Shown here piece after piece: positions 1 to 64,000 of a DNA stretch of 64,000 nt (positions within the stretch are counted from its first letter, which is position 1; each line of letters begins with the position of its first letter). Location of the stretch: the NCBI RefSeq assembly GCF_900188255.1, contig NZ_FZNS01000001.1:806001-870000 (forward strand), given 5' to 3'. This DNA is from Hymenobacter mucosus. Lineage in GTDB: Bacteria; Bacteroidota; Bacteroidia; Cytophagales; Hymenobacteraceae. A program made the position numbers and the translations under genes. The notes under the pieces were generated by a model. That model ran no database searches and was not told the DNA's origin. It saw nothing but the letters and a program-made list of their open reading frames with translations.

Positions 1-1
1 G

Positions 2-1663
2 GGCACCGTGGCTATTGCCTACCACAACCAAAGCCCCGATTCGTTGCGGCAGATCTTGTTCAAGCTCTATCCCAACCTGTATCAAAAAGGCGCAGCCCGC
101 GCTTCCTCCATTAGCCCGGAAGACGTGAGCGAAGGGGTGCAGATTACGCAGCTAACCGTCAATGGGCGGAATATCGACGTAGCTACCTTGCGCCCCGACG
201 CCACCAACCTATCGGTACCCCTGCAGCGCGCTATTGGGTCCAAGCAAACCGCCCAGGTATCGGTTACCTACTCCTACGTTCTCAACAAAGGCTCGCACAC
301 CCGCACTGGTGAAGTAGAACCCAACGCCGACTTCGTGGCCTACTTCTTTCCGCGCATTGCGGTGTACGATGATATTGACGGCTGGAACCGCAACCCCTAC
401 CTCGGCTCCCAGGAGTTCTACAACGACTTCGCCAACTTCTCGGCCGACATTACCGTGCCCAAGGGCTTTGTGGTGTGGGCCACCGGCGACCTGACCAATG
501 CCAGCAAAGTCCTCACAAAAAAATACGCTAAACGCTTGCAGGATGCGGAGAAAAAGGACGGCATCACCAGCATCATCACCGAGGAAGACCTTACCCGCCA
601 CGATATTACCGCTTCAAGCCCCCAAAACACTTGGCACTTCGAAGCCAAGAACGTAACCGACTTTGTATTTGCTACTACTGACCACTACGTGTGGCAAGCC
701 AGCAGCCTGGTAGTAGACCCGGCCACCAAGCGCCGCACTCGCGTAGATGCCGTGTACAACACCAACCACAAGGACTACGAGGAAGTGATTCAGTTCGCCC
801 GCAAAACGGTGGAAGCTATGTCCTACACCTTTCCTAAGTGGCCCTTTCCCTACTCCCACGAGACGATCTTCGATGGTCTCGACCAGATGGAGTATCCCAT
901 GATGGTGAACGACAACCCCGTTTCGTCGCGCCAGGATGCTATTACCCTCACCGACCACGAGATATTTCACACGATGTTCCCGTTTTATATGGGCATCAAC
1001 GAAACCAAGTACGGCTGGATGGATGAAGGCTGGGCGACTATTGGTGAGTGGCTGATTTCGGGTATCATCGACCCCAAGCTAGACGACGACTACGGCATTG
1101 CACCCTACGCCGCCGCGGCCGCTACCGAAGTAGACTTGCCCATTATCACGCTTAGCACCCAGCAAACCGGCACGGCTTTCTTTCTCAACTCCTACCCCAA
1201 GCCGGGCCTGGGCTACCTCTACGTGAAGGATATGCTGGGCGACGAGCTGTTCACCAAGGCCTTACATACCTACATCCGCAACTGGAATGGTAAGCACCCC
1301 ATGCCCTTTGACTTCTTCAACTCCATGAACGCCGGGGCGGGCCGCAACCTTAACTGGTTCTGGCAGCGCTGGTTTTTCGACAGCGGCTACCCCGACCTCG
1401 CCATTCAAGCCGTCACGAAGACCGGCGCTGGCTACGATGTGGTAGTCGAATCCAAAGGCACTAAACCTGTTCCCGTGGACGTGACGGTAACCTTCGCCGA
1501 CAACTCTACGGAGAAACTGCACCGCACTATTGCCGTTTGGGAATCTGGGGCCCACACCGTTACGATGCCCATAGCTACTACCAAAGCCGTAAAGCAAGTG
1601 AAGCTCGGTGCTACCCTCGTACCCGACAGCTACCCCAAAGACAACGTGTGGGAGGCGAAGTAG
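2..1663 (+). CDS. M1 family metallopeptidase, C-terminal part (5' end cut by window)
   Basis: Zinc aminopeptidase-type protein. The reading frame is open to the left edge, so the true start lies outside; the GTG at 8 is only the first possible start inside. Counting from that GTG, the zinc motif HEIFH is at residues 317-321 and the third ligand Glu is at about 340 in GWMDEGWA, the HExxH-x18-E spacing of gluzincins. QMEYPMM at about 293-299 occupies the place of the GxMEN substrate-binding loop. The extra C-terminal beta domain (about 450-551) is usual in Bacteroidota members. Such proteins are normally exported and trim peptides N-terminally; the signal peptide would be outside the window. 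It is convergent with the next gene and shares a terminator with it. Confidence 0.9.
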   Translation, partial: GTVAIAYHNQSPDSLRQILFKLYPNLYQKGAARASSISPEDVSEGVQITQLTVNGRNIDVATLRPDATNLSVPLQRAIGSKQTAQVSVTYSYVLNKGSHTRTGEVEPNADFVAYFFPRIAVYDDIDGWNRNPYLGSQEFYNDFANFSADITVPKGFVVWATGDLTNASKVLTKKYAKRLQDAEKKDGITSIITEEDLTRHDITASSPQNTWHFEAKNVTDFVFATTDHYVWQASSLVVDPATKRRTRVDAVYNTNHKDYEEVIQFARKTVEAMSYTFPKWPFPYSHETIFDGLDQMEYPMMVNDNPVSSRQDAITLTDHEIFHTMFPFYMGINETKYGWMDEGWATIGEWLISGIIDPKLDDDYGIAPYAAAAATEVDLPIITLSTQQTGTAFFLNSYPKPGLGYLYVKDMLGDELFTKALHTYIRNWNGKHPMPFDFFNSMNAGAGRNLNWFWQRWFFDSGYPDLAIQAVTKTGAGYDVVVESKGTKPVPVDVTVTFADNSTEKLHRTIAVWESGAHTVTMPIATTKAVKQVKLGATLVPDSYPKDNVWEAK

Positions 1664-1820
1664 CCGCAGCGGTGCGCTCCCATCATTCAGGAGAATAGCT
1701 AACGCTCAGTGTTGGTATGCGGAGTACCCATGTGAGACTGATAAAGATCAACACGTGTTAGCTTGTGGCTTTACCCCTCCTGTACTACACCCGAAAATAT
1801 CTAGATATATAACTGAACAC

Positions 1821-1853
1821 AGAAAAGGCCCGCCTATATAGGCGGGCCTTTCT
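1821..1853. terminator. bidirectional intrinsic terminator
   Basis: Perfect inverted repeat with arms AGAAAAGGCCCGCC-type and GGCGGGCCTTTCT around a TATATA loop, A-rich on the left and T-rich on the right. It sits between two convergent genes, so it can serve both strands. Confidence 0.8.
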
Positions 1854-1872
1854 ATTGGCTAAATCTATCAGC

Positions 1873-3096
1873 TTACAGGTGGGCGATGGGGTCGGCGTTG
1901 CCGTCTGGGTCGCTTTTCACAGTACCGCTGGTGGTGAAGCTCTTGCCCTTGATAAGCAGAACACCGGCCATGTGCGGAGTAGCCATAGAAGTACCGCTGA
2001 TGGTGTTGTAGCCCCCGTTCAGCCAGGTAGACTGAATGCTAACGCCGGGCATGCAGTAGTCCACGGGTGGGTTGCCGTAGTTAGAGAACGAAGCCCACGT
2101 ATCGGTGCTATTCATGGCCGAGATAGTGTAGATGTTGGCCCCGTTCACGCGAGCTGGCGAGTGGTTGTTGGCGTTGTCAGTTTCGTTGCCAGCCGCCAGC
2201 GCGAAAAGCACTCCACCTGCCGAAGCACGCAGCACGGCATCATCCAGCGCCTGCGAAACCCCGCCGCCAAGGCTCATGTTGGCTACGTCGCCGGCTTTGC
2301 CATTGGCGCCTACGTAGTCAACCCCCGCAATAACACCGGAATTGGAGCCGCTGCCCCGAGAGTCGAGCACCCGGACGGCTACTACCGTGGCGTTGGCTGC
2401 CACACCTACTACCCCAATGGTGTTGTTCTTGGCGCCAATGGTGCCCGCTACGTGGGTACCGTGGCCATTACCGTCGTCTGGCGAGGCATAATTGGCGCCG
2501 CTGGTCAGGAATGACTTGGAGCGGGTTACGTCCACGTTTAGGTCGGGGTGGTCTAGGTCAATGCCTGTGTCGATAACCCAAGCCGTTTTGCCAGTACCGT
2601 CGGCCGTACCCACGCGGGTGATACCGTACGGAGTTGTTTGGGCGGGCTGCGTAGTGCCACCACCGGCTGGCTTACCCAGCGAGATTACTCGGTCTTGCTC
2701 CACATAAGCTACCCGCTCGTCGGCGCGCAGCTGATTGGCTTCGGCGGCGCTCAGGGCAGCCGAGAAGCCTTTCAGGGCATGCCCATAGGCATAGCCCAGG
2801 GCTTGCGCGTTGGCCCCGCGGGCTTTCAAAATGCCTTGCCCTACTTCTTTTACTTTTCTTACTTTTTCCGAGTACGATTCACTTCCACTAAGCCCAACAG
2901 CACCATCTTTCAGCACCACAATGTACTGACCTGCAATCACGTCACCCTCACTTTTGGCTTCACTGCTGCTTTGCGCTACGGTGCTTTCGGCAGGCTGAAC
3001 TGCATCTTCTGAGCAGGCAGTAAAGGTAGCGCTGGCAGCAATTGCGGAGGCGCTCAGGAGCCAAGCTAGACGGGCATTACGTTGATTCTTCTGCAT
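1873..3096 (-). CDS. S8 family serine peptidase (subtilase) lipoprotein
   Basis: Secreted subtilisin-like protease of 407 aa. The N-terminus has a positive start, a hydrophobic stretch and FTAC at residues 25-28, which reads as a lipobox with Cys28. An inhibitor I9-like propeptide follows ([10 protein letters not shown] at about 56-65 to YVEQDR at about 131-136). The catalytic triad is visible: Asp176 in VIDTGID, His212 in GHGTHVAG, Ser370 in SGTSMATPH, with oxyanion Asn303 in AAGN. Substrate and activation cannot be told from sequence. It is a paralogue-like partner of the subtilase at 25740-27257. The long AT-rich region upstream separates it from the divergent rnpB. Confidence 0.93.
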
Positions 3097-3515
3097 TCTA
3101 CTAGGGTAAAAAGTGGAAAGAAGGGAACGGAACTGACACGAGCAGTACGCCGGAGTTTGGTGTGCAGGACGCTAGTAAGTCCTATTAGGTAGCTCCGGCT
3201 ACTCCTTATGAATTTGTTTAGCCAAAGTAGAAATTTCATGAAACAATCATCTCCATCTACTACAAGTATTCGCAAGTATAGCTCATCATTACTATCAAAA
3301 TAACAGATAAAACAGCCATATTCTGCTACAATGACATATTATAGCATCATTAATAAAATTATGATAATCTATAAATTACTATATAATTCCTCGTTTCACT
3401 TCATTACCAAAGCACTATTTATCATCAGATAAATCATATTTTTTCAACACTACTCTGTCTGTTGTATAATTCACGGTATCTGAAGGAATACATCAGTATT
3501 TGAGCACGAAGCGTA
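3097..3515. other. AT-rich intergenic region between subtilase gene and rnpB
   Basis: About 420 bp, visibly richer in A and T than its surroundings and without a supportable ORF. It should hold the promoter of the minus-strand subtilase, but I see no clear TAnnTTTG box on that strand. Nothing else recognisable. Confidence 0.5.
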
Positions 3516-3523
3516 TATCTTTG
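3516..3523 (+). promoter_or_regulatory. -7 box of the rnpB promoter
   Basis: TATCTTTG matches the Bacteroidota -7 consensus TAnnTTTG exactly and ends 5 nt before the first base of the P1 helix of RNase P RNA, the expected distance to a start site. A TTTG at 3499-3502 is only 13 bp upstream, so the -33 element is unclear. Confidence 0.7.
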
Positions 3524-3527
3524 CGCC

Positions 3528-3916
3528 GTGATGAGTCGCCCCACCGCGGCGCTGCAAAGCGACGAGGAAAGTCCGGGCAACACAGAGCACCCTGCTTCCT
3601 AACGGGAAGGACTGGTGCGCGTAAAGCAATCCAGGACAGCTAGTACCACAGAAAACTACCGCCTACGTCGCCTTCGGGTGGCCGGTAAGGGTGAAAAGGT
3701 GCGGTAAGAGCGCACCAGCGGCTGGGCAACCACGCCGGCTGGGTAAACCTCAGGGGTTGAAAGACCAAATAAGCTGGCATGTAGCTCTTCGGAACTGCAC
3801 CGGGCGGCTCGTTCGGCGCCAGCGGGTAGGTTGATAGAGCCTTTCCGTGAGGACTGGCCTAGATAAATGGTGGGGCCGCGGCAACGCGGACAAAACCCGG
3901 CTTACAGACTCGTCAC
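3528..3916 (+). ncRNA. rnpB: RNase P RNA, bacterial type A
   Basis: Catalytic RNA of RNase P, which cuts the 5' leader from tRNA precursors. The P4-region signature GAGGAAAGTCCGGGC lies near 3569-3583 and the conserved 3' segment ACAAAACCCGGCTTACAG near 3889-3906. The ends are set by the P1 helix: GTGATGAGTC (3528-3537) pairs with GACTCGTCAC (3907-3916) with a single G-U pair. The length of about 389 nt is normal. A strong terminator follows directly. Confidence 0.95.
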
Positions 3917-3926
3917 CCGTATTAAG

Positions 3927-3966
3927 CGGCCGCTGCACCTTCGAGCGAGGTGCGGCGGCCGTTTTC
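3927..3966 (+). terminator. intrinsic terminator of rnpB
   Basis: 14-bp GC-rich stem (3927-3940 with 3948-3961, one G-T pair), 7-nt loop, then TTTT. It ends 37 bp before the start of the next gene. Confidence 0.85.
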
Positions 3967-4002
3967 AGTTATTGTACCAAGCCTCTTTTCCACACTTGCT
4001 GC

Positions 4003-6621
4003 ATGTTTCACTTACTACCAACTACTTCCTCCAAAACCCTTGCCCGAAGCTTCTGGGGGTTTCTTCTATTGCTGGGGCTTTTCTCGCATTCGTCAGTAGC
4101 CCAAACCACCCCACCTGCCGCCGATGTGTACGTGGACCCCGCCGGCGTACTGCGCTGGCAAGGTAGCCGCCAAGAGGTAGCCTTGTTTGGGGTAAACTAC
4201 ACTACCCCCTTTGCCTATTCATACCGGGCGCACAGCCAGGTGGGCAGCAATCTAGAACAGGCCATCAGGCAGGATGTATACCACCTGTCGCGGCTGGGCA
4301 TTGATGCCTTCCGCCTCCACGTGTGGGACGTAGAAATTACTGACACGGCGGGCAATCTGCTGCAGAACGAGCACCTGCGCCTGCTCGACTTTCTGATTCA
4401 ACAGCTCAAGCAGCGGCACATCAAAATTCTGCTGACGCCCATTGCGTACTGGGGCAATGGCTACCCCGAGCCGGACGTGAACATGACGGGCTTTTCCTCT
4501 ATCTACTCCAAGGATCAAGCGTACCGCAACCCGCGCGCCATTCGGGCCCAGGAAAACTATCTGGCCCAGTTCCTGAACCACCGCAACGCATACACGGGCC
4601 TTCTCAACCGCGAGGACCCCGACATTATTGCGTATGAAGTATGCAACGAGCCCCGCTACGTGCAGCCAGAAGCGGAAGTAGCCAGCTTTGTACGGCGCAT
4701 GGTAACGGCTATGCGGAGCACCGGCTACCGCAAGCCCATCTTCTACAACATTGCGGAAAGCCCAGTGGTAGCCAACGCCATTCTGGACAGCCCCGTGGAC
4801 GGCTTCACCTTTCAGTGGTACCCTTCGGGGTTAGTGAACGGGCACAGCCTGCGCGGCAACCCGCTGCCCTTCGTAGACCAGTACCCCACTCCTTACCGCC
4901 AAGACCCGCGCTTCACCCGCAAGCCGCACCTGGTGTATGAGTTTGAGTCGGGCGACATTCTGCAACCCCTCATGTACCCAGTGATGGCCCGCAGCTTCCG
5001 CAGTGCGGGCTTCCAGTGGGCCACCCAGTTTGCGTACGACCCGCTGGCTCTTGCCTTTGCCAATACCGAGTACCAAACGCACTACCTGAACCTGGCTTAC
5101 ACGCCCGCAAAGGCTCTTAGTCTGCTCATTGCGGGTCGCGTGTTTCGCCAAACCTCGCGTGGCCAGCAGTTTCCGGCTTACCCCCAGGATTCCTCGTTTA
5201 ACAACGTGCGAGTGAGCTACCGGAATGGACTGAGCGAGTTGAATACAACGGAAGAGTTCTTGTACACAGGCTCTACAACGACTACCCCGCGCAAGCCCGC
5301 CTCCCTCCAACGCATAGCTGGCACGGGTTCTTCTGCCGTGGCTACCTACGAGGGTACGGGCGCCTACTTCCTCGACCGGCTAGCGGCGGGCGTGTGGCGG
5401 CTGGAAGTAATGCCCGACGTCGTAGCCCTACACGACCCGTTTGCGACTACCTCGCTACGGCAACCCGTGACGCGCATAGTCTGGAATACGCAGCCGCTAC
5501 GCCTAGCCTTACCGGGGCTAGGTACCGATTATACAGTGCGGGGTCTGAACGAAGGCAACACTTTTCAGGCACAAGCCACCAATGGCACTGTGCGCCTGCA
5601 GCCGGGCGTGTACCTAGTAGCGGCGCGGGGCAAGAAAACGTCCTCATTCACTGCCCAAACCAAGCTGGGCTCCATTCAGCTAGGCGAGTTTGTGGCCCCA
5701 CCAGCTACTACTTTGCCAGCCCAGGTAGTGCACACCTCCCCCGGGCAGGTGGTAGCCGGGCAGCCAACCACACTCCGGGCTACCGTTGCGGGGGCTACCG
5801 CCACCGACTCCCTGCTGCTGATAGCACAGCATTTCTACGGCCAAACGCGCACCATTCCTATGCGCCGCCCCACGCTTACTACCGCCGAGGCTACCGTGCC
5901 AGCCGACTTGCTGTATCCTGGTTTGCTGCGCTACTGGATTGTAGTACAACACGAAGGAAAGCACACCACTTTCCCGGGTGCTTTCCCGGGTAATCCGCGC
6001 CAGTGGGACTACTCGCCCCAGGACCATTGGGAAGCACCCATTGTAGCAGCTGGTGCGGCCTTACCCCTCTTTCGGGCTCAGGCCGACCAACGCCGAGTAG
6101 AAGCCGGGGGCATCAACGGGGGCGGCTGGTCTGACTATGTTACCACACCTGTTGGTCAGCTTGCCTTGCGTCTTCTGCAGGCACCTCCTGCCCCAGCGCC
6201 TACCACGCCCGCCGTGGCACCCGTGGCTTTTCTGCGCGCCTATTTCGCCGACCGCCTCGCTGACCGCAGCGCCCATGTGGGAGCATTCCGGGAAGTGGTG
6301 CTGCGCGGGCGCCGGGGCGCGGGCGCCGGACCAGTTGAGGTAGTATTCACCACCCGCGACGCGGCCGCCTACGTAGCTACAGTAGAGCTAGGAAACGAGA
6401 TGCAAGAGGTACGCATTCCCCTGACGGCGTTCCGGCCCGGTGCCCAGCTCCTACTGCCACGACCCTACCCCAGCTTTTTGCCCCTCACCTTCCAAGCGTC
6501 TGGCCCGGCTACTCTCCCGCTGGCACAGGCCGAGGTGCTGCAAGTACTGCTCCATGCAGCCCCGGCCGCAGCGGGCACCAGCCGGCCTTTCCTTGATATT
6601 GAATCCATTGAGTTGCGCTAG
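4003..6621 (+). CDS. secreted clan GH-A (GH5-like) glycoside hydrolase with C-terminal beta domains
   Basis: 872 aa exported glycosidase. I chose ATG 4003 because the frame upstream runs through rnpB and its terminator, and residues 1-34 from here form a good signal peptide ending SVAQ. A TIM-barrel fits about 40-370: acid/base Glu216 in the motif CNEP, candidate nucleophile Glu313 in VYEFE, and NYTTPF at the barrel start. The remaining 500 residues are beta-rich. The last ~150 aa (PLFRAQ... to FLDIESIELR) look like a CBM11/CIA30-type jelly roll. Substrate is uncertain; related Bacteroidota proteins are annotated only as cellulase-family or secreted proteins. It appears to be monocistronic. 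Confidence 0.8.
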   Translation: MFHLLPTTSSKTLARSFWGFLLLLGLFSHSSVAQTTPPAADVYVDPAGVLRWQGSRQEVALFGVNYTTPFAYSYRAHSQVGSNLEQAIRQDVYHLSRLGIDAFRLHVWDVEITDTAGNLLQNEHLRLLDFLIQQLKQRHIKILLTPIAYWGNGYPEPDVNMTGFSSIYSKDQAYRNPRAIRAQENYLAQFLNHRNAYTGLLNREDPDIIAYEVCNEPRYVQPEAEVASFVRRMVTAMRSTGYRKPIFYNIAESPVVANAILDSPVDGFTFQWYPSGLVNGHSLRGNPLPFVDQYPTPYRQDPRFTRKPHLVYEFESGDILQPLMYPVMARSFRSAGFQWATQFAYDPLALAFANTEYQTHYLNLAYTPAKALSLLIAGRVFRQTSRGQQFPAYPQDSSFNNVRVSYRNGLSELNTTEEFLYTGSTTTTPRKPASLQRIAGTGSSAVATYEGTGAYFLDRLAAGVWRLEVMPDVVALHDPFATTSLRQPVTRIVWNTQPLRLALPGLGTDYTVRGLNEGNTFQAQATNGTVRLQPGVYLVAARGKKTSSFTAQTKLGSIQLGEFVAPPATTLPAQVVHTSPGQVVAGQPTTLRATVAGATATDSLLLIAQHFYGQTRTIPMRRPTLTTAEATVPADLLYPGLLRYWIVVQHEGKHTTFPGAFPGNPRQWDYSPQDHWEAPIVAAGAALPLFRAQADQRRVEAGGINGGGWSDYVTTPVGQLALRLLQAPPAPAPTTPAVAPVAFLRAYFADRLADRSAHVGAFREVVLRGRRGAGAGPVEVVFTTRDAAAYVATVELGNEMQEVRIPLTAFRPGAQLLLPRPYPSFLPLTFQASGPATLPLAQAEVLQVLLHAAPAAAGTSRPFLDIESIELR

Positions 6622-6723
6622 CCTGTAATCTGCACACGGCGGAGAGCCGCTGCCCCAGAGCAAACCGAGCGCATTGCGTAGCAATTGCACGCGGCAACAC
6701 ACCAACCCGACGACCGTTTTCGT

Positions 6724-6731
6724 TACTTTCG
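6724..6731 (+). promoter_or_regulatory. possible -7 box of the response regulator gene
   Basis: TACTTTCG, one base from TAnnTTTG, 23 nt before the ATG at 6755. No clear -33 element. Confidence 0.4.
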
Positions 6732-6754
6732 CTGCCAACTCCTGTTCTTAGCTC

Positions 6755-7912
6755 ATGCCTCGCATTCTAATTATTGACGACGAAAAAGCCATTCGGCACA
6801 CGCTGAAGGAAATCCTGGAATATGAAAGCTACCAGGTAGACCAGGCCGAGGACGGTCCTACGGGCCTCGACATGCTCATCCGCGACAAATACGATGTGGT
6901 GCTATGCGACATCAAAATGCCCAAAATGGATGGCATTGAGGTACTGGAGCGGGCCCGTATTGTGGCGCCCGATGCCGCCTTCATTATGGTGTCGGCGCAT
7001 GGCAATGTAGAAATGGCCGTAGATGCCACCAAGAAAGGCGCCTATGACTTTCTGCAGAAGCCCCCAGATCTGAACCGGCTGTTGGTAACAGTGCGCAATG
7101 CCTTAGACCGCACAAAGCTGGTAACGGAAACCAAAACGCTCAAAAAGAAGATTGCTAAGAGTTCGGAAATGGTGGGCGATTCTGCTGCACTAGGAGCCGT
7201 TCGTAAGGCCATCGAAAAGGTAGCCCCTACTGATGCCCGCGTTCTTATTACTGGCCCCAATGGTGCGGGTAAGGAAATGGTGGCCCGTCAACTCCACGAG
7301 CAAAGCAACCGCGCCAGCGGACCCATGGTGGAAGTAAACTGCGCTGCCATTCCCTCGGAGCTGATTGAATCGGAGCTGTTCGGCCACGAGAAAGGTTCCT
7401 TTACCTCAGCGGTAAAGCAGCGCATTGGCAAGTTTGAGCAAGCCGACGGTGGCACGCTGTTCCTAGACGAAATAGGCGACATGAGCCTTTCGGCCCAGGC
7501 CAAGGTGCTGCGTGCCTTGCAGGAAAACAAGATAACCCGCGTAGGTGGCGAAAAGGAAATTTCGGTAAACGTGCGCGTGCTGGCAGCAACCAACAAAGAC
7601 TTGCTGCAGGAAATTGCAGACAAGAACTTCCGCGAGGATCTGTACCACCGCCTCTCCGTTATCCTGATTCAGGTTCCGGCCCTGAATGACCGGCGCGAGG
7701 ATATTCCAGCCCTTATTGAGAAGTTCCTGCAAGATATTGCCAACGACTACGGTAACAAAGCCAAGAAAGTAGATGCTGCGGCCCTCAAATACCTGCAAAG
7801 CCTCGACTGGCGCGGCAATATTCGGGAACTGCGTAACGTGGTAGAGCGCCTCGTCATCATGAGCGACGCTACCATTACGGAAGCTGATGCCCGCGCCTTT
7901 GCCGGCAAGTAG
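6755..7912 (+). CDS. NtrC-type response regulator (receiver + AAA+) lacking a DNA-binding domain
   Basis: 385 aa. The receiver domain (1-120) has Asp52 as phosphorylation site in VLCDIKMP. The AAA+ domain (about 137-365) has a Walker A variant GPNGAGKE (167-174), Walker B TLFLDEIGD (about 234-242) and the arginine-containing FREDLYHRL (292-300). Two departures from canonical sigma-54 activators are clear. The sigma-54-contact loop GAFTGA reads GSFTSA (214-219), and the protein ends at residue 385 with no Fis-type helix-turn-helix. It may work from solution on RNA polymerase, or may no longer act through sigma-54. No partner histidine kinase lies beside it. Confidence 0.9.
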   Translation: MPRILIIDDEKAIRHTLKEILEYESYQVDQAEDGPTGLDMLIRDKYDVVLCDIKMPKMDGIEVLERARIVAPDAAFIMVSAHGNVEMAVDATKKGAYDFLQKPPDLNRLLVTVRNALDRTKLVTETKTLKKKIAKSSEMVGDSAALGAVRKAIEKVAPTDARVLITGPNGAGKEMVARQLHEQSNRASGPMVEVNCAAIPSELIESELFGHEKGSFTSAVKQRIGKFEQADGGTLFLDEIGDMSLSAQAKVLRALQENKITRVGGEKEISVNVRVLAATNKDLLQEIADKNFREDLYHRLSVILIQVPALNDRREDIPALIEKFLQDIANDYGNKAKKVDAAALKYLQSLDWRGNIRELRNVVERLVIMSDATITEADARAFAGK

Positions 7913-8008
7913 TCCTGTTACGGCTCCTTCGCCGGCTTTGAGTGCAAAAGGCTTGACTGCCTTATCTAGCTCTAGCTTCCGGAGGTAGGCGCCAGCTACC
8001 AAGCAAAC

Positions 8009-8061
8009 CCGCCCTGCTACTTAGCTCATATTGATGAGTTGGGTGGCAGGGCGGTCTGTTT
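8009..8061. terminator. intrinsic terminator between convergent genes
   Basis: Outer stem CCGCCCTGC / GCAGGGCGG (8009-8017 with 8046-8054) plus an inner stem CTCAT / ATGAG, followed by TCTGTTTT on the plus strand. Confidence 0.65.
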
Positions 8062-8082
8062 TAGGAGGGGCGCTTGTATTAG

Positions 8083-9087
8083 TTAAGTAGCCATCTGGTT
8101 ACAGCCGCGCACATCTGAGTTATCGAGGCGGCCAAGGACTTCAAAGGAGCCATCGAGATGACGGCGGGCTAGGTCCTTGGTTTCAATGAAAGCACAACTG
8201 TCGATGTTGGCTAAGTCAATAACGTTGAGCGCTCCGGCCGCTAAGCTTTCTGATACGGAGAAAGGATCTGACGGGTCGCGAAGTAGTATTTGCAGATGAG
8301 GGGGCGCGTGGAATCGACCGTCACCAAAGCTGTAGGCTTGGCCTAGCATTTCTGTCATACCATACTCCGAGTGAATTCCGGCGGGCCCAAACCCCTGCTG
8401 TAGTTCGTGGTGCAACTCTTCGCGGATCATTTCGCGGCGGCGGCCCTTCATGCCACCCGTTTCGAGCACCGTAAGGTCCAGCAGCTCGGGTTGGCCGGCA
8501 TAGGCGGCAGCAAAATCGAGCAGGGCGTAGCTTACCCCAATGAGTAGCACCTTGCGGTTTGCTTCTCTCTTTGCCTCGCCCAAGGCTTGCACCAGGGCGG
8601 CATGATCGTGCAGGAAAAAGGCCGGTTGGCGCTGCCCTGACTCGCGGGCGAAGTGCTCAACCATGGCCACCAACGACGAATTGCCTTGTTCTAAATACGA
8701 AGGTAACAAGGCTAGGATAGTCCAGCCAGTGAGTGGGCCATAGTAGCGCTCAAAAATGCGCGCCGCGTGGTGGCGGTACAGTTCAGGCTCGCGCACGAAG
8801 TGGTGGCTGCGCTGCTGCTGGGTGGTGCCACTACTCAGGAAGGTTTCCTGGGGCTCCCACTCATTGGCGGCGGTGCGCACGGCGTGGGTTTTAAAGAACT
8901 CAATGGGCAGAAATGGAATATCGGCTAGGTTCTCCACTTGCCGCAAGTCACGGCCCAGGGCGGTTAGGTACTCTTGGTAGGGTAGGCAGTTTTGAGCCTG
9001 GTAGCGAAATAGCGCCAGCGCCGCGGCGGGGGCAGTAGCGGCCGTGAGCTGGGGCAGAGCACTTAGGTAATCTTGACGGAAACTCAT
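8083..9087 (-). CDS. LuxE-like acyl-protein synthetase / acyltransferase
   Basis: 334 aa protein of the LuxE family, related to the ANL adenylating enzymes. The loop SSGTTQQQRSHH at about residues 86-97 matches the phosphate-binding Ser/Thr-Gly motif used to form acyl-adenylates, and HSEYGMTEMLGQAY (about 237-250) is the second conserved adenylation motif. In luminous bacteria LuxE activates fatty acids for the LuxC reductase. No luxCDAB genes are present here, so the acyl substrate is unknown. Free-standing LuxE-like genes are common in Bacteroidota. It is preceded on the minus strand by a short gap and a divergent lipoprotein gene. Confidence 0.85.
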   Translation of the reverse strand: MSFRQDYLSALPQLTAATAPAAALALFRYQAQNCLPYQEYLTALGRDLRQVENLADIPFLPIEFFKTHAVRTAANEWEPQETFLSSGTTQQQRSHHFVREPELYRHHAARIFERYYGPLTGWTILALLPSYLEQGNSSLVAMVEHFARESGQRQPAFFLHDHAALVQALGEAKREANRKVLLIGVSYALLDFAAAYAGQPELLDLTVLETGGMKGRRREMIREELHHELQQGFGPAGIHSEYGMTEMLGQAYSFGDGRFHAPPHLQILLRDPSDPFSVSESLAAGALNVIDLANIDSCAFIETKDLARRHLDGSFEVLGRLDNSDVRGCNQMAT

Positions 9088-9208
9088 TCGGAAGCGTCGG
9101 GGTTAGCGAAACGACATAACAATGGAAGCAGCAATTCGTTTGGTAGGAAGTTGTACCTTCCCACCGCGGCAGGCTCGCTTTTGCCACTCGCTTGAACGGT
9201 CTATTTCT

Positions 9209-9727
9209 ATGAGCATACTACGTACTCTCAGTTTTACGGCTTTGCTAGCGTTAGCGAGCTTTGGCGTTTCTTCTTGCCTGAACCCACCTGACTATCCTGA
9301 AACACCTTCTATTGAGTTTAAAAGCATCACCCAGAAGGCTTTTGATGACCCTAATAACGGCGTAGGTGATACCATCAGAATCACGGTGAGCTTTAAGGAT
9401 GGTGATGGTGACTTAGGCGTGGGTGCCGACGATAACGTAGGAACCAACAACTACTTCTGCACGCTTCAGCTCCGCAACGCCAGCAACGTCTTCGAGGACT
9501 ACAAGTTTTCGGCCAACGACCCCGGCTATAACGGCCGGTACCCCGTACTAACCCCCGCCTCGCAGGGCGACAAAAAGGCTCCGTTGCGCGGCGACCTGAC
9601 CTTCCGCTTGCTGATTTATCAAGGTTCGTTTCCTCGCAACTCTGTTGTCCGATTCCGGGTTCGGATTGCTGACCGCGCTCTGAATGAAAGCAACGAGGTA
9701 TTTACCGACGCTATTACGCTTCGGTAA
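9209..9727 (+). CDS. small lipoprotein of unknown function
   Basis: 172 aa from the ATG at 9209, chosen because it opens directly into a lipoprotein signal peptide with VSSC at residues 19-22. The frame extends upstream to 9122 but those residues are unlike a protein start. The mature part has PDYPETPSIEFKSI followed by a segment rich in Asp/Gly (FKDGDGDLG) and a C-terminal beta segment ending VRIADRALNESNEVF. This resembles the beta-sandwich lipoproteins of unknown function frequent in Cytophagales. I do not recognise a catalytic motif. Confidence 0.75.
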   Translation: MSILRTLSFTALLALASFGVSSCLNPPDYPETPSIEFKSITQKAFDDPNNGVGDTIRITVSFKDGDGDLGVGADDNVGTNNYFCTLQLRNASNVFEDYKFSANDPGYNGRYPVLTPASQGDKKAPLRGDLTFRLLIYQGSFPRNSVVRFRVRIADRALNESNEVFTDAITLR

Positions 9728-9755
9728 AGAACTGATCGTCCTTAAAGGCTTATGA

Positions 9756-9787
9756 AAAGGCCGGCCGTGTAACACTCGGCCGGCCTT
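9756..9787. terminator. bidirectional intrinsic terminator
   Basis: Inverted repeat AAAGGCCGGCCG...CGGCCGGCCTTT with a short loop, between convergent genes. Confidence 0.8.
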
Positions 9788-9815
9788 TGTAGTTACTACG
9801 CGGTGCCGGTGGCAC

Positions 9816-12239
9816 CTAGTAAATAGCCGGGAAGCGCTGCGGATCGGCCTCTTGCATTAGCTCGTATACGGCATCAAATACGTCCTCAGCGTTGGGCTTC
9901 GAGAAGTAGTCACCGTCGGAGCCGTAGGGCGGCCGGTGGGCTTGCGCGGAGAGGCAGCGCGGCTGAGAGTCAAGGAAACGGTAGGCCTGCTGTTCATCGA
10001 GCACCTGCTGCATCATGTAGGCTGTGGCTCCTCCGGGCACGTCTTCATCGGCAAACAAGACCCGACCCGTGCGTTGAATGCTGTCAGTGATGAGGTGCTG
10101 CACATCAAAAGGCAGCAGGCTCTGCACGTCAATTACTTCCACCTGAATGCCCACCTCTGCTAGCTGCTTAGCCGCATCTAGCACAATGCGGCACATAGAA
10201 CCGTAGGTGACGATGGTCACGTCGTCGCCGGCCAGCAGGGTTTCGGGCACGCCCAGGGGCAGTGTAAACTCGCCTACGTTCTGCGGAATGCGCTCTTTCA
10301 GGCGGTAGCCGTTAAGACATTCAATAACAATAGCGGGCTCGTCGCTACGTAGCAGCGTGTTATAGAATCCTGCCGCCTGGGTCATGTTGCGCGGTACTAG
10401 CAGGTGCATACCCCGAATGGCGCCTAGCACCATTTGAATAGGCGAGCCTGAATGCCAAATACCCTCTAAGCGGTGGCCACGGGTGCGCACAATCAGGGGA
10501 GCTTTTTGGCCGCCCTTGGTACGGTACTGCAGGCAGGCCACATCATCGCTCAAGATCTGAATGGCGTAGAGCAAGTAGTCGAGGTACTGAATCTCGGTAA
10601 TAGGACGCAGTCCGCGCAGCGCGGCGCCGATACCTTGCCCAATAATAGTGCACTCCCGGATGCCAGTGTCTGTAACGCGCAGTTCCCCGAATTTTTCCTG
10701 CAATCCAGCAAAGGCTTGGTTTACGTCGCCAATGCGTCCCACGTCTTCGCCAATAGCAAAAATGCGCGGGTCCCGGCGGAAGTTGGCCTCGAAGCAGGCT
10801 TGCAACACCTCTCGGCCGTCTACCTGCGGGGCGTTTTCGGCAAACTCCACCGGCACTTCTTCAATGTTGAGGGCGGCGGCTTCACTTTGGCTATAGAGGT
10901 AGGAGTTGTAGCGGTCGGCGTTTTCTGCCAGGGCTTGCTCCAGCCAGTTTTGTAGGCTGCGGCGGGCCCCACTCCGTAGGCCCCGCACCTGGCGCAAGGC
11001 CCGACGTACGGCACGTACAAGGTCGGCACGAATGGGCGCGGGGTTTTGCTGCAGAGGTTCTACTAGTCCCTGCAGCGTATTTTCAGTTCCAGTTTGCGCT
11101 ACTAGTTTGGTGAGCATTTCTACTACCTCGGCGCGCTCCTGCTTAATGGGCGAGAAGAAATCCTCCCAAGCTGCTACACGCGCTTGTTTTACCGTTTCGC
11201 GGGCGGCGTTTTCAATGGTGCTAAGCTCCTCTTCCGACGCATGGCCTTCCTCTAGCAACCAAAGGCGCATTTTGCGAAGGCAGTCGTGCTCCTCTTCCCA
11301 CGAGAGGCGGTCCTTGCTCTTGTAGCGCTCATGCGAGCCCGAGGTACTGTGACCCTGAGGCTGAGTTACTTCCGTAACGTGAATGAGAACCGGCACGTGC
11401 TGGGTTCGGCATAGCTCGGCGGCGCGCTGGTAGGTATCCACCAAAGCAGCATAATCCCATCCTTTCACCACAAAAATTTCAAAGCCCGGCTGGCCCTCAC
11501 CTTCCCGCTGAAAACCCTTCAGGATTTCGCTGATGCTCTGCTTGGTCGTCTGGTATTCGGCAGGCACTGAAATGCCGTAGTGGTCATCCCACACGCTCAC
11601 TAGCATTGGAATCTGCAACACCCCAGCTGCATTGATGGCCTCGAAGAACATTCCTTCCGAGGTGCTGGCATTACCGATGGTCCCAAACGCCACCTCATTG
11701 CCTTGCACTGAAAACTGGTTGAACTGGTGCAGCTCGGGGTTTTGGCGGTACAGCTTGGAAGCGTAGGCCAGGCCCACCAGGCGCGGCATTTGAGCACCGG
11801 TGGGCGAAATGTCGGCCGAGGAGTTTTTGCGCTGGGCCAGGTTCTTGAACTGTCCGTCTTCGTCGAGTAGGCGGGTACCGAAGTGGCCATTCATGGCCCG
11901 GCCCGCGGTAGAAGGCTCGGCCTCCACGTCGGGGTGGGCGTAGAGCTGAGCAAAGTACTGCTGCAGCGTCAGCTCCTCAATGGCCAGCATGAAGGTCTGG
12001 TCGCGGTAGTAGCCGGAGCGCCAGTCGCCGGGGCGGAAGGCGCGGGCCATAGCTAGTTGTGGCACTTCCTTGCCGTCACCGAAGATGCCAAATTTGGCCT
12101 TACCCATGAATACCTCCTTGCGGCCCGCTAAGGACGCATGCCGGCTTTCCCAGCCGAGACGGTAGTCACGCAGTAATTCTTCTTTGCGGAGGATAGCAGC
12201 AGGAGCCAGTAGGTCGGCGGCAGTTTCGGCAGGTGACAT
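9816..12239 (-). CDS. 2-oxo-acid dehydrogenase E1, fused alpha and beta subunits
   Basis: 807 aa thiamine-diphosphate enzyme that decarboxylates a 2-oxo acid and passes the acyl group to lipoyl E2. The start at 12239 is preferred over an in-frame ATG at 12311 because that one overlaps the promoter box and adds Pro-rich, non-conserved residues. The N-terminal half is the E1-alpha domain, with the ThDP-binding region at GNASTSEGMFFEAINAAG and the segment after it. The C-terminal half, from about residue 480 (AIGEDVGRIGDVNQAF), is the E1-beta transketolase-like domain ending in the transketolase C-terminal fold (VTYGS, LFADEDVPGG). The fusion is usual for Bacteroidota. Branched-chain 2-oxo acids are the most likely substrates. 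No E2 or E3 gene is adjacent. Confidence 0.9.
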   Translation of the reverse strand: MSPAETAADLLAPAAILRKEELLRDYRLGWESRHASLAGRKEVFMGKAKFGIFGDGKEVPQLAMARAFRPGDWRSGYYRDQTFMLAIEELTLQQYFAQLYAHPDVEAEPSTAGRAMNGHFGTRLLDEDGQFKNLAQRKNSSADISPTGAQMPRLVGLAYASKLYRQNPELHQFNQFSVQGNEVAFGTIGNASTSEGMFFEAINAAGVLQIPMLVSVWDDHYGISVPAEYQTTKQSISEILKGFQREGEGQPGFEIFVVKGWDYAALVDTYQRAAELCRTQHVPVLIHVTEVTQPQGHSTSGSHERYKSKDRLSWEEEHDCLRKMRLWLLEEGHASEEELSTIENAARETVKQARVAAWEDFFSPIKQERAEVVEMLTKLVAQTGTENTLQGLVEPLQQNPAPIRADLVRAVRRALRQVRGLRSGARRSLQNWLEQALAENADRYNSYLYSQSEAAALNIEEVPVEFAENAPQVDGREVLQACFEANFRRDPRIFAIGEDVGRIGDVNQAFAGLQEKFGELRVTDTGIRECTIIGQGIGAALRGLRPITEIQYLDYLLYAIQILSDDVACLQYRTKGGQKAPLIVRTRGHRLEGIWHSGSPIQMVLGAIRGMHLLVPRNMTQAAGFYNTLLRSDEPAIVIECLNGYRLKERIPQNVGEFTLPLGVPETLLAGDDVTIVTYGSMCRIVLDAAKQLAEVGIQVEVIDVQSLLPFDVQHLITDSIQRTGRVLFADEDVPGGATAYMMQQVLDEQQAYRFLDSQPRCLSAQAHRPPYGSDGDYFSKPNAEDVFDAVYELMQEADPQRFPAIY

Positions 12240-12308
12240 AAACGGCAGATGGGTGGAACTAGGAGCAGGAAAGATGGGTGGGGCCTGCTTCTGGAAGAAA
12301 CAGGCCCC

Positions 12309-12336
12309 CAAAAGTACGGATTTGCCGCCGAACCAA
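12309..12336 (-). promoter_or_regulatory. promoter of the E1 gene
   Basis: On the minus strand TACTTTTG (12316-12309) fits TAnnTTTG, with TTG (12336-12334) 17 bp upstream. This is the cleanest -33/-7 pair in the window. The predicted leader is about 60-65 nt. Confidence 0.65.
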
Positions 12337-12385
12337 TGCTGACCCAGTACGCCGGCCTCCGGGCTAGAGGGCGGTGTTTTCTGTT

Positions 12386-12393
12386 TATATTTG
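12386..12393 (+). promoter_or_regulatory. possible -7 box for the DUF1573 gene
   Basis: TATATTTG fits TAnnTTTG. It lies about 168 bp before the ATG at 12561, in the 321-bp divergent intergenic region, so the leader would be long. No clear -33 element. Confidence 0.4.
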
Positions 12394-12560
12394 CCAGGCT
12401 AGCGTGCAGGCAAGACAAGATGTGCGCGCTGTGGCTTACTAGCACCCTGCACTTGGCAGATGCTGGCGTGCGGAGGCTTGCGCAGGCAAGGTATTTTTAC
12501 TATTTCTTTGCGTCAATTTCCTCTTGTACCAAGTTTGCTTCGCTTACTACTACTGACACT

Positions 12561-13334
12561 ATGAAACAGCTATTCTCATTAGTGGCCGCCTTGCTCATGG
12601 CTGCCGTGGCCCAAGCGCAAGGGGTAATTCAGTTTGAAAAGGAACTCCATGACTTTGGCAACGTGCCCGAAGGCACCATGGCTACCCACGAGTTCCGGTT
12701 TAAAAACACCGGCAACCAGCCCATCATCATCGCCAACGTACAGGCCAGCTGCGGCTGCACCACACCCGACTGGACCAAGACGCCCGTGCTGCCCGGCAAG
12801 ACGGGCATCGTGAAGGCGGTGTACAGCAGTGCGGGACGCCCCGGCATCTTTAACAAAACCGTAACGGTAACCAGCAACGCCGCCACGCCAAGCGAGGTAC
12901 TCACCATCAAGGGCAACGTACTGAACAAAGACCAGATGAAGTCTTCGCTGACGCCGGCCCAACTGGCCCAGTCGCCGCGCATGGTGCTAGACCGAGCAGT
13001 GCATGATTTTGGCAAGTTTGAGGCTGGCCAAACACCCTCGGCCAAGTTCACCGTGAAAAATACCGGCAAGCAGGACCTTGTTCTGAGCGCTATTCTGTCG
13101 CAGTGCTATTGCGTGGGGTATAAGAATGTGCCCTCTCCTATCAAGCCCGGACAAAGTGCCGTTATTGAACTGGTATATGGACAACGCAAGCTGGGCGCAC
13201 AACAGGAGCAGGTCACCATCACGAGCAACGACCTTTCGGGCGACGCGAAAGTGACGCTGAAAGCCAACGTTGTGAAAGACTTAAATGCCGGGAGCATGGT
13301 GAAGGAAAGCGACTCCTCGGTGCCATTCAAATAG
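12561..13334 (+). CDS. exported protein with two DUF1573 domains
   Basis: 257 aa. ATG 12561 is chosen because it begins a clean signal peptide (KQLFSLVAALLMAAVAQAQ); the upstream frame has no support. Two Ig-like DUF1573 domains follow at about 22-120 and 143-245. Each opens with the typical HDFG motif (HDFGNVPEG and HDFGKFEAG) and carries the Cys-containing strand (QASCGCTTPDW, SQCYCVGYKNV). DUF1573 proteins are very common in Bacteroidota envelopes. Their function is unproven, though their fold suggests a structural or adhesion role. A terminator follows. Confidence 0.88.
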   Translation: MKQLFSLVAALLMAAVAQAQGVIQFEKELHDFGNVPEGTMATHEFRFKNTGNQPIIIANVQASCGCTTPDWTKTPVLPGKTGIVKAVYSSAGRPGIFNKTVTVTSNAATPSEVLTIKGNVLNKDQMKSSLTPAQLAQSPRMVLDRAVHDFGKFEAGQTPSAKFTVKNTGKQDLVLSAILSQCYCVGYKNVPSPIKPGQSAVIELVYGQRKLGAQQEQVTITSNDLSGDAKVTLKANVVKDLNAGSMVKESDSSVPFK

Positions 13335-13387
13335 CCTCGTTCCTTGGGTAGCGGTGCCTTACACTTGCTACCGGCCAATCCCTACCG

Positions 13388-13426
13388 AAGCCCCTGCTGC
13401 CGCTGCTGGCGTAGGGGCTTTTTTAT
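13388..13426 (+). terminator. intrinsic terminator after the DUF1573 gene
   Basis: AAGCCCCT (13388-13395) pairs with AGGGGCTT (13413-13420), with a GC-rich inner part, followed by a T-tract. Confidence 0.8.
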
Positions 13427-13497
13427 TTTCAGGTGGACCATTCAGGGAAAGAGCGGATTGCTGTCGGCTTCGTCCTCACAATGCCAGCGGCATGTCT

Positions 13498-13505
13498 TAT
13501 CTTTG
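13498..13505 (+). promoter_or_regulatory. -7 box upstream of alanine dehydrogenase
   Basis: TATCTTTG matches TAnnTTTG and lies 55 bp before the ATG at 13561, downstream of the preceding terminator. No obvious -33 TTG at the usual distance. Confidence 0.5.
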
Positions 13506-13560
13506 TCCCGCCTTTTCAGGCATTCCTTATCCACCCCATTTTCACTCTCTGCCTCGAGCC

Positions 13561-14688
13561 ATGATCATCGGCGTACCGAAAGAAATCAAGAATAACGAAA
13601 ACCGCGTGGGTCTGACACCCGCTGGCGTAGCTGAATTCCGCAAGCACGGGCACGAGGTGTACGTGCAGGCTTCGGCTGGCACGGGCAGCGGCTTCTCCGA
13701 CGCGGAGTACCAGCAGGCAGGTGCCATCATCCTACCTACCATTGAGGAGGTGTACGCTAAGGCCGAGATGATTGTGAAAGTAAAGGAGCCCATTGCCTTG
13801 GAGTATCCGCTCATCAAGGAAAATCAACTGCTGTTTACCTACTTCCACTTTGCCTCCGGCGAGGAACTCACCCACGCCATGATTGAGCGCAAAGCAGTAT
13901 GCTTGGCCTACGAAACGGTAGAGCTACCCACCCGCGCCCTCCCTCTGCTCATTCCTATGAGCGAAGTAGCGGGCCGTATGGCGCCCCAGGAAGGTGCTAA
14001 GTACTTGGAGAAACCCCTGAAAGGCCGGGGCATTCTGCTGGGTGGCGTGCCCGGTGTGAAGCCTGCCAACGTGCTGGTACTTGGTGCCGGTATTGTAGGT
14101 ACGCAAGCCGCCAAAATTGCCGCTGGTCTGGGCGCTCAGGTAACCGTTATGGACATTAACCTGAACCGTCTGCGCGAGCTAGATGACTTTATGCCCAAGA
14201 ACGTGGTAACGCAGTACTCCAACGAGTACAACATCCGCGAAGCCATCAAAACAGCTGACCTGATCATTGGTGCCGTGCTGATTCCGGGTGCGAAGGCTCC
14301 CCACCTTATCACCCGCGACATGCTCAAGACCATGAAGCCCGGCACCGTGCTGGTTGACGTGGCCGTGGACCAGGGTGGCTGCATCGAAACCTGCGAGCCC
14401 ACCACCCATGAGAACCCTACCTTCATCATCGACGACATTGTGCACTACTGCGTGGCCAACATGCCGGGTGCCGTGCCGTATACCTCTACCCTGGCGCTGA
14501 CCAATGCTACTCTGCCCTACGCAGTGAAGCTGGCCAACCTGGGCTGGCAGGAAGCTTGCCGCCGCGATGAGGCCCTGCGCCTCGGCCTGAACGTGGTGAA
14601 CGGCGAGGTAGTATACAAAGGCGTAGCCGACGCCTGGAACCTGCCCCTCGTGGAGGTGAGCAGCGTGCTGGAAGGCGCCGTAGCTTAA
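13561..14688 (+). CDS. ald: alanine dehydrogenase
   Basis: 375 aa NAD-dependent L-alanine dehydrogenase (alanine + NAD + H2O to pyruvate + NH4 + NADH), usual length 370-375. The start at 13561 gives the canonical N-terminus MIIGVPKEIKNNENRVGLTP with substrate-binding Arg15. Lys74 in VKVKEP and His96 in YFHFAS are the expected active-site residues. The Rossmann fingerprint VLGAGIVGTQAA lies near residues 172-183, and the signature region DVAVDQGGCIET follows near 264-275. The frame upstream to 13354 crosses a terminator and a promoter box and is rejected. It is a single gene with its own promoter and terminator. Confidence 0.96.
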   Translation: MIIGVPKEIKNNENRVGLTPAGVAEFRKHGHEVYVQASAGTGSGFSDAEYQQAGAIILPTIEEVYAKAEMIVKVKEPIALEYPLIKENQLLFTYFHFASGEELTHAMIERKAVCLAYETVELPTRALPLLIPMSEVAGRMAPQEGAKYLEKPLKGRGILLGGVPGVKPANVLVLGAGIVGTQAAKIAAGLGAQVTVMDINLNRLRELDDFMPKNVVTQYSNEYNIREAIKTADLIIGAVLIPGAKAPHLITRDMLKTMKPGTVLVDVAVDQGGCIETCEPTTHENPTFIIDDIVHYCVANMPGAVPYTSTLALTNATLPYAVKLANLGWQEACRRDEALRLGLNVVNGEVVYKGVADAWNLPLVEVSSVLEGAVA

Positions 14689-14713
14689 GCCCCAGTAGAG
14701 AATACGTAGATAG

Positions 14714-14750
14714 GAAAGCCTTTCCGGCCGGTTGGTCGGAAAGGCTTTTT
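14714..14750 (+). terminator. intrinsic terminator of ald
   Basis: GAAAGCCTTTCCG... pairs with ...CGGAAAGGCTTTTT, followed by T residues. Confidence 0.85.
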
Positions 14751-14752
14751 CT

Positions 14753-14844
14753 GTAGCGCCAAGCTCCAGCTTGGCGTTCGTTTGCACAAACCCCACGAGC
14801 ACGGCATTTAGCGGCCGTTCTGCATTGCCCACGGCTGGAGCTAC
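14753..14844. repeat. REP-like palindromic element (candidate)
   Basis: Begins with GTAGC followed by a perfect 9-bp hairpin CGCCAAGCT-CC-AGCTTGGCG (14757-14776) and ends with GGAGCTAC, so the termini are short inverted repeats. Elements of this shape are interspersed in some Bacteroidota genomes. There is only one copy here, so its repeat nature is an inference. Confidence 0.35.
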
Positions 14845-14856
14845 GGGCCACTTCTT

Positions 14857-15459
14857 ATGAAAGGCATCCTATATACCGGCGGCGAACTAACGGACTTAGT
14901 GAGCTTTGCGCGTCTTCCCTCCTACCTACAAGCTTTCCTGCGCGACCAGAATGGGGTGGTGGCCTACTTCGGAGGCCTCCATATTCGCGGCTGCGTGCAG
15001 GAGCCGGGCTGGCACTCCCTGGCCGATGTGTGGCAGGGTGAGGCCGCCTTTTGGCGCACGTATGCTACCGTACTGGAAACCGATATCCCCTTCGCGCAAG
15101 ACTGCGTGGGCAACCAGTTTCTGCTGCGCGGCGACGCCGTGTTTTTTCTCGACACCGAAACTGGTGAGTTGGCCGATTTGGAGGTTGACTTCAAGCACTT
15201 CTTATTTGGGGCCGAGAAGTTTCCGTTGGATGCCCTGGGCATGGAGCCCTTACGAGGCTTTCAGCAGAAAGGCGGCATGCTACCTCCCGGTCAGCTACTC
15301 AGTTTATACCCGCCGGCCTGTATTGCTACGCCCAGTAAGCAGCCTGCTACGGTGAAGCCCGTTCCGGTGGCCGAGCGCCTGGCTTGGCTGGCCGATTTCT
15401 ACCGTCAGATCAAGGACTTGCCGGATGGGCAGTCTATCCGGCTGAAACCAACGGAGTAA
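14857..15459 (+). CDS. SMI1/KNR4 (SUKH)-like protein
   Basis: 200 aa, no signal peptide, so cytoplasmic. The pattern fits the SUKH superfamily: an N-terminal helix region, GGLHIRGC, then WHSLADVW, the turn FAQDCVGNQFLLRGDAVFFLD and ETGELADLEVDFKHFL. SUKH proteins include immunity proteins against contact-dependent toxins. No toxin gene is next to it, and the similarity is recognised by pattern only. It ends 15 bp before the LtaS-like gene and is probably co-transcribed with it. Confidence 0.6.
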   Translation: MKGILYTGGELTDLVSFARLPSYLQAFLRDQNGVVAYFGGLHIRGCVQEPGWHSLADVWQGEAAFWRTYATVLETDIPFAQDCVGNQFLLRGDAVFFLDTETGELADLEVDFKHFLFGAEKFPLDALGMEPLRGFQQKGGMLPPGQLLSLYPPACIATPSKQPATVKPVPVAERLAWLADFYRQIKDLPDGQSIRLKPTE

Positions 15460-15474
15460 CGTAGCCGCCACCTC

Positions 15475-17382
15475 ATGCCTTCCGTATTTTTCCGCCTGCT
15501 GCTGCGCCGGTTTGCGTTACTACTGGGTCTGTATGTACTGCTTCGGCTAGGGTTTTACCTGGCTAATTATGCTGTATTTCAGGAGGCTAGCGCGGGGGAA
15601 GTACTGCTAGCATTCTGGCACGGCTTCCGGTTCGATATTTCGGGTCTGCTGTTGCTGAACGTGCCGTTTCTGCTGCTTTCCCTAGTGCCCAATTTGGGCC
15701 AGCGGTGGCAGGCCTTCGTACGCGGCGTATACCTCACACTGAATGCCATCGGCATCTCTCTTAACCTGATTGACACCCAATATTTCAAGTTTATTGGGCG
15801 CCGTACCAGCAATGAGCTGTTTACCATCACCGATGACATTCAGCGGCAGGCAGGCCAACTTGCCGGGCACTACTGGTTTCTGCTGATACCTTTTGTGGTT
15901 CTCTTCGGCCTGCTCTGGTACTGCTACCCTATGCCCAGCCCCGCAGCCGTGCCCGCGCGCCCAACTGGCCCGCGCGGGTGGATACGGCCCGGCCTAGAGT
16001 TTATTCTAGTAGCTGGCCTGACTGTACTGGGCATTCGGGGAGGCTTGCAGTTGAAGCCTTTGCGCACTGGGCACGCGTTTGTGCAAAGCCCGCCTATTCT
16101 GGGCCACGTAGCATTAAACAGTACCTTTACCTTCCTGAAAAGCCTGGGCTACCAACCCGCCGAGCGACGCCAGTATTTCGCTTCGGCCGCGGCGTTGCAA
16201 CCCGCACTAGCCCGCCGTGCACCCGCCATCCCGCCCCACGACACTACCAGCCGCCGGCGCGACAACGTGGTTATTCTGCTAGTGGAAAGCTTTGCTTCGG
16301 AATACAACGGCATCGAAAACGGCGGGCAGGGCTACACTCCCTTCTTTGACTCGTTGGCTACGAAAGGCCTGTTTTTTCGTAACCACTACGCCAATGGGCG
16401 CCGCTCCATTGAGTCGTTGCCGGCAGTACTGGCGGGGCTGCCTTCCCTCATGGAAAGCTCGTTTATCACCTCCAATTTTCAGACCGATGAACTACACGGC
16501 CTGGGCGAACTGCTGGGGCGGGCGGGCTACACCACCTCGGTTTTTCATGGAGCGCAAAACGGCACCATGGGCTTCAACACCTTTGCGGGTATTGCGGGCA
16601 TGCAGCAGTACTACGGCCTGAACGAGTACCCCGGTGGGGCCCAAAGTCCCGATTTTGATGGGCACTGGGGCATCTTCGATGAACCTTACTTGCAGTATTT
16701 TGCTCGGCAGCTAGGCCAACAACCACAGCCATTTTTCTCCCTGGTATTTACACTGACTTCGCACGAGCCCTTCCCCGTACCAGCCCAATACCAGGGCCGG
16801 TTTGCCCCGGGTGAGCTGCCCATTCATGCCTCTATTGGGTACACCGATTTTGCTTTACGCCAGTTTTTTAAGGCCGCGGCGCGCCAACCCTGGTATCAGA
16901 ACACCCTGTTTATTCTGCTAGCTGACCACACCTCTCAAACGCTGCGGCCCGATTACCAGAACACGCTCGGCTCTTACAAGACACCCCTGCTACTTTTCCA
17001 TCCGGTCCGCCAGCTACCCTCGGCCAATGTAGAGCGCATCACCCAGCAGGCCGATTTGCCAGCTACGGTACTTGACTACCTGGGCGTCTCTGCCCCGGGC
17101 AAGCTACTCCCCTTCGGCTACTCCGTATTCGATGCAGGCACTACGGGGCGGGCTCTGTTTTTGAGTGGCGGCAGCTACTTTCTTGTTCACCAAGACTTTG
17201 TTACGGAACTGACGGCTGACAACCAAGTACGGCTGTATTCCTACCGTACCCACCAACTACCTGCCGCGCCCTTATCAAACCCCGATCCGCAGAAAGTACT
17301 TCAGTACGGCAATGAGCTGAAGGCATGCGTGCAGTTCTTCCTGAACGGCCTAGCCGACAATAGTTTGTACAAGCACCAGTAG
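15475..17382 (+). CDS. LtaS-like sulfatase-fold membrane protein
   Basis: 635 aa inner-membrane protein of the LTA synthase / phosphoglycerol transferase type. About five transmembrane helices occupy residues 1-190 and a periplasmic alkaline-phosphatase-like domain follows from about 262. Metal/catalytic features are Glu271 in VILLVESFAS, Ser311 in GRRSIESLPAVL at the position of the catalytic Thr of Gram-positive LtaS, and the ADHT motif near residue 484. In Gram-negative bacteria such enzymes usually add phosphoglycerol or phosphoethanolamine to envelope glycans. Ser in place of Thr is noteworthy but occurs in sulfatase-fold relatives. Confidence 0.85.
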   Translation: MPSVFFRLLLRRFALLLGLYVLLRLGFYLANYAVFQEASAGEVLLAFWHGFRFDISGLLLLNVPFLLLSLVPNLGQRWQAFVRGVYLTLNAIGISLNLIDTQYFKFIGRRTSNELFTITDDIQRQAGQLAGHYWFLLIPFVVLFGLLWYCYPMPSPAAVPARPTGPRGWIRPGLEFILVAGLTVLGIRGGLQLKPLRTGHAFVQSPPILGHVALNSTFTFLKSLGYQPAERRQYFASAAALQPALARRAPAIPPHDTTSRRRDNVVILLVESFASEYNGIENGGQGYTPFFDSLATKGLFFRNHYANGRRSIESLPAVLAGLPSLMESSFITSNFQTDELHGLGELLGRAGYTTSVFHGAQNGTMGFNTFAGIAGMQQYYGLNEYPGGAQSPDFDGHWGIFDEPYLQYFARQLGQQPQPFFSLVFTLTSHEPFPVPAQYQGRFAPGELPIHASIGYTDFALRQFFKAAARQPWYQNTLFILLADHTSQTLRPDYQNTLGSYKTPLLLFHPVRQLPSANVERITQQADLPATVLDYLGVSAPGKLLPFGYSVFDAGTTGRALFLSGGSYFLVHQDFVTELTADNQVRLYSYRTHQLPAAPLSNPDPQKVLQYGNELKACVQFFLNGLADNSLYKHQ

Positions 17383-17405
17383 CAGCGCAGCCGCGCTGCT
17401 ACTGG
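17376..17405. terminator. hairpin between convergent genes
   Basis: Perfect 13-bp arms (17376-17388 and 17393-17405) with an AGCC loop. The left arm includes the stop codon of the LtaS-like gene. There is no T-tract, so terminator function is likely but not certain. Confidence 0.5.
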
Positions 17406-17410
17406 TTGAT

Positions 17411-17869
17411 TTACGGTTGTTGAACTTCCCCGTAGCTGGGCACCTCCAGTAGCCGCTCGTTGGTACGATGCACAAAGTCGACGCGCCAGCAGAAGTGGTG
17501 CAGCCCATTTGTAAGTAGCAGCAAAGGGGCACCTATCGTTTGGTTGTAGGTAGCCGCTTGCAAGGCCACATCGGCCGTGATGGGCACGCTAGGGGCTTTG
17601 CATTCCACTAGTAACAAAGGGCGGCCGTAGGCATCAAGGGCGCAGAGGTCGGTGCGCTTCTGGCGCTGGTTGTACGTATGGCCGCGCTCCAAGCTCAACA
17701 GTCCTTTGGGATAGCCCCGATGATTGATCAGGTAGTGGACCACGTGTTGGCGCACCCACTCCTCGGGAGTAAGTACTATATTACGCCGACGCAATACATC
17801 CCAGATTAGCAAATTTTCGCTGGATTTTGTAACTTTGTACTCGAAAGGCGGCAGGTTCAACTCTTGCAT
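17411..17869 (-). CDS. orphan type I restriction enzyme R N-terminal (HsdR_N) domain protein
   Basis: 152 aa from the ATG at 17869. The in-frame ATG at 17929 would add residues across the promoter box. The nuclease-fold signature is visible: RTDLCALD, about 17 residues after GYPKGLLSLE, then LLLVECKAP, i.e. D...ExK of the PD-(D/E)xK superfamily. It lacks the helicase and translocase parts of HsdR, and no hsdM or hsdS is nearby. Small stand-alone proteins of this kind are widespread in Bacteroidota and have no established role. A TACCTTTG box lies 6 nt before the start codon. Confidence 0.85.
   Translation of the reverse strand: MQELNLPPFEYKVTKSSENLLIWDVLRRRNIVLTPEEWVRQHVVHYLINHRGYPKGLLSLERGHTYNQRQKRTDLCALDAYGRPLLLVECKAPSVPITADVALQAATYNQTIGAPLLLLTNGLHHFCWRVDFVHRTNERLLEVPSYGEVQQP
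17830..17837 (+). promoter_or_regulatory. -7 box directed at the AMP nucleosidase gene
   Basis: TAACTTTG matches TAnnTTTG and lies inside the 5' part of the divergent HsdR_N gene. A transcript from about 17843 would meet the terminator at 17921-17953 before reaching the ATG at 18051. No good -33 TTG. Confidence 0.45.
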
Positions 17870-17875
17870 CACCTC

Positions 17876-17883
17876 CAAAGGTA
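17876..17883 (-). promoter_or_regulatory. -7 box 6 nt before the HsdR_N start codon
   Basis: Minus-strand TACCTTTG (17883-17876). Minus-strand TTTG at 17900-17897 is 13 bp upstream. With the start codon at 17869 the mRNA would be leaderless or nearly so. Confidence 0.5.
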
Positions 17884-17920
17884 CGGCCCTGGGCTCCAAA
17901 CTCCCGCTTTTCGTCCCGTA

Positions 17921-17953
17921 CCGTCGCACCCCTCGGGTTCCGACGGTTTTTTT
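17921..17953 (+). terminator. orphan intrinsic terminator in the AMP nucleosidase leader
   Basis: CCGTCG (17921-17926) pairs with CGACGG (17941-17946), an inner ACCC/GGGT pair closes the loop, and seven T follow (17947-17953). No plus-strand gene ends upstream, so it can only act on a transcript started within the HsdR_N gene or in the leader of the gene at 18051. Confidence 0.7.
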
Positions 17954-18050
17954 GTACCTCTATTTTCCGGCTGTGCAAAGCTGGTGGCGGCCCCAAGCCG
18001 CGACTGACCTTGTCGCAGCCTTTTGTAAAGACACTTTAATTCCCTTCTAT

Positions 18051-18824
18051 ATGAAAACCAAAGCCGACATTGTTGAGAACTGGCTCCCCCGCTACACTGG
18101 CGTGCCCCTGAACGAGTTCGGGCAGTATATTTTGCTGACCAACTTTATCAACTACGTATCCATGTTTGCCGAGCAGTTTGGGGTGGAGATTCGCGGCATC
18201 GACAAGCCCATGCAAACGGCTACGGCCAACGGCATCACCATTATCAACTTCGGTATGGGCTCTCCCATGGCAGCTACCGTGATGGACCTGCTTTCAGCCA
18301 TCAAGCCTAAGGCGGCGCTGTTCTTGGGTAAGTGCGGGGGCTTGAAGAACAAGACCAAGCTCGGCGACCTGATTTTGCCTATTGCCGCCATCCGGGGTGA
18401 GGGTACCTCCGATGACTACCTGCCAGCTGAAATTCCCGCCCTGCCTTCGTTCCGCTTGCAGCGTGCCGTGTCTTCCATGATCAAGAAGCACGAGAAGGAT
18501 TACTGGACCGGCACGGTATACACTACCAACCGCCGCGTGTGGGAGCACGATGAAAACTTCAAAGAATACCTGCGGCAGATTCGGGCCATGGCCGTGGACA
18601 TGGAAACTGCTACCATCTTCACCGTGGGCTTCGTGAATGAAATTCCTCACGGCGCCCTCCTGCTGGTGAGCGACAACCCCATGACGCCCGAAGGCGTGAA
18701 AACCTCGGAGAGCGATAAAAAGGTAACTGCTGACTTCGTGACGGCCCACCTGCAAATCGGAATTGAGTCGCTGCTGGAACTCAAGAACTCCGGGGAGTCG
18801 GTGAAGCACATGCGCTTCGAGTAG
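18051..18824 (+). CDS. amn: AMP nucleosidase, short form
   Basis: 257 aa purine-nucleoside-phosphorylase-fold enzyme predicted to hydrolyse AMP to adenine and ribose 5-phosphate. The start at 18051 gives MKTKADIVENWLPRYTG, the usual Bacteroidota N-terminus; the frame upstream passes through a terminator. INFGMGSPMAA and FLGKCGGLK form the phosphate/ribose site, MAVDMETATIF the conserved Met-Glu motif, and LLVSDNPMTPEG the base-binding Asp loop. It lacks the extra N-terminal domain of the ~480-aa E. coli enzyme, as is normal for this phylum. The leader contains a terminator-like hairpin. Confidence 0.9.
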   Translation: MKTKADIVENWLPRYTGVPLNEFGQYILLTNFINYVSMFAEQFGVEIRGIDKPMQTATANGITIINFGMGSPMAATVMDLLSAIKPKAALFLGKCGGLKNKTKLGDLILPIAAIRGEGTSDDYLPAEIPALPSFRLQRAVSSMIKKHEKDYWTGTVYTTNRRVWEHDENFKEYLRQIRAMAVDMETATIFTVGFVNEIPHGALLLVSDNPMTPEGVKTSESDKKVTADFVTAHLQIGIESLLELKNSGESVKHMRFE

Positions 18825-18856
18825 AGCACCAGAACCTAGGTAGCTAGGATCCTTTC

Positions 18857-18890
18857 AAGCCCGAACCAATGACTTGGTTCGGGCTTTTTG
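18857..18890 (+). terminator. intrinsic terminator of the AMP nucleosidase gene
   Basis: AAGCCCGAACCAA-TGAC-TTGGTTCGGGCTT with a following T-tract; perfect 13-bp arms. Confidence 0.9.
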
Positions 18891-19066
18891 TTGGGGGTAG
18901 TTCAGCGCTTATGCCTCCTTTTTGTAATATTTATGGGTAGAAGAAGTAGGCTGGGCGCGAGTAATTAGTACTTTTAGCCAGCAAGCCTGCATAAATAGCG
19001 TCGGTATCAGCCAACGCTGTGTTAGTTGAACTGAGCTTCATTGCGTTGCTCCAACCCATTGTCTTT

Positions 19067-19504
19067 ATGAGTTCGTTCAGCTCCAATTATCTCACTATCC
19101 ATTATAGCACCGAGCAAAACTTGCTGGTAGCCCGCTGGCAGCGTTCGGTGATGCCGTTTGAAATGCACCGCGGCTATGGGGCTTTGTTAGATGAGGCAGC
19201 GGCGCAAGATTGCCGTTTTTGGCTGGTAGATACCCGGCGGCGAACCAGCGTAGATGCTGCCGATGTGCACTGGATGCTAGACGAGTTTTACCCTAAGCTC
19301 CACCCGCGCCTTGGCCGGACTACCTTCCTAGCTTTCTTGATGGCACCCAATCAGCTTGCGGGCATCCTTGCCGACCCCAGTGTGCCGGCTTTGAACGTGC
19401 TTGATGGGCGTCCCTACGTGATTCAGCGCTTCACAGAAGAGGCCAACGCCCTGACCTGGTTACAGCAAATGCAGGAGCACGAAACACTAGTAGAGCGGAA
19501 GTAG
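19067..19504 (+). CDS. hypothetical cytoplasmic protein
   Basis: 145 aa from ATG 19067; upstream in-frame residues are hydrophobic and look non-coding. It has no signal peptide or membrane span. The pattern (YLTIHYSTEQNLLVARWQRSV, then LLDEAAAQDCRFWLVDTRRRTSVD, then a C-terminal helix ANALTWLQQM) resembles STAS/SpoIIAA-like small alpha/beta proteins of unknown function in Bacteroidota. I do not recognise a specific family. It ends 33 bp before the next gene. Confidence 0.7.
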   Translation: MSSFSSNYLTIHYSTEQNLLVARWQRSVMPFEMHRGYGALLDEAAAQDCRFWLVDTRRRTSVDAADVHWMLDEFYPKLHPRLGRTTFLAFLMAPNQLAGILADPSVPALNVLDGRPYVIQRFTEEANALTWLQQMQEHETLVERK

Positions 19505-19525
19505 CAGGCACGGGCGTTGGTTGTG

Positions 19526-19533
19526 TACCTTCG
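19526..19533 (+). promoter_or_regulatory. -7 box 4 nt before the amidohydrolase start codon
   Basis: TACCTTCG (TAnnTTyG), with the ATG at 19538. A transcript would be leaderless. The box supports this start over 19517. Confidence 0.5.
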
Positions 19534-19537
19534 CAAC

Positions 19538-21190
19538 ATGACCCGACTTCGACTCCTATCTTTTCTGGCTGCCCCGGCTTTACTAGCGGGTTGTGCCAAC
19601 ACTACTCGTACGCCCGCCGATGTACTAGTGTACAATGCTACGGTATACACCGTCGACTCCACCTTTAGCACGGCCCAAGCCTTCGCCATTCAGGATGGTA
19701 AATTTGTAGCAGTAGGTTCGGCCGAGGAGCTGCGGGGGAAGTTTCAGGCCAAACAAGAGGTAGATGCCAGAGGCCAGTTTGTGTACCCGGGCTTTTACGA
19801 TGCGCACTGCCACTTCTACCGTTACGCTTTGGGCCTGCGCGACGCCGACCTGGTAGGTACCAGTTCGTGGCAAGAGGTAGTGCAGAAGCTACAGCAGCAG
19901 CGTAAGCAATATCCGCAGGCCGCCTGGATTACGGGTCGGGGCTGGGACCAAAACGACTGGCCCGGCAAGCAGTTCCCAACCAAAGACACCCTGGACGCCC
20001 TATTTCCCAACACGCCGGTATTTATAACCCGGGTAGATGGTCACGCTGCCCTCGTGAATCAGAAAGCGTTGGAGCTGGCTGGCATTACGGCGCGCACGCC
20101 CATCAGCGGTGGTACTATTACCAAAGACGCTAGTGGTAAGCTCACCGGCTTGCTCGTGGACAATGCGGTGCGCTTGGTATCAGGCAAGATTCCGGAGCCA
20201 ACGGCAGCCGAGGCTGAAGCGGCCGTACTGGAAGCCCAGCAGCGTTGCGTAGCCGTAGGGCTAACCAGCCTGGCCGACGCGGGCCTTGAAAAAGCCAACA
20301 TCGACCGACTAGCCGATTTGCAGGATCAGGGCAAGCTCAAGCTGCGCCTATACGCTATGCTGGCTCCTACTAAAGAAAACAAGCAGTACTACCTTAAAAA
20401 TGGCCCCGTGTTCAAGGACCGGCTGACGGTGTGCTCGTTTAAGGTGTACGCCGATGGCGCCCTGGGCTCCCGTGGCGCCTGCCTGATTCATTCCTACGCC
20501 GACCGCCCCCAGGAAACCGGGTTCTTGCTTTCGTCGGTGGCCGACTTTCGCAGCTTGGCCAAGGAACTAGCCGCCAGTAAGTTTCAGATGAATACGCACG
20601 CCATCGGCGACTCGAGCAACCGCCTCCTACTTGATATATACGGCGCTGCTCTACACGGCCAAAAAGACCGGCGCTGGCGCATCGAACACGCCCAGATTGT
20701 AAGTAAGACCGATGTACCCAAGTTTGGGCAGTTTGGTATTGTGCCCTCGGTGCAGCCAACCCACGCTACGTCCGACATGTACTGGGCCGGTGAGCGACTA
20801 GGGCCCGACCGTCTAAAGACGGCCTATGCCTTCAATGACTTGCGTAAGCAGTACGGACAGGTAGCTCTCGGCTCGGATTTTCCCGTGGAAGATATTAACC
20901 CGCTTTTCGGGTTTCACTCGGCCGTAGCCCGGCAGGATGCCAAGAACTACCCCGCCAGTGGCTTCCAGATGGAAAACGCCTTGAGCCGCCCCGATGCCTT
21001 ACGCGGCATGACAACGTGGGCCGCCCACGCAGCCTTCCAGGAAAAGCAAAAAGGCAGCATCCGGCCCGGTATGGCCGCCGACTTCGTTATTCTGGATACT
21101 GACCTGTTGCAAGCACCGAAAGAGAAGCTTCGCAGCGCTAAGGTGCAGCAAACCTGGATTGCTGGCGAACAAGTATTTGCGGCTAAGTAG
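19538..21190 (+). CDS. amidohydrolase family lipoprotein (YtcJ-like)
   Basis: 550 aa metal-dependent hydrolase. The start at 19538 places a lipobox LLAGC at residues 15-19, so the enzyme is an exported lipoprotein. The amidohydrolase fold is marked by DAHCHFY (HxH, first metal ligands) near residue 88, FKVYADGALGSRGA near 304, the mid-domain His in NTHAIGDSSN near 357, RIEHAQIV near 386 and the final Asp in ALGSDFPVE near 448. It belongs to the YtcJ/TIM-barrel group annotated as predicted amidohydrolases. The substrate is unknown. Confidence 0.87.
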   Translation: MTRLRLLSFLAAPALLAGCANTTRTPADVLVYNATVYTVDSTFSTAQAFAIQDGKFVAVGSAEELRGKFQAKQEVDARGQFVYPGFYDAHCHFYRYALGLRDADLVGTSSWQEVVQKLQQQRKQYPQAAWITGRGWDQNDWPGKQFPTKDTLDALFPNTPVFITRVDGHAALVNQKALELAGITARTPISGGTITKDASGKLTGLLVDNAVRLVSGKIPEPTAAEAEAAVLEAQQRCVAVGLTSLADAGLEKANIDRLADLQDQGKLKLRLYAMLAPTKENKQYYLKNGPVFKDRLTVCSFKVYADGALGSRGACLIHSYADRPQETGFLLSSVADFRSLAKELAASKFQMNTHAIGDSSNRLLLDIYGAALHGQKDRRWRIEHAQIVSKTDVPKFGQFGIVPSVQPTHATSDMYWAGERLGPDRLKTAYAFNDLRKQYGQVALGSDFPVEDINPLFGFHSAVARQDAKNYPASGFQMENALSRPDALRGMTTWAAHAAFQEKQKGSIRPGMAADFVILDTDLLQAPKEKLRSAKVQQTWIAGEQVFAAK

Positions 21191-21217
21191 GCTTCCAGAC
21201 TCGCTAAACGCAACCTC

Positions 21218-21273
21218 GTACATATAACAAGGGGGGCCTATCCGCATGGATAGGTCCCCCTTGTTATATGTAC
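21218..21273. terminator. long bidirectional terminator hairpin
   Basis: A 56-bp near-perfect palindrome beginning GTACATATAACAAGGGGG and ending with its complement, loop GCAT. It lies between the convergent amidohydrolase and DinB genes. Confidence 0.8.
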
Positions 21274-21305
21274 ATCAACTGAAAGGAAGTTGACCGGTGT
21301 ACGGT

Positions 21306-21821
21306 TTACCGCTGGGGAGCTTCGTCGGCTGAGCCGCCGTAGATGGCGGGCACCGGAATATCAAGCAGGCGCAGATACACAGAAAGCTGTCCGCGGTGGT
21401 GAATGAGATGGTTGAGTACTAACATACGAGCCACGGCAGCGCGGGGCATCGTGAACAGTACTTGCTCTCCACGGCGCAGGCTCCAGCTGTCATGGAAGGT
21501 AGCATCGTCTACCTGCTCCAGCGCTTTGTGAATGTTTTCCCCGTTCACATCGAAGCGGCGTAGCACCTCGTCCGTCGTTGTCGGCGAGTCAGGAAATTTC
21601 ACCGTTAGCACGTCGGTTTCTGCACCCTGCAACGACATTTCCAGGAACCCCACCAAGTTTGCCATGTGCGAGGCCAGCGTCCCAACCTTCATAGATTTAG
21701 GATGGGGCTGCCATTCAAACTTGTCGGAAGGTACGCGCTCTAACAGGCGGCGCGTGAGGGCAAGTTCATGTTTCAATTCTTGGCCGAGGGCAGCCTGAAT
21801 GGAGGGTTGGGTGTTGGTCAT
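21306..21821 (-). CDS. DinB family protein
   Basis: 171 aa four-helix-bundle protein of the DinB/YfiT metal-binding superfamily. I chose the ATG at 21821 because MTNTQPSIQAALGQELKHEL is the usual N-terminus. The metal His pattern shows as His in MANL-region SHMANL near residue 49 and LNHLIHHRGQLSVYLR near 134-149 (HxxxH). Members include thiol-dependent transferases and hydrolases; the reaction here is unknown. Confidence 0.85.
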   Translation of the reverse strand: MTNTQPSIQAALGQELKHELALTRRLLERVPSDKFEWQPHPKSMKVGTLASHMANLVGFLEMSLQGAETDVLTVKFPDSPTTTDEVLRRFDVNGENIHKALEQVDDATFHDSWSLRRGEQVLFTMPRAAVARMLVLNHLIHHRGQLSVYLRLLDIPVPAIYGGSADEAPQR

Positions 21822-21958
21822 GTAAGAGAAAGAAATGGTATGCAATGGGCCTTTCAACCACTCAGGCCCCGAATAGTTATGCACCTATTATACTACACAA
21901 AGAGTCCTATCAGCTAAGCCAATGGGACTCTTTGCGTGATGCAATAATACATCTGGTG

Positions 21959-23377
21959 TTAAGATCGGGTTGCTGGCATACCCACGTTAGGGGTGGCTGG
22001 GGGAGGTCCGGGGGCGGCTACATCCGCCTCGTTGATGTCGCGCAGCTTCTTGCCCCGGAGGGTAAGCAGGAAAAGTAGGCCCAAGATGAAAAACACGATG
22101 AGCGACAGAATGCTGTTGCGCATAGAACCCGTTATTTGTGCGATAACGCCAAAAACGGCCGTACCAATCACGATACTGAGCTTTTCTGTTACGTCGAAGA
22201 AGCTAAAGAAAGCGGCTGTATTGGGCGTATTTTCAGGGATAATCTTAGAGTAGGTACTGCGCGAGAGGCTTTGAATGGCGCCCATGGTGAGACCAATGAC
22301 GGCGGCTAGTGCGTAGAACGACCACCCTGCCTGCACGAAATAGCCGGCTACGCAAATGCACATCCAGATGAACACAGACCAACTCAAGGCGCGGGTGTTA
22401 CCAATGCGCTCCGACAGTTTAGCAAATAGATAAGCACCCAGAATGCCTACAATTTGCAGCAGCAGAATAGTAACAATTAGAGCGGTGCTTTCCAGGTGTA
22501 GCTCTTTGTCGCCGAAAATGGTAGCCACGTACATCACCGTCTGCACACCCATGTTGTAGGTGAAGTAGGCTAACAGAAACCGCTTTAGGTTGGGTAGCCC
22601 TTTAAGCTGATCGACTACCTTACCCAGCTCCCGGAACCCGTTGAGCAACCAGCCCGAATCTGAAACGGCTCCGGCGGGTCGGCCGGGGTCGGCGGGTAGG
22701 GTAAAGAATGGTATCTGAGCGAAGCCAGCCCACCAAATACCCGTCAGGAGGAAAGCCAAGCGGGTAGCGTGGCTTTCCTCCAAGCCGATTTTGTCGTGCC
22801 CCATAATCAGGCCCAAGCAAATAACCAGCAGCAGCACCGAGCCGATATACCCCATAGAAAAACCACGCGCCGACAAGGAGTCGTACTGCTCCTCGCTCGA
22901 AATCAGCGGCAGGTAGGAGTTGTAGAACACAATGGAGCCGGAAAAGCCAATGGTAGCCGAAATAAAGACGAACGTACTGGCTGTAAGCGTACTAGGCGTA
23001 AAGAAGTAAAGCGCCGCGCAGGACGCCGCCCCGAGGTAGCAGAAAATCTGCATAAATAGCTTCTTCCGCCCCGAGAAGTCAGCCAACGACGTCAGGAAAG
23101 GGCTTACCAGCGCAATGACGAGGAAGGCTGCCGAAATAGCATACGTCAGCAGCGAGGAGCCCGGAACCTTGAACCCTAGAAAGCTGACAATATCCGTTTC
23201 AGGGCTTAGCTGCTTGGTGATGGCGCCCCAGTAAATCGGGAAGATGGAACTGGTGATAACCAGTGGGTACACTGAGTTGGCCCAGTCGTAGAAAGTCCAA
23301 CCGCGGGTGATGCGCTTATCATCTTTTGGAATGGCATCAAAGGCGGTGTCCGGCGCAGGGGCCGAGGCAGTAGTCAT
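21959..23377 (-). CDS. UMF1/Atg22-like major facilitator transporter
   Basis: 472 aa, about 12 membrane helices. The family signature is the N-terminal RGWTFYDWANSVYPLVITSSIFP after a polar ~25-residue head, as in the UMF1 group related to yeast vacuolar Atg22. The segment LSRSTYSKIIPENTPNTAAFFSFFDVTEKLS (its start near residue 370) is also characteristic of the family. Related proteins are thought to export amino acids or other small molecules. The substrate is not deducible and it has no functional link to its neighbours. Confidence 0.88.
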   Translation of the reverse strand: MTTASAPAPDTAFDAIPKDDKRITRGWTFYDWANSVYPLVITSSIFPIYWGAITKQLSPETDIVSFLGFKVPGSSLLTYAISAAFLVIALVSPFLTSLADFSGRKKLFMQIFCYLGAASCAALYFFTPSTLTASTFVFISATIGFSGSIVFYNSYLPLISSEEQYDSLSARGFSMGYIGSVLLLVICLGLIMGHDKIGLEESHATRLAFLLTGIWWAGFAQIPFFTLPADPGRPAGAVSDSGWLLNGFRELGKVVDQLKGLPNLKRFLLAYFTYNMGVQTVMYVATIFGDKELHLESTALIVTILLLQIVGILGAYLFAKLSERIGNTRALSWSVFIWMCICVAGYFVQAGWSFYALAAVIGLTMGAIQSLSRSTYSKIIPENTPNTAAFFSFFDVTEKLSIVIGTAVFGVIAQITGSMRNSILSLIVFFILGLLFLLTLRGKKLRDINEADVAAPGPPPATPNVGMPATRS

Positions 23378-23501
23378 AAGACAATAGTTGAGGTTGTAGG
23401 GCCCGACAAGATAACGGGAATTCCGGGTTGCGGTTGTCGGTTTGGGCCCATACCTAGCTGGAGCAAGGGTGCGTACTAGCTCGTCCCCATGGCCTCCACC
23501 G

Positions 23502-24119
23502 CTATTCGTTACCGGGCGATGCCACAGGTGCTGGGATGGCCAGCAACTCGGCGTACTGGGCCTCCGTGTCTACATCAATAACTCCCGCGGGAAACGGCAC
23601 GGTGGCTACCAAGTCGGGTCGGTGCTTTAGGAGCTGCCCTGCCCCGGCGGCATTGGGCAGTTGCAGTAGCAAGGGCAGCGCTTCCCGCCCAAACAGGGCA
23701 GGCACTCCGGTAGTACTACTATACTGGCTTGCGGCAATTGGTAAGCCAGTAGCGGCCCGAACAACAGAGAACTGCTTGAGTAGATCTGGCGTCACGTGGG
23801 GCTGGTCACAGAGCAGCACCAACACTTCCGTCCATGCCGGCTGAAGCTTTTCCAGCTCCGCCAGGCCACATTTCATTGAGGCTCCCATACCCTCTGCCCA
23901 GGCGGGGCAGTGCACCGTTGTTACGGGTAAGCCGGCTAGTTCCGGTAATAGTTCTTGGTGCAAAGCCCCCGTTACTACTACTACGGGTAGCCCCGCTGCG
24001 GCCATTACGCTGGTTTCAGCGGCGCGGCGGAGTAAGGTGTTGCCCTGGAACCGCAGCAGTTGCTTGGGGCGCCCCAGCCGAGACGAAGATCCGGCCGCAA
24101 GAAGTAGGATGGTAGGCAT
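23502..24119 (-). CDS. MocA-like molybdenum cofactor cytidylyltransferase
   Basis: 205 aa nucleotidyltransferase. The N-terminal LLAAGSSSRLGRPKQLL is the NTP-binding signature of the MobA/MocA group, and LVLLCDQPHV near residue 100 carries the metal-binding Asp. MocA transfers CMP to molybdopterin, making the cytosine dinucleotide cofactor used by PaoABC-type enzymes. The XdhC-like gene upstream on the same strand and the three hydroxylase subunit genes at 27351-31562 fit this role. MobA (guanylyl) or a general nucleotidyltransferase cannot be fully excluded. Confidence 0.82.
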   Translation of the reverse strand: MPTILLLAAGSSSRLGRPKQLLRFQGNTLLRRAAETSVMAAAGLPVVVVTGALHQELLPELAGLPVTTVHCPAWAEGMGASMKCGLAELEKLQPAWTEVLVLLCDQPHVTPDLLKQFSVVRAATGLPIAASQYSSTTGVPALFGREALPLLLQLPNAAGAGQLLKHRPDLVATVPFPAGVIDVDTEAQYAELLAIPAPVASPGNE

Positions 24120-24216
24120 ACAGGTATTCTAAGCTCAAACGAAGCTGGCGAAGGATGATTAGTAATTGGCTTCGGCAAGCGCCTACGTTAGCTCTGTTGC
24201 TTCCCTTACGCAAGCC

Positions 24217-25404
24217 CTATAGGCCGCACACGGCGTCTACCCTTCCTTCGGCTACGAGAGGAGCATCCGTACGCAAAGGCGGGTGAATGGGGTGCGGCGA
24301 GTCGCGCAAAAAGCCAGCAGGGCGCCCGGTTAGCACGGCCTGAATTTCGGCTATGATGGAAAGCGCAATTTCCTCAGGGGTTTCGGCCCCTAGGTTCAGG
24401 CCAATGGGGCTGTGAATACGCCCCCGCAACTGTTCGGCTGCATCGGGCACATCCTTACGCAAGTCGTCTAACAGACGCTCGTATTTCTTCCGCGGGCCGA
24501 GCAACCCAATATAGCGCGCATTAGCAGCGGGCAGTAAATGCTGCAGCACGGCCAAGTCATAATAGTAATTGTGGGTCATGAGCAGGGCGAAACTGCCGTC
24601 GTAGGGTTCGTCAGCTACCTGTGCCAAGGGCAACACCCGCACCTCGTCCGCATCGGGGAAGCGCGTGGGTTGCGCCTGGGCGGGTCGGCCGTCTACTACC
24701 TGCACACGCCAGCCAAGGCTGGCAGCTAACCGCACGAGGGGTTGCACATCGTTGCCGGCACCATATACCGTGAGGCGTACGGGAGGGCGCAATATTTCCA
24801 GACTAACCCTTGTGGTACCGGCTTCTGCTGGATAATGACGGGTAGCGGGCTGACCGGCAGCCAGCGCACCACGCGCATCGGCCAATATGTGCGGGTACAA
24901 GTTGGCATGGGTAGGCAAGGTTCCTTGAATACCGGCCGAGGTCAGCAGCAACCGTTGCCCCACGTGCAGGTCCTGGCCCCCGCCTGCCACCCCAAACACG
25001 GTGGCTATTACGGCTAGTTCTTCTACTCCGCTGGCCCAACGGCGCAGCAGCTCCACGGGGTTGTTAGGGTCGGTAAAGTCGAGAGGTTCTAGCAAAATCT
25101 GTACAATGCCCTGGCAGCCCAGGGCAGCGCCAAACTGCAAGTCATCGTCGGGGTCAGTAGAATCGTAGGTGACAACGGTGGGACGCCCTTGCTGAATAGT
25201 ACGCCGGGCGCGCTGACGGGCGTCGCCTTCAAGGCACCCTCCGCTGATGGCGCCCGTTAGCTGCCCCTCATCCGTTACGAGCATGCGGGCACCGGGCCGT
25301 CGATAAGCCGAGCCAGCTACATCCACTACCGATGCCAATGCACAAGCCCGGCCCGCAGTACGGTGGTCATCGTAAGCACGCAAAAGACGTTCAAGTTCAG
25401 TCAT
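24217..25404 (-). CDS. XdhC/CoxI family molybdenum hydroxylase maturation protein
   Basis: 395 aa. The start at 25404 gives MTELERLLRAYDDHRTAGRA, the typical beginning; upstream residues to 25497 are not conserved in character. The N-terminal XdhC_CoxI domain has SVVDVAGSAYRRPGARM and GAISGGCLEGD. The C-terminal Rossmann domain has LTVYGAGNDVQPL near residue 207 and then YIGLLGPRKK and GLNLGAETPEEIALSI. XdhC/PaoD-type proteins bind, protect and insert the mature (sulfurated) molybdenum cofactor. It pairs with the MocA-like gene downstream (97 bp gap) and with the molybdenum hydroxylase genes about 2 kb away. Confidence 0.9.
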   Translation of the reverse strand: MTELERLLRAYDDHRTAGRACALASVVDVAGSAYRRPGARMLVTDEGQLTGAISGGCLEGDARQRARRTIQQGRPTVVTYDSTDPDDDLQFGAALGCQGIVQILLEPLDFTDPNNPVELLRRWASGVEELAVIATVFGVAGGGQDLHVGQRLLLTSAGIQGTLPTHANLYPHILADARGALAAGQPATRHYPAEAGTTRVSLEILRPPVRLTVYGAGNDVQPLVRLAASLGWRVQVVDGRPAQAQPTRFPDADEVRVLPLAQVADEPYDGSFALLMTHNYYYDLAVLQHLLPAANARYIGLLGPRKKYERLLDDLRKDVPDAAEQLRGRIHSPIGLNLGAETPEEIALSIIAEIQAVLTGRPAGFLRDSPHPIHPPLRTDAPLVAEGRVDAVCGL

Positions 25405-25739
25405 GGCAAGAAACCAGCAACCAACCCGGTATGTTGGGCCAGCCCGAAAACAGATAGGAGGAACAAGACAGACTATCCTAAAACGGCCTGCCAGCACTAC
25501 GTACGCAGGTTGATGGCGTGAGGTTGAATACCGTGGAGCTTGCCGTATTTCAAAACGGTAAAGTATTGCTATTTAGTATTTTACTTATAATACTTTATAA
25601 ACATTCAATAATGCTGTAAACTGACCTATAGAAAATATCATATGTTGAATGTGCATAATTTTATGATTTAGGCAATTAAATCCTTGTTTTATAACAAATC
25701 ACTCTGAACTTAGGGGGCATATACTTAACCATCCTTTTC
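25405..25739. other. AT-rich divergent intergenic region
   Basis: 335 bp between the XdhC-like gene and the divergent subtilase gene. AT-rich from about 25550 on. I see no small ORF of merit, no hairpin, and no exact TAnnTTTG box; TAATTTTA near 25658 is only close. Confidence 0.4.
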
Positions 25740-27257
25740 ATGATAAAATCAACATTTACAGCTCGTTCATTCTCTCTTATGACCCTTGGCTTGGCTCTGA
25801 TGACGGGCTGCAGCAAGGAAGAAATTCAAGTATCGGATGTGGCTGCGCAGGCTAGCCGCTCCAACCTGGCCGAAGCCACTGCCCAAGGGGTTGTGCGCCG
25901 GAGCCACGAGTACATTATCCTGTCGGCCACGGACGCCTTGCCCGCCGACCTGGCCAGCAAAACTGCCGCCGCCAATGGTAAGCTAACAACGGAACTACCC
26001 GGAACTGGTCTTGCCATTGCTACCTCCACTGACCCCGATTTCGCGGCTAAAGCCTCCCGGATTAGCGGCGTGCGTTCGGTTATTCACGACTTCTCCTATC
26101 AGGGCTACAACCCCGTCTCGGCCCGCGAAACGCCGGCTCTGAACGAGTCTGATAACACCAACCCAGCCAGCACCGGCGACAACGACCGGTTCTTCCCCTT
26201 GCAGTGGGGTCATACCGCTATTCAAGCGCCCGAAGCCTGGAACGCGGGTGCCCGTGGCAGAGGAGCCCTGGTAGCTGTGCTAGACGGCGGCTTCGACCTG
26301 ACCCACCCCGACCTGCAGGCTAACATTCAAGAATCTGTATCGTACGTTCCCGGCGAGCCGGCTCAGTTCGCCTCCACGGCATTTAGCCACGGCACCCACA
26401 CCGCCGGTACTATTGCTGCCGTCGACAACACTATTGGGGTAGTTGGAGTAGCCCCCGACGCCAAGCTGCTGCTGGTGAAGGTACTGGCTGATGGTGGCAG
26501 AGGCTCCTTCTCGTGGATGATTCAGGGCATTTACTACGCCGTGGCGCACAACGCCGACGTTATCAACATGAGCTTGGGCGCGGCTATTCCACGCAACAGC
26601 AAGTACCTCGACGATAACGGCACACCCGATGATCCGTCGGATGATAAGGTGGTAAACGAAACCAAGGAAATTCAGGAACTGCTGGTAGCTATTGGCAAGG
26701 CGACAACTTACGCCAACAAGAAAGGCACCACGGTTATTGCCTCGGCCGGCAACGACGCCAACAACGGGCAGCGCGACCAGGACCTAGTACACATTCCTTC
26801 TGGTGCTACCGGCGTGATTTCGATTTCGGCTACCGGTCCTATTGGCTGGGCCCTGAACCCGCTCACCGCTGATCTTGACCGCGTAGCTTCTTACACCAAC
26901 TACGGCACCTCAGACGTAGACTTCGCTGCTCCCGGTGGCGACGCCGAGTATCCTGGCAACGAGATTGTAACGGTTGCGGGCGTTCGTCAGTATGCCTTTG
27001 CGTTTGACATGGTGTTTAGCTGCACAAGTGCAGGCCGCTACAGCTGGTCGGCTGGCACGAGCATGGCTGGTCCTCACGCTGCAGGTGTTGCCGCTCTGAT
27101 TGTAGGCAAAAACGGTGGTCAAATGGCTCCCGCTCAGGTGCGGGCCGTGCTGCGTGCTTCCGCCGACGACCTGGGCAAAACCGGTCGTGACCCATACTAC
27201 GGCTACGGCCGCGTAAACGCCTACCGCGCCGTAACCACGGGCTTCCAAGCTCAGTAA
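25740..27257 (+). CDS. S8 family serine peptidase (subtilase) lipoprotein
   Basis: 505 aa. The signal peptide ends in the lipobox MTGC with Cys24. An I9-like pro-region covers about 55-125. The catalytic domain has Asp182 in VLDGGFDLTHPDL, His217 in SHGTHTAG, Asn338 in SAGN and Ser441 in AGTSMAGPHAAG. An acidic insertion (DDNGTPDDPSDDK, about 291-303) may bind calcium. It lies between the cofactor-maturation genes and the hydroxylase structural genes but on the other strand, with no obvious functional link to them. Confidence 0.93.
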   Translation: MIKSTFTARSFSLMTLGLALMTGCSKEEIQVSDVAAQASRSNLAEATAQGVVRRSHEYIILSATDALPADLASKTAAANGKLTTELPGTGLAIATSTDPDFAAKASRISGVRSVIHDFSYQGYNPVSARETPALNESDNTNPASTGDNDRFFPLQWGHTAIQAPEAWNAGARGRGALVAVLDGGFDLTHPDLQANIQESVSYVPGEPAQFASTAFSHGTHTAGTIAAVDNTIGVVGVAPDAKLLLVKVLADGGRGSFSWMIQGIYYAVAHNADVINMSLGAAIPRNSKYLDDNGTPDDPSDDKVVNETKEIQELLVAIGKATTYANKKGTTVIASAGNDANNGQRDQDLVHIPSGATGVISISATGPIGWALNPLTADLDRVASYTNYGTSDVDFAAPGGDAEYPGNEIVTVAGVRQYAFAFDMVFSCTSAGRYSWSAGTSMAGPHAAGVAALIVGKNGGQMAPAQVRAVLRASADDLGKTGRDPYYGYGRVNAYRAVTTGFQAQ

Positions 27258-27285
27258 GCTACTGCTCTACGCGTTGCGTACATAC

Positions 27286-27319
27286 AAAAGGCCCGTTTCC
27301 ACTTGGAAACGGGCCTTTT
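27286..27319. terminator. bidirectional intrinsic terminator
   Basis: AAAAGGCCCGTTTCC-ACTT-GGAAACGGGCCTTTT, perfect 15-bp arms, between the convergent subtilase and molybdenum hydroxylase genes. Confidence 0.9.
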
Positions 27320-27350
27320 GCTTTTTGTGCGGTCACGAACAGGCAGTACT

Positions 27351-29690
27351 CTATACCTGCACCATCTTGGTTTCAAGCACTTTGTCCGGCGTGATGGGTA
27401 GGCTGCGGATGCGCTTACCTGTAGCGTGAAACACCGCATTAGCAACGGCGGCGGCTACCCCTACCATCGAAATCTCGCCAATGCCCTTCACCCCCATCGC
27501 GTTGATATATGGGTCATGCTCGTTCACAAATTCCACCGTCATTTCCGGAATGTCGGCACTAACGGGAATGTGATAGTCGGCCAGGGTAGCGTTGGTGTAG
27601 CGAGCAAAGTTCTGGTCGCGCTTGGTGGCTTCCATCAGCGCGCATCCAATGCCAAAGATGCTGCCGCCAATAATCTGGCTGCGGGCCGTTTTGGCGTTGA
27701 GAATGCGGCCCGCGGCGTGCACACTTACCCAGCGGGTAACGCGCACGGTACCCAAATCGGGGTCTACCTTCACCTCGCAGAAGTGGGCGCCAAAGGAGTG
27801 CATGGAGTGGCCCGCCATGTCGTCTTGGTGGCCGGAGTCGGCCGGGCCAGCCGCTAGTCCCGACTCGTAGCCGGCGCCGTACTTACCGTTGCCGCTTCCT
27901 TCCACATCGCTCATTTCGTTGCGCTTCATCAGCGTCGCGAAGTCTTCACCCTTGGTCTTATCTGACTTGAGCACCATCCGGCCTTTTTCCACCACCACAT
28001 CGGCGGGTTTGGCTCGGAACAGTGGCGACTTCTTATCCTGCGTGGCTTGCTTGATAAGCTTCTGCCACACGTCTTGCGCAGCCATGTAGATAGACGACGA
28101 CACCGTGCCCGCCGCCACCGACCCCCCGGAGTTAGGCGCGGTAGGCAGTTTGGTATCTCCTAGTTCAAAGCGCACTTTGTCGGGAGTTATCCATAGCGCA
28201 TCGGCCGCTACTTGGGTCATTACGGTATAGGTACCCGTGCCCAGGTCGGTAGCGCCGGTTTGCACTAAGGCATGCCCATCGGCGTAGAGCCGCACGCGGG
28301 CCGTGCCTTGGTTGTTATGCACGGGGTAGCTAGCCGTAGCCATGCCCCAGCCCACCAGCAGGCGGCCGTCGTGGGTGGCACCGGCTTTGGGGTTGCGCTT
28401 GCTCCAGCCAAACAACTCGGCACCGCGGGCATAGCACTGTTTTAAGCTCTTGCTACTCCACGGTTTACCGTTGCTGGGGTCCTTCTCAGCGTAGTTGCGC
28501 AACCGAATTTCCAGCGGATCAATGCCCAATTGATACGCCAGGTCATCCATGGAGCATTCAATGGCAAACGAGCCGGGAGCCTCGCCGGGGGCACGCATAA
28601 ACGTAGACGTCATCACATTGGCCCGCGCCAACTGGTAAGATGATTCAAACGTTGGGCACGCGTACAGCAGGTTTATTATGCGGCTGTTTGGCTCAGCGTA
28701 GTCGTCCCACGGTGAGGTGGTAGAGGTTTTCTCGTGAATGAGAGCCGTCAACTTGCCATCCTTCGTCGCCCCTATTTTCAGCGTCTGAGTTTGGTCTTCG
28801 CGGTGGCCCATGCTGGTAAACATCTGCGGCCGTGTGAGGGAAAGCTTCACTGGGCGGCCCACAGCCTTGGCCGTTTGCACCGTAAGAACAGTGTGGGGCC
28901 AGCTAGAGCCCTTGCAGCCAAAGCCGCCACCAATGTACTTCGTGACTACGCGTACCTGCTCAGCGGCTAGCCCTAGCATGGTGCTCAGCGCTTTTTGGGT
29001 GCGGGTTACGCCCTGTGTTGCCTCGTACACGGTTAGGCGGTCCGCAGCTTCCCAATGAGCGGTAGTAGCCCCAGGCTCCATGGGGTTGTGGTGGTTGATG
29101 GCGTGCACGTAGGTATGCGTGAGCTGCACTGGCGACGCCGCAAACGCAGCCTTCGGGTTGCCCCGCACGGTGTGGCCCGGCGTTTTACCATCCTGCACCT
29201 TCTGCGGATCAAATAGCTCGGCTTTGGGATCTTCGTAGGAGGCAGCCGGTTTTTCGGCGGCAATGTTCACGCGTACGAGTGCAGCCGCGTGCTGAGCCCG
29301 CTCCAAGGTATCGGCCACTACCACGGCCACGGCCTGCCCAGCGTAGTGAATCTGGTCGGAGGTTAGGGGCAGGAAACCCATGGGGGCGCCAATAGCTTTT
29401 TTGCTTTGGGCATCATTGGGGGTTTTGGCCAGCTTGGGCAGATTTTGATGGGTAAGAATAGCTAGTACCCCCGGCTCTTTCAGGGCCGCGCTAGTATCAA
29501 TGCTTTGGATGCGGCCTTTGGCCACGTCACTGGTTTTGAGCACCGCGTGCACCAGCCCAGGCAGGTTGTTGAACTCAGCCGAGTAGCGGGCCTGCCCTGT
29601 CACCTTGGCGCGGCCATCTACCCGATCGAGAGGCTGCCCCACGGAGCCGCTCTGGGGGTTGGTTTCAAAGAATTTTGGTTCGGTATCCAT
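27351..29690 (-). CDS. molybdenum hydroxylase large (molybdopterin-binding) subunit, PaoC-like
   Basis: 779 aa catalytic subunit of the xanthine oxidase family. The a/b hammerhead domain is near 25-140 (VDGRAKVTGQARYSAE), and molybdopterin-binding motifs include GGGFGCKG near 250 and the MRAPGEAPGSFAIE region near 360. The expected base Glu739 lies in KGIGEISMVG at the C-terminus. It has no signal peptide of its own; export would rely on the Tat signal of the Fe-S subunit. Gene order on the minus strand (Fe-S, FAD, Mo) matches E. coli paoABC, a periplasmic aldehyde oxidase. The substrate here is inferred to be an aldehyde or N-heterocycle, not proven. Confidence 0.92.
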   Translation of the reverse strand: MDTEPKFFETNPQSGSVGQPLDRVDGRAKVTGQARYSAEFNNLPGLVHAVLKTSDVAKGRIQSIDTSAALKEPGVLAILTHQNLPKLAKTPNDAQSKKAIGAPMGFLPLTSDQIHYAGQAVAVVVADTLERAQHAAALVRVNIAAEKPAASYEDPKAELFDPQKVQDGKTPGHTVRGNPKAAFAASPVQLTHTYVHAINHHNPMEPGATTAHWEAADRLTVYEATQGVTRTQKALSTMLGLAAEQVRVVTKYIGGGFGCKGSSWPHTVLTVQTAKAVGRPVKLSLTRPQMFTSMGHREDQTQTLKIGATKDGKLTALIHEKTSTTSPWDDYAEPNSRIINLLYACPTFESSYQLARANVMTSTFMRAPGEAPGSFAIECSMDDLAYQLGIDPLEIRLRNYAEKDPSNGKPWSSKSLKQCYARGAELFGWSKRNPKAGATHDGRLLVGWGMATASYPVHNNQGTARVRLYADGHALVQTGATDLGTGTYTVMTQVAADALWITPDKVRFELGDTKLPTAPNSGGSVAAGTVSSSIYMAAQDVWQKLIKQATQDKKSPLFRAKPADVVVEKGRMVLKSDKTKGEDFATLMKRNEMSDVEGSGNGKYGAGYESGLAAGPADSGHQDDMAGHSMHSFGAHFCEVKVDPDLGTVRVTRWVSVHAAGRILNAKTARSQIIGGSIFGIGCALMEATKRDQNFARYTNATLADYHIPVSADIPEMTVEFVNEHDPYINAMGVKGIGEISMVGVAAAVANAVFHATGKRIRSLPITPDKVLETKMVQV

Positions 29691-29821
29691 AAGGAAAGTA
29701 TTCCAGGAAGTGTAGAAACGCTATCTGTTGCGCTTCAATCAGTAGGGGCCAGAAGGGTGGCAACGCGCCGGCTTCCCGGGTTGCGCCTTAGACGTTAGGT
29801 GCGAGTTTTCCCTAACCGTTC

Positions 29822-30805
29822 TTAGCCAGCAACCTTCTGCAAGGCCTGCACCAGCGTATTTTGAGCTAGCTCCACCTTATAGCGGTTTTCGCTACGTGGT
29901 TGCGCCCCACGGAGGGCTGCGGCCGCGGCAGCCCGAAAAGTTGCTTCGGTAGCTGGGGCGCCCGTCAAGATTTTTTCGGCTTCGCGGGAGCGCCAGGGCT
30001 GAGCTCCTACCCCACCCAGTGCCACGCGGGCCGAGCGAATGGTGCCTCCTTGCACATCAAGGCCAACGGCAGCCGACGCCAGGGCGTAGGCGTAGCTGGC
30101 TCGCTCACGTACTTTTAGGTAGGTGGAGCGGCGAGCATGGACGGCCGCCGGAATTGTGACAGCCACAATCAGCTCGCCAGGTTCCAGCATGGTTTCCTTC
30201 TGGGGCGTTTTTCCGGGTAATAAGTAGAACTCGGTGACGGGCACGCGGCGCTGCTTGCCCTTCTGGTTTTCCAGGGTCAGCACGGCATCCAAGGCCGCCA
30301 GGGCTACCGATAAGTCGCCGGGGTAGGAGGTAGCAATGCAGGCATCGGAGGTACCCAGAATGGCGAGGTTGTGGTTGTCGCCTTGCAAAGCGGGGCAGCC
30401 CGAGCCGGGTACGCGCTTGTTGCAGGGGAAGGCCGCGTCGCGGAAGTAGCCGCAGCGGGTACGCTGTAGAATGTTGCCGCCAATGCTAGCCATGTTGCGC
30501 AACTGGGGCGAGGCGGCCAACAAGAGCGACTCCGATATGGCTGGGTATTGCTGCAATACGAGCGGGTTTTCGCCCACATCGCTCATACGCTCCATAGCGC
30601 CAATGCGCAAGCCGTCCGGCGTTTGCTCAATGCCTCTGAAGGGTAGCATGTTGATGTCAACCAACTGAGGATGTTCCTCTAGGTTAGCCTTCATCAGGTC
30701 CAGCAAGGTAGTGCCACCGGCGATGTAAGCGGCCTGCGGATTAGCCTTGCGGATGGCGGTAGCCTCCTTGGCAGAGCCCGCTTGCGTATAGCTAAAATTA
30801 TTCAT
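29822..30805 (-). CDS. molybdenum hydroxylase FAD subunit with extra Fe-S cysteines, PaoB-like
   Basis: 327 aa. The start at 30805 (MNNFSYTQAGS) is the conserved N-terminus; the residues before it are Pro/Arg-rich. FAD-binding motifs are AAYIAGGTTLLDLMK (26-40) and NMASIGGNIL (104-113). Between them and the rest of the domain is the segment RTRCGYFRDAAFPCNKRVPG with Cys118, Cys128, Cys137 and Cys156. This corresponds to the insertion that in PaoB carries a [4Fe-4S] cluster and sets these enzymes apart from plain xanthine dehydrogenase FAD subunits. It passes electrons from molybdenum/Fe-S centres to an acceptor. 121 bp follow the Fe-S gene and 131 bp precede the Mo gene. Confidence 0.93.
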   Translation of the reverse strand: MNNFSYTQAGSAKEATAIRKANPQAAYIAGGTTLLDLMKANLEEHPQLVDINMLPFRGIEQTPDGLRIGAMERMSDVGENPLVLQQYPAISESLLLAASPQLRNMASIGGNILQRTRCGYFRDAAFPCNKRVPGSGCPALQGDNHNLAILGTSDACIATSYPGDLSVALAALDAVLTLENQKGKQRRVPVTEFYLLPGKTPQKETMLEPGELIVAVTIPAAVHARRSTYLKVRERASYAYALASAAVGLDVQGGTIRSARVALGGVGAQPWRSREAEKILTGAPATEATFRAAAAAALRGAQPRSENRYKVELAQNTLVQALQKVAG

Positions 30806-30926
30806 GGGAATAGAAGTGAAATGGTGGGGTAGTGAACTGGTAACCTGAGGTGGTGGTGAAGTAGGCCGCCGCCGCTGCCACGTTGGCAAACAGCATGGGT
30901 AGCAGCCTATTCACCAAGGCACCACG

Positions 30927-31562
30927 CTACACCTTCCCTTTTCCGGCCACCTCCCGCACAGCCGCTACAATGTTGGGGTAGGCCCCGCAGCGGCAGAGGT
31001 TACCGCTCATGTACTCCCGAATTTCTGCTTCAGAGTTGGCATGGCCTTCACGCACGCACGCCACACCCGACATAATCTGGCCAGGCGTGCAGTAGCCGCA
31101 CTGGAAACCATCGTGCTTGATGAAGGCTTCCTGCATAGGGTGCAAGTCTTCGCCTTTGGCTAGACCTTCGATGGTTGTAATTTCCTTGCCTTGGTTCATA
31201 ACCGCCAGGGTAAGGCAGCTATTAACCCGGCGGCCATCGATGTGCACGGTGCAAGCCCCGCACTGGCCATGGTCGCAGCCTTTCTTGGTGCCCGTCAGGT
31301 CCAGGTATTCCCGCAGGGCATCAAGCAAAGTCACCCGGGGTTCGGCCTGAATGGTGCGGACGGTGCCGTTTACGTTCAGCCGCATGGCCGATACACCTTC
31401 TACCGTTTTTGAAAAGGCCGTAAGACGCTCTGCCTGGCTGATGAAAGGCGGTGCAAGCGCCAAGCCTAGAATGCCACCGGCCTGCTTCATAAAGGAGCGG
31501 CGCGAGCCGTCGTCCGGCCGCAGCTCCGAAGCTCCGCTGGTAGGTTCGGAATGATTGGACAT
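30927..31562 (-). CDS. molybdenum hydroxylase [2Fe-2S] subunit with Tat signal, PaoA-like
   Basis: 211 aa. From ATG 31562 a long polar head leads to the twin-arginine motif SRRSFMK (20-26) and a hydrophobic stretch ending near residue 40, a Tat export signal. The plant-ferredoxin-like cluster uses Cys96, Cys101, Cys104 and Cys116; the second cluster uses Cys155, Cys158, Cys190 and Cys192 (CGYC and CRC motifs). It is the first gene of the three-gene minus-strand unit. The Tat signal implies that the whole assembled complex is exported with its cofactors, as for PaoABC. Confidence 0.94.
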   Translation of the reverse strand: MSNHSEPTSGASELRPDDGSRRSFMKQAGGILGLALAPPFISQAERLTAFSKTVEGVSAMRLNVNGTVRTIQAEPRVTLLDALREYLDLTGTKKGCDHGQCGACTVHIDGRRVNSCLTLAVMNQGKEITTIEGLAKGEDLHPMQEAFIKHDGFQCGYCTPGQIMSGVACVREGHANSEAEIREYMSGNLCRCGAYPNIVAAVREVAGKGKV

Positions 31563-32085
31563 GGAAATAAGAACTGGAGGTGATTGGAAAGACGGGCGCA
31601 CAACCTGCCATACTGCAAGCGCCACGATGTATTCAACCCGACTATGATCCGATGGTTGTGCTTGGTCTTACAGTACGGCTTAGCCCAGGCATAGTTCAGC
31701 CACCTGCCGCTTAGCCCTCGGCACATCCCAAACTCGTTTGCCCTGGCACCGCTAACACCTTCGAACAAAACCGCTTACGCTAGACTGAGCGGCCTACCGC
31801 GCTGGCAAAAACGGGCCTGATATCCCCCGCCAAAGCAGCAACCCATAGTCACGCTGCAACCTGATAATCATAATATTACACATCTAATCAAGCCTATATT
31901 CAGACGCTCAGACGAGCTATTTCCCGCAGGTGATGCGATAAGGTAAGTAGCCCATGTTACTCAAAGCCTCTTATTTCATATCAGGACCCGAAGCCGCGGT
32001 GGATACCTTGTGTCAAGTGCAAGCTACGTTAGTGTCTTAGCTCCTCATAACCTGCTTCTGGGATAGCCTACAGACTCTGCAAAAC
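31563..32085. other. non-coding region upstream of the molybdenum hydroxylase genes
   Basis: About 520 bp with no supportable ORF. It must contain the promoter of the three-gene unit, but no exact minus-strand TAnnTTTG is seen. Nothing else recognisable before the hairpin at 32086. Confidence 0.4.
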
Positions 32086-32125
32086 ATGAAAGGCCCGTTT
32101 CAGCATGCTGAAACGGGCCTTTCAT
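32086..32125. terminator. 40-bp perfect palindrome, terminator-like
   Basis: ATGAAAGGCCCGTTTCAGCA and its exact complement, with no unpaired loop bases required. It lies 28 bp after the stop of the Thr-Ser-Gly repeat lipoprotein gene on the minus strand and shares the core AAAGGCCCGTTTC with the terminator at 27286-27319. Confidence 0.75.
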
Positions 32126-32152
32126 ATGTACCTCTAGATAGAGGAAAGATGC

Positions 32153-32497
32153 TTAGCGAGTGGTACCGCCGGTAGTCGTACCGCTGGTGGTGCCGCTGGT
32201 AGTAGTACCCGAAGTGGTGCCGGAGGTAGTGCCAGTAGTGGTAGTACCCGAAGTAGTACCGCTGGTAGTGCCGCCCGAAGTAGAGGTACCGCTGGTGGTG
32301 CCATACGTGGTAGAGCCACTAGTAGTGCCGGAGGTAGTACCTGATGTTGTTCCCGACGTGGTGCCATCGGTGGAGCCGCTGGTAGAGCCGGCGGGAGCAT
32401 CAGTGCTCGTGCTAGAGCAAGAGCTGAGGGCGGCGCCTACGCAGAACGCGAGGCCGAGGGTGCGAATAGCCAGGGCTGATTTAACTACCTTTTTCAT
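32153..32497 (-). CDS. Thr/Ser/Gly-repeat lipoprotein, function unknown
   Basis: 114 aa. A lipoprotein signal peptide (KKVVKSALAIRTLGLAFCVGAALSSC is split around the lipobox LSSC at about 24-27) is followed by about 85 residues of almost pure Thr, Ser and Gly in loose TSGTTSGTT repeats, with single Tyr and Ala residues and a final Arg. There is no globular domain. The signal peptide, frame and a terminator just downstream argue that it is a real gene. The plus-strand frame through the same repeats (Val/Pro/Glu) is an artefact. Such a tail could be a flexible, possibly glycosylated surface tether; this is inference. Confidence 0.7.
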   Translation of the reverse strand: MKKVVKSALAIRTLGLAFCVGAALSSCSSTSTDAPAGSTSGSTDGTTSGTTSGTTSGTTSGSTTYGTTSGTSTSGGTTSGTTSGTTTTGTTSGTTSGTTTSGTTSGTTTGGTTR

Positions 32498-32745
32498 AGG
32501 AGTAGGTTGGTTGACGTGGTGAATGAGTCAGATCAAAAATGTTGTTTAACAACGATTGTATTGTACGGTCTCAAACGCTGCGCCGCCTAAAAAATTTATA
32601 CGAACAAATACGTATTTTGCCTCTTTTTATCAGTATAAATACCGACAAATCAGCTGTTTGCAAGTATTTCGGCACACTCACCGCCCATCAAAACACCGTT
32701 TTGCAAGCCTCGTACGGCAACCTCTTCCTATCCTAGAGTGATACT

Positions 32746-34263
32746 TTATTTCACCGTTCCAGCCAGCGAAGCATACGTAAGCGCGTCAAACGTAACGCCA
32801 TTTTTGGCCCGAATTTTCAGCGTGGTTAGCGGTTGAGAAACGAAGAATATTTCCGTCATAGTGGTGAGCCCATCATCAGCAAATACTTCCACAGAAGCGG
32901 CATCAAACAAGAGCGTGAGGGCGGCAGCGGGGCCCGTAGCTAAGCGGGGCCCGGGGTGGCGACCCGCAAACTTGTTGCTGAAGCCCGTGGCACCGGCCTT
33001 GCTCCGGTCGATGTAGTACTGGTTAGCTATTTTGTTGTAACCGATGGCCAGCTCCTCCCCTTTTGCATTCGACAATACGAGGGCAAACTCTTGTAGCTGC
33101 TTGGTCGTGAGCTTGAGCTGAAACTGCGGGCTGCTGGGCTTAATCTTATCTGACAGGTCTAGCTCAGACTTCACCGCCACGTTTTTTAGCGTTTGGCTGG
33201 GCTGGGCAAGCTTGCTTACTTCCTTGGCAGGCTCCGAAGTGAGGTAGATTTCCGGACCTACTTGCCGCAACGCGAGGTCTCGCGGTGTGGTCATGGCGCT
33301 ACGCCAGGGCGAGGTAGGCACTTCGTTGGCGTATTCCCAGTTGCTCATCCAACCCAGGAACAGCTTGCGCGCCCCGGTGTTGTTCCACGTCACGCCGGCG
33401 TAGTTGTCTTTGCCCCAATCAACCCACTTTTGGGTGGTAGTGGTAGGCGTGAAGGTTTTGCCATCGAACTGCCCCACAAAGTACTGGGTTGCCGAGCCCC
33501 CATTGGGCCCGCCGGGGTTAATGCTCACCAGCAGCACCCAGTGGGTTTTGCCGTTCAGGACCAGCGGAAACAGGTCGGGGCATTCCCACACGCCGCCGTG
33601 GGCACCCAGTTTCTCGCCAAACTCGCTCAGCTTGGTCCAGCTTTTCAGATTGGGCGAGCCGTAGAATGTAATGCGGTCCTTGGTTGCCAGGGTCATTACC
33701 CACTGCTTTGCCACCACGTTCCAGCTCACCTTGGGGTCGCGGAAGTCCTGGATGCCCGGATTGGGCAGTACCGGGTTGCCCTCGTACTTCTTCCAGGTTT
33801 TGCCTTCGTCGAGGCTGTAGGCGAGGCTCTGGTATTGGTGCTTGTTGGTTTTCTTCTTTTCCTCGTCGGCGTTGTGGTGGGTAAAAATGGCTACCAGCGC
33901 GTTTTTGCCGAACCCGGCGGTGTTGTTTTCATCTACCACGGCGCTGCCCGAGAAGATCATGCCCAGCTTGTCAGGAAACAAGGCAATGGCTTCCTCCTTC
34001 CAGCTTACCAGGTCTTTGCTGGTAGCATGGCCCCAGTGCATGGGCCCCCAGGTCATGCCCTCGGGGTAGTGCTGAAAGAACAAGTGATACGTACCGTTCA
34101 GGTACACCATCCCATTGGGGTCGTTCATCCAGTGTGCCGAGGGTGTGAAGTGGTAGGCAGGGCGGTATTGGGGGGTAACCGGGGGTACGGGGGCAGGCGT
34201 TTGGGCCTGTACTACGGGCGCGGCAGCTAGAAGCGAAAGGGCCAGAAACAGGGTCTTTTTCAT
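32746..34263 (-). CDS. glycoside hydrolase family 32 (fructanase/levanase type)
   Basis: 505 aa. The start at 34263 gives a signal peptide MKKTLFLALSLLAAAPVVQAQ; the upstream residues are not signal-like. The five-bladed propeller carries the GH32 triad: nucleophile Asp48 in WMNDPNG, transition-state stabiliser Asp176 in FRDPKV, acid/base Glu227 in WECPD. The C-terminal beta-sandwich (about 375-505) ends KNGVTFDALTYASL. GH32 enzymes cleave beta-fructosides (levan, inulin, sucrose). A Sec signal without lipobox suggests a periplasmic location. It is the last gene of the locus that begins with susC at 41708. Confidence 0.94.
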   Translation of the reverse strand: MKKTLFLALSLLAAAPVVQAQTPAPVPPVTPQYRPAYHFTPSAHWMNDPNGMVYLNGTYHLFFQHYPEGMTWGPMHWGHATSKDLVSWKEEAIALFPDKLGMIFSGSAVVDENNTAGFGKNALVAIFTHHNADEEKKKTNKHQYQSLAYSLDEGKTWKKYEGNPVLPNPGIQDFRDPKVSWNVVAKQWVMTLATKDRITFYGSPNLKSWTKLSEFGEKLGAHGGVWECPDLFPLVLNGKTHWVLLVSINPGGPNGGSATQYFVGQFDGKTFTPTTTTQKWVDWGKDNYAGVTWNNTGARKLFLGWMSNWEYANEVPTSPWRSAMTTPRDLALRQVGPEIYLTSEPAKEVSKLAQPSQTLKNVAVKSELDLSDKIKPSSPQFQLKLTTKQLQEFALVLSNAKGEELAIGYNKIANQYYIDRSKAGATGFSNKFAGRHPGPRLATGPAAALTLLFDAASVEVFADDGLTTMTEIFFVSQPLTTLKIRAKNGVTFDALTYASLAGTVK

Positions 34264-34358
34264 GCGGGTGGGAAGAGTGCAGGTAGTAACGAAATCGGAC
34301 AAGAGTAGCTTAAGCCAGCACAGATGCCAGCAGACACCATATAATAAGGAGTGCGGCG

Positions 34359-35252
34359 CTACACGGCGCGCGGCTCCAGCAGTTCCAGCACATCGGCTTC
34401 CCGAATGGCGGGAGTAGCGCCCAAGTGCGTAGCTACCAGTGCCCCCGTGGCGCAGGCAAAGCGTAGGGCTTCGCCAGGCTCCTGCCCGTTCAGCCAGCCT
34501 TTTAGCAGAGCGGCCAGGAAGGAGTCGCCGCTGCCAATGGTGTCTTTAACCTCTACCGCTACGCCGGGGGCCCGGTACAGCTGCCCATTGGTACAGAGCA
34601 GGGCACCATCGGCCCCACAGGTTACGCACACGGCCTGCAAATCAAACCGCTCGGCTAGCCATTGCATAGCCGTGGGGCGGTCGGTTTCCAAGCCAAACCA
34701 AGTCATGATTTCGGCCAGCTCGTGGTGATTCATCTTTACTAGGTTTGCCTTTTCCAGCAAATACTTGGTTACCTCCTTAGTGTAGTGTGGGGGCCGCATG
34801 TTCACGTCGAACACCTTGAATCGGGCGTGTTCCAGCAGGCGGTACAGGGTTTCGCGGGTGCCGGCCTGGCGGGCAGCCAAGCTACCGAACACAAACACCT
34901 CGGCCTGCTCCACAAGCTGCTCTAGCGCGGCATCGTACTGAATATAGTCCCAGGCTACGGGCTGCACAATCTTGTAGGTCACCTCGTTGGCGTCATCCAC
35001 GTTGGCTTTCACTACGCCGGTAAGGTGGGTTTTGCCGCGCTGCACATAGTCGGTGCGGAGGCCCTTGGATTCAATAAACTCGAGCAGCTCGGTACCCAGC
35101 TCATCATCGCCAACACGGCTAATCAACTCTACGGGCAAGCCCAACTGGTGTAGGTGCACGGCCACGTTGAAAGGCGCACCGCCGGGCTGCTTGCCGGTGG
35201 GCAGCACGTCCCACAGCACTTCCCCAAAGCAGACTATTTTCTTTTCAGACAT
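34359..35252 (-). CDS. PfkB family sugar kinase, probable fructokinase
   Basis: 297 aa cytoplasmic kinase. The N-terminal PfkB signature region GGAPFNVAVHLHQLG lies at 24-38, and the C-terminal signature DTIGSGDSFLAALLKG at 237-252 with catalytic base Asp243 and the anion hole GSGD. In the context of a GH32 and a sugar porter it is most likely a fructokinase feeding fructose 6-phosphate into glycolysis. Other ribokinase-family sugars cannot be excluded from sequence alone. The gene is 75 bp downstream of the transporter gene. Confidence 0.9.
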   Translation of the reverse strand: MSEKKIVCFGEVLWDVLPTGKQPGGAPFNVAVHLHQLGLPVELISRVGDDELGTELLEFIESKGLRTDYVQRGKTHLTGVVKANVDDANEVTYKIVQPVAWDYIQYDAALEQLVEQAEVFVFGSLAARQAGTRETLYRLLEHARFKVFDVNMRPPHYTKEVTKYLLEKANLVKMNHHELAEIMTWFGLETDRPTAMQWLAERFDLQAVCVTCGADGALLCTNGQLYRAPGVAVEVKDTIGSGDSFLAALLKGWLNGQEPGEALRFACATGALVATHLGATPAIREADVLELLEPRAV

Positions 35253-35327
35253 AGGAATACGGGAGTTTAATTGAGAAGAGGAACCAAGCAGCTCAGTGCC
35301 GGAGGGCGGCGTACTGCTTTAGTGGCA

Positions 35328-36665
35328 CTAGTGAATTACCAAGGTTTTTTCTAGCTGTTCCAGCGAAGTACCCTTGGTTTCGGGCATGAGGCGCCACACA
35401 AACAGCAGCTGCAACACCATCATGGCGCAGAAGAACGCAAACGTGTGGCCGCCGCCCAACTGCTCGGCGAAGTAAGGAAAGGTAAACGCAATAATGGCGG
35501 CCATTACCCAGTGCGTGGACGACCCCAGGGCCTGCCCTTTGGCCCGCACCGTGTTGGGGAAGATTTCGGAGATGAACACCCAAATGACGGCTCCCTGCGA
35601 GAAAGCAAAAAAAGCAATGTACACGAACAGCAGCACCGGCACTAGCATGCCGCCCAGAGCGCTGAAATCTTGGGTGTAGAAGGCATATGACACCAAGCCC
35701 AGAGTAGCAATCAGCCCAAATGAGCCAATGAACATGAGCTTGCGGCGCCCAAACCGGTCGATGAACTGGCGGGCCAGCAGCGTGAAGGCAAAGTTTACTA
35801 GCCCCAGCCCGGCTGAGGAGAGTAGCGCCGAGCCTTTGCCCAGGCCCGTCATTTCAAAGATGCGGGGCGCGAAGTAGATAATGGCATTGATGCCCGACAC
35901 TTGGTTGAACACGGCAAACAGCACGGCCAGCATAACGGGCCCGCGGTACTGGCGGGCAAACAACGAGCGGCCACCTTCTATGGCGGCGTCAGTGGCATTA
36001 GTGGTCAGGATGCTGGTCACGTCTTGGTCGGCGGTGGTGGGGTTGATGAGCTGCATCACCTGCCGCCCTTCCTCTACCCGGCCCTGTCCAATCAGCCAGC
36101 GGGGGCTCTCCGGTACCCGAAACAGCAGCAGGAAGAACACGGCCGCGGGTACTACCTGTACGCCCAGCATCCAGCGCCAGTCCTGCTCGCCAGTGCCCGT
36201 GAGCAAGTAGTTGGAGAGGTAGGCCACCAGAATGCCCAGCACGATGTTAAATTGAAACATGCTCACCATGCGCCCCCGCGACTCGCGCGGCGACACCTCC
36301 GAGATGTAAAGCGGTGCCGTGACGGATGAGGCACCCACGCCGAGCCCTCCCAAGAAGCGGAACACTAGAAAAGCAACCCAGCTTTGCGTAAGGGCCGCCC
36401 CCAGGGCCGACACGAAATACAGCACCGCAATCCAGATCAGGGTTTGGCGGCGGCCTAGCTTATCGGACGGAATGCCGCCGAAGATGGCGCCGAATACGGT
36501 ACCAATCAGGGCAATGGAAATCGTGAAGCCGTGCTCTACCGGGGTCAGGTGCCATACTTGCTGAATGGCCTTTTCAGCCCCGGAAATAACGGCCGTATCG
36601 AAGCCGAACAGAAAGCCGCCCAGCGCTACCACCAGGGACCAGAAGAAAACGTTGCTATTTTTCAC
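35328..36665 (-). CDS. sugar porter family MFS transporter
   Basis: 445 aa, 12 predicted membrane helices. Sugar-porter signatures are present: GGIPSDKLGRRQTL in loop 2-3, RFLGGLGVGASSVTAPLYISE (its core GVGAS), PESPRWLIGQGR, the mid-loop DRFGRRKL and the terminal PETKGTSLEQLE. It should move a monosaccharide, here most likely fructose, across the inner membrane with H+ symport. It lies between susD and the kinase gene on the same strand, so it provides the cytoplasmic import step of the locus. Confidence 0.93.
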   Translation of the reverse strand: MKNSNVFFWSLVVALGGFLFGFDTAVISGAEKAIQQVWHLTPVEHGFTISIALIGTVFGAIFGGIPSDKLGRRQTLIWIAVLYFVSALGAALTQSWVAFLVFRFLGGLGVGASSVTAPLYISEVSPRESRGRMVSMFQFNIVLGILVAYLSNYLLTGTGEQDWRWMLGVQVVPAAVFFLLLFRVPESPRWLIGQGRVEEGRQVMQLINPTTADQDVTSILTTNATDAAIEGGRSLFARQYRGPVMLAVLFAVFNQVSGINAIIYFAPRIFEMTGLGKGSALLSSAGLGLVNFAFTLLARQFIDRFGRRKLMFIGSFGLIATLGLVSYAFYTQDFSALGGMLVPVLLFVYIAFFAFSQGAVIWVFISEIFPNTVRAKGQALGSSTHWVMAAIIAFTFPYFAEQLGGGHTFAFFCAMMVLQLLFVWRLMPETKGTSLEQLEKTLVIH

Positions 36666-36799
36666 AGCGGAAAATTCAAGGGTGAAGGCAAGAAAAGCAG
36701 CCCATCATGCTGAGCGCAGCCGAAGCACTTGGCGTGTTACTAGCTGGTTTGAGCGAGATGCCCCAACTAGCTCAACAAGATGGGCTTGGGTATTCGGGG

Positions 36800-38521
36800 T
36801 TACCAGCCGGGGTTCTGCTTGTAGAGGCCTTTGCTGAAGTTAATCTGGTTTAGCGGAATCGGGAGGTACTCGTCGCGGCCGGCTGTAAACCGGGCCGTTT
36901 GCAAGTACTGGCGCTTGGTTTTTTCCCGGTCGAAGTAGGTATTCAGGTAGTTGGCCGCAATGCCCCAGCGCACCAGATCAAAGAAGCGGTAGCCCTCCAT
37001 GGCAAACTCCAGGCGCCGCTCGAAGCGCAGAGCCTCGCGGGCGTACTGCTGGTTCCACGCCGCCATTGGGTAGAGGCCAATATTGTAGTTGGAGATGGTG
37101 GTGCCGGTAGCAGTTTTCAGCTTGGCGGTGCTGTTTTGGGCCCGCCGCCGGATTTGGTTGATAATGGGCAGTGCCTCCGGGGCCCGGTTCAACTCAATAA
37201 GGGCTTCGGCCTTCCACAGCAGTACATCGGCGTAGCGGATAAGGGTCCAGTTCTTCGAGGAGCTCATGAAAGGAGGCGTTTTCTGAAAACTAGGATCCGA
37301 GGGCAGCACATTTTCCTTCATCGACATATAGACCCCGTAGGTATTCTGGTCGCGCAGCCAGGAGGTCTCAAAGATGAACGTAGGCGCATACTTATACGGG
37401 TGCGAGGGAATCCCGACGGTATGATCGAGGCGCGGGTCTACGGTATTGGTTTGAAAATCAGCCGGCTTAGCCAAGTCGGAGTTGTTGAAGGTGGTAAACA
37501 GGGGCAGTCCCTGCGCATCCGTCTTAAAGGAGTTTACTAAGTTCTGGCTGGGCTGGTGAAAGCCGCAGCAGCCGTAGTCGGGGTTCATGGGGTAATTCAG
37601 CTGGTTGCCCCGGTCGGTGCGGCCCTTGGGCGTACCATCGTTGCGCGAAAACTGAATGGCAAACACCGACTCAGGCCCGTTGTCGCCCACGGTCAGGAAG
37701 TTGGTGGCGAAATCGGGGTGCAGAGAGTACTTGCCCGAGGCAATGACTTGGTCGGTCAGGGTTACTACCTCTTGCAGCTTGGCTTGGTCAACTGACGTCA
37801 CGGCGTGGGCATCGTTCTGCACGTAGGCCTGATAGAGCAGCGTTTTGGCTAGGTAGGCCTGGGCCGCCGACTTGTTGGCCCGCCCCGTTTCCGGCTGGGT
37901 TTCGGGGAGGTTGGCTACCGCAAAGCGGAAGTCGTCGGCAATCTTGGTCCACAGCTCGTCGTTGCTCAGGGCCACGTTCGATACCTCGGCGTACTGCGCC
38001 GTGGGCACCGTTTCGTCGATGTAGGGTACGCGCTTAAATAGCTCTTTCAGCAGGAAGTAGAAGTGCCCGCGCAGGAAGCGCACCTCTCCCTGGCGCACCT
38101 TCTTGCTAGGCATGGCCGCCGCATCAATGGCGTCAAGGCGGCGCAGAGCATCATTGGCGCGCGAAATACCAATGTAAATCAAGAACCACAGCTCATCGGT
38201 GTTGCCCACATCCACGCGGTTGAACGTGAAGGTTTCGTAGAAGTGGAAGGCGTCCACGTCGGCCGTGCCGTTGCCGCCCTTGTAGGCGTCGCCGCCGCGC
38301 ACGTTGCCGTAGGGCCACATGGAGGTGTAAGGCGCCCGGTACACATCGTTGCCGAGCTGGGAGTAGGTGGCTATTACCTGCTTCTCCACGTTGGCTACGG
38401 TGTTCAGCTGCTCATCGGTGAGGGCACCCGTGGGCTGCACATCAAGGAATTTTTGATCGTTGCAGCCAACGGAAACGGCTAGCAGGGAAAGCGCCAGCAC
38501 GCTGGATTTTAGGATATTCAT
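36800..38521 (-). CDS. SusD/RagB family outer-membrane glycan-binding lipoprotein
   Basis: 573 aa. The lipobox SVGC places the lipidated Cys at residue 20, followed by NDQKFLDVQPTGALTDEQL, the standard SusD N-terminus. TPR-like helices in the SusD fold span most of the rest (for example WFLIYIGISRANDALRRLD), and the C-terminal RagB/SusD domain has ALRFERRLEFAMEGYRFFDLVRWG and ends PINQINFSKGLYKQNPGW. It caps the SusC pore and binds the oligosaccharide. Its start is 22 bp after the susC stop, so the two are translationally close. Confidence 0.95.
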   Translation of the reverse strand: MNILKSSVLALSLLAVSVGCNDQKFLDVQPTGALTDEQLNTVANVEKQVIATYSQLGNDVYRAPYTSMWPYGNVRGGDAYKGGNGTADVDAFHFYETFTFNRVDVGNTDELWFLIYIGISRANDALRRLDAIDAAAMPSKKVRQGEVRFLRGHFYFLLKELFKRVPYIDETVPTAQYAEVSNVALSNDELWTKIADDFRFAVANLPETQPETGRANKSAAQAYLAKTLLYQAYVQNDAHAVTSVDQAKLQEVVTLTDQVIASGKYSLHPDFATNFLTVGDNGPESVFAIQFSRNDGTPKGRTDRGNQLNYPMNPDYGCCGFHQPSQNLVNSFKTDAQGLPLFTTFNNSDLAKPADFQTNTVDPRLDHTVGIPSHPYKYAPTFIFETSWLRDQNTYGVYMSMKENVLPSDPSFQKTPPFMSSSKNWTLIRYADVLLWKAEALIELNRAPEALPIINQIRRRAQNSTAKLKTATGTTISNYNIGLYPMAAWNQQYAREALRFERRLEFAMEGYRFFDLVRWGIAANYLNTYFDREKTKRQYLQTARFTAGRDEYLPIPLNQINFSKGLYKQNPGW

Positions 38522-38543
38522 GGGTAGGAGTGCTAGCGGGTGG

Positions 38544-41500
38544 TTAGAAGGATACGTTGAGGCCGGTGCTGAAAATCCGAGGAATGGGGTACTGGTAGTT
38601 GGTCACCTCGGGGTCCGGACCGGTGTATTCTTTACTCTTGATAGTGAACAGGTTCTGCCCTTGCACATACAAGCGCACCCCTTTTAGCCGCACCTTGCTC
38701 ACCACGTCGGCGGGCAGTGAATAGCCTAGCTGCAGGTTGCGCAGCTTTAAGTAAGAAGCGTTTTCAACGAAGTAAGTAGACGCGCGGCCCTCGTTGTTGC
38801 TGTTGATGAGCGTAGCGGCCGGAATGCTGGAGCCGGTGTTGGTGGGCGTCCAGGCATCGAGCAGGCGCTGACCCCAGTTTTCCCCCGAAGCCAAGGACGA
38901 GAAGTCGGTTCGGAATTTTGCGTTGTTGTAGGCGTAGAGGCCCTGCACCCCTTGTAAGAAGATCTGCAAATCGAACCCCTTGAAGGCCGCGCCCAGGTTG
39001 AGGCCGTAGTTGAAGTCTGGTACGCCCTCTGTAATCCAGGTTTGGTCGAAGTTGTCCACCTTGCCGTCGCCATTCAGGTCTTTATAGCGGATGCGGCCGG
39101 GGGCGGCGCCTACCTGGGTAGGGCCTTGGCTTACTTCGGCCGTGGTTTGGTAAAGCCCATCGGCCACGTACCCATACACCGCATTGATGGAGTGCCCCAA
39201 GCGAGTTACGTCCTGGCCGTTGCCGCCGTAAGCATTAATCACCTCCGCCGGCAGGTAGGTGAGCGTATTGCGGTAGGTAGAAAGGTTGCCCGTGATGTTG
39301 TAGGTCAGCCCATTCGCAAGCTCGTTCTGGTAATTGAGCAGGAACTCCCATCCTTTATTTTCAATGGAGGCCCCGTTGACAAACTGGTCGCCGCCCTCGC
39401 CTACTACGGCCAGATACGGCAGGTTCACGAGGATATCTTCGCTCTTCTTCACGAAGTAGTCTACCGAGCCCGACACCTTATTTTGCAGGAAGCCGAAGTC
39501 AACCCCCACGTTAGTTTGGGTGGTGGTTTCCCACTTCAGGTTGGGGTTGGCCCGCTGCACGCGGCGGTAGCCCGAGGGCAGGTTGGTGTCGTTGCCGTAG
39601 ATGTCGTAGGCTGTGCCGTGGTCGTAGTCGAAGTTGGGGTCCAGGGTGCCCAGCAAAGACTGGTAGAGGCCGCGGGCCGCGAAGTTGGCAATATCCTGGT
39701 TGCCGGTTTGCCCCCAGCCGGCGCGCAGCTTCAAGTCGGAAAGGAAGCCCACGTTGTCTTTCAGGAAGCCTTCCTCACTTAAGCGCCAGCCCACCGACAG
39801 AGCCGGAAATACCCCAAACTGGTTGTCGGTACCGAAGCGGGAGGAACCGTCGCGGCGTACCGTTACGGAGCCCAGGTACTTGTCGGCAAAGGAGTAGTTT
39901 ACTTTGCCGAAGTAGGACGCCAAGCGGTAAGCCGTGCCGGAGCCGCCGTTGTCCTTGTTGGCCGAGCCCGCATCGAGGTAGGTGTAGTTGGGGTCTTCGC
40001 TGGCGAAGTTGGTGCGCGAGGCATAGGTGCTTTCGGCGTAGTAGCTGATGCGCTCCGTGCCAGCCAGGAAATCAAGCTGGTGCTTGCCGCCGAGGGAGAG
40101 GTTGTAGTTCAGCGTGTTCTGCCACACCCAGTTGCCGAAGAAGCTTTCGTTGTCCGTCACCCGGTTGTTGGCCTCCGACAGGAAGCCCGCGGTGTAGGTT
40201 TTGTAGATCTGGCGGTACTTGTAGAGGCTATAGTCGATGCCGAAGCTGGAGCGCAGGTGCAGACCCTTCAGGATTTCAGCGTCGGCAAACACGTTACCAA
40301 ATACCCGTCCCGTATTCGAGCGGTTCTGCTTGTTGTCGGTGAGCAGGCGCAGCGGATTGTCCCGGTCGCTCATGCCAGCTACTGGCCCGCCCCAGCCTAA
40401 CCCGTCTGCGGTGCGCACGGGTACAATAGAAGGCAGCTGGCTGGTCCGGTCGCGCACGTTGAAAATGTCTACTTCCGCCCGCTGCGACTTCACAATGGTC
40501 AAGTTTTCTCCCACCTTCACCTTGCCTTCCAGAAAGTTGTAGTCGGAGTTGAGGCGGGCCGTGTACCGGTTGAAGCCCGTGTACTTCAGGGTACCGCTGT
40601 TGTCGTAGTAGTTCACCGAAAACAAGGCCCCGCCCCGCTCACTGCCACTGCTCACGCTTAGGTCGTAGCTCTGAATGAGGGCATTCTGCTGCGTTTCCTT
40701 AAACCAGTCGGTGTCGGCGGAGCGCTGGGTTTTATTGGCGTCGATAAACTCCGGCACGACCACCTGGTCTAGCACCGGCCGGCCATCGGGCCCCGTGTGC
40801 GACTGGAAGGTGTAGTACGGCAAGCTGGGCGTCGAGCCGTCATTGGTAGCGGCCTGCCAGTACACCCGGCCGTAGTCCTGGGTGTTGAGCATCTTAATGT
40901 GCGGACCCGGCTTCTGCACCGTGAAGAAGGTAGAGAAGTTTACCTGCGTGGCGCCCTTCTTGGCCTTCTTCGTGGTGATGATGATAACGCCATTGCCCGC
41001 CCGCGAACCGTAAATGCTGGCCGCCGAGGCATCCTTCAGCACCTGAATCGACTCGATGTCGTTCTGGTTGATCTGGTTGATGCCTTCCTTGGTGGGAATG
41101 CCGTCAATAACGTAGAGCGGGTCATTGTTGCCCAGCGTACCGATGCCGCGGATGCGCACCGAAGCAGCACTGCCCGGCGCCCCATCCGTTGTGACCTGCA
41201 CGCCCGGCACGCGGCCCTGCAGGTTACGGGTTACGTCGTTGGAGGCCATGCTCTTAATTTCGTCGGTTTTCACCACGGCCACGGCCCCGGTCAAATCGGC
41301 CTTGCGCTGGGTCTGGTAGCCGGTTACTACTACTTCATCCAGGGCGGCCGCGTCGGGGGTCAGCGTCACGGAAAAGGTGGTCCGACCACTCACGGCCGCC
41401 TCCTGGCTTTTATAGCCGATAAAGGAAAAGAGCAGGGTGGTAGCGTTGTCGGGCACCGACAGGGTAAACTCGCCATCGGGACCGGTAGAGGTGCCCAGGG

Positions 41501-41708
41501 CCGTGCCCTTCACTACTACCGTTACGCCGGGCATGCCAGCGCCTTTTTCATCCAGCACGCGCCCACTCACGGGCACATCAACGGCGAAAGAAGCGGCAAA
41601 ATGGGAGGCGCTGTTTGCGGCAGCGGTGGCTGGCAACGTGGCCGCCAGCGGTGCAGCAGTAAGCAGCGTAAGGCCGAGAGCCCGCCGCAGGGGTACAGGG
41701 TGTTTCAT
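38544..41708 (-). CDS. SusC/RagA family TonB-dependent outer-membrane transporter
   Basis: 1054 aa. The start at 41708 (MKHPVPLRRALGL) precedes a signal peptide. A carboxypeptidase-D-like (CarboxypepD_reg) domain at about 45-110 (VSGRVLDEKGAGMPGV to FSFIGYKSQEAAV) is followed by the TonB-box region DEVVVTGYQ, the plug domain with the SusC hallmark LYVIDGIP, the IESIQVLKDASAASIYGSRAGNGVIIITT segment and a 22-strand barrel ending STGLNVSF. Such proteins import oligosaccharides through the outer membrane with energy from TonB/ExbBD. It is the first gene of the fructan locus and probably the target of the regulator encoded upstream. Confidence 0.96.
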   Translation of the reverse strand: MKHPVPLRRALGLTLLTAAPLAATLPATAAANSASHFAASFAVDVPVSGRVLDEKGAGMPGVTVVVKGTALGTSTGPDGEFTLSVPDNATTLLFSFIGYKSQEAAVSGRTTFSVTLTPDAAALDEVVVTGYQTQRKADLTGAVAVVKTDEIKSMASNDVTRNLQGRVPGVQVTTDGAPGSAASVRIRGIGTLGNNDPLYVIDGIPTKEGINQINQNDIESIQVLKDASAASIYGSRAGNGVIIITTKKAKKGATQVNFSTFFTVQKPGPHIKMLNTQDYGRVYWQAATNDGSTPSLPYYTFQSHTGPDGRPVLDQVVVPEFIDANKTQRSADTDWFKETQQNALIQSYDLSVSSGSERGGALFSVNYYDNSGTLKYTGFNRYTARLNSDYNFLEGKVKVGENLTIVKSQRAEVDIFNVRDRTSQLPSIVPVRTADGLGWGGPVAGMSDRDNPLRLLTDNKQNRSNTGRVFGNVFADAEILKGLHLRSSFGIDYSLYKYRQIYKTYTAGFLSEANNRVTDNESFFGNWVWQNTLNYNLSLGGKHQLDFLAGTERISYYAESTYASRTNFASEDPNYTYLDAGSANKDNGGSGTAYRLASYFGKVNYSFADKYLGSVTVRRDGSSRFGTDNQFGVFPALSVGWRLSEEGFLKDNVGFLSDLKLRAGWGQTGNQDIANFAARGLYQSLLGTLDPNFDYDHGTAYDIYGNDTNLPSGYRRVQRANPNLKWETTTQTNVGVDFGFLQNKVSGSVDYFVKKSEDILVNLPYLAVVGEGGDQFVNGASIENKGWEFLLNYQNELANGLTYNITGNLSTYRNTLTYLPAEVINAYGGNGQDVTRLGHSINAVYGYVADGLYQTTAEVSQGPTQVGAAPGRIRYKDLNGDGKVDNFDQTWITEGVPDFNYGLNLGAAFKGFDLQIFLQGVQGLYAYNNAKFRTDFSSLASGENWGQRLLDAWTPTNTGSSIPAATLINSNNEGRASTYFVENASYLKLRNLQLGYSLPADVVSKVRLKGVRLYVQGQNLFTIKSKEYTGPDPEVTNYQYPIPRIFSTGLNVSF

Positions 41709-42190
41709 GTGGGAATTGGAAAGGAATGGGAGGTACCGAGATGGGCCGAACCGGAGAAGTTGGCCGCCGAAAAACGCTTGGTTTCTGGGTAGCACTCTCT
41801 GTCACCAGCTAAGTGCTACGCTGTATTCGACTGCTGCCGGAAGCTCTGCTGGCCTGTTAGAAGGCCCGAACAACCCGCCGCTTTGGGGAGCGGCCAGCCC
41901 AATACTTGACCCAAATGTCAGCCGCTAGCAAGGCAAGGGCTTGCTCGATTCACTCAAACTCTTTCACAATTTGCTCAACCACGTTCATCAATTACAAATC
42001 ACTCACACACAATTATTTATACTTAAATCACAACTTGTATTTAGGCATATAGTATCACTTTTGATACTTGATTTCAAAAATTGATACATCTTTTCAACCC
42101 GCAATTGGCACCAAAACGAAAGCGCCAGCTTCGGCCCCGCTGCACAGGAAACCCGAAGCTGGCGCCAAGGCCGCGCAACGTACTGAGCGC
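41709..42190. promoter_or_regulatory. intergenic control region of the fructan locus
   Basis: 482 bp between the regulator stop codon and susC. The part from about 41990 to 42090 is strikingly AT-rich and contains the repeated motif TTGATAC (see next entry). No exact minus-strand TAnnTTTG is seen; TGACATTTGGG at about 41916-41926 (minus strand) is the closest. No ORF. Confidence 0.55.
42052..42087. promoter_or_regulatory. candidate operator: TTGATAC direct repeats
   Basis: TTGATAC occurs at 42061-42067 and 42081-42087, exactly 20 bp apart, the two-turn spacing typical of AraC-family half sites. The first copy is also the right arm of an inverted repeat GTATC-N6-GATAC (42052-42067). The adjacent regulator ends in an AraC-type DNA-binding domain, which makes this its plausible site. 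Confidence 0.5.
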
Positions 42191-44977
42191 CTACCCCGCC
42201 GTGGTGTGCATGGCCCGGAACTCGGAGGGCGACACTTGGTAGCGGGCTTTGAAAGAGGTAGAGAAATACGAGGGCGAGGAGAAGCCTAACTGGTAGGCCA
42301 CCTCTGCAATCGTCAGGTCGTCGTCGAGCAGAAGCTGGCGGGCTTTCGTGAGGCGGATACCCTGGATAAAGTCGGTAACGCCGGTGCCCAGTACGGCCTT
42401 CACCTTGCGGTAGAGCTGCACCCGCGAAATGCCCATGCTACGGGCCACGTCCTCCACGCTCAAGTCCGAACGGGTCAGGTTGGCTTCCACAATAGCCGTG
42501 AGGTCGGCCAGGAATTTTTGGTCTACCCGCTGGGGCGCTACCGTAGCCGTATCTACCGATAGTTCCCGGCGGAAATGCTCGCGCTGCTTCTCGCGGTTGC
42601 TGAGCAAGGTGCGCACGCTTTCCAGCAGAAAAGCGGGGTTAAAGGGTTTGGTCAGGTACAAGTCGGCACCAGCCTGCACGCCTTCTACCTGCTGCTCGGG
42701 GGCGTTGCGGGCCGTGAGCAAGATTACCGGAATGTGGGAAGTGCGCCAGTCGCCCTTGAGCTGGGCTACCACTTCCAAGCCGCTTAGCTCGGGCAGCATC
42801 ACGTCGCACACAATCACGTCAGGAATGGTTTCGGCGGCCAGGCGCAGGCCCGTTGCTCCGTCGAAGGCAGTTGTAAGTTGAAAATGAGGCTGGAGCTTCT
42901 GGGCCAGGAAGGCATTGACGTCGGGGTTGTCCTCAATCACCAGCACCAGGGCTTCACTACTTGCGCTGCTCACCACCTGGGGCAATGGGGCAGCCACGGC
43001 CGACGACATGGCCAGGCCCTCATCGAGGGCAAAGATGGGGGTAGCCAGGGTAGGCGCCACCACCGATTTCATGGCCGCCGGTAGCACCAGCGGCAACGTC
43101 ACCACAAACGTACTTCCCTGCCCCGGCCGGCTGGTAAAGCTGAGTTGGCCTAAGTGTAGGCGCGTGAGCCCCAGGGCGAGAGCGAGACCCATGCCCGAGC
43201 CCTTGGCCGTGGACTGCTGGCCTTGGTAAAACCACTCGAAGATGTGGGCGCGGTCTTGCTCTGATATGCCGCGGCCCGTGTCTTCCACGCTCACGCGCAC
43301 GTTGCCTTCGGCCGGTACTCGCTGGATGCTTACCGTTATCTGTCCGCGCTCGGGCGTGAACTTCAGGGCGTTGCTGAGCAGGTTGAAGAACACTTTATCC
43401 AGCACGTTCACATCAAACCAGAGCGGAATAACTGGCTCGGCCGGCAGAAAGCGTAGGGTAATGCCACGCTGACGGGCAGGCTTCTCGAACACATCCATGA
43501 TTTCCCGCACGAAAGCCACCAAATTGCCTTCCGTGGCACGCACCGGCATCTTACCCACATCAATCTTGCGGAAATCCATGAGTTGGTTGACCAGTTGCAG
43601 CAGGCGCTGGGCGTTGCGCCGCACAAGGCTTAGGTCGTGGCGTTGGGCGGCGGGTAGCTCGGGGCCGCTGGTTAGCATTTCTTCTACCGGCCCTAGAATA
43701 AGCGTAAGCGGAGTACGCAGCTCGTGGGAGAAGTTGGTGAAGAAGCGCAGCTTGGCTTCGGTTTCTACCTTAGCGCGCTCTGCAAACTCTTGTAACTGAT
43801 TGCGTTGAGAGCGTATTTCTTCATTTTGCTGCCCAAGCTGCTGGTTGATGCGGCGGTTGGCCCGGAAGGCTCGCCACACCAGCAAGCCCAGGAGGGCCGA
43901 CCCCACCAGGGCTGCCGCTAACACGTACAGCACGGTTTGCTGGCTGGCGTAGGTATCGCGCTGCTGCTGCAAGAGGCGCTGCTGGCGCTGAATATCCTGC
44001 TGCTGGCTGGTGAGCTTCTCGGTTTGCAGCTTCATCGTCAGCACGTTGGTAGAATCAATAACCATCGTACCCAGGATATTCTCCTTGTCGTAGGGCTGCT
44101 GGCGCAAGACGCGCATGGCCGTCCGAATGGCTTCCTCCCCACCCGGCGAGTAGAGCAGTGTAGCCTTCAGGATGTCATCTTGCACCAGTTGAATTCCCCC
44201 GTGTGCTCCCGGTAGCCCATCTACTCCTACTATACGAATGCGCTGATCTAGCTGTAGCTGCTTGCATACTTGGTAGGCACCCAGCGCCAACCGGTCGTTA
44301 TGGGCAAAGATGAGGTCTACCTCCGGGTGGGCACGCAGGACAGCCGGCAGCCGCTCGAGCACCGAAGGACGCTCCCAATTGCTGTTCACCTGGGCCGTGA
44401 GCTGAATGCCGGGGTAAGTAGCCAGGGTTTGCGCAAAGCCCCGGTGCCGGTCGACGGCAGGAGAGGTGCCCGGCGCGCCCAGCACTTCCAGAACCTGCCC
44501 CCGTCGTCCCAGCAAGCTAGCTACGTAGTTGCCCGCTATCTGCCCCACTTCCTCGTTGTTGCCGCCCACGTAGGCCGTATACAGCTTGGAAGTGATTCGC
44601 CGGTCGAGGATAACCACCGGAATGCCCCGGTTGTACACCTCTTCCACAATGGGAGTTATGGGCTCCGTTTCGTTGGCCGAAACAATCAGCAGGTCAATCC
44701 CTTCGCGAAGAAACTCCTTGATTTGCTGCTCCTGCAAGGCACTGTTGTACTTCGCATCCTTGATCTGAAACTTGACCTCGGGGTAGAAGCTCAGCTCTTT
44801 CTTCATGCCAGCCAGCATGGCCTGCCGCCAGGCGTCGCCATTGGTGCACTGCGAGAAGCCGATGGTATAGGTGGGCGGCTCCGGCGAACGGGAACAGCTA
44901 CCCACGGCCAGCAGCCCGCCCAGCACCCAGATGGCGCGTACCAACAGCACAGAGTAGGCAGTAGATAGGAGACGCAT
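42191..44977 (-). CDS. hybrid two-component sensor/regulator with periplasmic sugar-binding domain (BT1754-like)
   Basis: 928 aa. From ATG 44977 there is a signal/lipobox-like segment with Cys28 (AVGSC), then a type I periplasmic-binding-protein domain (about 36-315), as in ribose/fructose-binding proteins. One membrane span lies near 349-370. The histidine kinase follows: His418 in FSHELRTPL, the N-box LLSNALKF near 533, and the G-boxes DTGRGIS and GSGMGLAL near 566-600. A receiver domain (about 677-795) has Asp725 in CDVMLPE, and an AraC-type helix-turn-helix occupies about 838-922. The layout equals B. thetaiotaomicron BT1754, the fructose sensor for fructan use. It sits next to susCD, the kinase and GH32 genes. 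Confidence 0.94.
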   Translation of the reverse strand: MRLLSTAYSVLLVRAIWVLGGLLAVGSCSRSPEPPTYTIGFSQCTNGDAWRQAMLAGMKKELSFYPEVKFQIKDAKYNSALQEQQIKEFLREGIDLLIVSANETEPITPIVEEVYNRGIPVVILDRRITSKLYTAYVGGNNEEVGQIAGNYVASLLGRRGQVLEVLGAPGTSPAVDRHRGFAQTLATYPGIQLTAQVNSNWERPSVLERLPAVLRAHPEVDLIFAHNDRLALGAYQVCKQLQLDQRIRIVGVDGLPGAHGGIQLVQDDILKATLLYSPGGEEAIRTAMRVLRQQPYDKENILGTMVIDSTNVLTMKLQTEKLTSQQQDIQRQQRLLQQQRDTYASQQTVLYVLAAALVGSALLGLLVWRAFRANRRINQQLGQQNEEIRSQRNQLQEFAERAKVETEAKLRFFTNFSHELRTPLTLILGPVEEMLTSGPELPAAQRHDLSLVRRNAQRLLQLVNQLMDFRKIDVGKMPVRATEGNLVAFVREIMDVFEKPARQRGITLRFLPAEPVIPLWFDVNVLDKVFFNLLSNALKFTPERGQITVSIQRVPAEGNVRVSVEDTGRGISEQDRAHIFEWFYQGQQSTAKGSGMGLALALGLTRLHLGQLSFTSRPGQGSTFVVTLPLVLPAAMKSVVAPTLATPIFALDEGLAMSSAVAAPLPQVVSSASSEALVLVIEDNPDVNAFLAQKLQPHFQLTTAFDGATGLRLAAETIPDVIVCDVMLPELSGLEVVAQLKGDWRTSHIPVILLTARNAPEQQVEGVQAGADLYLTKPFNPAFLLESVRTLLSNREKQREHFRRELSVDTATVAPQRVDQKFLADLTAIVEANLTRSDLSVEDVARSMGISRVQLYRKVKAVLGTGVTDFIQGIRLTKARQLLLDDDLTIAEVAYQLGFSSPSYFSTSFKARYQVSPSEFRAMHTTAG

Positions 44978-44982
44978 TGCAC

Positions 44983-45011
44983 CGAAGGTAGCAAGAAATA
45001 GGAACACCCAA
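44983..45011 (-). promoter_or_regulatory. promoter of the hybrid sensor gene
   Basis: Minus-strand TTG (45011-45009), 18 bp, then TACCTTCG (44990-44983), only 5 nt before the ATG at 44977. The mRNA would be leaderless. Confidence 0.55.
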
Positions 45012-45096
45012 CGGCGCTCTATTTCTGGCAAACCTAGCGGCTGGCGGCGGCTATTCTTTGCTAAACCTAGGTAAGCTGAAGGGTAAGGCCAGCACC

Positions 45097-45951
45097 TTAT
45101 GATACTGGTCCTTCGTCGATGCGGCTCTCCAGTACCTGCTGCACTGCGGCTGGCACGGCCGATAGCACATCGTAGCCGGTAGCCGCTTCAATAGCATCCA
45201 CGGTGGTTCGGTACTGGCCCCAGTTGGTACCCAGGGAGGTGTCGTTGGGCGTATCAACGGCAATGACGCGGGTGCTGGTGGTTACGCGCGAAGCGTCGTT
45301 GTCACCAACCGGCAGAATGACAACTACTTTCCAGCACCGGGCCGGCACGGTCACGCGGCCCTGGTCGATGGTGGTTTTGAAGCCGTTGGAGCCAGTTCCG
45401 CCCTTGCCGTAGCTTCCGCAGATGACATATACTTCTTGGCCTTTGCTAAGGAAGGTGCGGGTATAGTCCTCCAGGTTGGCCCAGGTTTGCTGGTTGTTGC
45501 GCGGCGCCTGGGGCATCATATTAGTCATTAAGAAGGTAGCCGAGTTGTCGGCTGCCGTCTTGGTACGGTCGGCGGAGGGGCAGTTATGGCCCCGGTCGAA
45601 CCCCGAGCCGGTGTAGCTGCTGGCCTGTACTTGGTACCACCCTGCGGGGAGGGAGGGGTCGGGCGTGAAGTTGTCTTGGCGGGTGGCAGAGCCGCGCCAA
45701 CTGGCGTCCAAGTGCCAGCTTACCCAGTTGGGCTTGCCTTGGTCGCGGTGGTAGCTAAGAGCGTACTGGCGCTTGCTGAGCAGGTAATTAGTGGGTTGTT
45801 TGCTATCGGTGATGGCCCCGCTGGGATTACCTAGGGTGAGATGCTCGGGAAGGTTGGCAGTGGGTGTGGGGTCGGAGGAAGAACAGGCGCTTACGCCTGC
45901 CAGGGCAACAAGGCTAGCCCAGCGGCTCCATTCCTTCAAAAGTGCGTTCAT
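45097..45951 (-). CDS. DNA/RNA non-specific endonuclease lipoprotein
   Basis: 284 aa member of the NucA/EndA beta-beta-alpha-metal nuclease family. Lipobox VSAC with Cys23. The catalytic motif FDRGHNCPSADR places Asp119-Arg120-Gly121-His122, and the metal-binding Asn lies in the downstream TNMMPQAPRNNQQTW (NNxxxW). It would degrade extracellular or periplasmic nucleic acids, probably for nutrient recovery. It is the first gene after the fructan locus on the same strand but is not functionally tied to it. A TACTTTCG box lies just before its start codon. Confidence 0.92.
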   Translation of the reverse strand: MNALLKEWSRWASLVALAGVSACSSSDPTPTANLPEHLTLGNPSGAITDSKQPTNYLLSKRQYALSYHRDQGKPNWVSWHLDASWRGSATRQDNFTPDPSLPAGWYQVQASSYTGSGFDRGHNCPSADRTKTAADNSATFLMTNMMPQAPRNNQQTWANLEDYTRTFLSKGQEVYVICGSYGKGGTGSNGFKTTIDQGRVTVPARCWKVVVILPVGDNDASRVTTSTRVIAVDTPNDTSLGTNWGQYRTTVDAIEAATGYDVLSAVPAAVQQVLESRIDEGPVS

Positions 45952-45955
45952 GCCA

Positions 45956-45963
45956 CGAAAGTA
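45956..45963 (-). promoter_or_regulatory. -7 box 4 nt before the endonuclease start codon
   Basis: Minus-strand TACTTTCG (45963-45956), start codon at 45951. No -33 TTG at 17-23 bp. Confidence 0.45.
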
Positions 45964-46199
45964 TTAAACCAGGTTCATATGGAACTCGCTGCACCTAGGT
46001 ACGAAACCCAGCCTAGGACAGACGATTCGCTACCCTGATTGAACTCCGACCCGAAAAACTGGTTGGAAAAGCCACGAGTACTCGGTAACTCGCTGTCCGT
46101 CTTTGAGCGGGGCAGCATCCTTTTTGACGCTCTACGTAAGCTCCGCTACCCGCTGCTACTCCCTTTCTCCAACCAGTTTTTCCCCTCCACCCTCCCGCT

Positions 46200-47849
46200 A
46201 TGAAATTGCTTCTCTGTCTTTCCCTGCTTGCAACGCCCACCCTACCGGCCGCGCTTGCCCAAACCTCAAAGGTTACTACCGCTGTCAAGATGTCCAGCAA
46301 CCAGGTAAAAACCACGAATGGCCTGCTGGAGGGCACTACCACCGCTACTGGCATCCGCTCGTTTAAGGGTGTGCCCTTCGCCACTCCGCCCGTAGGTGAG
46401 TTGCGCTGGCAAGCCCCTCAGCCGGCAAAGAACTGGACCGGAGTGCGGCAGGCTAAGCAGTTTGGCCCCCGGGCCATGCAGCTCCCCGTGTTTGGCGACA
46501 TGAACTTTCGCTCCAATGGAGTTAGCGAAGATTGCTTGTATCTAAACGTGTGGACACCCGCCAAAACCAGCCAAGAGCGACTACCGGTACTCGTTTACTT
46601 CTACGGTGGCGGCTTTATTGCCGGCGACGGCTCGGAGCCGCGCTACGATGGGGAGAGCATGGCCCGCCGCGGCATTGTGGCCGTAACTGTCAACTACCGC
46701 CTCGGGGTTTTCGGATTCATGGCTCATCCAGAGCTTACCAAGGAGTCGCCCAACCACGCCGCTGGCAACTACGGTTTCCTAGACCAGAGCGCCGCCCTGC
46801 GCTGGGTACAACAAAACATTGCCGCTTTCGGCGGCGACCCGCAGCAAGTCACTATTGCGGGAGAGTCGGCGGGATCTATGTCGGTGAGTGCCCAAATGGC
46901 TTCCCCCCTATCCAAAGGACTATTTGCACAGGCTATTGGGGAAAGTGGCTCCATGCTCAACACTGGCTTCGGACCAGTGCCCCTCACCGATGGCGAGCAA
47001 GCTGGGGTAGCTTTTGCTAAGAGCCTTGGGGTTACCTCCCTAGCCGCTTTGCGGGCCTTACCGGCCCAACAGTTGCTGGAGGCGGCTGGCAAACCAGGAG
47101 TACCTCGCTTCGCCCCTACCCTCGATAATTACTTTTTCACCCAGATGCCCACGGCTACCTTTGCCGCTGGTCAGCAGGCGCGCGTGCCATTGCTGGTGGG
47201 CTGGAATTCGCAGGAGATGGGGTACCAGGCGCTGCTAGGCGCCGAAGCGCCTACTCCCGAAAGCTTCCGTAACGCCGTACAAAAACTCTACGGTAGCCGG
47301 GCCGAGGAAATACTCAAGCTATACCCCGCTACCACGCCCGCGCAAGCCGAGCAATCGGCGACCGACTTGGCCGGCGACCGGTTTATTGCCTATAGCACTT
47401 GGAAGTGGGCCGATGCGCACACGCAAACCAGCGCTCAACCCGTGTATCGCTATATCTACGCCCGGCCCCGGCCAGCAATGGTGCCCGAAATGGGAAATGC
47501 TACCACGGGCTTGGCTGGTGGCGTAGTAAAGCAAGCTACCACGGCTCCGAAAGCCCCGCCCGCCCGCGGCGCCGTACACTCAGCCGAAATAGAATATGCC
47601 TTAGGCAATTTACCTGGCAATAAGGTTTTTGCTTGGACTCCTGATGACTATAAGGTGTCGCAAACTATGCAAACTTACTTTGCCAATTTCATCAAAACCG
47701 GAAACCCTAACGGCAAGGGCTTACCTACTTGGCCCGCTGCTTCCGCTACCAACAGTGGCCCGCTCATGCACATCGACGTAACCACCCGATCGGAGCCGGA
47801 AGTCAACCGTGCGCGCTACCTGTTTCTCGATCAGCAAGCCGCCAAGTAG
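46200..47849 (+). CDS. type-B carboxylesterase, exported
   Basis: 549 aa alpha/beta-hydrolase. A signal peptide ends AALAQ at about 21. The oxyanion segment YFYGGGFIAGD is near 134-144, nucleophile Ser223 lies in the GESAG elbow, the acidic partner probably in LVGWNSQEMGY near 343, and the catalytic His in GAVHSAEIEYALGN near 460. The motif EDCLYLNVWTP near 110-120 is the type-B signature. It hydrolyses carboxylic esters, natural substrate unknown. Monocistronic; followed by an unusually long inverted repeat. Confidence 0.93.
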   Translation: MKLLLCLSLLATPTLPAALAQTSKVTTAVKMSSNQVKTTNGLLEGTTTATGIRSFKGVPFATPPVGELRWQAPQPAKNWTGVRQAKQFGPRAMQLPVFGDMNFRSNGVSEDCLYLNVWTPAKTSQERLPVLVYFYGGGFIAGDGSEPRYDGESMARRGIVAVTVNYRLGVFGFMAHPELTKESPNHAAGNYGFLDQSAALRWVQQNIAAFGGDPQQVTIAGESAGSMSVSAQMASPLSKGLFAQAIGESGSMLNTGFGPVPLTDGEQAGVAFAKSLGVTSLAALRALPAQQLLEAAGKPGVPRFAPTLDNYFFTQMPTATFAAGQQARVPLLVGWNSQEMGYQALLGAEAPTPESFRNAVQKLYGSRAEEILKLYPATTPAQAEQSATDLAGDRFIAYSTWKWADAHTQTSAQPVYRYIYARPRPAMVPEMGNATTGLAGGVVKQATTAPKAPPARGAVHSAEIEYALGNLPGNKVFAWTPDDYKVSQTMQTYFANFIKTGNPNGKGLPTWPAASATNSGPLMHIDVTTRSEPEVNRARYLFLDQQAAK

Positions 47850-47864
47850 TAATTCACGTTTCTT

Positions 47865-47930
47865 CCTCAACGCCAACGGCGGTACCAGCTACTTGTAATC
47901 AGGTAGCTGGTACCGCCGTTGGCGTTGAGG
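47865..47930. repeat. 28-bp perfect inverted repeat
   Basis: Arms 47865-47892 and 47903-47930 are perfectly complementary, starting CCTCAACGCCAACGGCGG, with the 10-nt loop TTGTAATCAG. No T-tract follows the right arm. A second small hairpin (GCACTT...AAGTGC, 47931-47951) follows directly. It is placed where the esterase terminator would be. Confidence 0.8.
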
Positions 47931-47951
47931 GCACTTGCACAACAGAAGTGC

Positions 47952-48341
47952 ACTAGCTGGGTATATGAGCCAAGTTACTGTACCGAGGTACCTATAGTTA
48001 TCCTGCTGTCAGAATGAGAAGCAAAATTATGGCTGTCACCGGGCTGATTTGAGCTTAATGACTCATGTAAGTCTCTTCTTGACTAGCAATTAGTTACATA
48101 AATACAAAAAGTCATATATACTATTCATGTCTAGTAACGCTGTTTTGCTTGTTAGACGCTTGGTAACTCACTATACTTTTTGCCCGCACCACTATACTCG
48201 CTTGCGCCTGATTTGCGCTGTAGACAGCATATAGCGTCAAAGCAAGGCCTACAGCCTGGTGCGATGAACAAATAGGCACAGATGAGAGCTGAGTATTCAG
48301 CTGTTAGGCTTAAGTGCAAAAACCGGTCATAGTGACTGATC
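47952..48341. other. intergenic region upstream of the beta-helix protein gene
   Basis: About 390 bp, increasingly AT-rich toward the gene. No supportable ORF and no hairpin of note. Confidence 0.4.
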
Positions 48342-48349
48342 TAATTTTG
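48342..48349 (+). promoter_or_regulatory. -7 box upstream of the beta-helix protein gene
   Basis: TAATTTTG fits TAnnTTTG, 68 bp before the ATG at 48418, in AT-rich DNA. No -33 TTG at the usual distance. Confidence 0.45.
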
Positions 48350-48417
48350 TTATACAATTTTTATAAAATTTATCATTTAATATTATAATTTAGCCGAATG
48401 ATTCTTGAAACAGTACT

Positions 48418-50628
48418 ATGAATAAGCACTTACTCTTTTCTTCGCTACTACTGCTCATAGGGTTGTCTCACGCTGCCAGAGCCACAACATACTATGTTAG
48501 CCCAACCGGCAACGATGCGAATCTGGGTACTGCACCAGCTACTGCGTGGCGAAGCATTGACCACGTTAACAGCGTGGTATTTCGCCCTGGGGACAAGATA
48601 TTGTTCGAGGCCACGCAAACCTTTGCAGGTACGCTTAAACCGCAGGGCAGCGGCACTGCTACACTGCCAATCATCTTTAGCTCCTATGGCCCCACATCTG
48701 CTATTATAAACAGTGGTGTGGAGCCTGGCTTTATAGCCTACAATACCGATGGTATAGAGCTACGACGACTAACGTTTGTAGGCGCTGGCCGGACCGTTAA
48801 CGCGGAAAATGGTGTTCTATTCTACCGCGACGCTGGCAATGCTAGCAGCCCTCAGTTCAGTCATATTACACTTGACAGCCTGGATGTTAGCGGCTATCAG
48901 CAGTACGGCATCACCATCGGCAGCCACAACACCAGTGTTGATTTCTGGGGTGAGGCCTACGGCTATGATGACGTACGCATTACCAATACGCTTGTGCACG
49001 ACAACGGCGACACGGGAATCTTCTCTTATGGGGCAACGCTCCACGCTAACCGTAACTGGTATGTAGCCAATTGCAAATCGTATAACAACTCCGGCAGAAC
49101 TGACATCACGGACCGAAACACGGGTAGCGGCATTGTACTAGCGAATATTGATAAAGGGCTTGTTACCCACTGCGAAACCTACAACAACGGCCGGCTAAGC
49201 TCGCACATATACACCGGTCCGGCGGGTATGTGGGCCTATAGCTGCAACAACTTAGTCGTAGAGTATTCCGAGTCGCACCACAACCATTCAGGCACGCTGG
49301 ACGGTGGCGGGTTTGATTTGGACGGTGGGTGCACAAACTCTGTATTGCAGTACAACTACTCGCACGACAACGACGGCCCTGGCTTCATGCTGGCTCAGTT
49401 TGATGGGGCGCCTGTTACGCTGCAGGATGTAGCTATCCGTTACAACGTCAGTGAGAACGATGCCCGGCGTTATGGGGGAGCCATTCTGCTATGGTCGTCG
49501 GGGGCTAGCGGCGGCATTAACCGAGCTAACGTGCACAACAACACCATTTACGTTACGCCAACCGCCAGTGGCTACGTTCCGCAAGCAGTTTACCTTGCCA
49601 GTCCGCACATGCACTCCACGGCTGTTCGCAACAATATTTTCCAGACCACTGGGGGCGTACCATTCCTGCTCGATTATGGCCGAAGCAGCGTGTTATTTCA
49701 AGGCAATTGCTATTGGAACACCGGAGCCAACGCCTCGTGGAAGCAGGGCGGCGCTACACACTACAGCCTTAATGCATGGCGTAACGCTACTGGCGCCGAA
49801 AGGGTTGGCACTACCAACAGCGGCTTGGAAGTAGACCCGCTCCTGAACGCGCCTGGTAGCGGTGGCACCAACCCCATGACTCTGGGTAAGTCAATGAGCG
49901 CCTGGATGCCCTACCAATTGCAAGCCAACTCCCCCCTCATCGGGGCCGGGCTGGATTTGCAAACCTTATTTGACATGTCATTAGGCGCCCACGACCTGTA
50001 TAACTTACCCACCCCAACGGCAGGTACGGCAGGTAACATTGGTGCCAACGAGCGACGGGCCGTTAGCCCGCTGCCCGTAGAGCTGGTCAAATTTACCGCT
50101 GAGAACAAGGAGAACCTCGTTTCTCTAGGCTGGACTACCGCCATGGAAGTAGGCAGTGCTTTTTTCGAAGTTCAGCGCTCCACTGATGGCAGAACGTTTA
50201 CCTCAGTGGCAAACGTTGCGGCGGCTGGCACCAGCACTAGTACCCGGCTATACACGTGGAACGATCCGCAGCTTATTGAACAAGTCACGTACTACCGCCT
50301 GCGTCAGGTAGACGTAGATGGCACTTCCCACCATAGTTCCGTGGCCGTTGTCTCGCCACGCCTAACTGGCCGCCAGGAACTGAGCGTATTCCCAAATCCT
50401 ATTGCTAAAGGCGAAGCTCTATCGGTAAACATGGCCGCATTCACCGGACGAGCCGTGCGGGTAAGCATCACGAGCCTAACGGGACAAGTGGCTTTTGCAA
50501 AGCAGTTTGCTGGGCAGCCTACCTCTGCTGTGTTGCTACAACTACCCGCTTCCGTAGCTCCTGGCACGTACCTACTATCTGTAAGCGACGGGCAAAAGCG
50601 GGAGTACACTCGCTTAGTAATCGAGTAA
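48418..50628 (+). CDS. secreted right-handed beta-helix protein with T9SS sorting domain
   Basis: 736 aa. Signal peptide to about residue 23 (HAARATTYYVSPTGND follows, a typical parallel beta-helix beginning). Residues about 30-540 contain repeated short strands rich in Asn, His and Gly (RLTFVGAGRTVN, YSHDNDGPGFMLAQFDG, VHNNTIYVTP), as in pectate-lyase-like and alginate-lyase-like folds. A linker PLPVELVKFTAENKENLVSLGW starts the Bacteroidota beta-sandwich, and the last ~85 residues begin LSVFPNPIAKGEAL, the type A C-terminal sorting signal for type IX secretion. It is probably a surface or secreted polysaccharide-active protein; no catalytic residues can be assigned. Confidence 0.88.
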   Translation: MNKHLLFSSLLLLIGLSHAARATTYYVSPTGNDANLGTAPATAWRSIDHVNSVVFRPGDKILFEATQTFAGTLKPQGSGTATLPIIFSSYGPTSAIINSGVEPGFIAYNTDGIELRRLTFVGAGRTVNAENGVLFYRDAGNASSPQFSHITLDSLDVSGYQQYGITIGSHNTSVDFWGEAYGYDDVRITNTLVHDNGDTGIFSYGATLHANRNWYVANCKSYNNSGRTDITDRNTGSGIVLANIDKGLVTHCETYNNGRLSSHIYTGPAGMWAYSCNNLVVEYSESHHNHSGTLDGGGFDLDGGCTNSVLQYNYSHDNDGPGFMLAQFDGAPVTLQDVAIRYNVSENDARRYGGAILLWSSGASGGINRANVHNNTIYVTPTASGYVPQAVYLASPHMHSTAVRNNIFQTTGGVPFLLDYGRSSVLFQGNCYWNTGANASWKQGGATHYSLNAWRNATGAERVGTTNSGLEVDPLLNAPGSGGTNPMTLGKSMSAWMPYQLQANSPLIGAGLDLQTLFDMSLGAHDLYNLPTPTAGTAGNIGANERRAVSPLPVELVKFTAENKENLVSLGWTTAMEVGSAFFEVQRSTDGRTFTSVANVAAAGTSTSTRLYTWNDPQLIEQVTYYRLRQVDVDGTSHHSSVAVVSPRLTGRQELSVFPNPIAKGEALSVNMAAFTGRAVRVSITSLTGQVAFAKQFAGQPTSAVLLQLPASVAPGTYLLSVSDGQKREYTRLVIE

Positions 50629-50691
50629 TGCGGGGCTGCACGAGTGCATACTAGGCACCGCGTAGTATGCATTCGGCCAACACGTATACAC

Positions 50692-50745
50692 ACGGTCCTA
50701 GGGCACCTACTCTTGAGTAGATGCCCTAGGACCGTAGCTTTTTTT
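50692..50745 (+). terminator. intrinsic terminator of the beta-helix protein gene
   Basis: ACGGTCCTAGGGCA (from 50692) pairs with TGCCCTAGGACCGT (to 50735), with an inner CTAC/GTAG pair, followed by AGC and seven T. Confidence 0.9.
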
Positions 50746-51048
50746 AACGCTACCCCATGCACTTTTCATAACTGGCGCTGCTAGTTACTTGAGTGCATAA
50801 GGTGGGCCTAGTGCACTCTTTTTTCTTTAGTGAGGCTACCTTCATCTATCTTCCGCATCTGATTTCTATACTGGTTCTATGCTGGCAGTATTTCTGATGC
50901 TTTATCCTTAGTCTATAGCCTTCAAAGTGCCGGCTGGCGGAGCAGGTTGGTCATGATTATGTCCAGAATAGCTTTACTGCTGAATGCGCCTTTACATAAC
51001 ACAACACCTGCCTAATAATTATATATTTACGCAGCTTCATTATTTTCT
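50746..51048. other. intergenic region between two T9SS cargo genes
   Basis: About 300 bp. A near-consensus box TATATTTA at 51022-51029 is 20 bp from the ATG of the next gene. Nothing else recognisable. Confidence 0.35.
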
Positions 51049-52986
51049 ATGCAGATTTCTACTCGTGTTGTGCAGTGGCTTACACTGGCCCTGATGGTAT
51101 GCTACTCTTCCTCAAGCGTTCAGGCACAGAGCCCAGTTGCTCCTACCTGGGGCTGGGCGCAACAGGCTACTGGCACCGGTACCGCTTGGCCTTACGATAT
51201 GGTAGTGGACAAGCTAGGCAACTCATACGTAGTAGGCTCTTTTTATAGCACTCTAACTCTCAGCCCTACTTTACAGCTGTCTACTTCGGCTTTCAACGAT
51301 TCGGACGGTTTCCTAGTCAAGTTTACCTCAACGGGTGCGGTAGCCTGGGCCCGTCAGCTAGGCTCTGCCGCGGGCTTTGATGCGGCCAACGGGGTAGCCC
51401 TCGATGCGGATGGCAATGTATATGTAACTGGCGCTTTCTCGGGTCAGTTGGCCTTGGGTGGTATCAGTCTTACTACCCCCCGGCAGGCTACCTACCTAGC
51501 CAAATACGATCCGCAAGGGGTGGCGCAGTGGGCCCAGCAGAGCGTTGGCCCCAACATCGGAGACTCCGCCACTGGCCACGATGTGGAAGTGGACGCGGCC
51601 GGCAACATTTACATTACCGGCACGGTAGGATGGGGCAGCGTGTCCTTCGGTGGGAGTAGCATCAGCCCAGCCCCTGGGTCGGCGTACGCTCACTTTGTGG
51701 TGAAGTACAACAGGAGCGGCACCGTGCAGTGGGCTCGGGTAGACGGTTCGACTATGGCGAATCAGAGCTACCCTTCTTACTTGGCGCTTGGGCCTGCGGG
51801 AGAGGTATATATGAGTTGCAGCGTGCAGCAAGCTCCTCTATTTGCTAATATTTCCTATCCCAGCCGCGGCGGCATAGATGCCTACGTAGTAAAATACGAT
51901 GAGCTAGGTAATCGGCAGTGGGTGCAGCAGCTAGGAGGCCCCGGCAACGATGAAGTGCGGCTTGGCGCTGTGGACGCGCAAGGAAGCCTGTATCTGCCTC
52001 TGAGCTTTTCAGACCAAGCCGGGGTTGGCACAACGGTCCTATCCTCGGCAGGCTCTTCTGATCAGGCGCTTATTAAGCTTAACAGCCAAGGCGCCCCGCT
52101 GTGGACGCGTACCGTGGGGGGCCGCAACTATGACATTGCCCAGCAAGCCGCTCTCGACGCATTTGGCAATGTGTATCTACTAGGCTGGTTTATGGACCAA
52201 GTAACACCTGCCCCCGGACTAAGCTTCAGCAGCGCCGGGCATTACGATGCCCTGTTGCTCAGCTACACGTCGCAAGGTACGCTCCGCTGGGGCACCGCCT
52301 CCGGTGGTCTCAACCCGGACGATTTTGTGCGGATGGGCTTTAGTCAGACGGGGGAGGCGCGGGTAGCGGGTCGTTTTTCTACTACCTTGCCACTGGGCAG
52401 CACCACTCTTATAGGCTCTACCACCACGTCAAACTGGTTTGTAGCCTCCTTAACAGATAACTTACCTACGCTAGCCAGCATTGCCGCGCTGGTGCCCAGC
52501 AGCGGAGCCCCAGGGCAAGAGGTAACCGTAAGCGGTACCGGATTTGTGGGAGTTACGCAGGTACTGTTCAACGGCAGCCCGGCGGCCCGTTTCGCGGTGC
52601 AGTCGGCTACCCAGTTGAGAGCAACGGTTCCACAGGGCGCTACTGCCGGACCGGTTCAGGTTCAGACCCTAGCAGGTACTACAGCTTCAGTCACTCTTTT
52701 TCAACCTAGCGTCCTGACCAGCATAACACCCACCGAAACAGCTACGGTGCTGGCTTGGCCGAATCCGGTTGCGCCCGGTCAGGTACTGCAAGTGCAGCTT
52801 CCGATGGCAGCATCCGGCGCCCGTGTGGAGGTGCGTAACCTGTTGGGGCAAGTAGTGCGGCAGAAGCCATTCGACGGGCGCAACACTACTCTATCTCTGC
52901 AAAGCCTGCCTCCAGGTGTGTATCAACTTACGGTGCAGCGCCCTAGTCAGCCAGCACTTCAGCAGCGGATAGTTCTTGGTAACTAA
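51049..52986 (+). CDS. secreted SBBP-repeat beta-propeller protein with IPT/TIG and T9SS sorting domains
   Basis: 645 aa. Signal peptide ends VQAQ near residue 27. Residues about 45-475 hold repeated blades of the form VDKLGNSYVVGSF, LDADGNVYVTGAF, VDAAGNIYITGTV, LDAFGNVYLLGWF with W-AR/W-Q strands between them, the SBBP (beta-propeller) pattern. An IPT/TIG Ig-like domain follows (SSGAPGQEVTVSGTGF, about 484-560). The final ~75 residues (VLAWPNPVAPGQVL to IVLGN) are a type A T9SS sorting domain. No enzyme motif; a surface-exposed binding or scaffold role is likely. It follows another T9SS cargo gene on the same strand. Confidence 0.9.
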   Translation: MQISTRVVQWLTLALMVCYSSSSVQAQSPVAPTWGWAQQATGTGTAWPYDMVVDKLGNSYVVGSFYSTLTLSPTLQLSTSAFNDSDGFLVKFTSTGAVAWARQLGSAAGFDAANGVALDADGNVYVTGAFSGQLALGGISLTTPRQATYLAKYDPQGVAQWAQQSVGPNIGDSATGHDVEVDAAGNIYITGTVGWGSVSFGGSSISPAPGSAYAHFVVKYNRSGTVQWARVDGSTMANQSYPSYLALGPAGEVYMSCSVQQAPLFANISYPSRGGIDAYVVKYDELGNRQWVQQLGGPGNDEVRLGAVDAQGSLYLPLSFSDQAGVGTTVLSSAGSSDQALIKLNSQGAPLWTRTVGGRNYDIAQQAALDAFGNVYLLGWFMDQVTPAPGLSFSSAGHYDALLLSYTSQGTLRWGTASGGLNPDDFVRMGFSQTGEARVAGRFSTTLPLGSTTLIGSTTTSNWFVASLTDNLPTLASIAALVPSSGAPGQEVTVSGTGFVGVTQVLFNGSPAARFAVQSATQLRATVPQGATAGPVQVQTLAGTTASVTLFQPSVLTSITPTETATVLAWPNPVAPGQVLQVQLPMAASGARVEVRNLLGQVVRQKPFDGRNTTLSLQSLPPGVYQLTVQRPSQPALQQRIVLGN

Positions 52987-53301
52987 TTTTACCTAAACCG
53001 TCCGGCACACGCTGCACGCACAAGCAGGATTCGTTATTTAGCCATAACCAGCACAAACTAACGTCCATAGCTCCGTGCTCTACCAGCCGCTGGATTATAC
53101 TTTCGCAGCTCTTAGTCTGTTCCGTAAAACGTGAGCAAGAGCTGTATGGCGTAACCATATACCGGTCATCAGCCCTGCAACGCTTCTGTTGGCCCCCTTT
53201 CCTCCCGCCCCTTTTTGCGCTTGCTACTGGTCATACCGGTGCTTACCTCGATTTTGACCCTGCAAGGGAATGTGAGCCCACGCTCTGATCTGGCAACACT
53301 A
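52987..53301. other. intergenic region between convergent genes
   Basis: About 315 bp before the hairpin. A 72-codon frame at 53215-53433 starts hydrophobically but runs through the hairpin into the opposite gene, and I do not call it. No other feature. Confidence 0.4.
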
Positions 53302-53336
53302 GGGCGCGGAACCGCGCTTAAAGCAATTCCGCGCCC
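53302..53336. terminator. hairpin between convergent genes
   Basis: GGGCGCGGAA (53302-53311) pairs perfectly with TTCCGCGCCC (53327-53336). No T-tract, so a terminator role is probable from position only. Confidence 0.5.
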
Positions 53337-53419
53337 CGACGTAACGCTCTGGTGTAGCTTGGGTAAGTGCTATCCTTTGGGTAGGCTTCAGCCTGACGGC
53401 GGGGTAGCAAGCAATACTT

Positions 53420-54124
53420 TTAGACAGCTTTGAAGCGGTACTTCAACCATACCACGTCGTTATCGAGCTGTTGCACCTCGGCTAGGTACAAGCGCGTGGC
53501 GGGTCCCTTACGGAGGTAGTCGCTCACTTCAAACGTAGTCGGCGACTGGGGCGTACCGTCGGCAATAGGTAGCAACAATAAGCTCAATTCGTCAATCAGC
53601 CCGGCATTGAGTAGGGAGCCGTTTAAGTGGCCGCCGCCTTCCAGCATCAGCGTCTGAATAGGAAACAGCGTAGCCAACTGCTCTAGGGCCAAAGTGAAAT
53701 CTACCTCGGTACGGCCAGCGAACAAGTAAGAAATGTGCTGACGCTGCAAGTAGTAGAGGTATTCGTCGCTTACCTGCTCCGTCAGCACCTCCACGATATG
53801 GTCGCCGCCGGTGGTGCTAGCGTCCCAGCCGAGCCGACCGTGCGCGTCTACTGCTATGGCAAAGGAAGTTGCGTGGGCGTCCCCAATGAAAGGCTTCCGG
53901 GCGATAGGGTGTGGGGCAGGCTGCAAATCGGGCTGCACACCGCCGGAAAAGTCGCGCTCCATTGTTACGCGCCCGCATATCCAGGCCTGCGCAGTAAAGG
54001 TTTCATGGTACTTCTCGAAGTAACCGGAAAAGGTTTCGGTTAGCTCTTCGTCCTTCCAGTTAGCAGACAGAATCTTTCCGTCCACCGAGGACATCATATG
54101 GCAGATTACGTGGGGTCGTTTCAT
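53420..54124 (-). CDS. RibD C-terminal / dihydrofolate reductase-fold reductase
   Basis: 234 aa cytoplasmic protein. N-terminal RPHVICHMMSSVDGKI, central AWICGRVTMERDF and the C-terminal IQTLMLEGGGHLNGSLLNAGLIDELSLLL follow the RibD_C pattern, in which the GGG segment binds NADPH. RibD itself reduces the ribosylamino-pyrimidine in riboflavin synthesis, but stand-alone relatives have other or unknown substrates and no rib genes are near. Its order relative to the tRNA gene upstream suggests separate transcription. Confidence 0.87.
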   Translation of the reverse strand: MKRPHVICHMMSSVDGKILSANWKDEELTETFSGYFEKYHETFTAQAWICGRVTMERDFSGGVQPDLQPAPHPIARKPFIGDAHATSFAIAVDAHGRLGWDASTTGGDHIVEVLTEQVSDEYLYYLQRQHISYLFAGRTEVDFTLALEQLATLFPIQTLMLEGGGHLNGSLLNAGLIDELSLLLLPIADGTPQSPTTFEVSDYLRKGPATRLYLAEVQQLDNDVVWLKYRFKAV

Positions 54125-54263
54125 ACTAGGCCTTAAACGGAAGTTGTGCCTTCGTGGCTTAATTAGCAGCTAGGTTAGCAACCAACCTATGGCATAGGTA
54201 AAGCCGAAAAAAGCTTGCAATGCTCACAACACAGGCCAGATATAGCTCTTGGCTCTACCCCGC

Positions 54264-54305
54264 GAAAAAAGCTAAACCCTGTCTCTATAAGTAGAAACAG
54301 GGTTT
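54264..54305 (-). terminator. intrinsic terminator of tRNA-Ser
   Basis: On the minus strand AAACCCTGT (from 54305) pairs with ACAGGGTTT (to 54274), and six T follow after three bases (54270-54265). It lies 4 nt downstream of the tRNA 3' end. Confidence 0.85.
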
Positions 54306-54309
54306 AGTG

Positions 54310-54397
54310 CAGAGAGGAAGGGATTCGAACCCTCGATGAGCTTGAGACCCATACACACTTTCCAGGCGTGCTCCTTCGACCACTCGGACACCTCTCT
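54310..54397 (-). tRNA. tRNA-Ser (anticodon GGA)
   Basis: 88-nt class II tRNA. The acceptor AGAGAGG (54397-54391) pairs with CCTCTCT (54317-54311), with discriminator G at 54310, as expected for serine. Anticodon stem-loop CACGC-CTGGAAA-GTGTG with GGA opposite 54361-54363 reads UCC and UCU codons. A long variable arm and GGTTCGAATC T-loop are present. CCA is not encoded. A minus-strand TTATTTTG (54424-54417) about 20 nt upstream is one base from TAnnTTTG and may be its promoter. Confidence 0.97.
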
Positions 54398-54466
54398 AAG
54401 ATGCGGGGAAGTGGCGCAAAATAACACCCGATTTTCGGGATACGCAAGCCCCGACGGTGGTTTAGG

Positions 54467-55603
54467 TTAGATTAGCGTGATTTCGCCGCGTAGGTCCTGA
54501 GTGAGCAGGCGGCGGGTTACGGTATGGTTCTGATTGAGCCCCAGCACAAACATGAGTTTCGCTACGGCCGCTTCCACTGTAATATCATCACCGCCCAGCA
54601 CGCCTATCTCCGAGAGGTGGGCGCTGGTTTCGTAGCGTCCTTGCATCACGCGGCCCTCCTCGCATTGGCTAACATTGAGTAGATGCACCCCGCGCTGGGT
54701 GGCGTCGCGCAAGCACTGTAGAAACCACGGGGCCGTAGGGGCATTGCCCGAACCGTAGGTTTCCAGCACGCATCCACGGAGGTCGTCTACCTCTAGTTGG
54801 GCGCGTACCATTCGCTCCGTGATGCCAGGAAAGAGGCGCAGTACGCTTACCCCATCATCGAGGTGAGTATGAACCCGAAGCGGAGCAGCGGGCAGCAACC
54901 GAATCTGCTCGTCATTGAAGATCAGTTCAATGCCAGCACGGGCCAGCGGCGGATAGTTTTCACTGCGGAAGGCATCGTACTGCTGGCTTTCCACTTTCTT
55001 GGCCCGATTGCCCCGGATGAGCAGGTCGTTAAAGAAAATACACACCTCGGGCACGCGCACCGTACCAGCCACGGGGTGACGGGCGGCAGCCAGCTCCATT
55101 GCCGTTACGATGTTGCGGCGAGCATCCGTGCGAATACGGCCTACGGGTACTTGGGCGCCCGTAAATACCACCGTTTTACTTAAGTTTTCGAGTAGAAAGC
55201 TCATGGCCGCTGCTGAGTAGGCCATAGTATCGGTACCATGAAGCACCACAAACCCATCGTAGCGGGTGTAGCTCTCCTGAATGTAGGCAGCCAGCGCCAG
55301 CCAGTCGGCCACAGTGATGTTGCTAGAGTCAATGGGCGGCCCCAGGCTTACTACCTCTACCTCCATGTTCAGCTGCCGCAGTTCGGGCATTCGTTTCCGA
55401 ATCTGCTCGAAGTTCATGGGTATCAGTTCGCCCCGCTTGTTGTAGGCCATACCGGCCGTACCACCAGTATAAATTATGAGAACGGACGACTTGGCATTGG
55501 GAGCAGGTGGCGTAGGCAAGGGGTGGGTAGTTTGAGTAGCGAAAGAAGAGGGTTGTACCGTAGGTGGGCGGCAAGATAAACCCAACTCCTCTGTCAAGCG
55601 CAC
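54467..55603 (-). CDS. type I L-asparaginase
   Basis: 378 aa, predicted cytoplasmic AnsA-type enzyme (asparagine to aspartate + NH3). The first catalytic Thr is in IIYTGGTAG (Thr46/Thr49 region), and the second triad is in LHGTDTMAYSAAAM (Thr124-Asp125, downstream Lys replaced by context in VVFTGAQVPVG). Conserved GNRAKKV follows. The start is uncertain: the only ATG before the TGGT motif is at 55603, and the first ~35 residues are Pro/Thr-rich and unlike the family, so a later non-ATG start is possible. It lies 157 bp downstream of the TatD gene on the same strand, an order often seen in Bacteroidota. Confidence 0.9.
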   Translation of the reverse strand: MRLTEELGLSCRPPTVQPSSFATQTTHPLPTPPAPNAKSSVLIIYTGGTAGMAYNKRGELIPMNFEQIRKRMPELRQLNMEVEVVSLGPPIDSSNITVADWLALAAYIQESYTRYDGFVVLHGTDTMAYSAAAMSFLLENLSKTVVFTGAQVPVGRIRTDARRNIVTAMELAAARHPVAGTVRVPEVCIFFNDLLIRGNRAKKVESQQYDAFRSENYPPLARAGIELIFNDEQIRLLPAAPLRVHTHLDDGVSVLRLFPGITERMVRAQLEVDDLRGCVLETYGSGNAPTAPWFLQCLRDATQRGVHLLNVSQCEEGRVMQGRYETSAHLSEIGVLGGDDITVEAAVAKLMFVLGLNQNHTVTRRLLTQDLRGEITLI

Positions 55604-55759
55604 ATCCCAAGATGATTTACCTCCTCACAGGATTGCAGACTGACCGTTGCAGGCAACCCTTACCCAATTGCCTTCCTACTCCCACTGAGTAGCAGGTGGG
55701 GCCAGCCTGAACTCGCGCGGCCCCACCTACTCCTTAGCACAATACGGCTACGTACGGGG

Positions 55760-56539
55760 TTAGCGTGTAGGCGCCTCCCCAAACAACGCCAAGGTGTTGC
55801 GCGTGGTGGCCTCGGCTACTTCCTCCACGTCTTTGCCTAGGATTTCGGCCACCCGGCGCGCCACTAGGGGTAGGTAGGCTGGCTCGTTCCGCTTGCCCCG
55901 GTGAGGCACCGGCGCCAAGTAAGGGCAGTCGGTTTCTAGCAGCAGGTGCTCCAGATCCAAACCGGGCAGCACTTTATCGAGGCCGCCGTTTTTGAAAGTG
56001 GCTACGCCCCCAATGCCCAGCTTGAATCCCAAGTGGATAACTTCTTCGGCTTCTGCGCGCGTACCGGAAAAGCAGTGAAATACTCCGCGCAGAGAGCCAT
56101 CCTGAGCAGCCGTAATAATATCGGCGGCTTCGCGGAAGGCCTCGCGGGTGTGCAGCACCAAAGGCAAGTTGTGCTTTTTGGCTAGGCCTACTTGAATGCG
56201 CAGGGCCTCTTGCTGCTCAGCCAAGTGCGTTTTGTCCCAGTATAAATCAATGCCGCACTCCCCTACTGCCGCAAAGGGGCGACGGTTTAGCCAGGTTTCT
56301 ACTTCGTACAGCTCCTTTTCAAACTGACGGGTGACGTGGCAGGGGTGCAGGCCCATTTGGGCAAAACACTGGGTTGGATAGTTGGCTTCCACTTCCAGCA
56401 TAGCGTCAATGCTGGTGTGGTCAATGTTGGGCATGAAGATAGTGCGCACCCCGGCCTCAAAGGCGCGGAGCAGCATGTCGTCTCGGTCGGGCTTGAATTG
56501 CTCGGAATAAACGTGGGCGTGCGAATCAGAGAGTTGCAT
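55760..56539 (-). CDS. TatD family metal-dependent hydrolase (DNase)
   Basis: 259 aa TIM-barrel nuclease. The start at 56539 gives MQLSDSHAHVYSEQF with metal ligands His7 and His9; the frame upstream is not conserved and a promoter box lies just before this ATG. Further ligands are Glu in AVGECGIDLYW near 92, His in PLVLHTRE near 128, His in FHCFSG near 153 and Asp in LLETDCPYLAPVPHRGKRNEP near 203. TatD proteins have 3'-5' exonuclease activity and are not part of the Tat exporter. It is followed on the same strand by the asparaginase gene. Confidence 0.94.
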   Translation of the reverse strand: MQLSDSHAHVYSEQFKPDRDDMLLRAFEAGVRTIFMPNIDHTSIDAMLEVEANYPTQCFAQMGLHPCHVTRQFEKELYEVETWLNRRPFAAVGECGIDLYWDKTHLAEQQEALRIQVGLAKKHNLPLVLHTREAFREAADIITAAQDGSLRGVFHCFSGTRAEAEEVIHLGFKLGIGGVATFKNGGLDKVLPGLDLEHLLLETDCPYLAPVPHRGKRNEPAYLPLVARRVAEILGKDVEEVAEATTRNTLALFGEAPTR

Positions 56540-56543
56540 GGCA

Positions 56544-56551
56544 CGAAGGTA
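56544..56551 (-). promoter_or_regulatory. -7 box 4 nt before the TatD start codon
   Basis: Minus-strand TACCTTCG (56551-56544), ATG at 56539; implies a leaderless mRNA and supports this start. Confidence 0.45.
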
Positions 56552-56638
56552 CCCCATGCGCTGAACTTGTGGGCTACTTGCTTCTAGTGCATTAGCTACC
56601 CGGCGGCCACCTATACGCCCACAGGCTTCTACAAGCAA

Positions 56639-56672
56639 CAAGCCCCTAGCGCCGTGGGGCACTAGGGGCTTG
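56639..56672 (-). terminator. intrinsic terminator after the GH3 gene
   Basis: CAAGCCCCTAG and CTAGGGGCTTG form perfect 11-bp arms around a 12-nt loop, 70 bp past the beta-glucosidase stop codon on the minus strand. Confidence 0.75.
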
Positions 56673-56741
56673 CATAACAGCAGATTACTCTAGAAAGAGG
56701 GGCGCTTCAGCAACCCTGTAGTACCCGTGCGTAGGTGTCGT

Positions 56742-59027
56742 TTACAGGCTGACTACTCCCGTCTGGCGAATATCCCGCGAAGAGCTTCCTACTAGCAGCT
56801 TAAACTTGCCGGGCTCTAGTACCCACTGCTTCTTGGCCTCATCGTAGTAGCGGAAAGCATCAGCAGGCAGGCTTAGAGTTACCGACTTAGATTCACCGGG
56901 CTTCAAAAATACCTTCTCAAAAGCCTTCAACTCCTTCTCGGGGCGTTTCACGCTGGCTTGCTCATCCTGCACGTAAAGCTGCACTACCTCGGCGCCGGCC
57001 GTTTTGCCGGTGTTACGCACGCTCAGTGTCACAGTAGCGCTCTGCTTGCCGGGCTTCACAGCTAGCTTGCTGTAGTCGAAGGTGGTGTAGCTCAGGCCGT
57101 GCCCAAAGGCGAACTGGGGTGCTACCTTATAGGTGTCGAAGTAGCGGTAGCCTACAAAAATGTCTTCCTTATAGGTTTGCTTCAGCTCGTTGCCAGGGGT
57201 GCTGGGGTACTCGCCCAGCTTATGAGCCGGCGAGTCTTCTAGCTTCACAGGGAAGGTCATGGGGAGCTTGCCCGAAGGATTTACATCACCAAACAGCACG
57301 TGGGCAATGGCATTGCCTCCTTCCATCCCGGGGTACCAGGCTTCCACCACGCCCTTGGTTTGCCCAATCCACGCCGACATATCAATGGGACCGCCGCCAA
57401 TCAGTACCACTACCGTGTTGGGGTTGGCTTGCAGTACCGCTTTAATCAACTCATCCTGTCCAAAGGGCATTTTCATGTCGGGCTTGTCGAAGCCCTCCGC
57501 ATCGTAGGCATTGTCGCTCCACTTGCTGTAGTCGTAGCCGTGGGTTGAGCCACCCACAATGATGGCGACGTCGGCGGCCTTGGCGGCAGCTACGGCTTGC
57601 GCAATCAGCTGCGGATCGGCCTTTTGGTCGCGGGCAATGGTATAGCCCGGGGCATACGTGATTTTGGCTGAGGAGCCTAATGCTTTTTGCAGGCCCTGCA
57701 ACGGGGTAATTTCGTACTTGGCTTTGATTTGGGAGCTGCCCCCGCCCATGGCGTTTTCGCGGGTAGCATTGGCCCCAATGACAGCAAAGGTCTTGGTAGT
57801 CTTCTTGAGAGGTAGAATATTCCCTTCGTTTTTGAGCAGTACAATGCCTTCCTCGGCTACTTTCAGGGCCGTAGCTTGGTGCTCGGGGGTATTGTAGGCG
57901 CCGGGCTTGCGCTTGGCCCCATCGAGCATGTTGGTGGCGTACATCACGCGTAGAATACGCCGCACTTTATCGTCGAGCAGCGGCTCTAAGGATTTGTCCT
58001 TTTTCACAGCTTCCAGAGCGGCATTACCCAGGAAAAACCGGTCGTATAGGCTGGCCGTAGAGTTGGCCCCGCTGGCGGTTTGGTCTACGCTGCCGTACAT
58101 CAACGACAAGTCGGTTCCCATTTCCAAATCGGTACCGTTGCGCATGGCTTTCTGGGTATCGTGCACCGACCCCCAATCACTCATTACTAGCCCCTTAAAG
58201 CCCCATTCTCCCTTCAGAATGTCGTTCATCAGGTAGGCATTTTCGGTGGCATAGGTACCCCGAAACTTGTTATAGGAACCCATGAGCGTGTTGACGCCGG
58301 CTTCCTGCACGGCAGCCTTAAAGCCCGGCAGGTACAGCTCGCGCAGGGCCCGCTCGCTCATGTCCACGTCAATGTCGTTGCGGTGCGCTTCCTGGTTGTT
58401 GGCGGCGAAGTGCTTCACGCAGGCCGACACACCCTGGTCTTGCACGCCCTTGATGTAGCCTACTACCATTTTGGAAATGAGGAAGGGGTCTTCGCTCAGG
58501 TACTCGAAATTGCGCCCGTTTAGGGGTGTGCGGATAATGTTGATGCCTGGGCCCAGAATTATGTCTTTGCCCCGGAAGGCGGCTTCACTACCCAGCACCG
58601 AGCCGAATGCGTAACCGAGCGCGGGGTTCCAGGTAGAAGCCAGGGTATTGCCAGTGGGCAGATAAGTGCCCGCATCGTTGGCGTTCTTTACCCCCTTCCA
58701 GTCGCGGCCCTGCTCGGCGCGCACACCGTGGGGTCCATCCGACGTCATCAGCTCCGGGATGCCAAGGCGCTTGATTCCGCCCGCCGCAAAGGCTGAGTTA
58801 GCGTGAATCATGGCAATCTTTTCCTCTACCGTCAGCTTTTTCAGCAGCCCATCTATTTTAGCTTCGTTAGCGAGCAGCCGCTGCTGGCGGTTGCTGGTTG
58901 CGCTGGCCATGGTGGCAGCAGTAGTTTTAGTGCTGGTTGATTTTGTTTGGGCCTGCACCACGGGACTAGTAGCACAGAACAGGGCCGCTAATAGTACGGC
59001 CCGGGAGCAAGGTGGAAAGTAGGACAT
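56742..59027 (-). CDS. glycoside hydrolase family 3, beta-glucosidase (BglX-like)
   Basis: 761 aa exported enzyme. Signal peptide ends SPVVQAQ near residue 27. The N-terminal GH3 barrel (about 60-390) has the nucleophile Asp in GLVMSDWGSVH near 283 and conserved KHFAANNQEAHRND near 210. The C-terminal alpha/beta sandwich (about 420-640) includes GGSTHGYDYSKW and the fibronectin III-like domain (about 680-755) has AEVVQLYVQDEQAS and EKVFLKPGESK. It is periplasmic and releases glucose from beta-glucosides or xylose-type ends. It is not in a SusCD operon. A TACCTTTG box lies 112 bp upstream. Confidence 0.94.
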   Translation of the reverse strand: MSYFPPCSRAVLLAALFCATSPVVQAQTKSTSTKTTAATMASATSNRQQRLLANEAKIDGLLKKLTVEEKIAMIHANSAFAAGGIKRLGIPELMTSDGPHGVRAEQGRDWKGVKNANDAGTYLPTGNTLASTWNPALGYAFGSVLGSEAAFRGKDIILGPGINIIRTPLNGRNFEYLSEDPFLISKMVVGYIKGVQDQGVSACVKHFAANNQEAHRNDIDVDMSERALRELYLPGFKAAVQEAGVNTLMGSYNKFRGTYATENAYLMNDILKGEWGFKGLVMSDWGSVHDTQKAMRNGTDLEMGTDLSLMYGSVDQTASGANSTASLYDRFFLGNAALEAVKKDKSLEPLLDDKVRRILRVMYATNMLDGAKRKPGAYNTPEHQATALKVAEEGIVLLKNEGNILPLKKTTKTFAVIGANATRENAMGGGSSQIKAKYEITPLQGLQKALGSSAKITYAPGYTIARDQKADPQLIAQAVAAAKAADVAIIVGGSTHGYDYSKWSDNAYDAEGFDKPDMKMPFGQDELIKAVLQANPNTVVVLIGGGPIDMSAWIGQTKGVVEAWYPGMEGGNAIAHVLFGDVNPSGKLPMTFPVKLEDSPAHKLGEYPSTPGNELKQTYKEDIFVGYRYFDTYKVAPQFAFGHGLSYTTFDYSKLAVKPGKQSATVTLSVRNTGKTAGAEVVQLYVQDEQASVKRPEKELKAFEKVFLKPGESKSVTLSLPADAFRYYDEAKKQWVLEPGKFKLLVGSSSRDIRQTGVVSL

Positions 59028-59144
59028 AGAACGGCGAAAAACGCGAATAAATGAAATGTGGGCCAGGAAAAGAACAGGGAACGTAGCGGAATAAGTAACT
59101 AGCTTACGCCTTCAGCAGGAGGTAGCAACTAGGTCCAGCGTAGT

Positions 59145-59152
59145 CAAAGGTA
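59145..59152 (-). promoter_or_regulatory. -7 box upstream of the GH3 gene
   Basis: Minus-strand TACCTTTG (59152-59145), a full TAnnTTTG match, about 117 nt before the ATG at 59027. TTTG at 59170-59167 is 14 bp upstream, shorter than the usual -33 spacing. Confidence 0.45.
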
Positions 59153-59312
59153 TCGGCCTACGCGAGCAAAAGCCAGTCAAAAACCCTTAGTAGCAGCCCT
59201 GCACGGCTGGCTTTGGGCATTGCTGAACACTTACTACACACGCATTCCTAGAGCAGCAAGCTAATCGGCACCCTTTCCGCCGGAGCTGCGGCTGATAAAA
59301 AACAACGACATT

Positions 59313-60416
59313 TTAGCGGTAACTTCTCCCCTTCCAATGAAAACGCAAGGGAAGCAGCCGAAAAATTACCAGACCAGCCGTCAGGGCAATGGTATAAGCT
59401 GTAAAGAGAGGAAGCAGTTCTAGCGGAGGACGCTGCCCTACACGCCGGAAACATAAGGCAGCCAGTGCGCCCTGCACTACTAGGTGCAGGCCCCAAACTC
59501 CTAGCGCTACTGGAACAGAAACAACCACGGCCAGCACCGCCAGTACTACGTAAAACGACCCGTAGAGCGCCAGGCATGCCTGGAGCCATCCAGGTAACTG
59601 CTCTACTCCCCGCATCCACCGCCGCCGCTGGTGCAGGAGCCCACCCCAGGTATACATGGGCTCCGACTCCGCTAAGATTTCGGGACGGAACAGGTTGCGC
59701 GATGAGTAGCCCCTCAGAAGTACAGCCTTGAATAGCTCGAAATCTTCAGTTACGGAGAACGGCAAGGCCTCGTAGCCGCCCGTAGCTTGGTAGGCCGCGC
59801 GCGTCACCAGCATGTTGTTGCCCATGGCCGTTACGGGCCGTCCCAAGTCCGTCACTATTTGCACTAGGCCCAACGCCAGCAACCAATCGAGCCCCTGTAG
59901 CCGGTGGAACAGGCGAGGCCCGCGCACCAGCGTTAGCCCCGTGACGATACCTACCCCCGGCTGGGCGTGGGCTAGCAGCCCCTGCAGCCACGTAGCTGGC
60001 ACGGCAATATCGGCATCGGTGATAAAAAAGTACGCAGTGGTAGCTGCCCGGGCAAGGTGGGCTAGTACATTGGCTTTTCCCTGGGCGCCTCCTAGCACCA
60101 CCGTGATGGGTACTACCCGGAAAGAACCGCCGTAGCCGGCCATAGCTGCCTGGGCCACGGCGGCGGTATTATCGGTAGAGCCATCATCGCCAAGGAGAAC
60201 TTCGACTAGCTCTGGGGGGTATTGTAAGGCCCGGATAGCACGGAGGCAGCGCGCAATGGCAGTGGCTTCGTTGCGAGCCGCAATTAGAATGCTGACCCGC
60301 GGCAAGGGCTGCGGCACGAGGGCTGGCTGGCTACCTGGCTGGCGGGCAAAAAGCCATACGGCAACAGCTAGCAGCCCAAACCATCCCAGGAAGTACACCC
60401 ACAACAGGCCTACCAT
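59313..60416 (-). CDS. family 2 glycosyltransferase, membrane-bound
   Basis: 367 aa processive-type GT2. An N-terminal membrane helix (LLWVYFLGWFGLLAVAVWLFA) precedes the GT-A domain: VSILIAARNEATAI near 43-56, LLGDDGSTDNT near 88-98, the metal-binding FITDADIAVP near 153 and HQRRRWMRG near 263 in the place of the Q/RxxRW motif. About three membrane helices follow. It is the last gene of the minus-strand polysaccharide cluster and lies just 6 bp after the deacetylase gene. Donor and acceptor sugars are unknown. Confidence 0.9.
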   Translation of the reverse strand: MVGLLWVYFLGWFGLLAVAVWLFARQPGSQPALVPQPLPRVSILIAARNEATAIARCLRAIRALQYPPELVEVLLGDDGSTDNTAAVAQAAMAGYGGSFRVVPITVVLGGAQGKANVLAHLARAATTAYFFITDADIAVPATWLQGLLAHAQPGVGIVTGLTLVRGPRLFHRLQGLDWLLALGLVQIVTDLGRPVTAMGNNMLVTRAAYQATGGYEALPFSVTEDFELFKAVLLRGYSSRNLFRPEILAESEPMYTWGGLLHQRRRWMRGVEQLPGWLQACLALYGSFYVVLAVLAVVVSVPVALGVWGLHLVVQGALAALCFRRVGQRPPLELLPLFTAYTIALTAGLVIFRLLPLRFHWKGRSYR

Positions 60417-60422
60417 ATTCCT

Positions 60423-61052
60423 TTATAATGAGGCGAAGCCGTAACCCAACTCGGCAAAATGTGCTAAGTAGCGCGGCAGCACATAGCGCAGGTTGCGGCT
60501 GGCCTTCAGGCTGTCATGAAACACTACAATGGAGCCCGGCCGCGACAATCGGATAGCGGTAGCCAAGCACTCCTCCGGGGCAAACTGCTGGTCATAGTCG
60601 CAGGTGAGCATATCCCACATGATAATTTGGTGAGTGCGGTGCAGCTCACGCGCTAAGGGCCGGGTGATGCGGCCGTAGGGCGGGCGCAATAGAGGACGGG
60701 CCTCCGGCTGCAGAGCATCTAGCAACTCCTGGCACTGGGCCACATCCTGCAGGTAATGGGCGTGCGAGGTACTCCAACCACTAAGGTGATGGAAGGTATG
60801 GTTGGCTAGGCGGTGCCCCTGCGCCACAACCAAGCCCGCCACCTCCGGATGGCGGCGCAAGTTGTCGCCCACGCAAAAGAACGTGCCTTTAGCATTGTAT
60901 TGGGCCAACTGCTCCACAACAAAGGGCGTCTCTTCGGGGATGGGGCCATCATCGAAGGTGAGGTACAGGGTTGGTGGAGTGGTAGCGGGCATCTTCCAGC
61001 AGCAGTCCGGAAACAGCCGCTGAACCAGGCCTGGCATTCGGTGTAGATGCAT
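60423..61052 (-). CDS. polysaccharide deacetylase (NodB domain)
   Basis: 209 aa carbohydrate esterase 4 protein from ATG 61052; the frame continues upstream to 61133 but those residues are not family-like. Motif 1 TFDDGP is at 32-37 with Asp34 (base) and Asp35 (metal). Motif 2 has metal ligands His85 and His89 in NHTFHH, and motif 3 is LRPPYGRIT near 118-126. There is no signal peptide, so it acts in the cytoplasm or the N-terminus is atypical. It removes N-acetyl groups from a GlcNAc-type glycan. It lies 6 bp before the GT2 gene, indicating coupling with glycan assembly. Confidence 0.9.
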   Translation of the reverse strand: MHLHRMPGLVQRLFPDCCWKMPATTPPTLYLTFDDGPIPEETPFVVEQLAQYNAKGTFFCVGDNLRRHPEVAGLVVAQGHRLANHTFHHLSGWSTSHAHYLQDVAQCQELLDALQPEARPLLRPPYGRITRPLARELHRTHQIIMWDMLTCDYDQQFAPEECLATAIRLSRPGSIVVFHDSLKASRNLRYVLPRYLAHFAELGYGFASL

Positions 61053-61141
61053 GAGAGTACGTTGTGCCACGTGAAAGGTACCCGTTGGGCTACTGCGCCT
61101 GGTCCAGCAACCCGAGCCCATTGAGTGCTGCAAGCTACGGC

Positions 61142-62269
61142 TTAGCCCACACTTGCTTCAATTTCCTGCCACAGGCGCCGGGCACTGTCAGCCCACGAGA
61201 AGCGCTGCACGTTGCGCAGCCCCCGCTCCACTAGCTCGGCCCGGTAGGCATCTGAGGCATAGACCTCGCCGAGGCCAGTGGCAATAGAATCTACCGAAAA
61301 GGGGTCTACCAGCCGGGCGCCATCACCGGCTACTTCGGGCATGGAGCTGCAGTTGGATGTGATGACGGGTGACGCGCAGGCTTGGGCTTCAATAATAGGA
61401 ATGCCAAAGCCCTCGAAGTACGGCACGTAGCAGGTGGCTAAAGCCGCGGCATACAGGTCTACCAGTTCGGCGTCCGTCACGCGGCCCGTCAGGTGCACGT
61501 CGTGGCGGTGGCGCATGTGCTGGTACACATCGAAGATAGGACCCGCCTTCCAAGCGGTACGGCCCACAACCAATAGTTTTGCGGTAGCGCCGGTAGCCGC
61601 TTTAAACTGGTCGAAGGCTCGCAGCAGGTTCACGAGGTTCTTGCGCGGCTGCAGGGCACCCACGAAGAGAAAGTACGGCTTGCCAGCGCTAAACCGGTCG
61701 CGCGTTTTCTGCTGCACCTCCGCAGGCTGAGGCTGGAAGTGCGTACCCACGGCATTATACACAACACTTATCTTATCGGCGGCTACTCCGTAGGTATGGA
61801 TAATATCCTGTCGAGTAGCTTCCGAAACGGCCACTATTCGCCGGGAAGCAGTGGCGAAGCGGGGCGTGAAGTACTGGTAGTAGCGCAGCACTAGGCGGTC
61901 CACGTCCTGCGGAAAGTGCTCGAAGGCTAAATCGTGGAGGACCGTTACGCGGGGTACACTAGTGCGCAGCGTCGTGAACCCATCGGGACTCAGAAATACG
62001 GTGGGGCGGTGGCGGCGCAGCCACCGGGCGACGGCCCCTTCAAACCACGCGAGCCATAACAAAGGATGGCGGGCCGGCGGCGCCAGCACGTGAGGCACCA
62101 CATTGGGGCCCAGCAAGTAGCGCTCATCAAAGGCTCGGTCAAAGAGGAAATGAAACGTGTGCTCCGGATGCTGCTGCACTAGGTAGCGGAGCGTTTCGTA
62201 AGTGAAACGCCCAATTCCTTCCAGCTTGTCGCCGGGCAGCAGAAAACGGACGTTGACGGCTATTTCCAA
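61142..62269 (-). CDS. family 4 glycosyltransferase
   Basis: 375 aa GT-B enzyme. N-terminal domain VNVRFLLPGDKLEGIGRFTYETL; the C-terminal nucleotide-sugar domain begins KPYFLFVGALQPRKNLVNLLRAF near 192. The donor-binding EX7E-type motif is in PYFEGFGIPIIEAQACASPVITSN near 285-308, and DPFSVDSIATGLGEV follows. It resembles mannosyl- or rhamnosyl-transferases of surface polysaccharide clusters; the exact sugar is unknown. The neighbours on the same strand are the FkbM gene (55 bp upstream) and the deacetylase gene. Confidence 0.92.
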   Translation of the reverse strand: MEIAVNVRFLLPGDKLEGIGRFTYETLRYLVQQHPEHTFHFLFDRAFDERYLLGPNVVPHVLAPPARHPLLWLAWFEGAVARWLRRHRPTVFLSPDGFTTLRTSVPRVTVLHDLAFEHFPQDVDRLVLRYYQYFTPRFATASRRIVAVSEATRQDIIHTYGVAADKISVVYNAVGTHFQPQPAEVQQKTRDRFSAGKPYFLFVGALQPRKNLVNLLRAFDQFKAATGATAKLLVVGRTAWKAGPIFDVYQHMRHRHDVHLTGRVTDAELVDLYAAALATCYVPYFEGFGIPIIEAQACASPVITSNCSSMPEVAGDGARLVDPFSVDSIATGLGEVYASDAYRAELVERGLRNVQRFSWADSARRLWQEIEASVG

Positions 62270-62324
62270 GGCGGTGTTAGGGCAATAGGGTCCGAACTAG
62301 AAGTTGGCATACCGTAGAGGCAGC

Positions 62325-63233
62325 CTACTGTTTTACGAAAACGAAATTGTCAGAGTCGTGGCCGTGCTGAATCAGATACGCATCCAGATCGGCACAGGGC
62401 TGAAGCGTGCCATTTTCTTGCAGCGTGTGGGCATGGTAGCCCAGTTCCCGCAGCAGGGTCACGGCTTTCTGATGCTCCGTGTTGTGGCGCTTCGGCTCCA
62501 GATACTCCATCACTACGTACGGAGCGAGGCGGCGCAAGCTAGCGGCGGCTCCCCCAATCACTTTCAACTCAGCTCCTTCCACGTCAATCTTAATTACGTG
62601 CGGGGCAAGCCCTGAGTCGGCGAGAATATCGTCAACCCGCACGGCGGGCACATCAATGCGGGTGGGCTTAAACTCTTCAAACCACTTCTCTCCCGCAAAC
62701 TGAGTGACGTCCATGGAGTTGAACTCATTGTAGAGCACCGGGAACTCGTAAAACGAAATCGACTCCTGCCGGTCGGACACGGCGCTGTGCACTGCCCGAA
62801 TGTTGGGTAGGCGCTTCACATTCTCGGCCAGCACCGCGTAGGTACTGCGCGAGGCCTCGTAGGCTACTACCCTACCCGAAGCGCCAACTAACTGAGAGGC
62901 CAGCAGGGAAAAGTAGCCAAAGTGCCCGCCCACGTCCAGGAAGTCGTCGCCGGGTTGCAGGGTATTGATGAGGAAGCGGGCGAGGCGGATTTCGGAGCTG
63001 TGCGACTTACCGCCGGTGAGGTAAATATCGGTACCCGCGGGGAGTACTACCTGCATGGGAATGCCGAAGAACGTGGCTACTTGCTTCACAACTCCTTTTT
63101 TATGACGGGCATACACCAGCCGCCGGAATCCAATGGCGTACAGGTACTTCGCCGGAGCGTGCCATAGCCGATGCCATTTGGAGGCCGCAGCCAGCGCCTC
63201 TACTTTATCAAGCTGCGTCAATAGAGAATTCAT
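62325..63233 (-). CDS. FkbM family methyltransferase
   Basis: 302 aa. SAM-binding motif I is FLDVGGHFGYFSLLA near 98-112 with the acidic residue at the end of strand 2 in VVAYEAS near 125. The FkbM-specific HVIKIDVEGAELKVIGGA is near 211-228, and VVMEYLEPKRHNTE follows. In polysaccharide clusters FkbM enzymes O-methylate sugar residues. It lies between a GT4 gene and the flippase gene on the same strand, so it probably decorates the exported glycan. Confidence 0.92.
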   Translation of the reverse strand: MNSLLTQLDKVEALAAASKWHRLWHAPAKYLYAIGFRRLVYARHKKGVVKQVATFFGIPMQVVLPAGTDIYLTGGKSHSSEIRLARFLINTLQPGDDFLDVGGHFGYFSLLASQLVGASGRVVAYEASRSTYAVLAENVKRLPNIRAVHSAVSDRQESISFYEFPVLYNEFNSMDVTQFAGEKWFEEFKPTRIDVPAVRVDDILADSGLAPHVIKIDVEGAELKVIGGAAASLRRLAPYVVMEYLEPKRHNTEHQKAVTLLRELGYHAHTLQENGTLQPCADLDAYLIQHGHDSDNFVFVKQ

Positions 63234-63302
63234 GCGGAAAGAAAGGGACGTAATAGCGGGCCCAGCACTGCCAGCAGCAGCCGGGCGGCTAAATATCGGC
63301 TT

Positions 63303-64000
63303 TTATATTTCTGTGGGGCGTTTGCGCAACTGTTTTAATTCGGCCGGGCGCACCACGCCCAAGCCCAACACTAAGCCTACAAAGAGCACCCCAGCGGCAG
63401 TAGTCTCTAGCAGCCAGGGCAGTTGCAGATAGGACTGCATGGCGTACCACGCCGTGCATAAAACACCTAGCAATGCTACCAGCCGCCCAAGCGTAACCCA
63501 CGGCACCGGCACCTGCAAGCGGCGCTGCACCAGCCCTACATAGCACACCGAAACCACCGCGGCGCAAATTAGGGTGTTCCAGGAAGCGGCCACGGCCCCG
63601 AAGCGCGGAAGTAGTACTACGTTCAGCCCTATGTTGAGAGCCACACTACAAGCTACTAGTCGGCTCACGGTGCTCACTACGGCCGTGGTGTTTAGTAAGG
63701 TAGCGTAGAGCGCAAAGAAGGAATGAACCAACACATTGATGAACAGAATCTTCAAGCACCACGTCATGCGGGCTATTTCATGGGATGAGCTATGCTGAAA
63801 CTGCCAAAACAGCACCTCGCCCCGAAACAGCACAAAGGCCCCAATAAACAACATGGGTACCGTGACGATGCGCTGCCCAAACCAAAGTAGTTTCTGCTGC
63901 TCCTGCGGCTGGTCTATGGCCGCCGAGAAGCGGGCGAAAAACAAGGGTAGCACCGTCCAGATATACATCATTACGGCGTCTACCCAGCGGTAGGCGCCGG
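63303..64000 (-). CDS. polysaccharide flippase (MATE/Wzx-like), C-terminal part
   Basis: At least 232 aa; the frame is open to the right edge (reading ...AYRWVDAVMMYIW), so the N-terminal half lies outside. Several membrane helices are visible, with the family-typical FFARFSAAIDQPQEQQKL loop and VLVHSFFALYATLLNTT. Oligosaccharide flippases move lipid-linked repeat units across the inner membrane. It is the most upstream gene seen of the minus-strand polysaccharide cluster that ends at 59313. Its C-terminus ends with a basic tail RKRPTEI. Confidence 0.88.
   Translation of the reverse strand, partial: GAYRWVDAVMMYIWTVLPLFFARFSAAIDQPQEQQKLLWFGQRIVTVPMLFIGAFVLFRGEVLFWQFQHSSSHEIARMTWCLKILFINVLVHSFFALYATLLNTTAVVSTVSRLVACSVALNIGLNVVLLPRFGAVAASWNTLICAAVVSVCYVGLVQRRLQVPVPWVTLGRLVALLGVLCTAWYAMQSYLQLPWLLETTAAGVLFVGLVLGLGVVRPAELKQLRKRPTEI

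Follow-up and report, generated by a model that had tools for sequence, protein, structure and literature searches.

Attenuators in 5′ UTRs generally combine a promoter, a structured leader, a terminator with a U-tract before the gene, and a helix that overlaps the terminator stem. For the Bacteroidota, the transcript maps of Bacteroides thetaiotaomicron and Flavobacterium psychrophilum cover the promoter box as well as structured 5′ UTRs and antisense RNAs (PMC7366714, PMC9723704). The structured 5′ elements of F. psychrophilum are thought to be regulatory, and the sigma-A box is given as spanning −12 to −5 in a flavobacterium (PMC9723704). The DonS-type cis-antisense RNAs of Bacteroides are 78–128 nt long, divergent, and antisense to a neighboring gene, the neighbors being susC homologs (PMC7366714). 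Two further arrangements are similar in outline, namely, the excludon, in which divergent 5′ ends overlap, and pT181-type attenuation, in which an antisense RNA decides termination.

The locus described here lies in a window of 64,000 nt from Hymenobacter mucosus (GCF_900188255.1, contig NZ_FZNS01000001.1, positions 806,001–870,000, forward strand), and all coordinates are those of this window (Table 1). Its amn gene encodes AMP nucleosidase, which splits AMP into adenine and ribose phosphate; the bacteria concerned are soil and water bacteria. Upstream of amn is a divergent gene with an HsdR_N domain. The nearest long plus-strand open reading frame (ORF) upstream of the terminator ends at 17382, in agreement with the original prediction that no plus-strand gene precedes it. 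At the end of that ORF, facing the end of HsdR_N, a strong hairpin (CAGTAGCAGCGC/GCGCTGCTACTG, 17379–17406) is found that has no T-run. A tRNA search of positions 15000–20000 gave none. The divergent HsdR_N–amn pair also occurs beyond the family, in L078, L083, and L087 (Roseivirga and Cyclobacteriaceae MAGs), with start codons 33–37 nt apart.

The amn leader shares with 5′ UTR attenuators the first three of the elements listed above, the promoter being a probable one, and has a candidate for the fourth, but it differs from them in that the probable promoter and the predicted first leader bases lie inside the codons of the divergent gene and in having neither a known ligand nor a start for a leader peptide. 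A leader-peptide attenuator was rejected for the window's leader, since there is no ATG or GTG in 17842–17953. The amn leader has in common with the F. psychrophilum elements the phylum, the same −7 box, and a structured 5′ element, although that species belongs to another family than the genus carrying the amn leader (PMC9723704). The predicted leader RNA of ~112 nt is within the size range of the DonS-type RNAs described (PMC7366714); however, its target would be the HsdR_N gene, and it would share its start with the amn mRNA. Compared with the outlines of the excludon and of pT181 given above, the HsdR_N–amn overlap is only ~30 nt, and mutual control is a candidate only.

Full-text literature searches for AMP nucleosidase or Hymenobacter with riboswitch, and a search for Hymenobacter with small RNA and terminator, returned nothing. 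AMP nucleosidase with attenuation and leader led only to work on E. coli PhoB, and AMP nucleosidase with Bacteroidetes gave, judging by titles, nothing on its control. The word "nucleosidase" is absent from the main texts of PMC9723704 and PMC7366714.

Table 1. Features of the HsdR_N–amn region in window coordinates.
Feature	Coordinates	Strand	Basis
amn, AMP nucleosidase, 257 aa	18051..18824	+	NF005500 and TIGR01721 above cut-off; PF01048
Divergent HsdR_N-domain gene, 152 aa	17411..17869	−	PF13588; ORF with stop
TAnnTTTG (−7) box TAACTTTG, probable amn promoter	17830..17837	+	Within HsdR_N codons 11–13; comparison
Predicted ~112-nt leader RNA, +1 to end of T-run	17842..17953	+	Box position and T-run
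P1 helix, 5′ strand GAAAGGCG, also HsdR_N coding	17843..17850	+	Pairs with 17905–17912
P1 helix, 3′ strand CGCTTTTC	17905..17912	+	Alignment pairing; RNAalifold
Candidate antiterminator, 5′ strand GGTACGG	17880..17886	+	Alignment pairing; moderate support
Candidate antiterminator, 3′ strand CCGTACC	17916..17922	+	Overlaps first three bases of terminator stem
Intrinsic terminator, stem 17920–17926/17941–17947, T-run to 17953	17920..17953	+	Fold; 86/120 genomes; compensating changes
HsdR_N TAnnTTTG box TACCTTTG, +1 ~17871	17876..17883	−	117/120 genomes at same offset

The terminator hairpin and its distribution

The original prediction consisted of a TAnnTTTG box and, downstream of it, a hairpin with seven T followed by 97 bp to amn. 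Both observations were confirmed, far beyond chance. In a set of 120 genomes of the genus, all with an amn match, the box is retained at the same place in HsdR_N in every one, and the hairpin with its T-run, at −10 kcal/mol or lower, in 86. A further genome, L150, passed this threshold (87 in all) but was excluded by eye, its hairpin being unrelated; 34 of the 120 genomes are without the hairpin. The stem is formed by ACCGTCG and CGACGGT, with an inner ACCC/GGGT stem, and the T-run (17947–17953) has seven T, the first of them paired, with 97 nt between 17953 and the ATG of amn. Its predicted fold, −15.3 kcal/mol (z −2.05), was equaled or bettered by 6 of 200 shuffles. As in intrinsic terminators, the stem is G+C-rich and the U-tract follows it directly. 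A consensus terminator scanner did not call the hairpin at 17920–17953, we think owing to the scanner's maximum loop size of 8.

The 86 hairpin leaders comprise 83 distinct sequences, which were aligned in two sets, A2 (63 leaders, clade A) and A1 (20 leaders, clade B); the split was made by eye, and the terminator starts of L132 and L129 were placed by hand. As regards the covariation check suggested along with the original prediction, compensating changes in the stem were found in one set but not in the other. In the A2 stem, 99.5% of cells are paired and two pairs show double changes (22 cells); the paired percentage, the double-change cells, and the score were each matched by none of 500 shuffles, whereas on the other two of the five measures, how many pairs and how many pair types, 256 of 500 did as well. 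In the A1 stem, 97.3% of cells are paired, with no double changes among the 20 leaders. At the level of sequence, a terminator stem with compensating changes is supported.

We also sampled 40 further genomes of the family: 8 of 8 from sister genus g6, 28 of 50 from g5, 2 of 16 from g4, 2 of 2 from g3, and 0 of 8 from g2. The same stem was found by pattern in all eight g6 genomes, and a CCGCC/GGCGG stem with a T-run in 23 of the 28 from g5. By energy, 19 of these 28 reach −10 kcal/mol or better, five are weaker (−7.7 to −9.2), and four give no match; L215 fits the pattern though it is one of these four, and L212 is off pattern but folds at −14.1. The hairpin was not found in the four sampled genomes of g3 and g4 and is thus present in two of the four sampled sister genera. 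On the tree of the 120 genus rows, clade A lies on one side of a branch, and the 34 rows without the hairpin require five changes. We infer that the terminator predates the genus and was later lost in part of it.

Two other observations concern the spacer and the reading frame of amn. Many genomes carry, just before amn, a very stable inverted repeat of their own, unrelated between genomes (e.g., L127, L161, L195, and L057:3901-3990). Counting the spacer before amn only, and skipping four genomes in which it is under 50 nt, z is −3 or lower in 55 of 116 genomes, made up of 32 of the 82 that have the terminator and 23 of the 34 that lack it; the spacer of the window has z −3.0. The amn frame is open across the whole leader in the window (ORF 17835–18824), which we take as chance since most relatives have shorter open frames. 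In one genus genome (G060:C1:4486109-4486878), the amn match is in two pieces with three stops within the first, reflecting either a broken gene or sequence errors.

Leader folding and the evidence on a possible switch

We consider it fairly probable that the hairpin is part of a 5′ UTR transcription attenuator of amn. Transcription would start at about 17842 from the sigma-A-type box embedded near the start of the divergent HsdR_N coding sequence, a position that follows from the span of the sigma-A box in the flavobacterium (PMC9723704). The nascent leader would fold P1, pairing its first nucleotides with 17905–17912, and then the terminator, so that many polymerases would stop at 17953 and release an RNA of ~112 nt, the rest continuing into amn. 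A second helix (17880–17886/17916–17922) could form before the 3′ arm of the terminator is made; it would occupy the three stem bases adjoining the U-tract and might allow the polymerase through. That transcription ends inside the amn UTR, that it does so only in part, and that the leader may switch between the two folds are inferences.

A simpler reading, quite possible though short of probable, is that the terminator is leaky and unregulated, either setting a low level of amn or blocking antisense read-through from upstream, with no switch. It is in accordance with this reading that 82 of the 83 leaders are more stable as the terminator (folds without pseudoknots) and that the hairpin has been lost in part of the genus, as described above.

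For P1, 98.0% of cells pair in A2, and RNAalifold places the helix in both alignments. Its pairing is better than that with shuffled partners (p ≤ 0.05) in 41 of the 86 hairpin genomes against 1 of the 34 others, which argues against a mere leaky terminator. P1 cannot covary because its 5′ strand is invariant: GAAAGGCGG (17843–17851) is retained in 119 of 120 genomes, including 33 of the 34 without the hairpin. Therefore, P1 is not the sole reason for the conservation of this stretch. The stretch, which would be the 5′ end of the amn RNA, is held at synonymous sites even where there is no hairpin.

The evidence for the candidate antiterminator is mixed. In A2, 92.1% of its cells pair (12 of 500 shuffles were as good), and a G-C to C-G swap occurs at one pair in three genomes; 14 of the 63 leaders have G-G at two of the pairs, and, by eye, some of these could pair in another register. 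In A1, where the terminator stem contains the partner strand, 97.9% of cells pair (2 of 500 shuffles were as good), and one pair is C-G in 10 leaders, U-A in 6, and U-G in 4, with no C-A. Before the 3′ arm of the terminator is made, no more than 2 kcal/mol separates the antiterminator from the best fold in 31 of 63 A2 leaders and 3 of 20 A1 leaders, again without pseudoknots. Two positions of the HsdR_N box are free, and both fall within the 5′ strand of the antiterminator; on the plus strand they read GG in all 86 genomes with the hairpin, against 23 of the 31 boxes present in the 34 hairpin-less genomes. These compensating changes, together with the GG constraint, tell against a terminator without a switch. 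On the other side, the changes placed on the tree amount to few independent events and cannot reach significance, and shuffling of the 5′ strand gave p ≤ 0.05 in only 21 of the 86. A swap test with 17 representatives was negative (p 0.67), a point in favor of the leaky terminator; its power was low since the stretch is wide and both strands are nearly invariant in most lineages. With one control negative, we regard the sequence support for the candidate antiterminator helix as moderate.

The probable promoter box within the HsdR_N codons

The position of the box within a coding sequence permits a codon test. Across the 120 genomes, the DNA letters of the box are constant while the HsdR_N amino acids they encode vary. 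Codon 11 is AAA in all 120, against a background share of 0.38, and the third base of codon 12 is T in all 120, whether the codon specifies leucine (52 genomes), valine (49), isoleucine (17), or threonine (2); the background shares, computed from the same genes, are 0.028 for CTT, 0.059 for GTT, and 0.287 for ATT. Among the 40 sampled family genomes, the box is at this place in 38, being absent from L214 and L227; in L212 alone a second box is present, upstream of its hairpin.

Hymenobacter gummosus (L057) offers a separate line of evidence, from one draft genome. There, the start of HsdR_N and the promoter region have been duplicated (L057:3570-3818), with the copies ~205 bp apart. The intact HsdR_N copy (159 aa) starts 404 nt from amn; its box codons are AAG CTC and its codons 7–8 CCC TTT, so that its box is lost. 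The amn-side copy has no HsdR_N reading after the first residues, yet it retains TAACTTTG, GAAAGGCGGC, the leader, and the hairpin. Since the amn-side copy keeps both box and leader and the HsdR_N copy has lost the box, these elements appear tied to amn. Together with the codon test, this rules out the box as a coding coincidence and supports selection on the promoter box at the DNA level.

It is unlikely, in our judgment, that the transcript is an independent small RNA antisense to the start of HsdR_N, with amn transcribed from a non-consensus promoter of its own after 17953. The geometry would suit it, as an RNA of ~112 nt would cover HsdR_N codons 1–9, and the spacer from the T-run to amn is usually of promoter size (29–235 nt, median 106, in the 86 genomes). 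However, the spacer is only 29 nt in three of these genomes and 19–26 nt in the 23 pattern-matched g5 genomes, the box is kept in all 34 genomes without the hairpin, and it stays with amn in H. gummosus. Nor does a second TAnnTTTG occur between the HsdR_N box and amn in any of the 120 genomes. This absence is unsurprising, since a chance box in such a gap would be expected in ~4% of genomes; it means only that no consensus amn promoter is kept after the hairpin, where a non-consensus one may lie.

Given the constancy of its letters, the absence of another such box before amn, and the H. gummosus copies, the box at 17830–17837 is very probably the amn promoter, in which case the hairpin would sit in the amn 5′ UTR. 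By comparison alone, then, the terminator is located between the promoter and the start codon of amn, as in 5′ UTR attenuators. The original prediction had left two options, a small RNA acting on HsdR_N or a terminator gating amn. The second is the better supported on sequence grounds, with a terminator placed in the amn leader by the missing second box, the short spacers, and H. gummosus, and a purely independent small RNA has become less likely. The description of the terminator as an orphan fails if it is part of the leader of amn itself. Gating and a small RNA are not mutually exclusive, because the short RNA would be a natural by-product, antisense to HsdR_N codons 1–9.

Antisense overlap with HsdR_N and its possible meaning

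The HsdR_N box lies at a fixed offset of 6 nt from its ATG in 117 of the 120 genus genomes, and the HsdR_N mRNA is therefore probably near-leaderless. By coordinates, the predicted leader RNA would be complementary to the first 28 nt of the HsdR_N coding sequence, close to the overlap of about 27 bases and the length of ~110 nt originally proposed. It has, thus, the complementarity to an overlapping gene expected of a cis-antisense RNA. It is tempting to consider the converse, a two-gene RNA switch in which base pairing of the HsdR_N message to the initial ~30 nt of the amn leader would release the P1 partner strand and shift the balance between terminator and antiterminator; we hold this to be improbable. 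The complementarity over ~17842–17871 follows from the overlap and would exist whether used or not, although GAAAGGCGG is so widely kept and the decoupled H. gummosus HsdR_N copy has changed at these codons.

When genomes of the genus were searched with a covariance model of the leader under strict filters, the top match lay at amn in 37 of 37, seven of these matches being weak and in genomes without the hairpin. The further matches were five weak ones only (E 0.02–0.08), and 22 genomes of other families gave no match (59 genomes searched in all). As the matches in these 59 genomes are, apart from the five weak ones, confined to the amn locus of this genus, the leader is not a shared aptamer. 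The leader was also rejected as a multi-copy element, with one full match in its own genome and 15 other places that are short, at E 0.29 or worse. An Rfam search gave no match at gathering scores, so that a known RNA family was rejected; with E allowed up to 10, just two snoRNA matches appeared, both of chance level. A metabolite riboswitch with an aptamer in the leader is the least likely reading, and a very improbable one: P1, the crossing helix, and the terminator do look like the expression platforms of pseudoknot riboswitches, but there is no Rfam match and, in the genomes searched, no second gene carries the leader.

The locus amounts to an experiment of nature on a promoter concealed within a coding sequence, its letters held where the genes overlap and freed, in one genome, where they have been separated. 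If the two-gene switch were true, transcription of a restriction-like gene would set AMP breakdown, and HsdR_N codons would be conserved as the leader RNA of the other strand. Under the attenuator that we favor, and because the enzyme yields adenine and ribose phosphate from AMP, the terminator in the amn leader would be a control point for adenine nucleotides.
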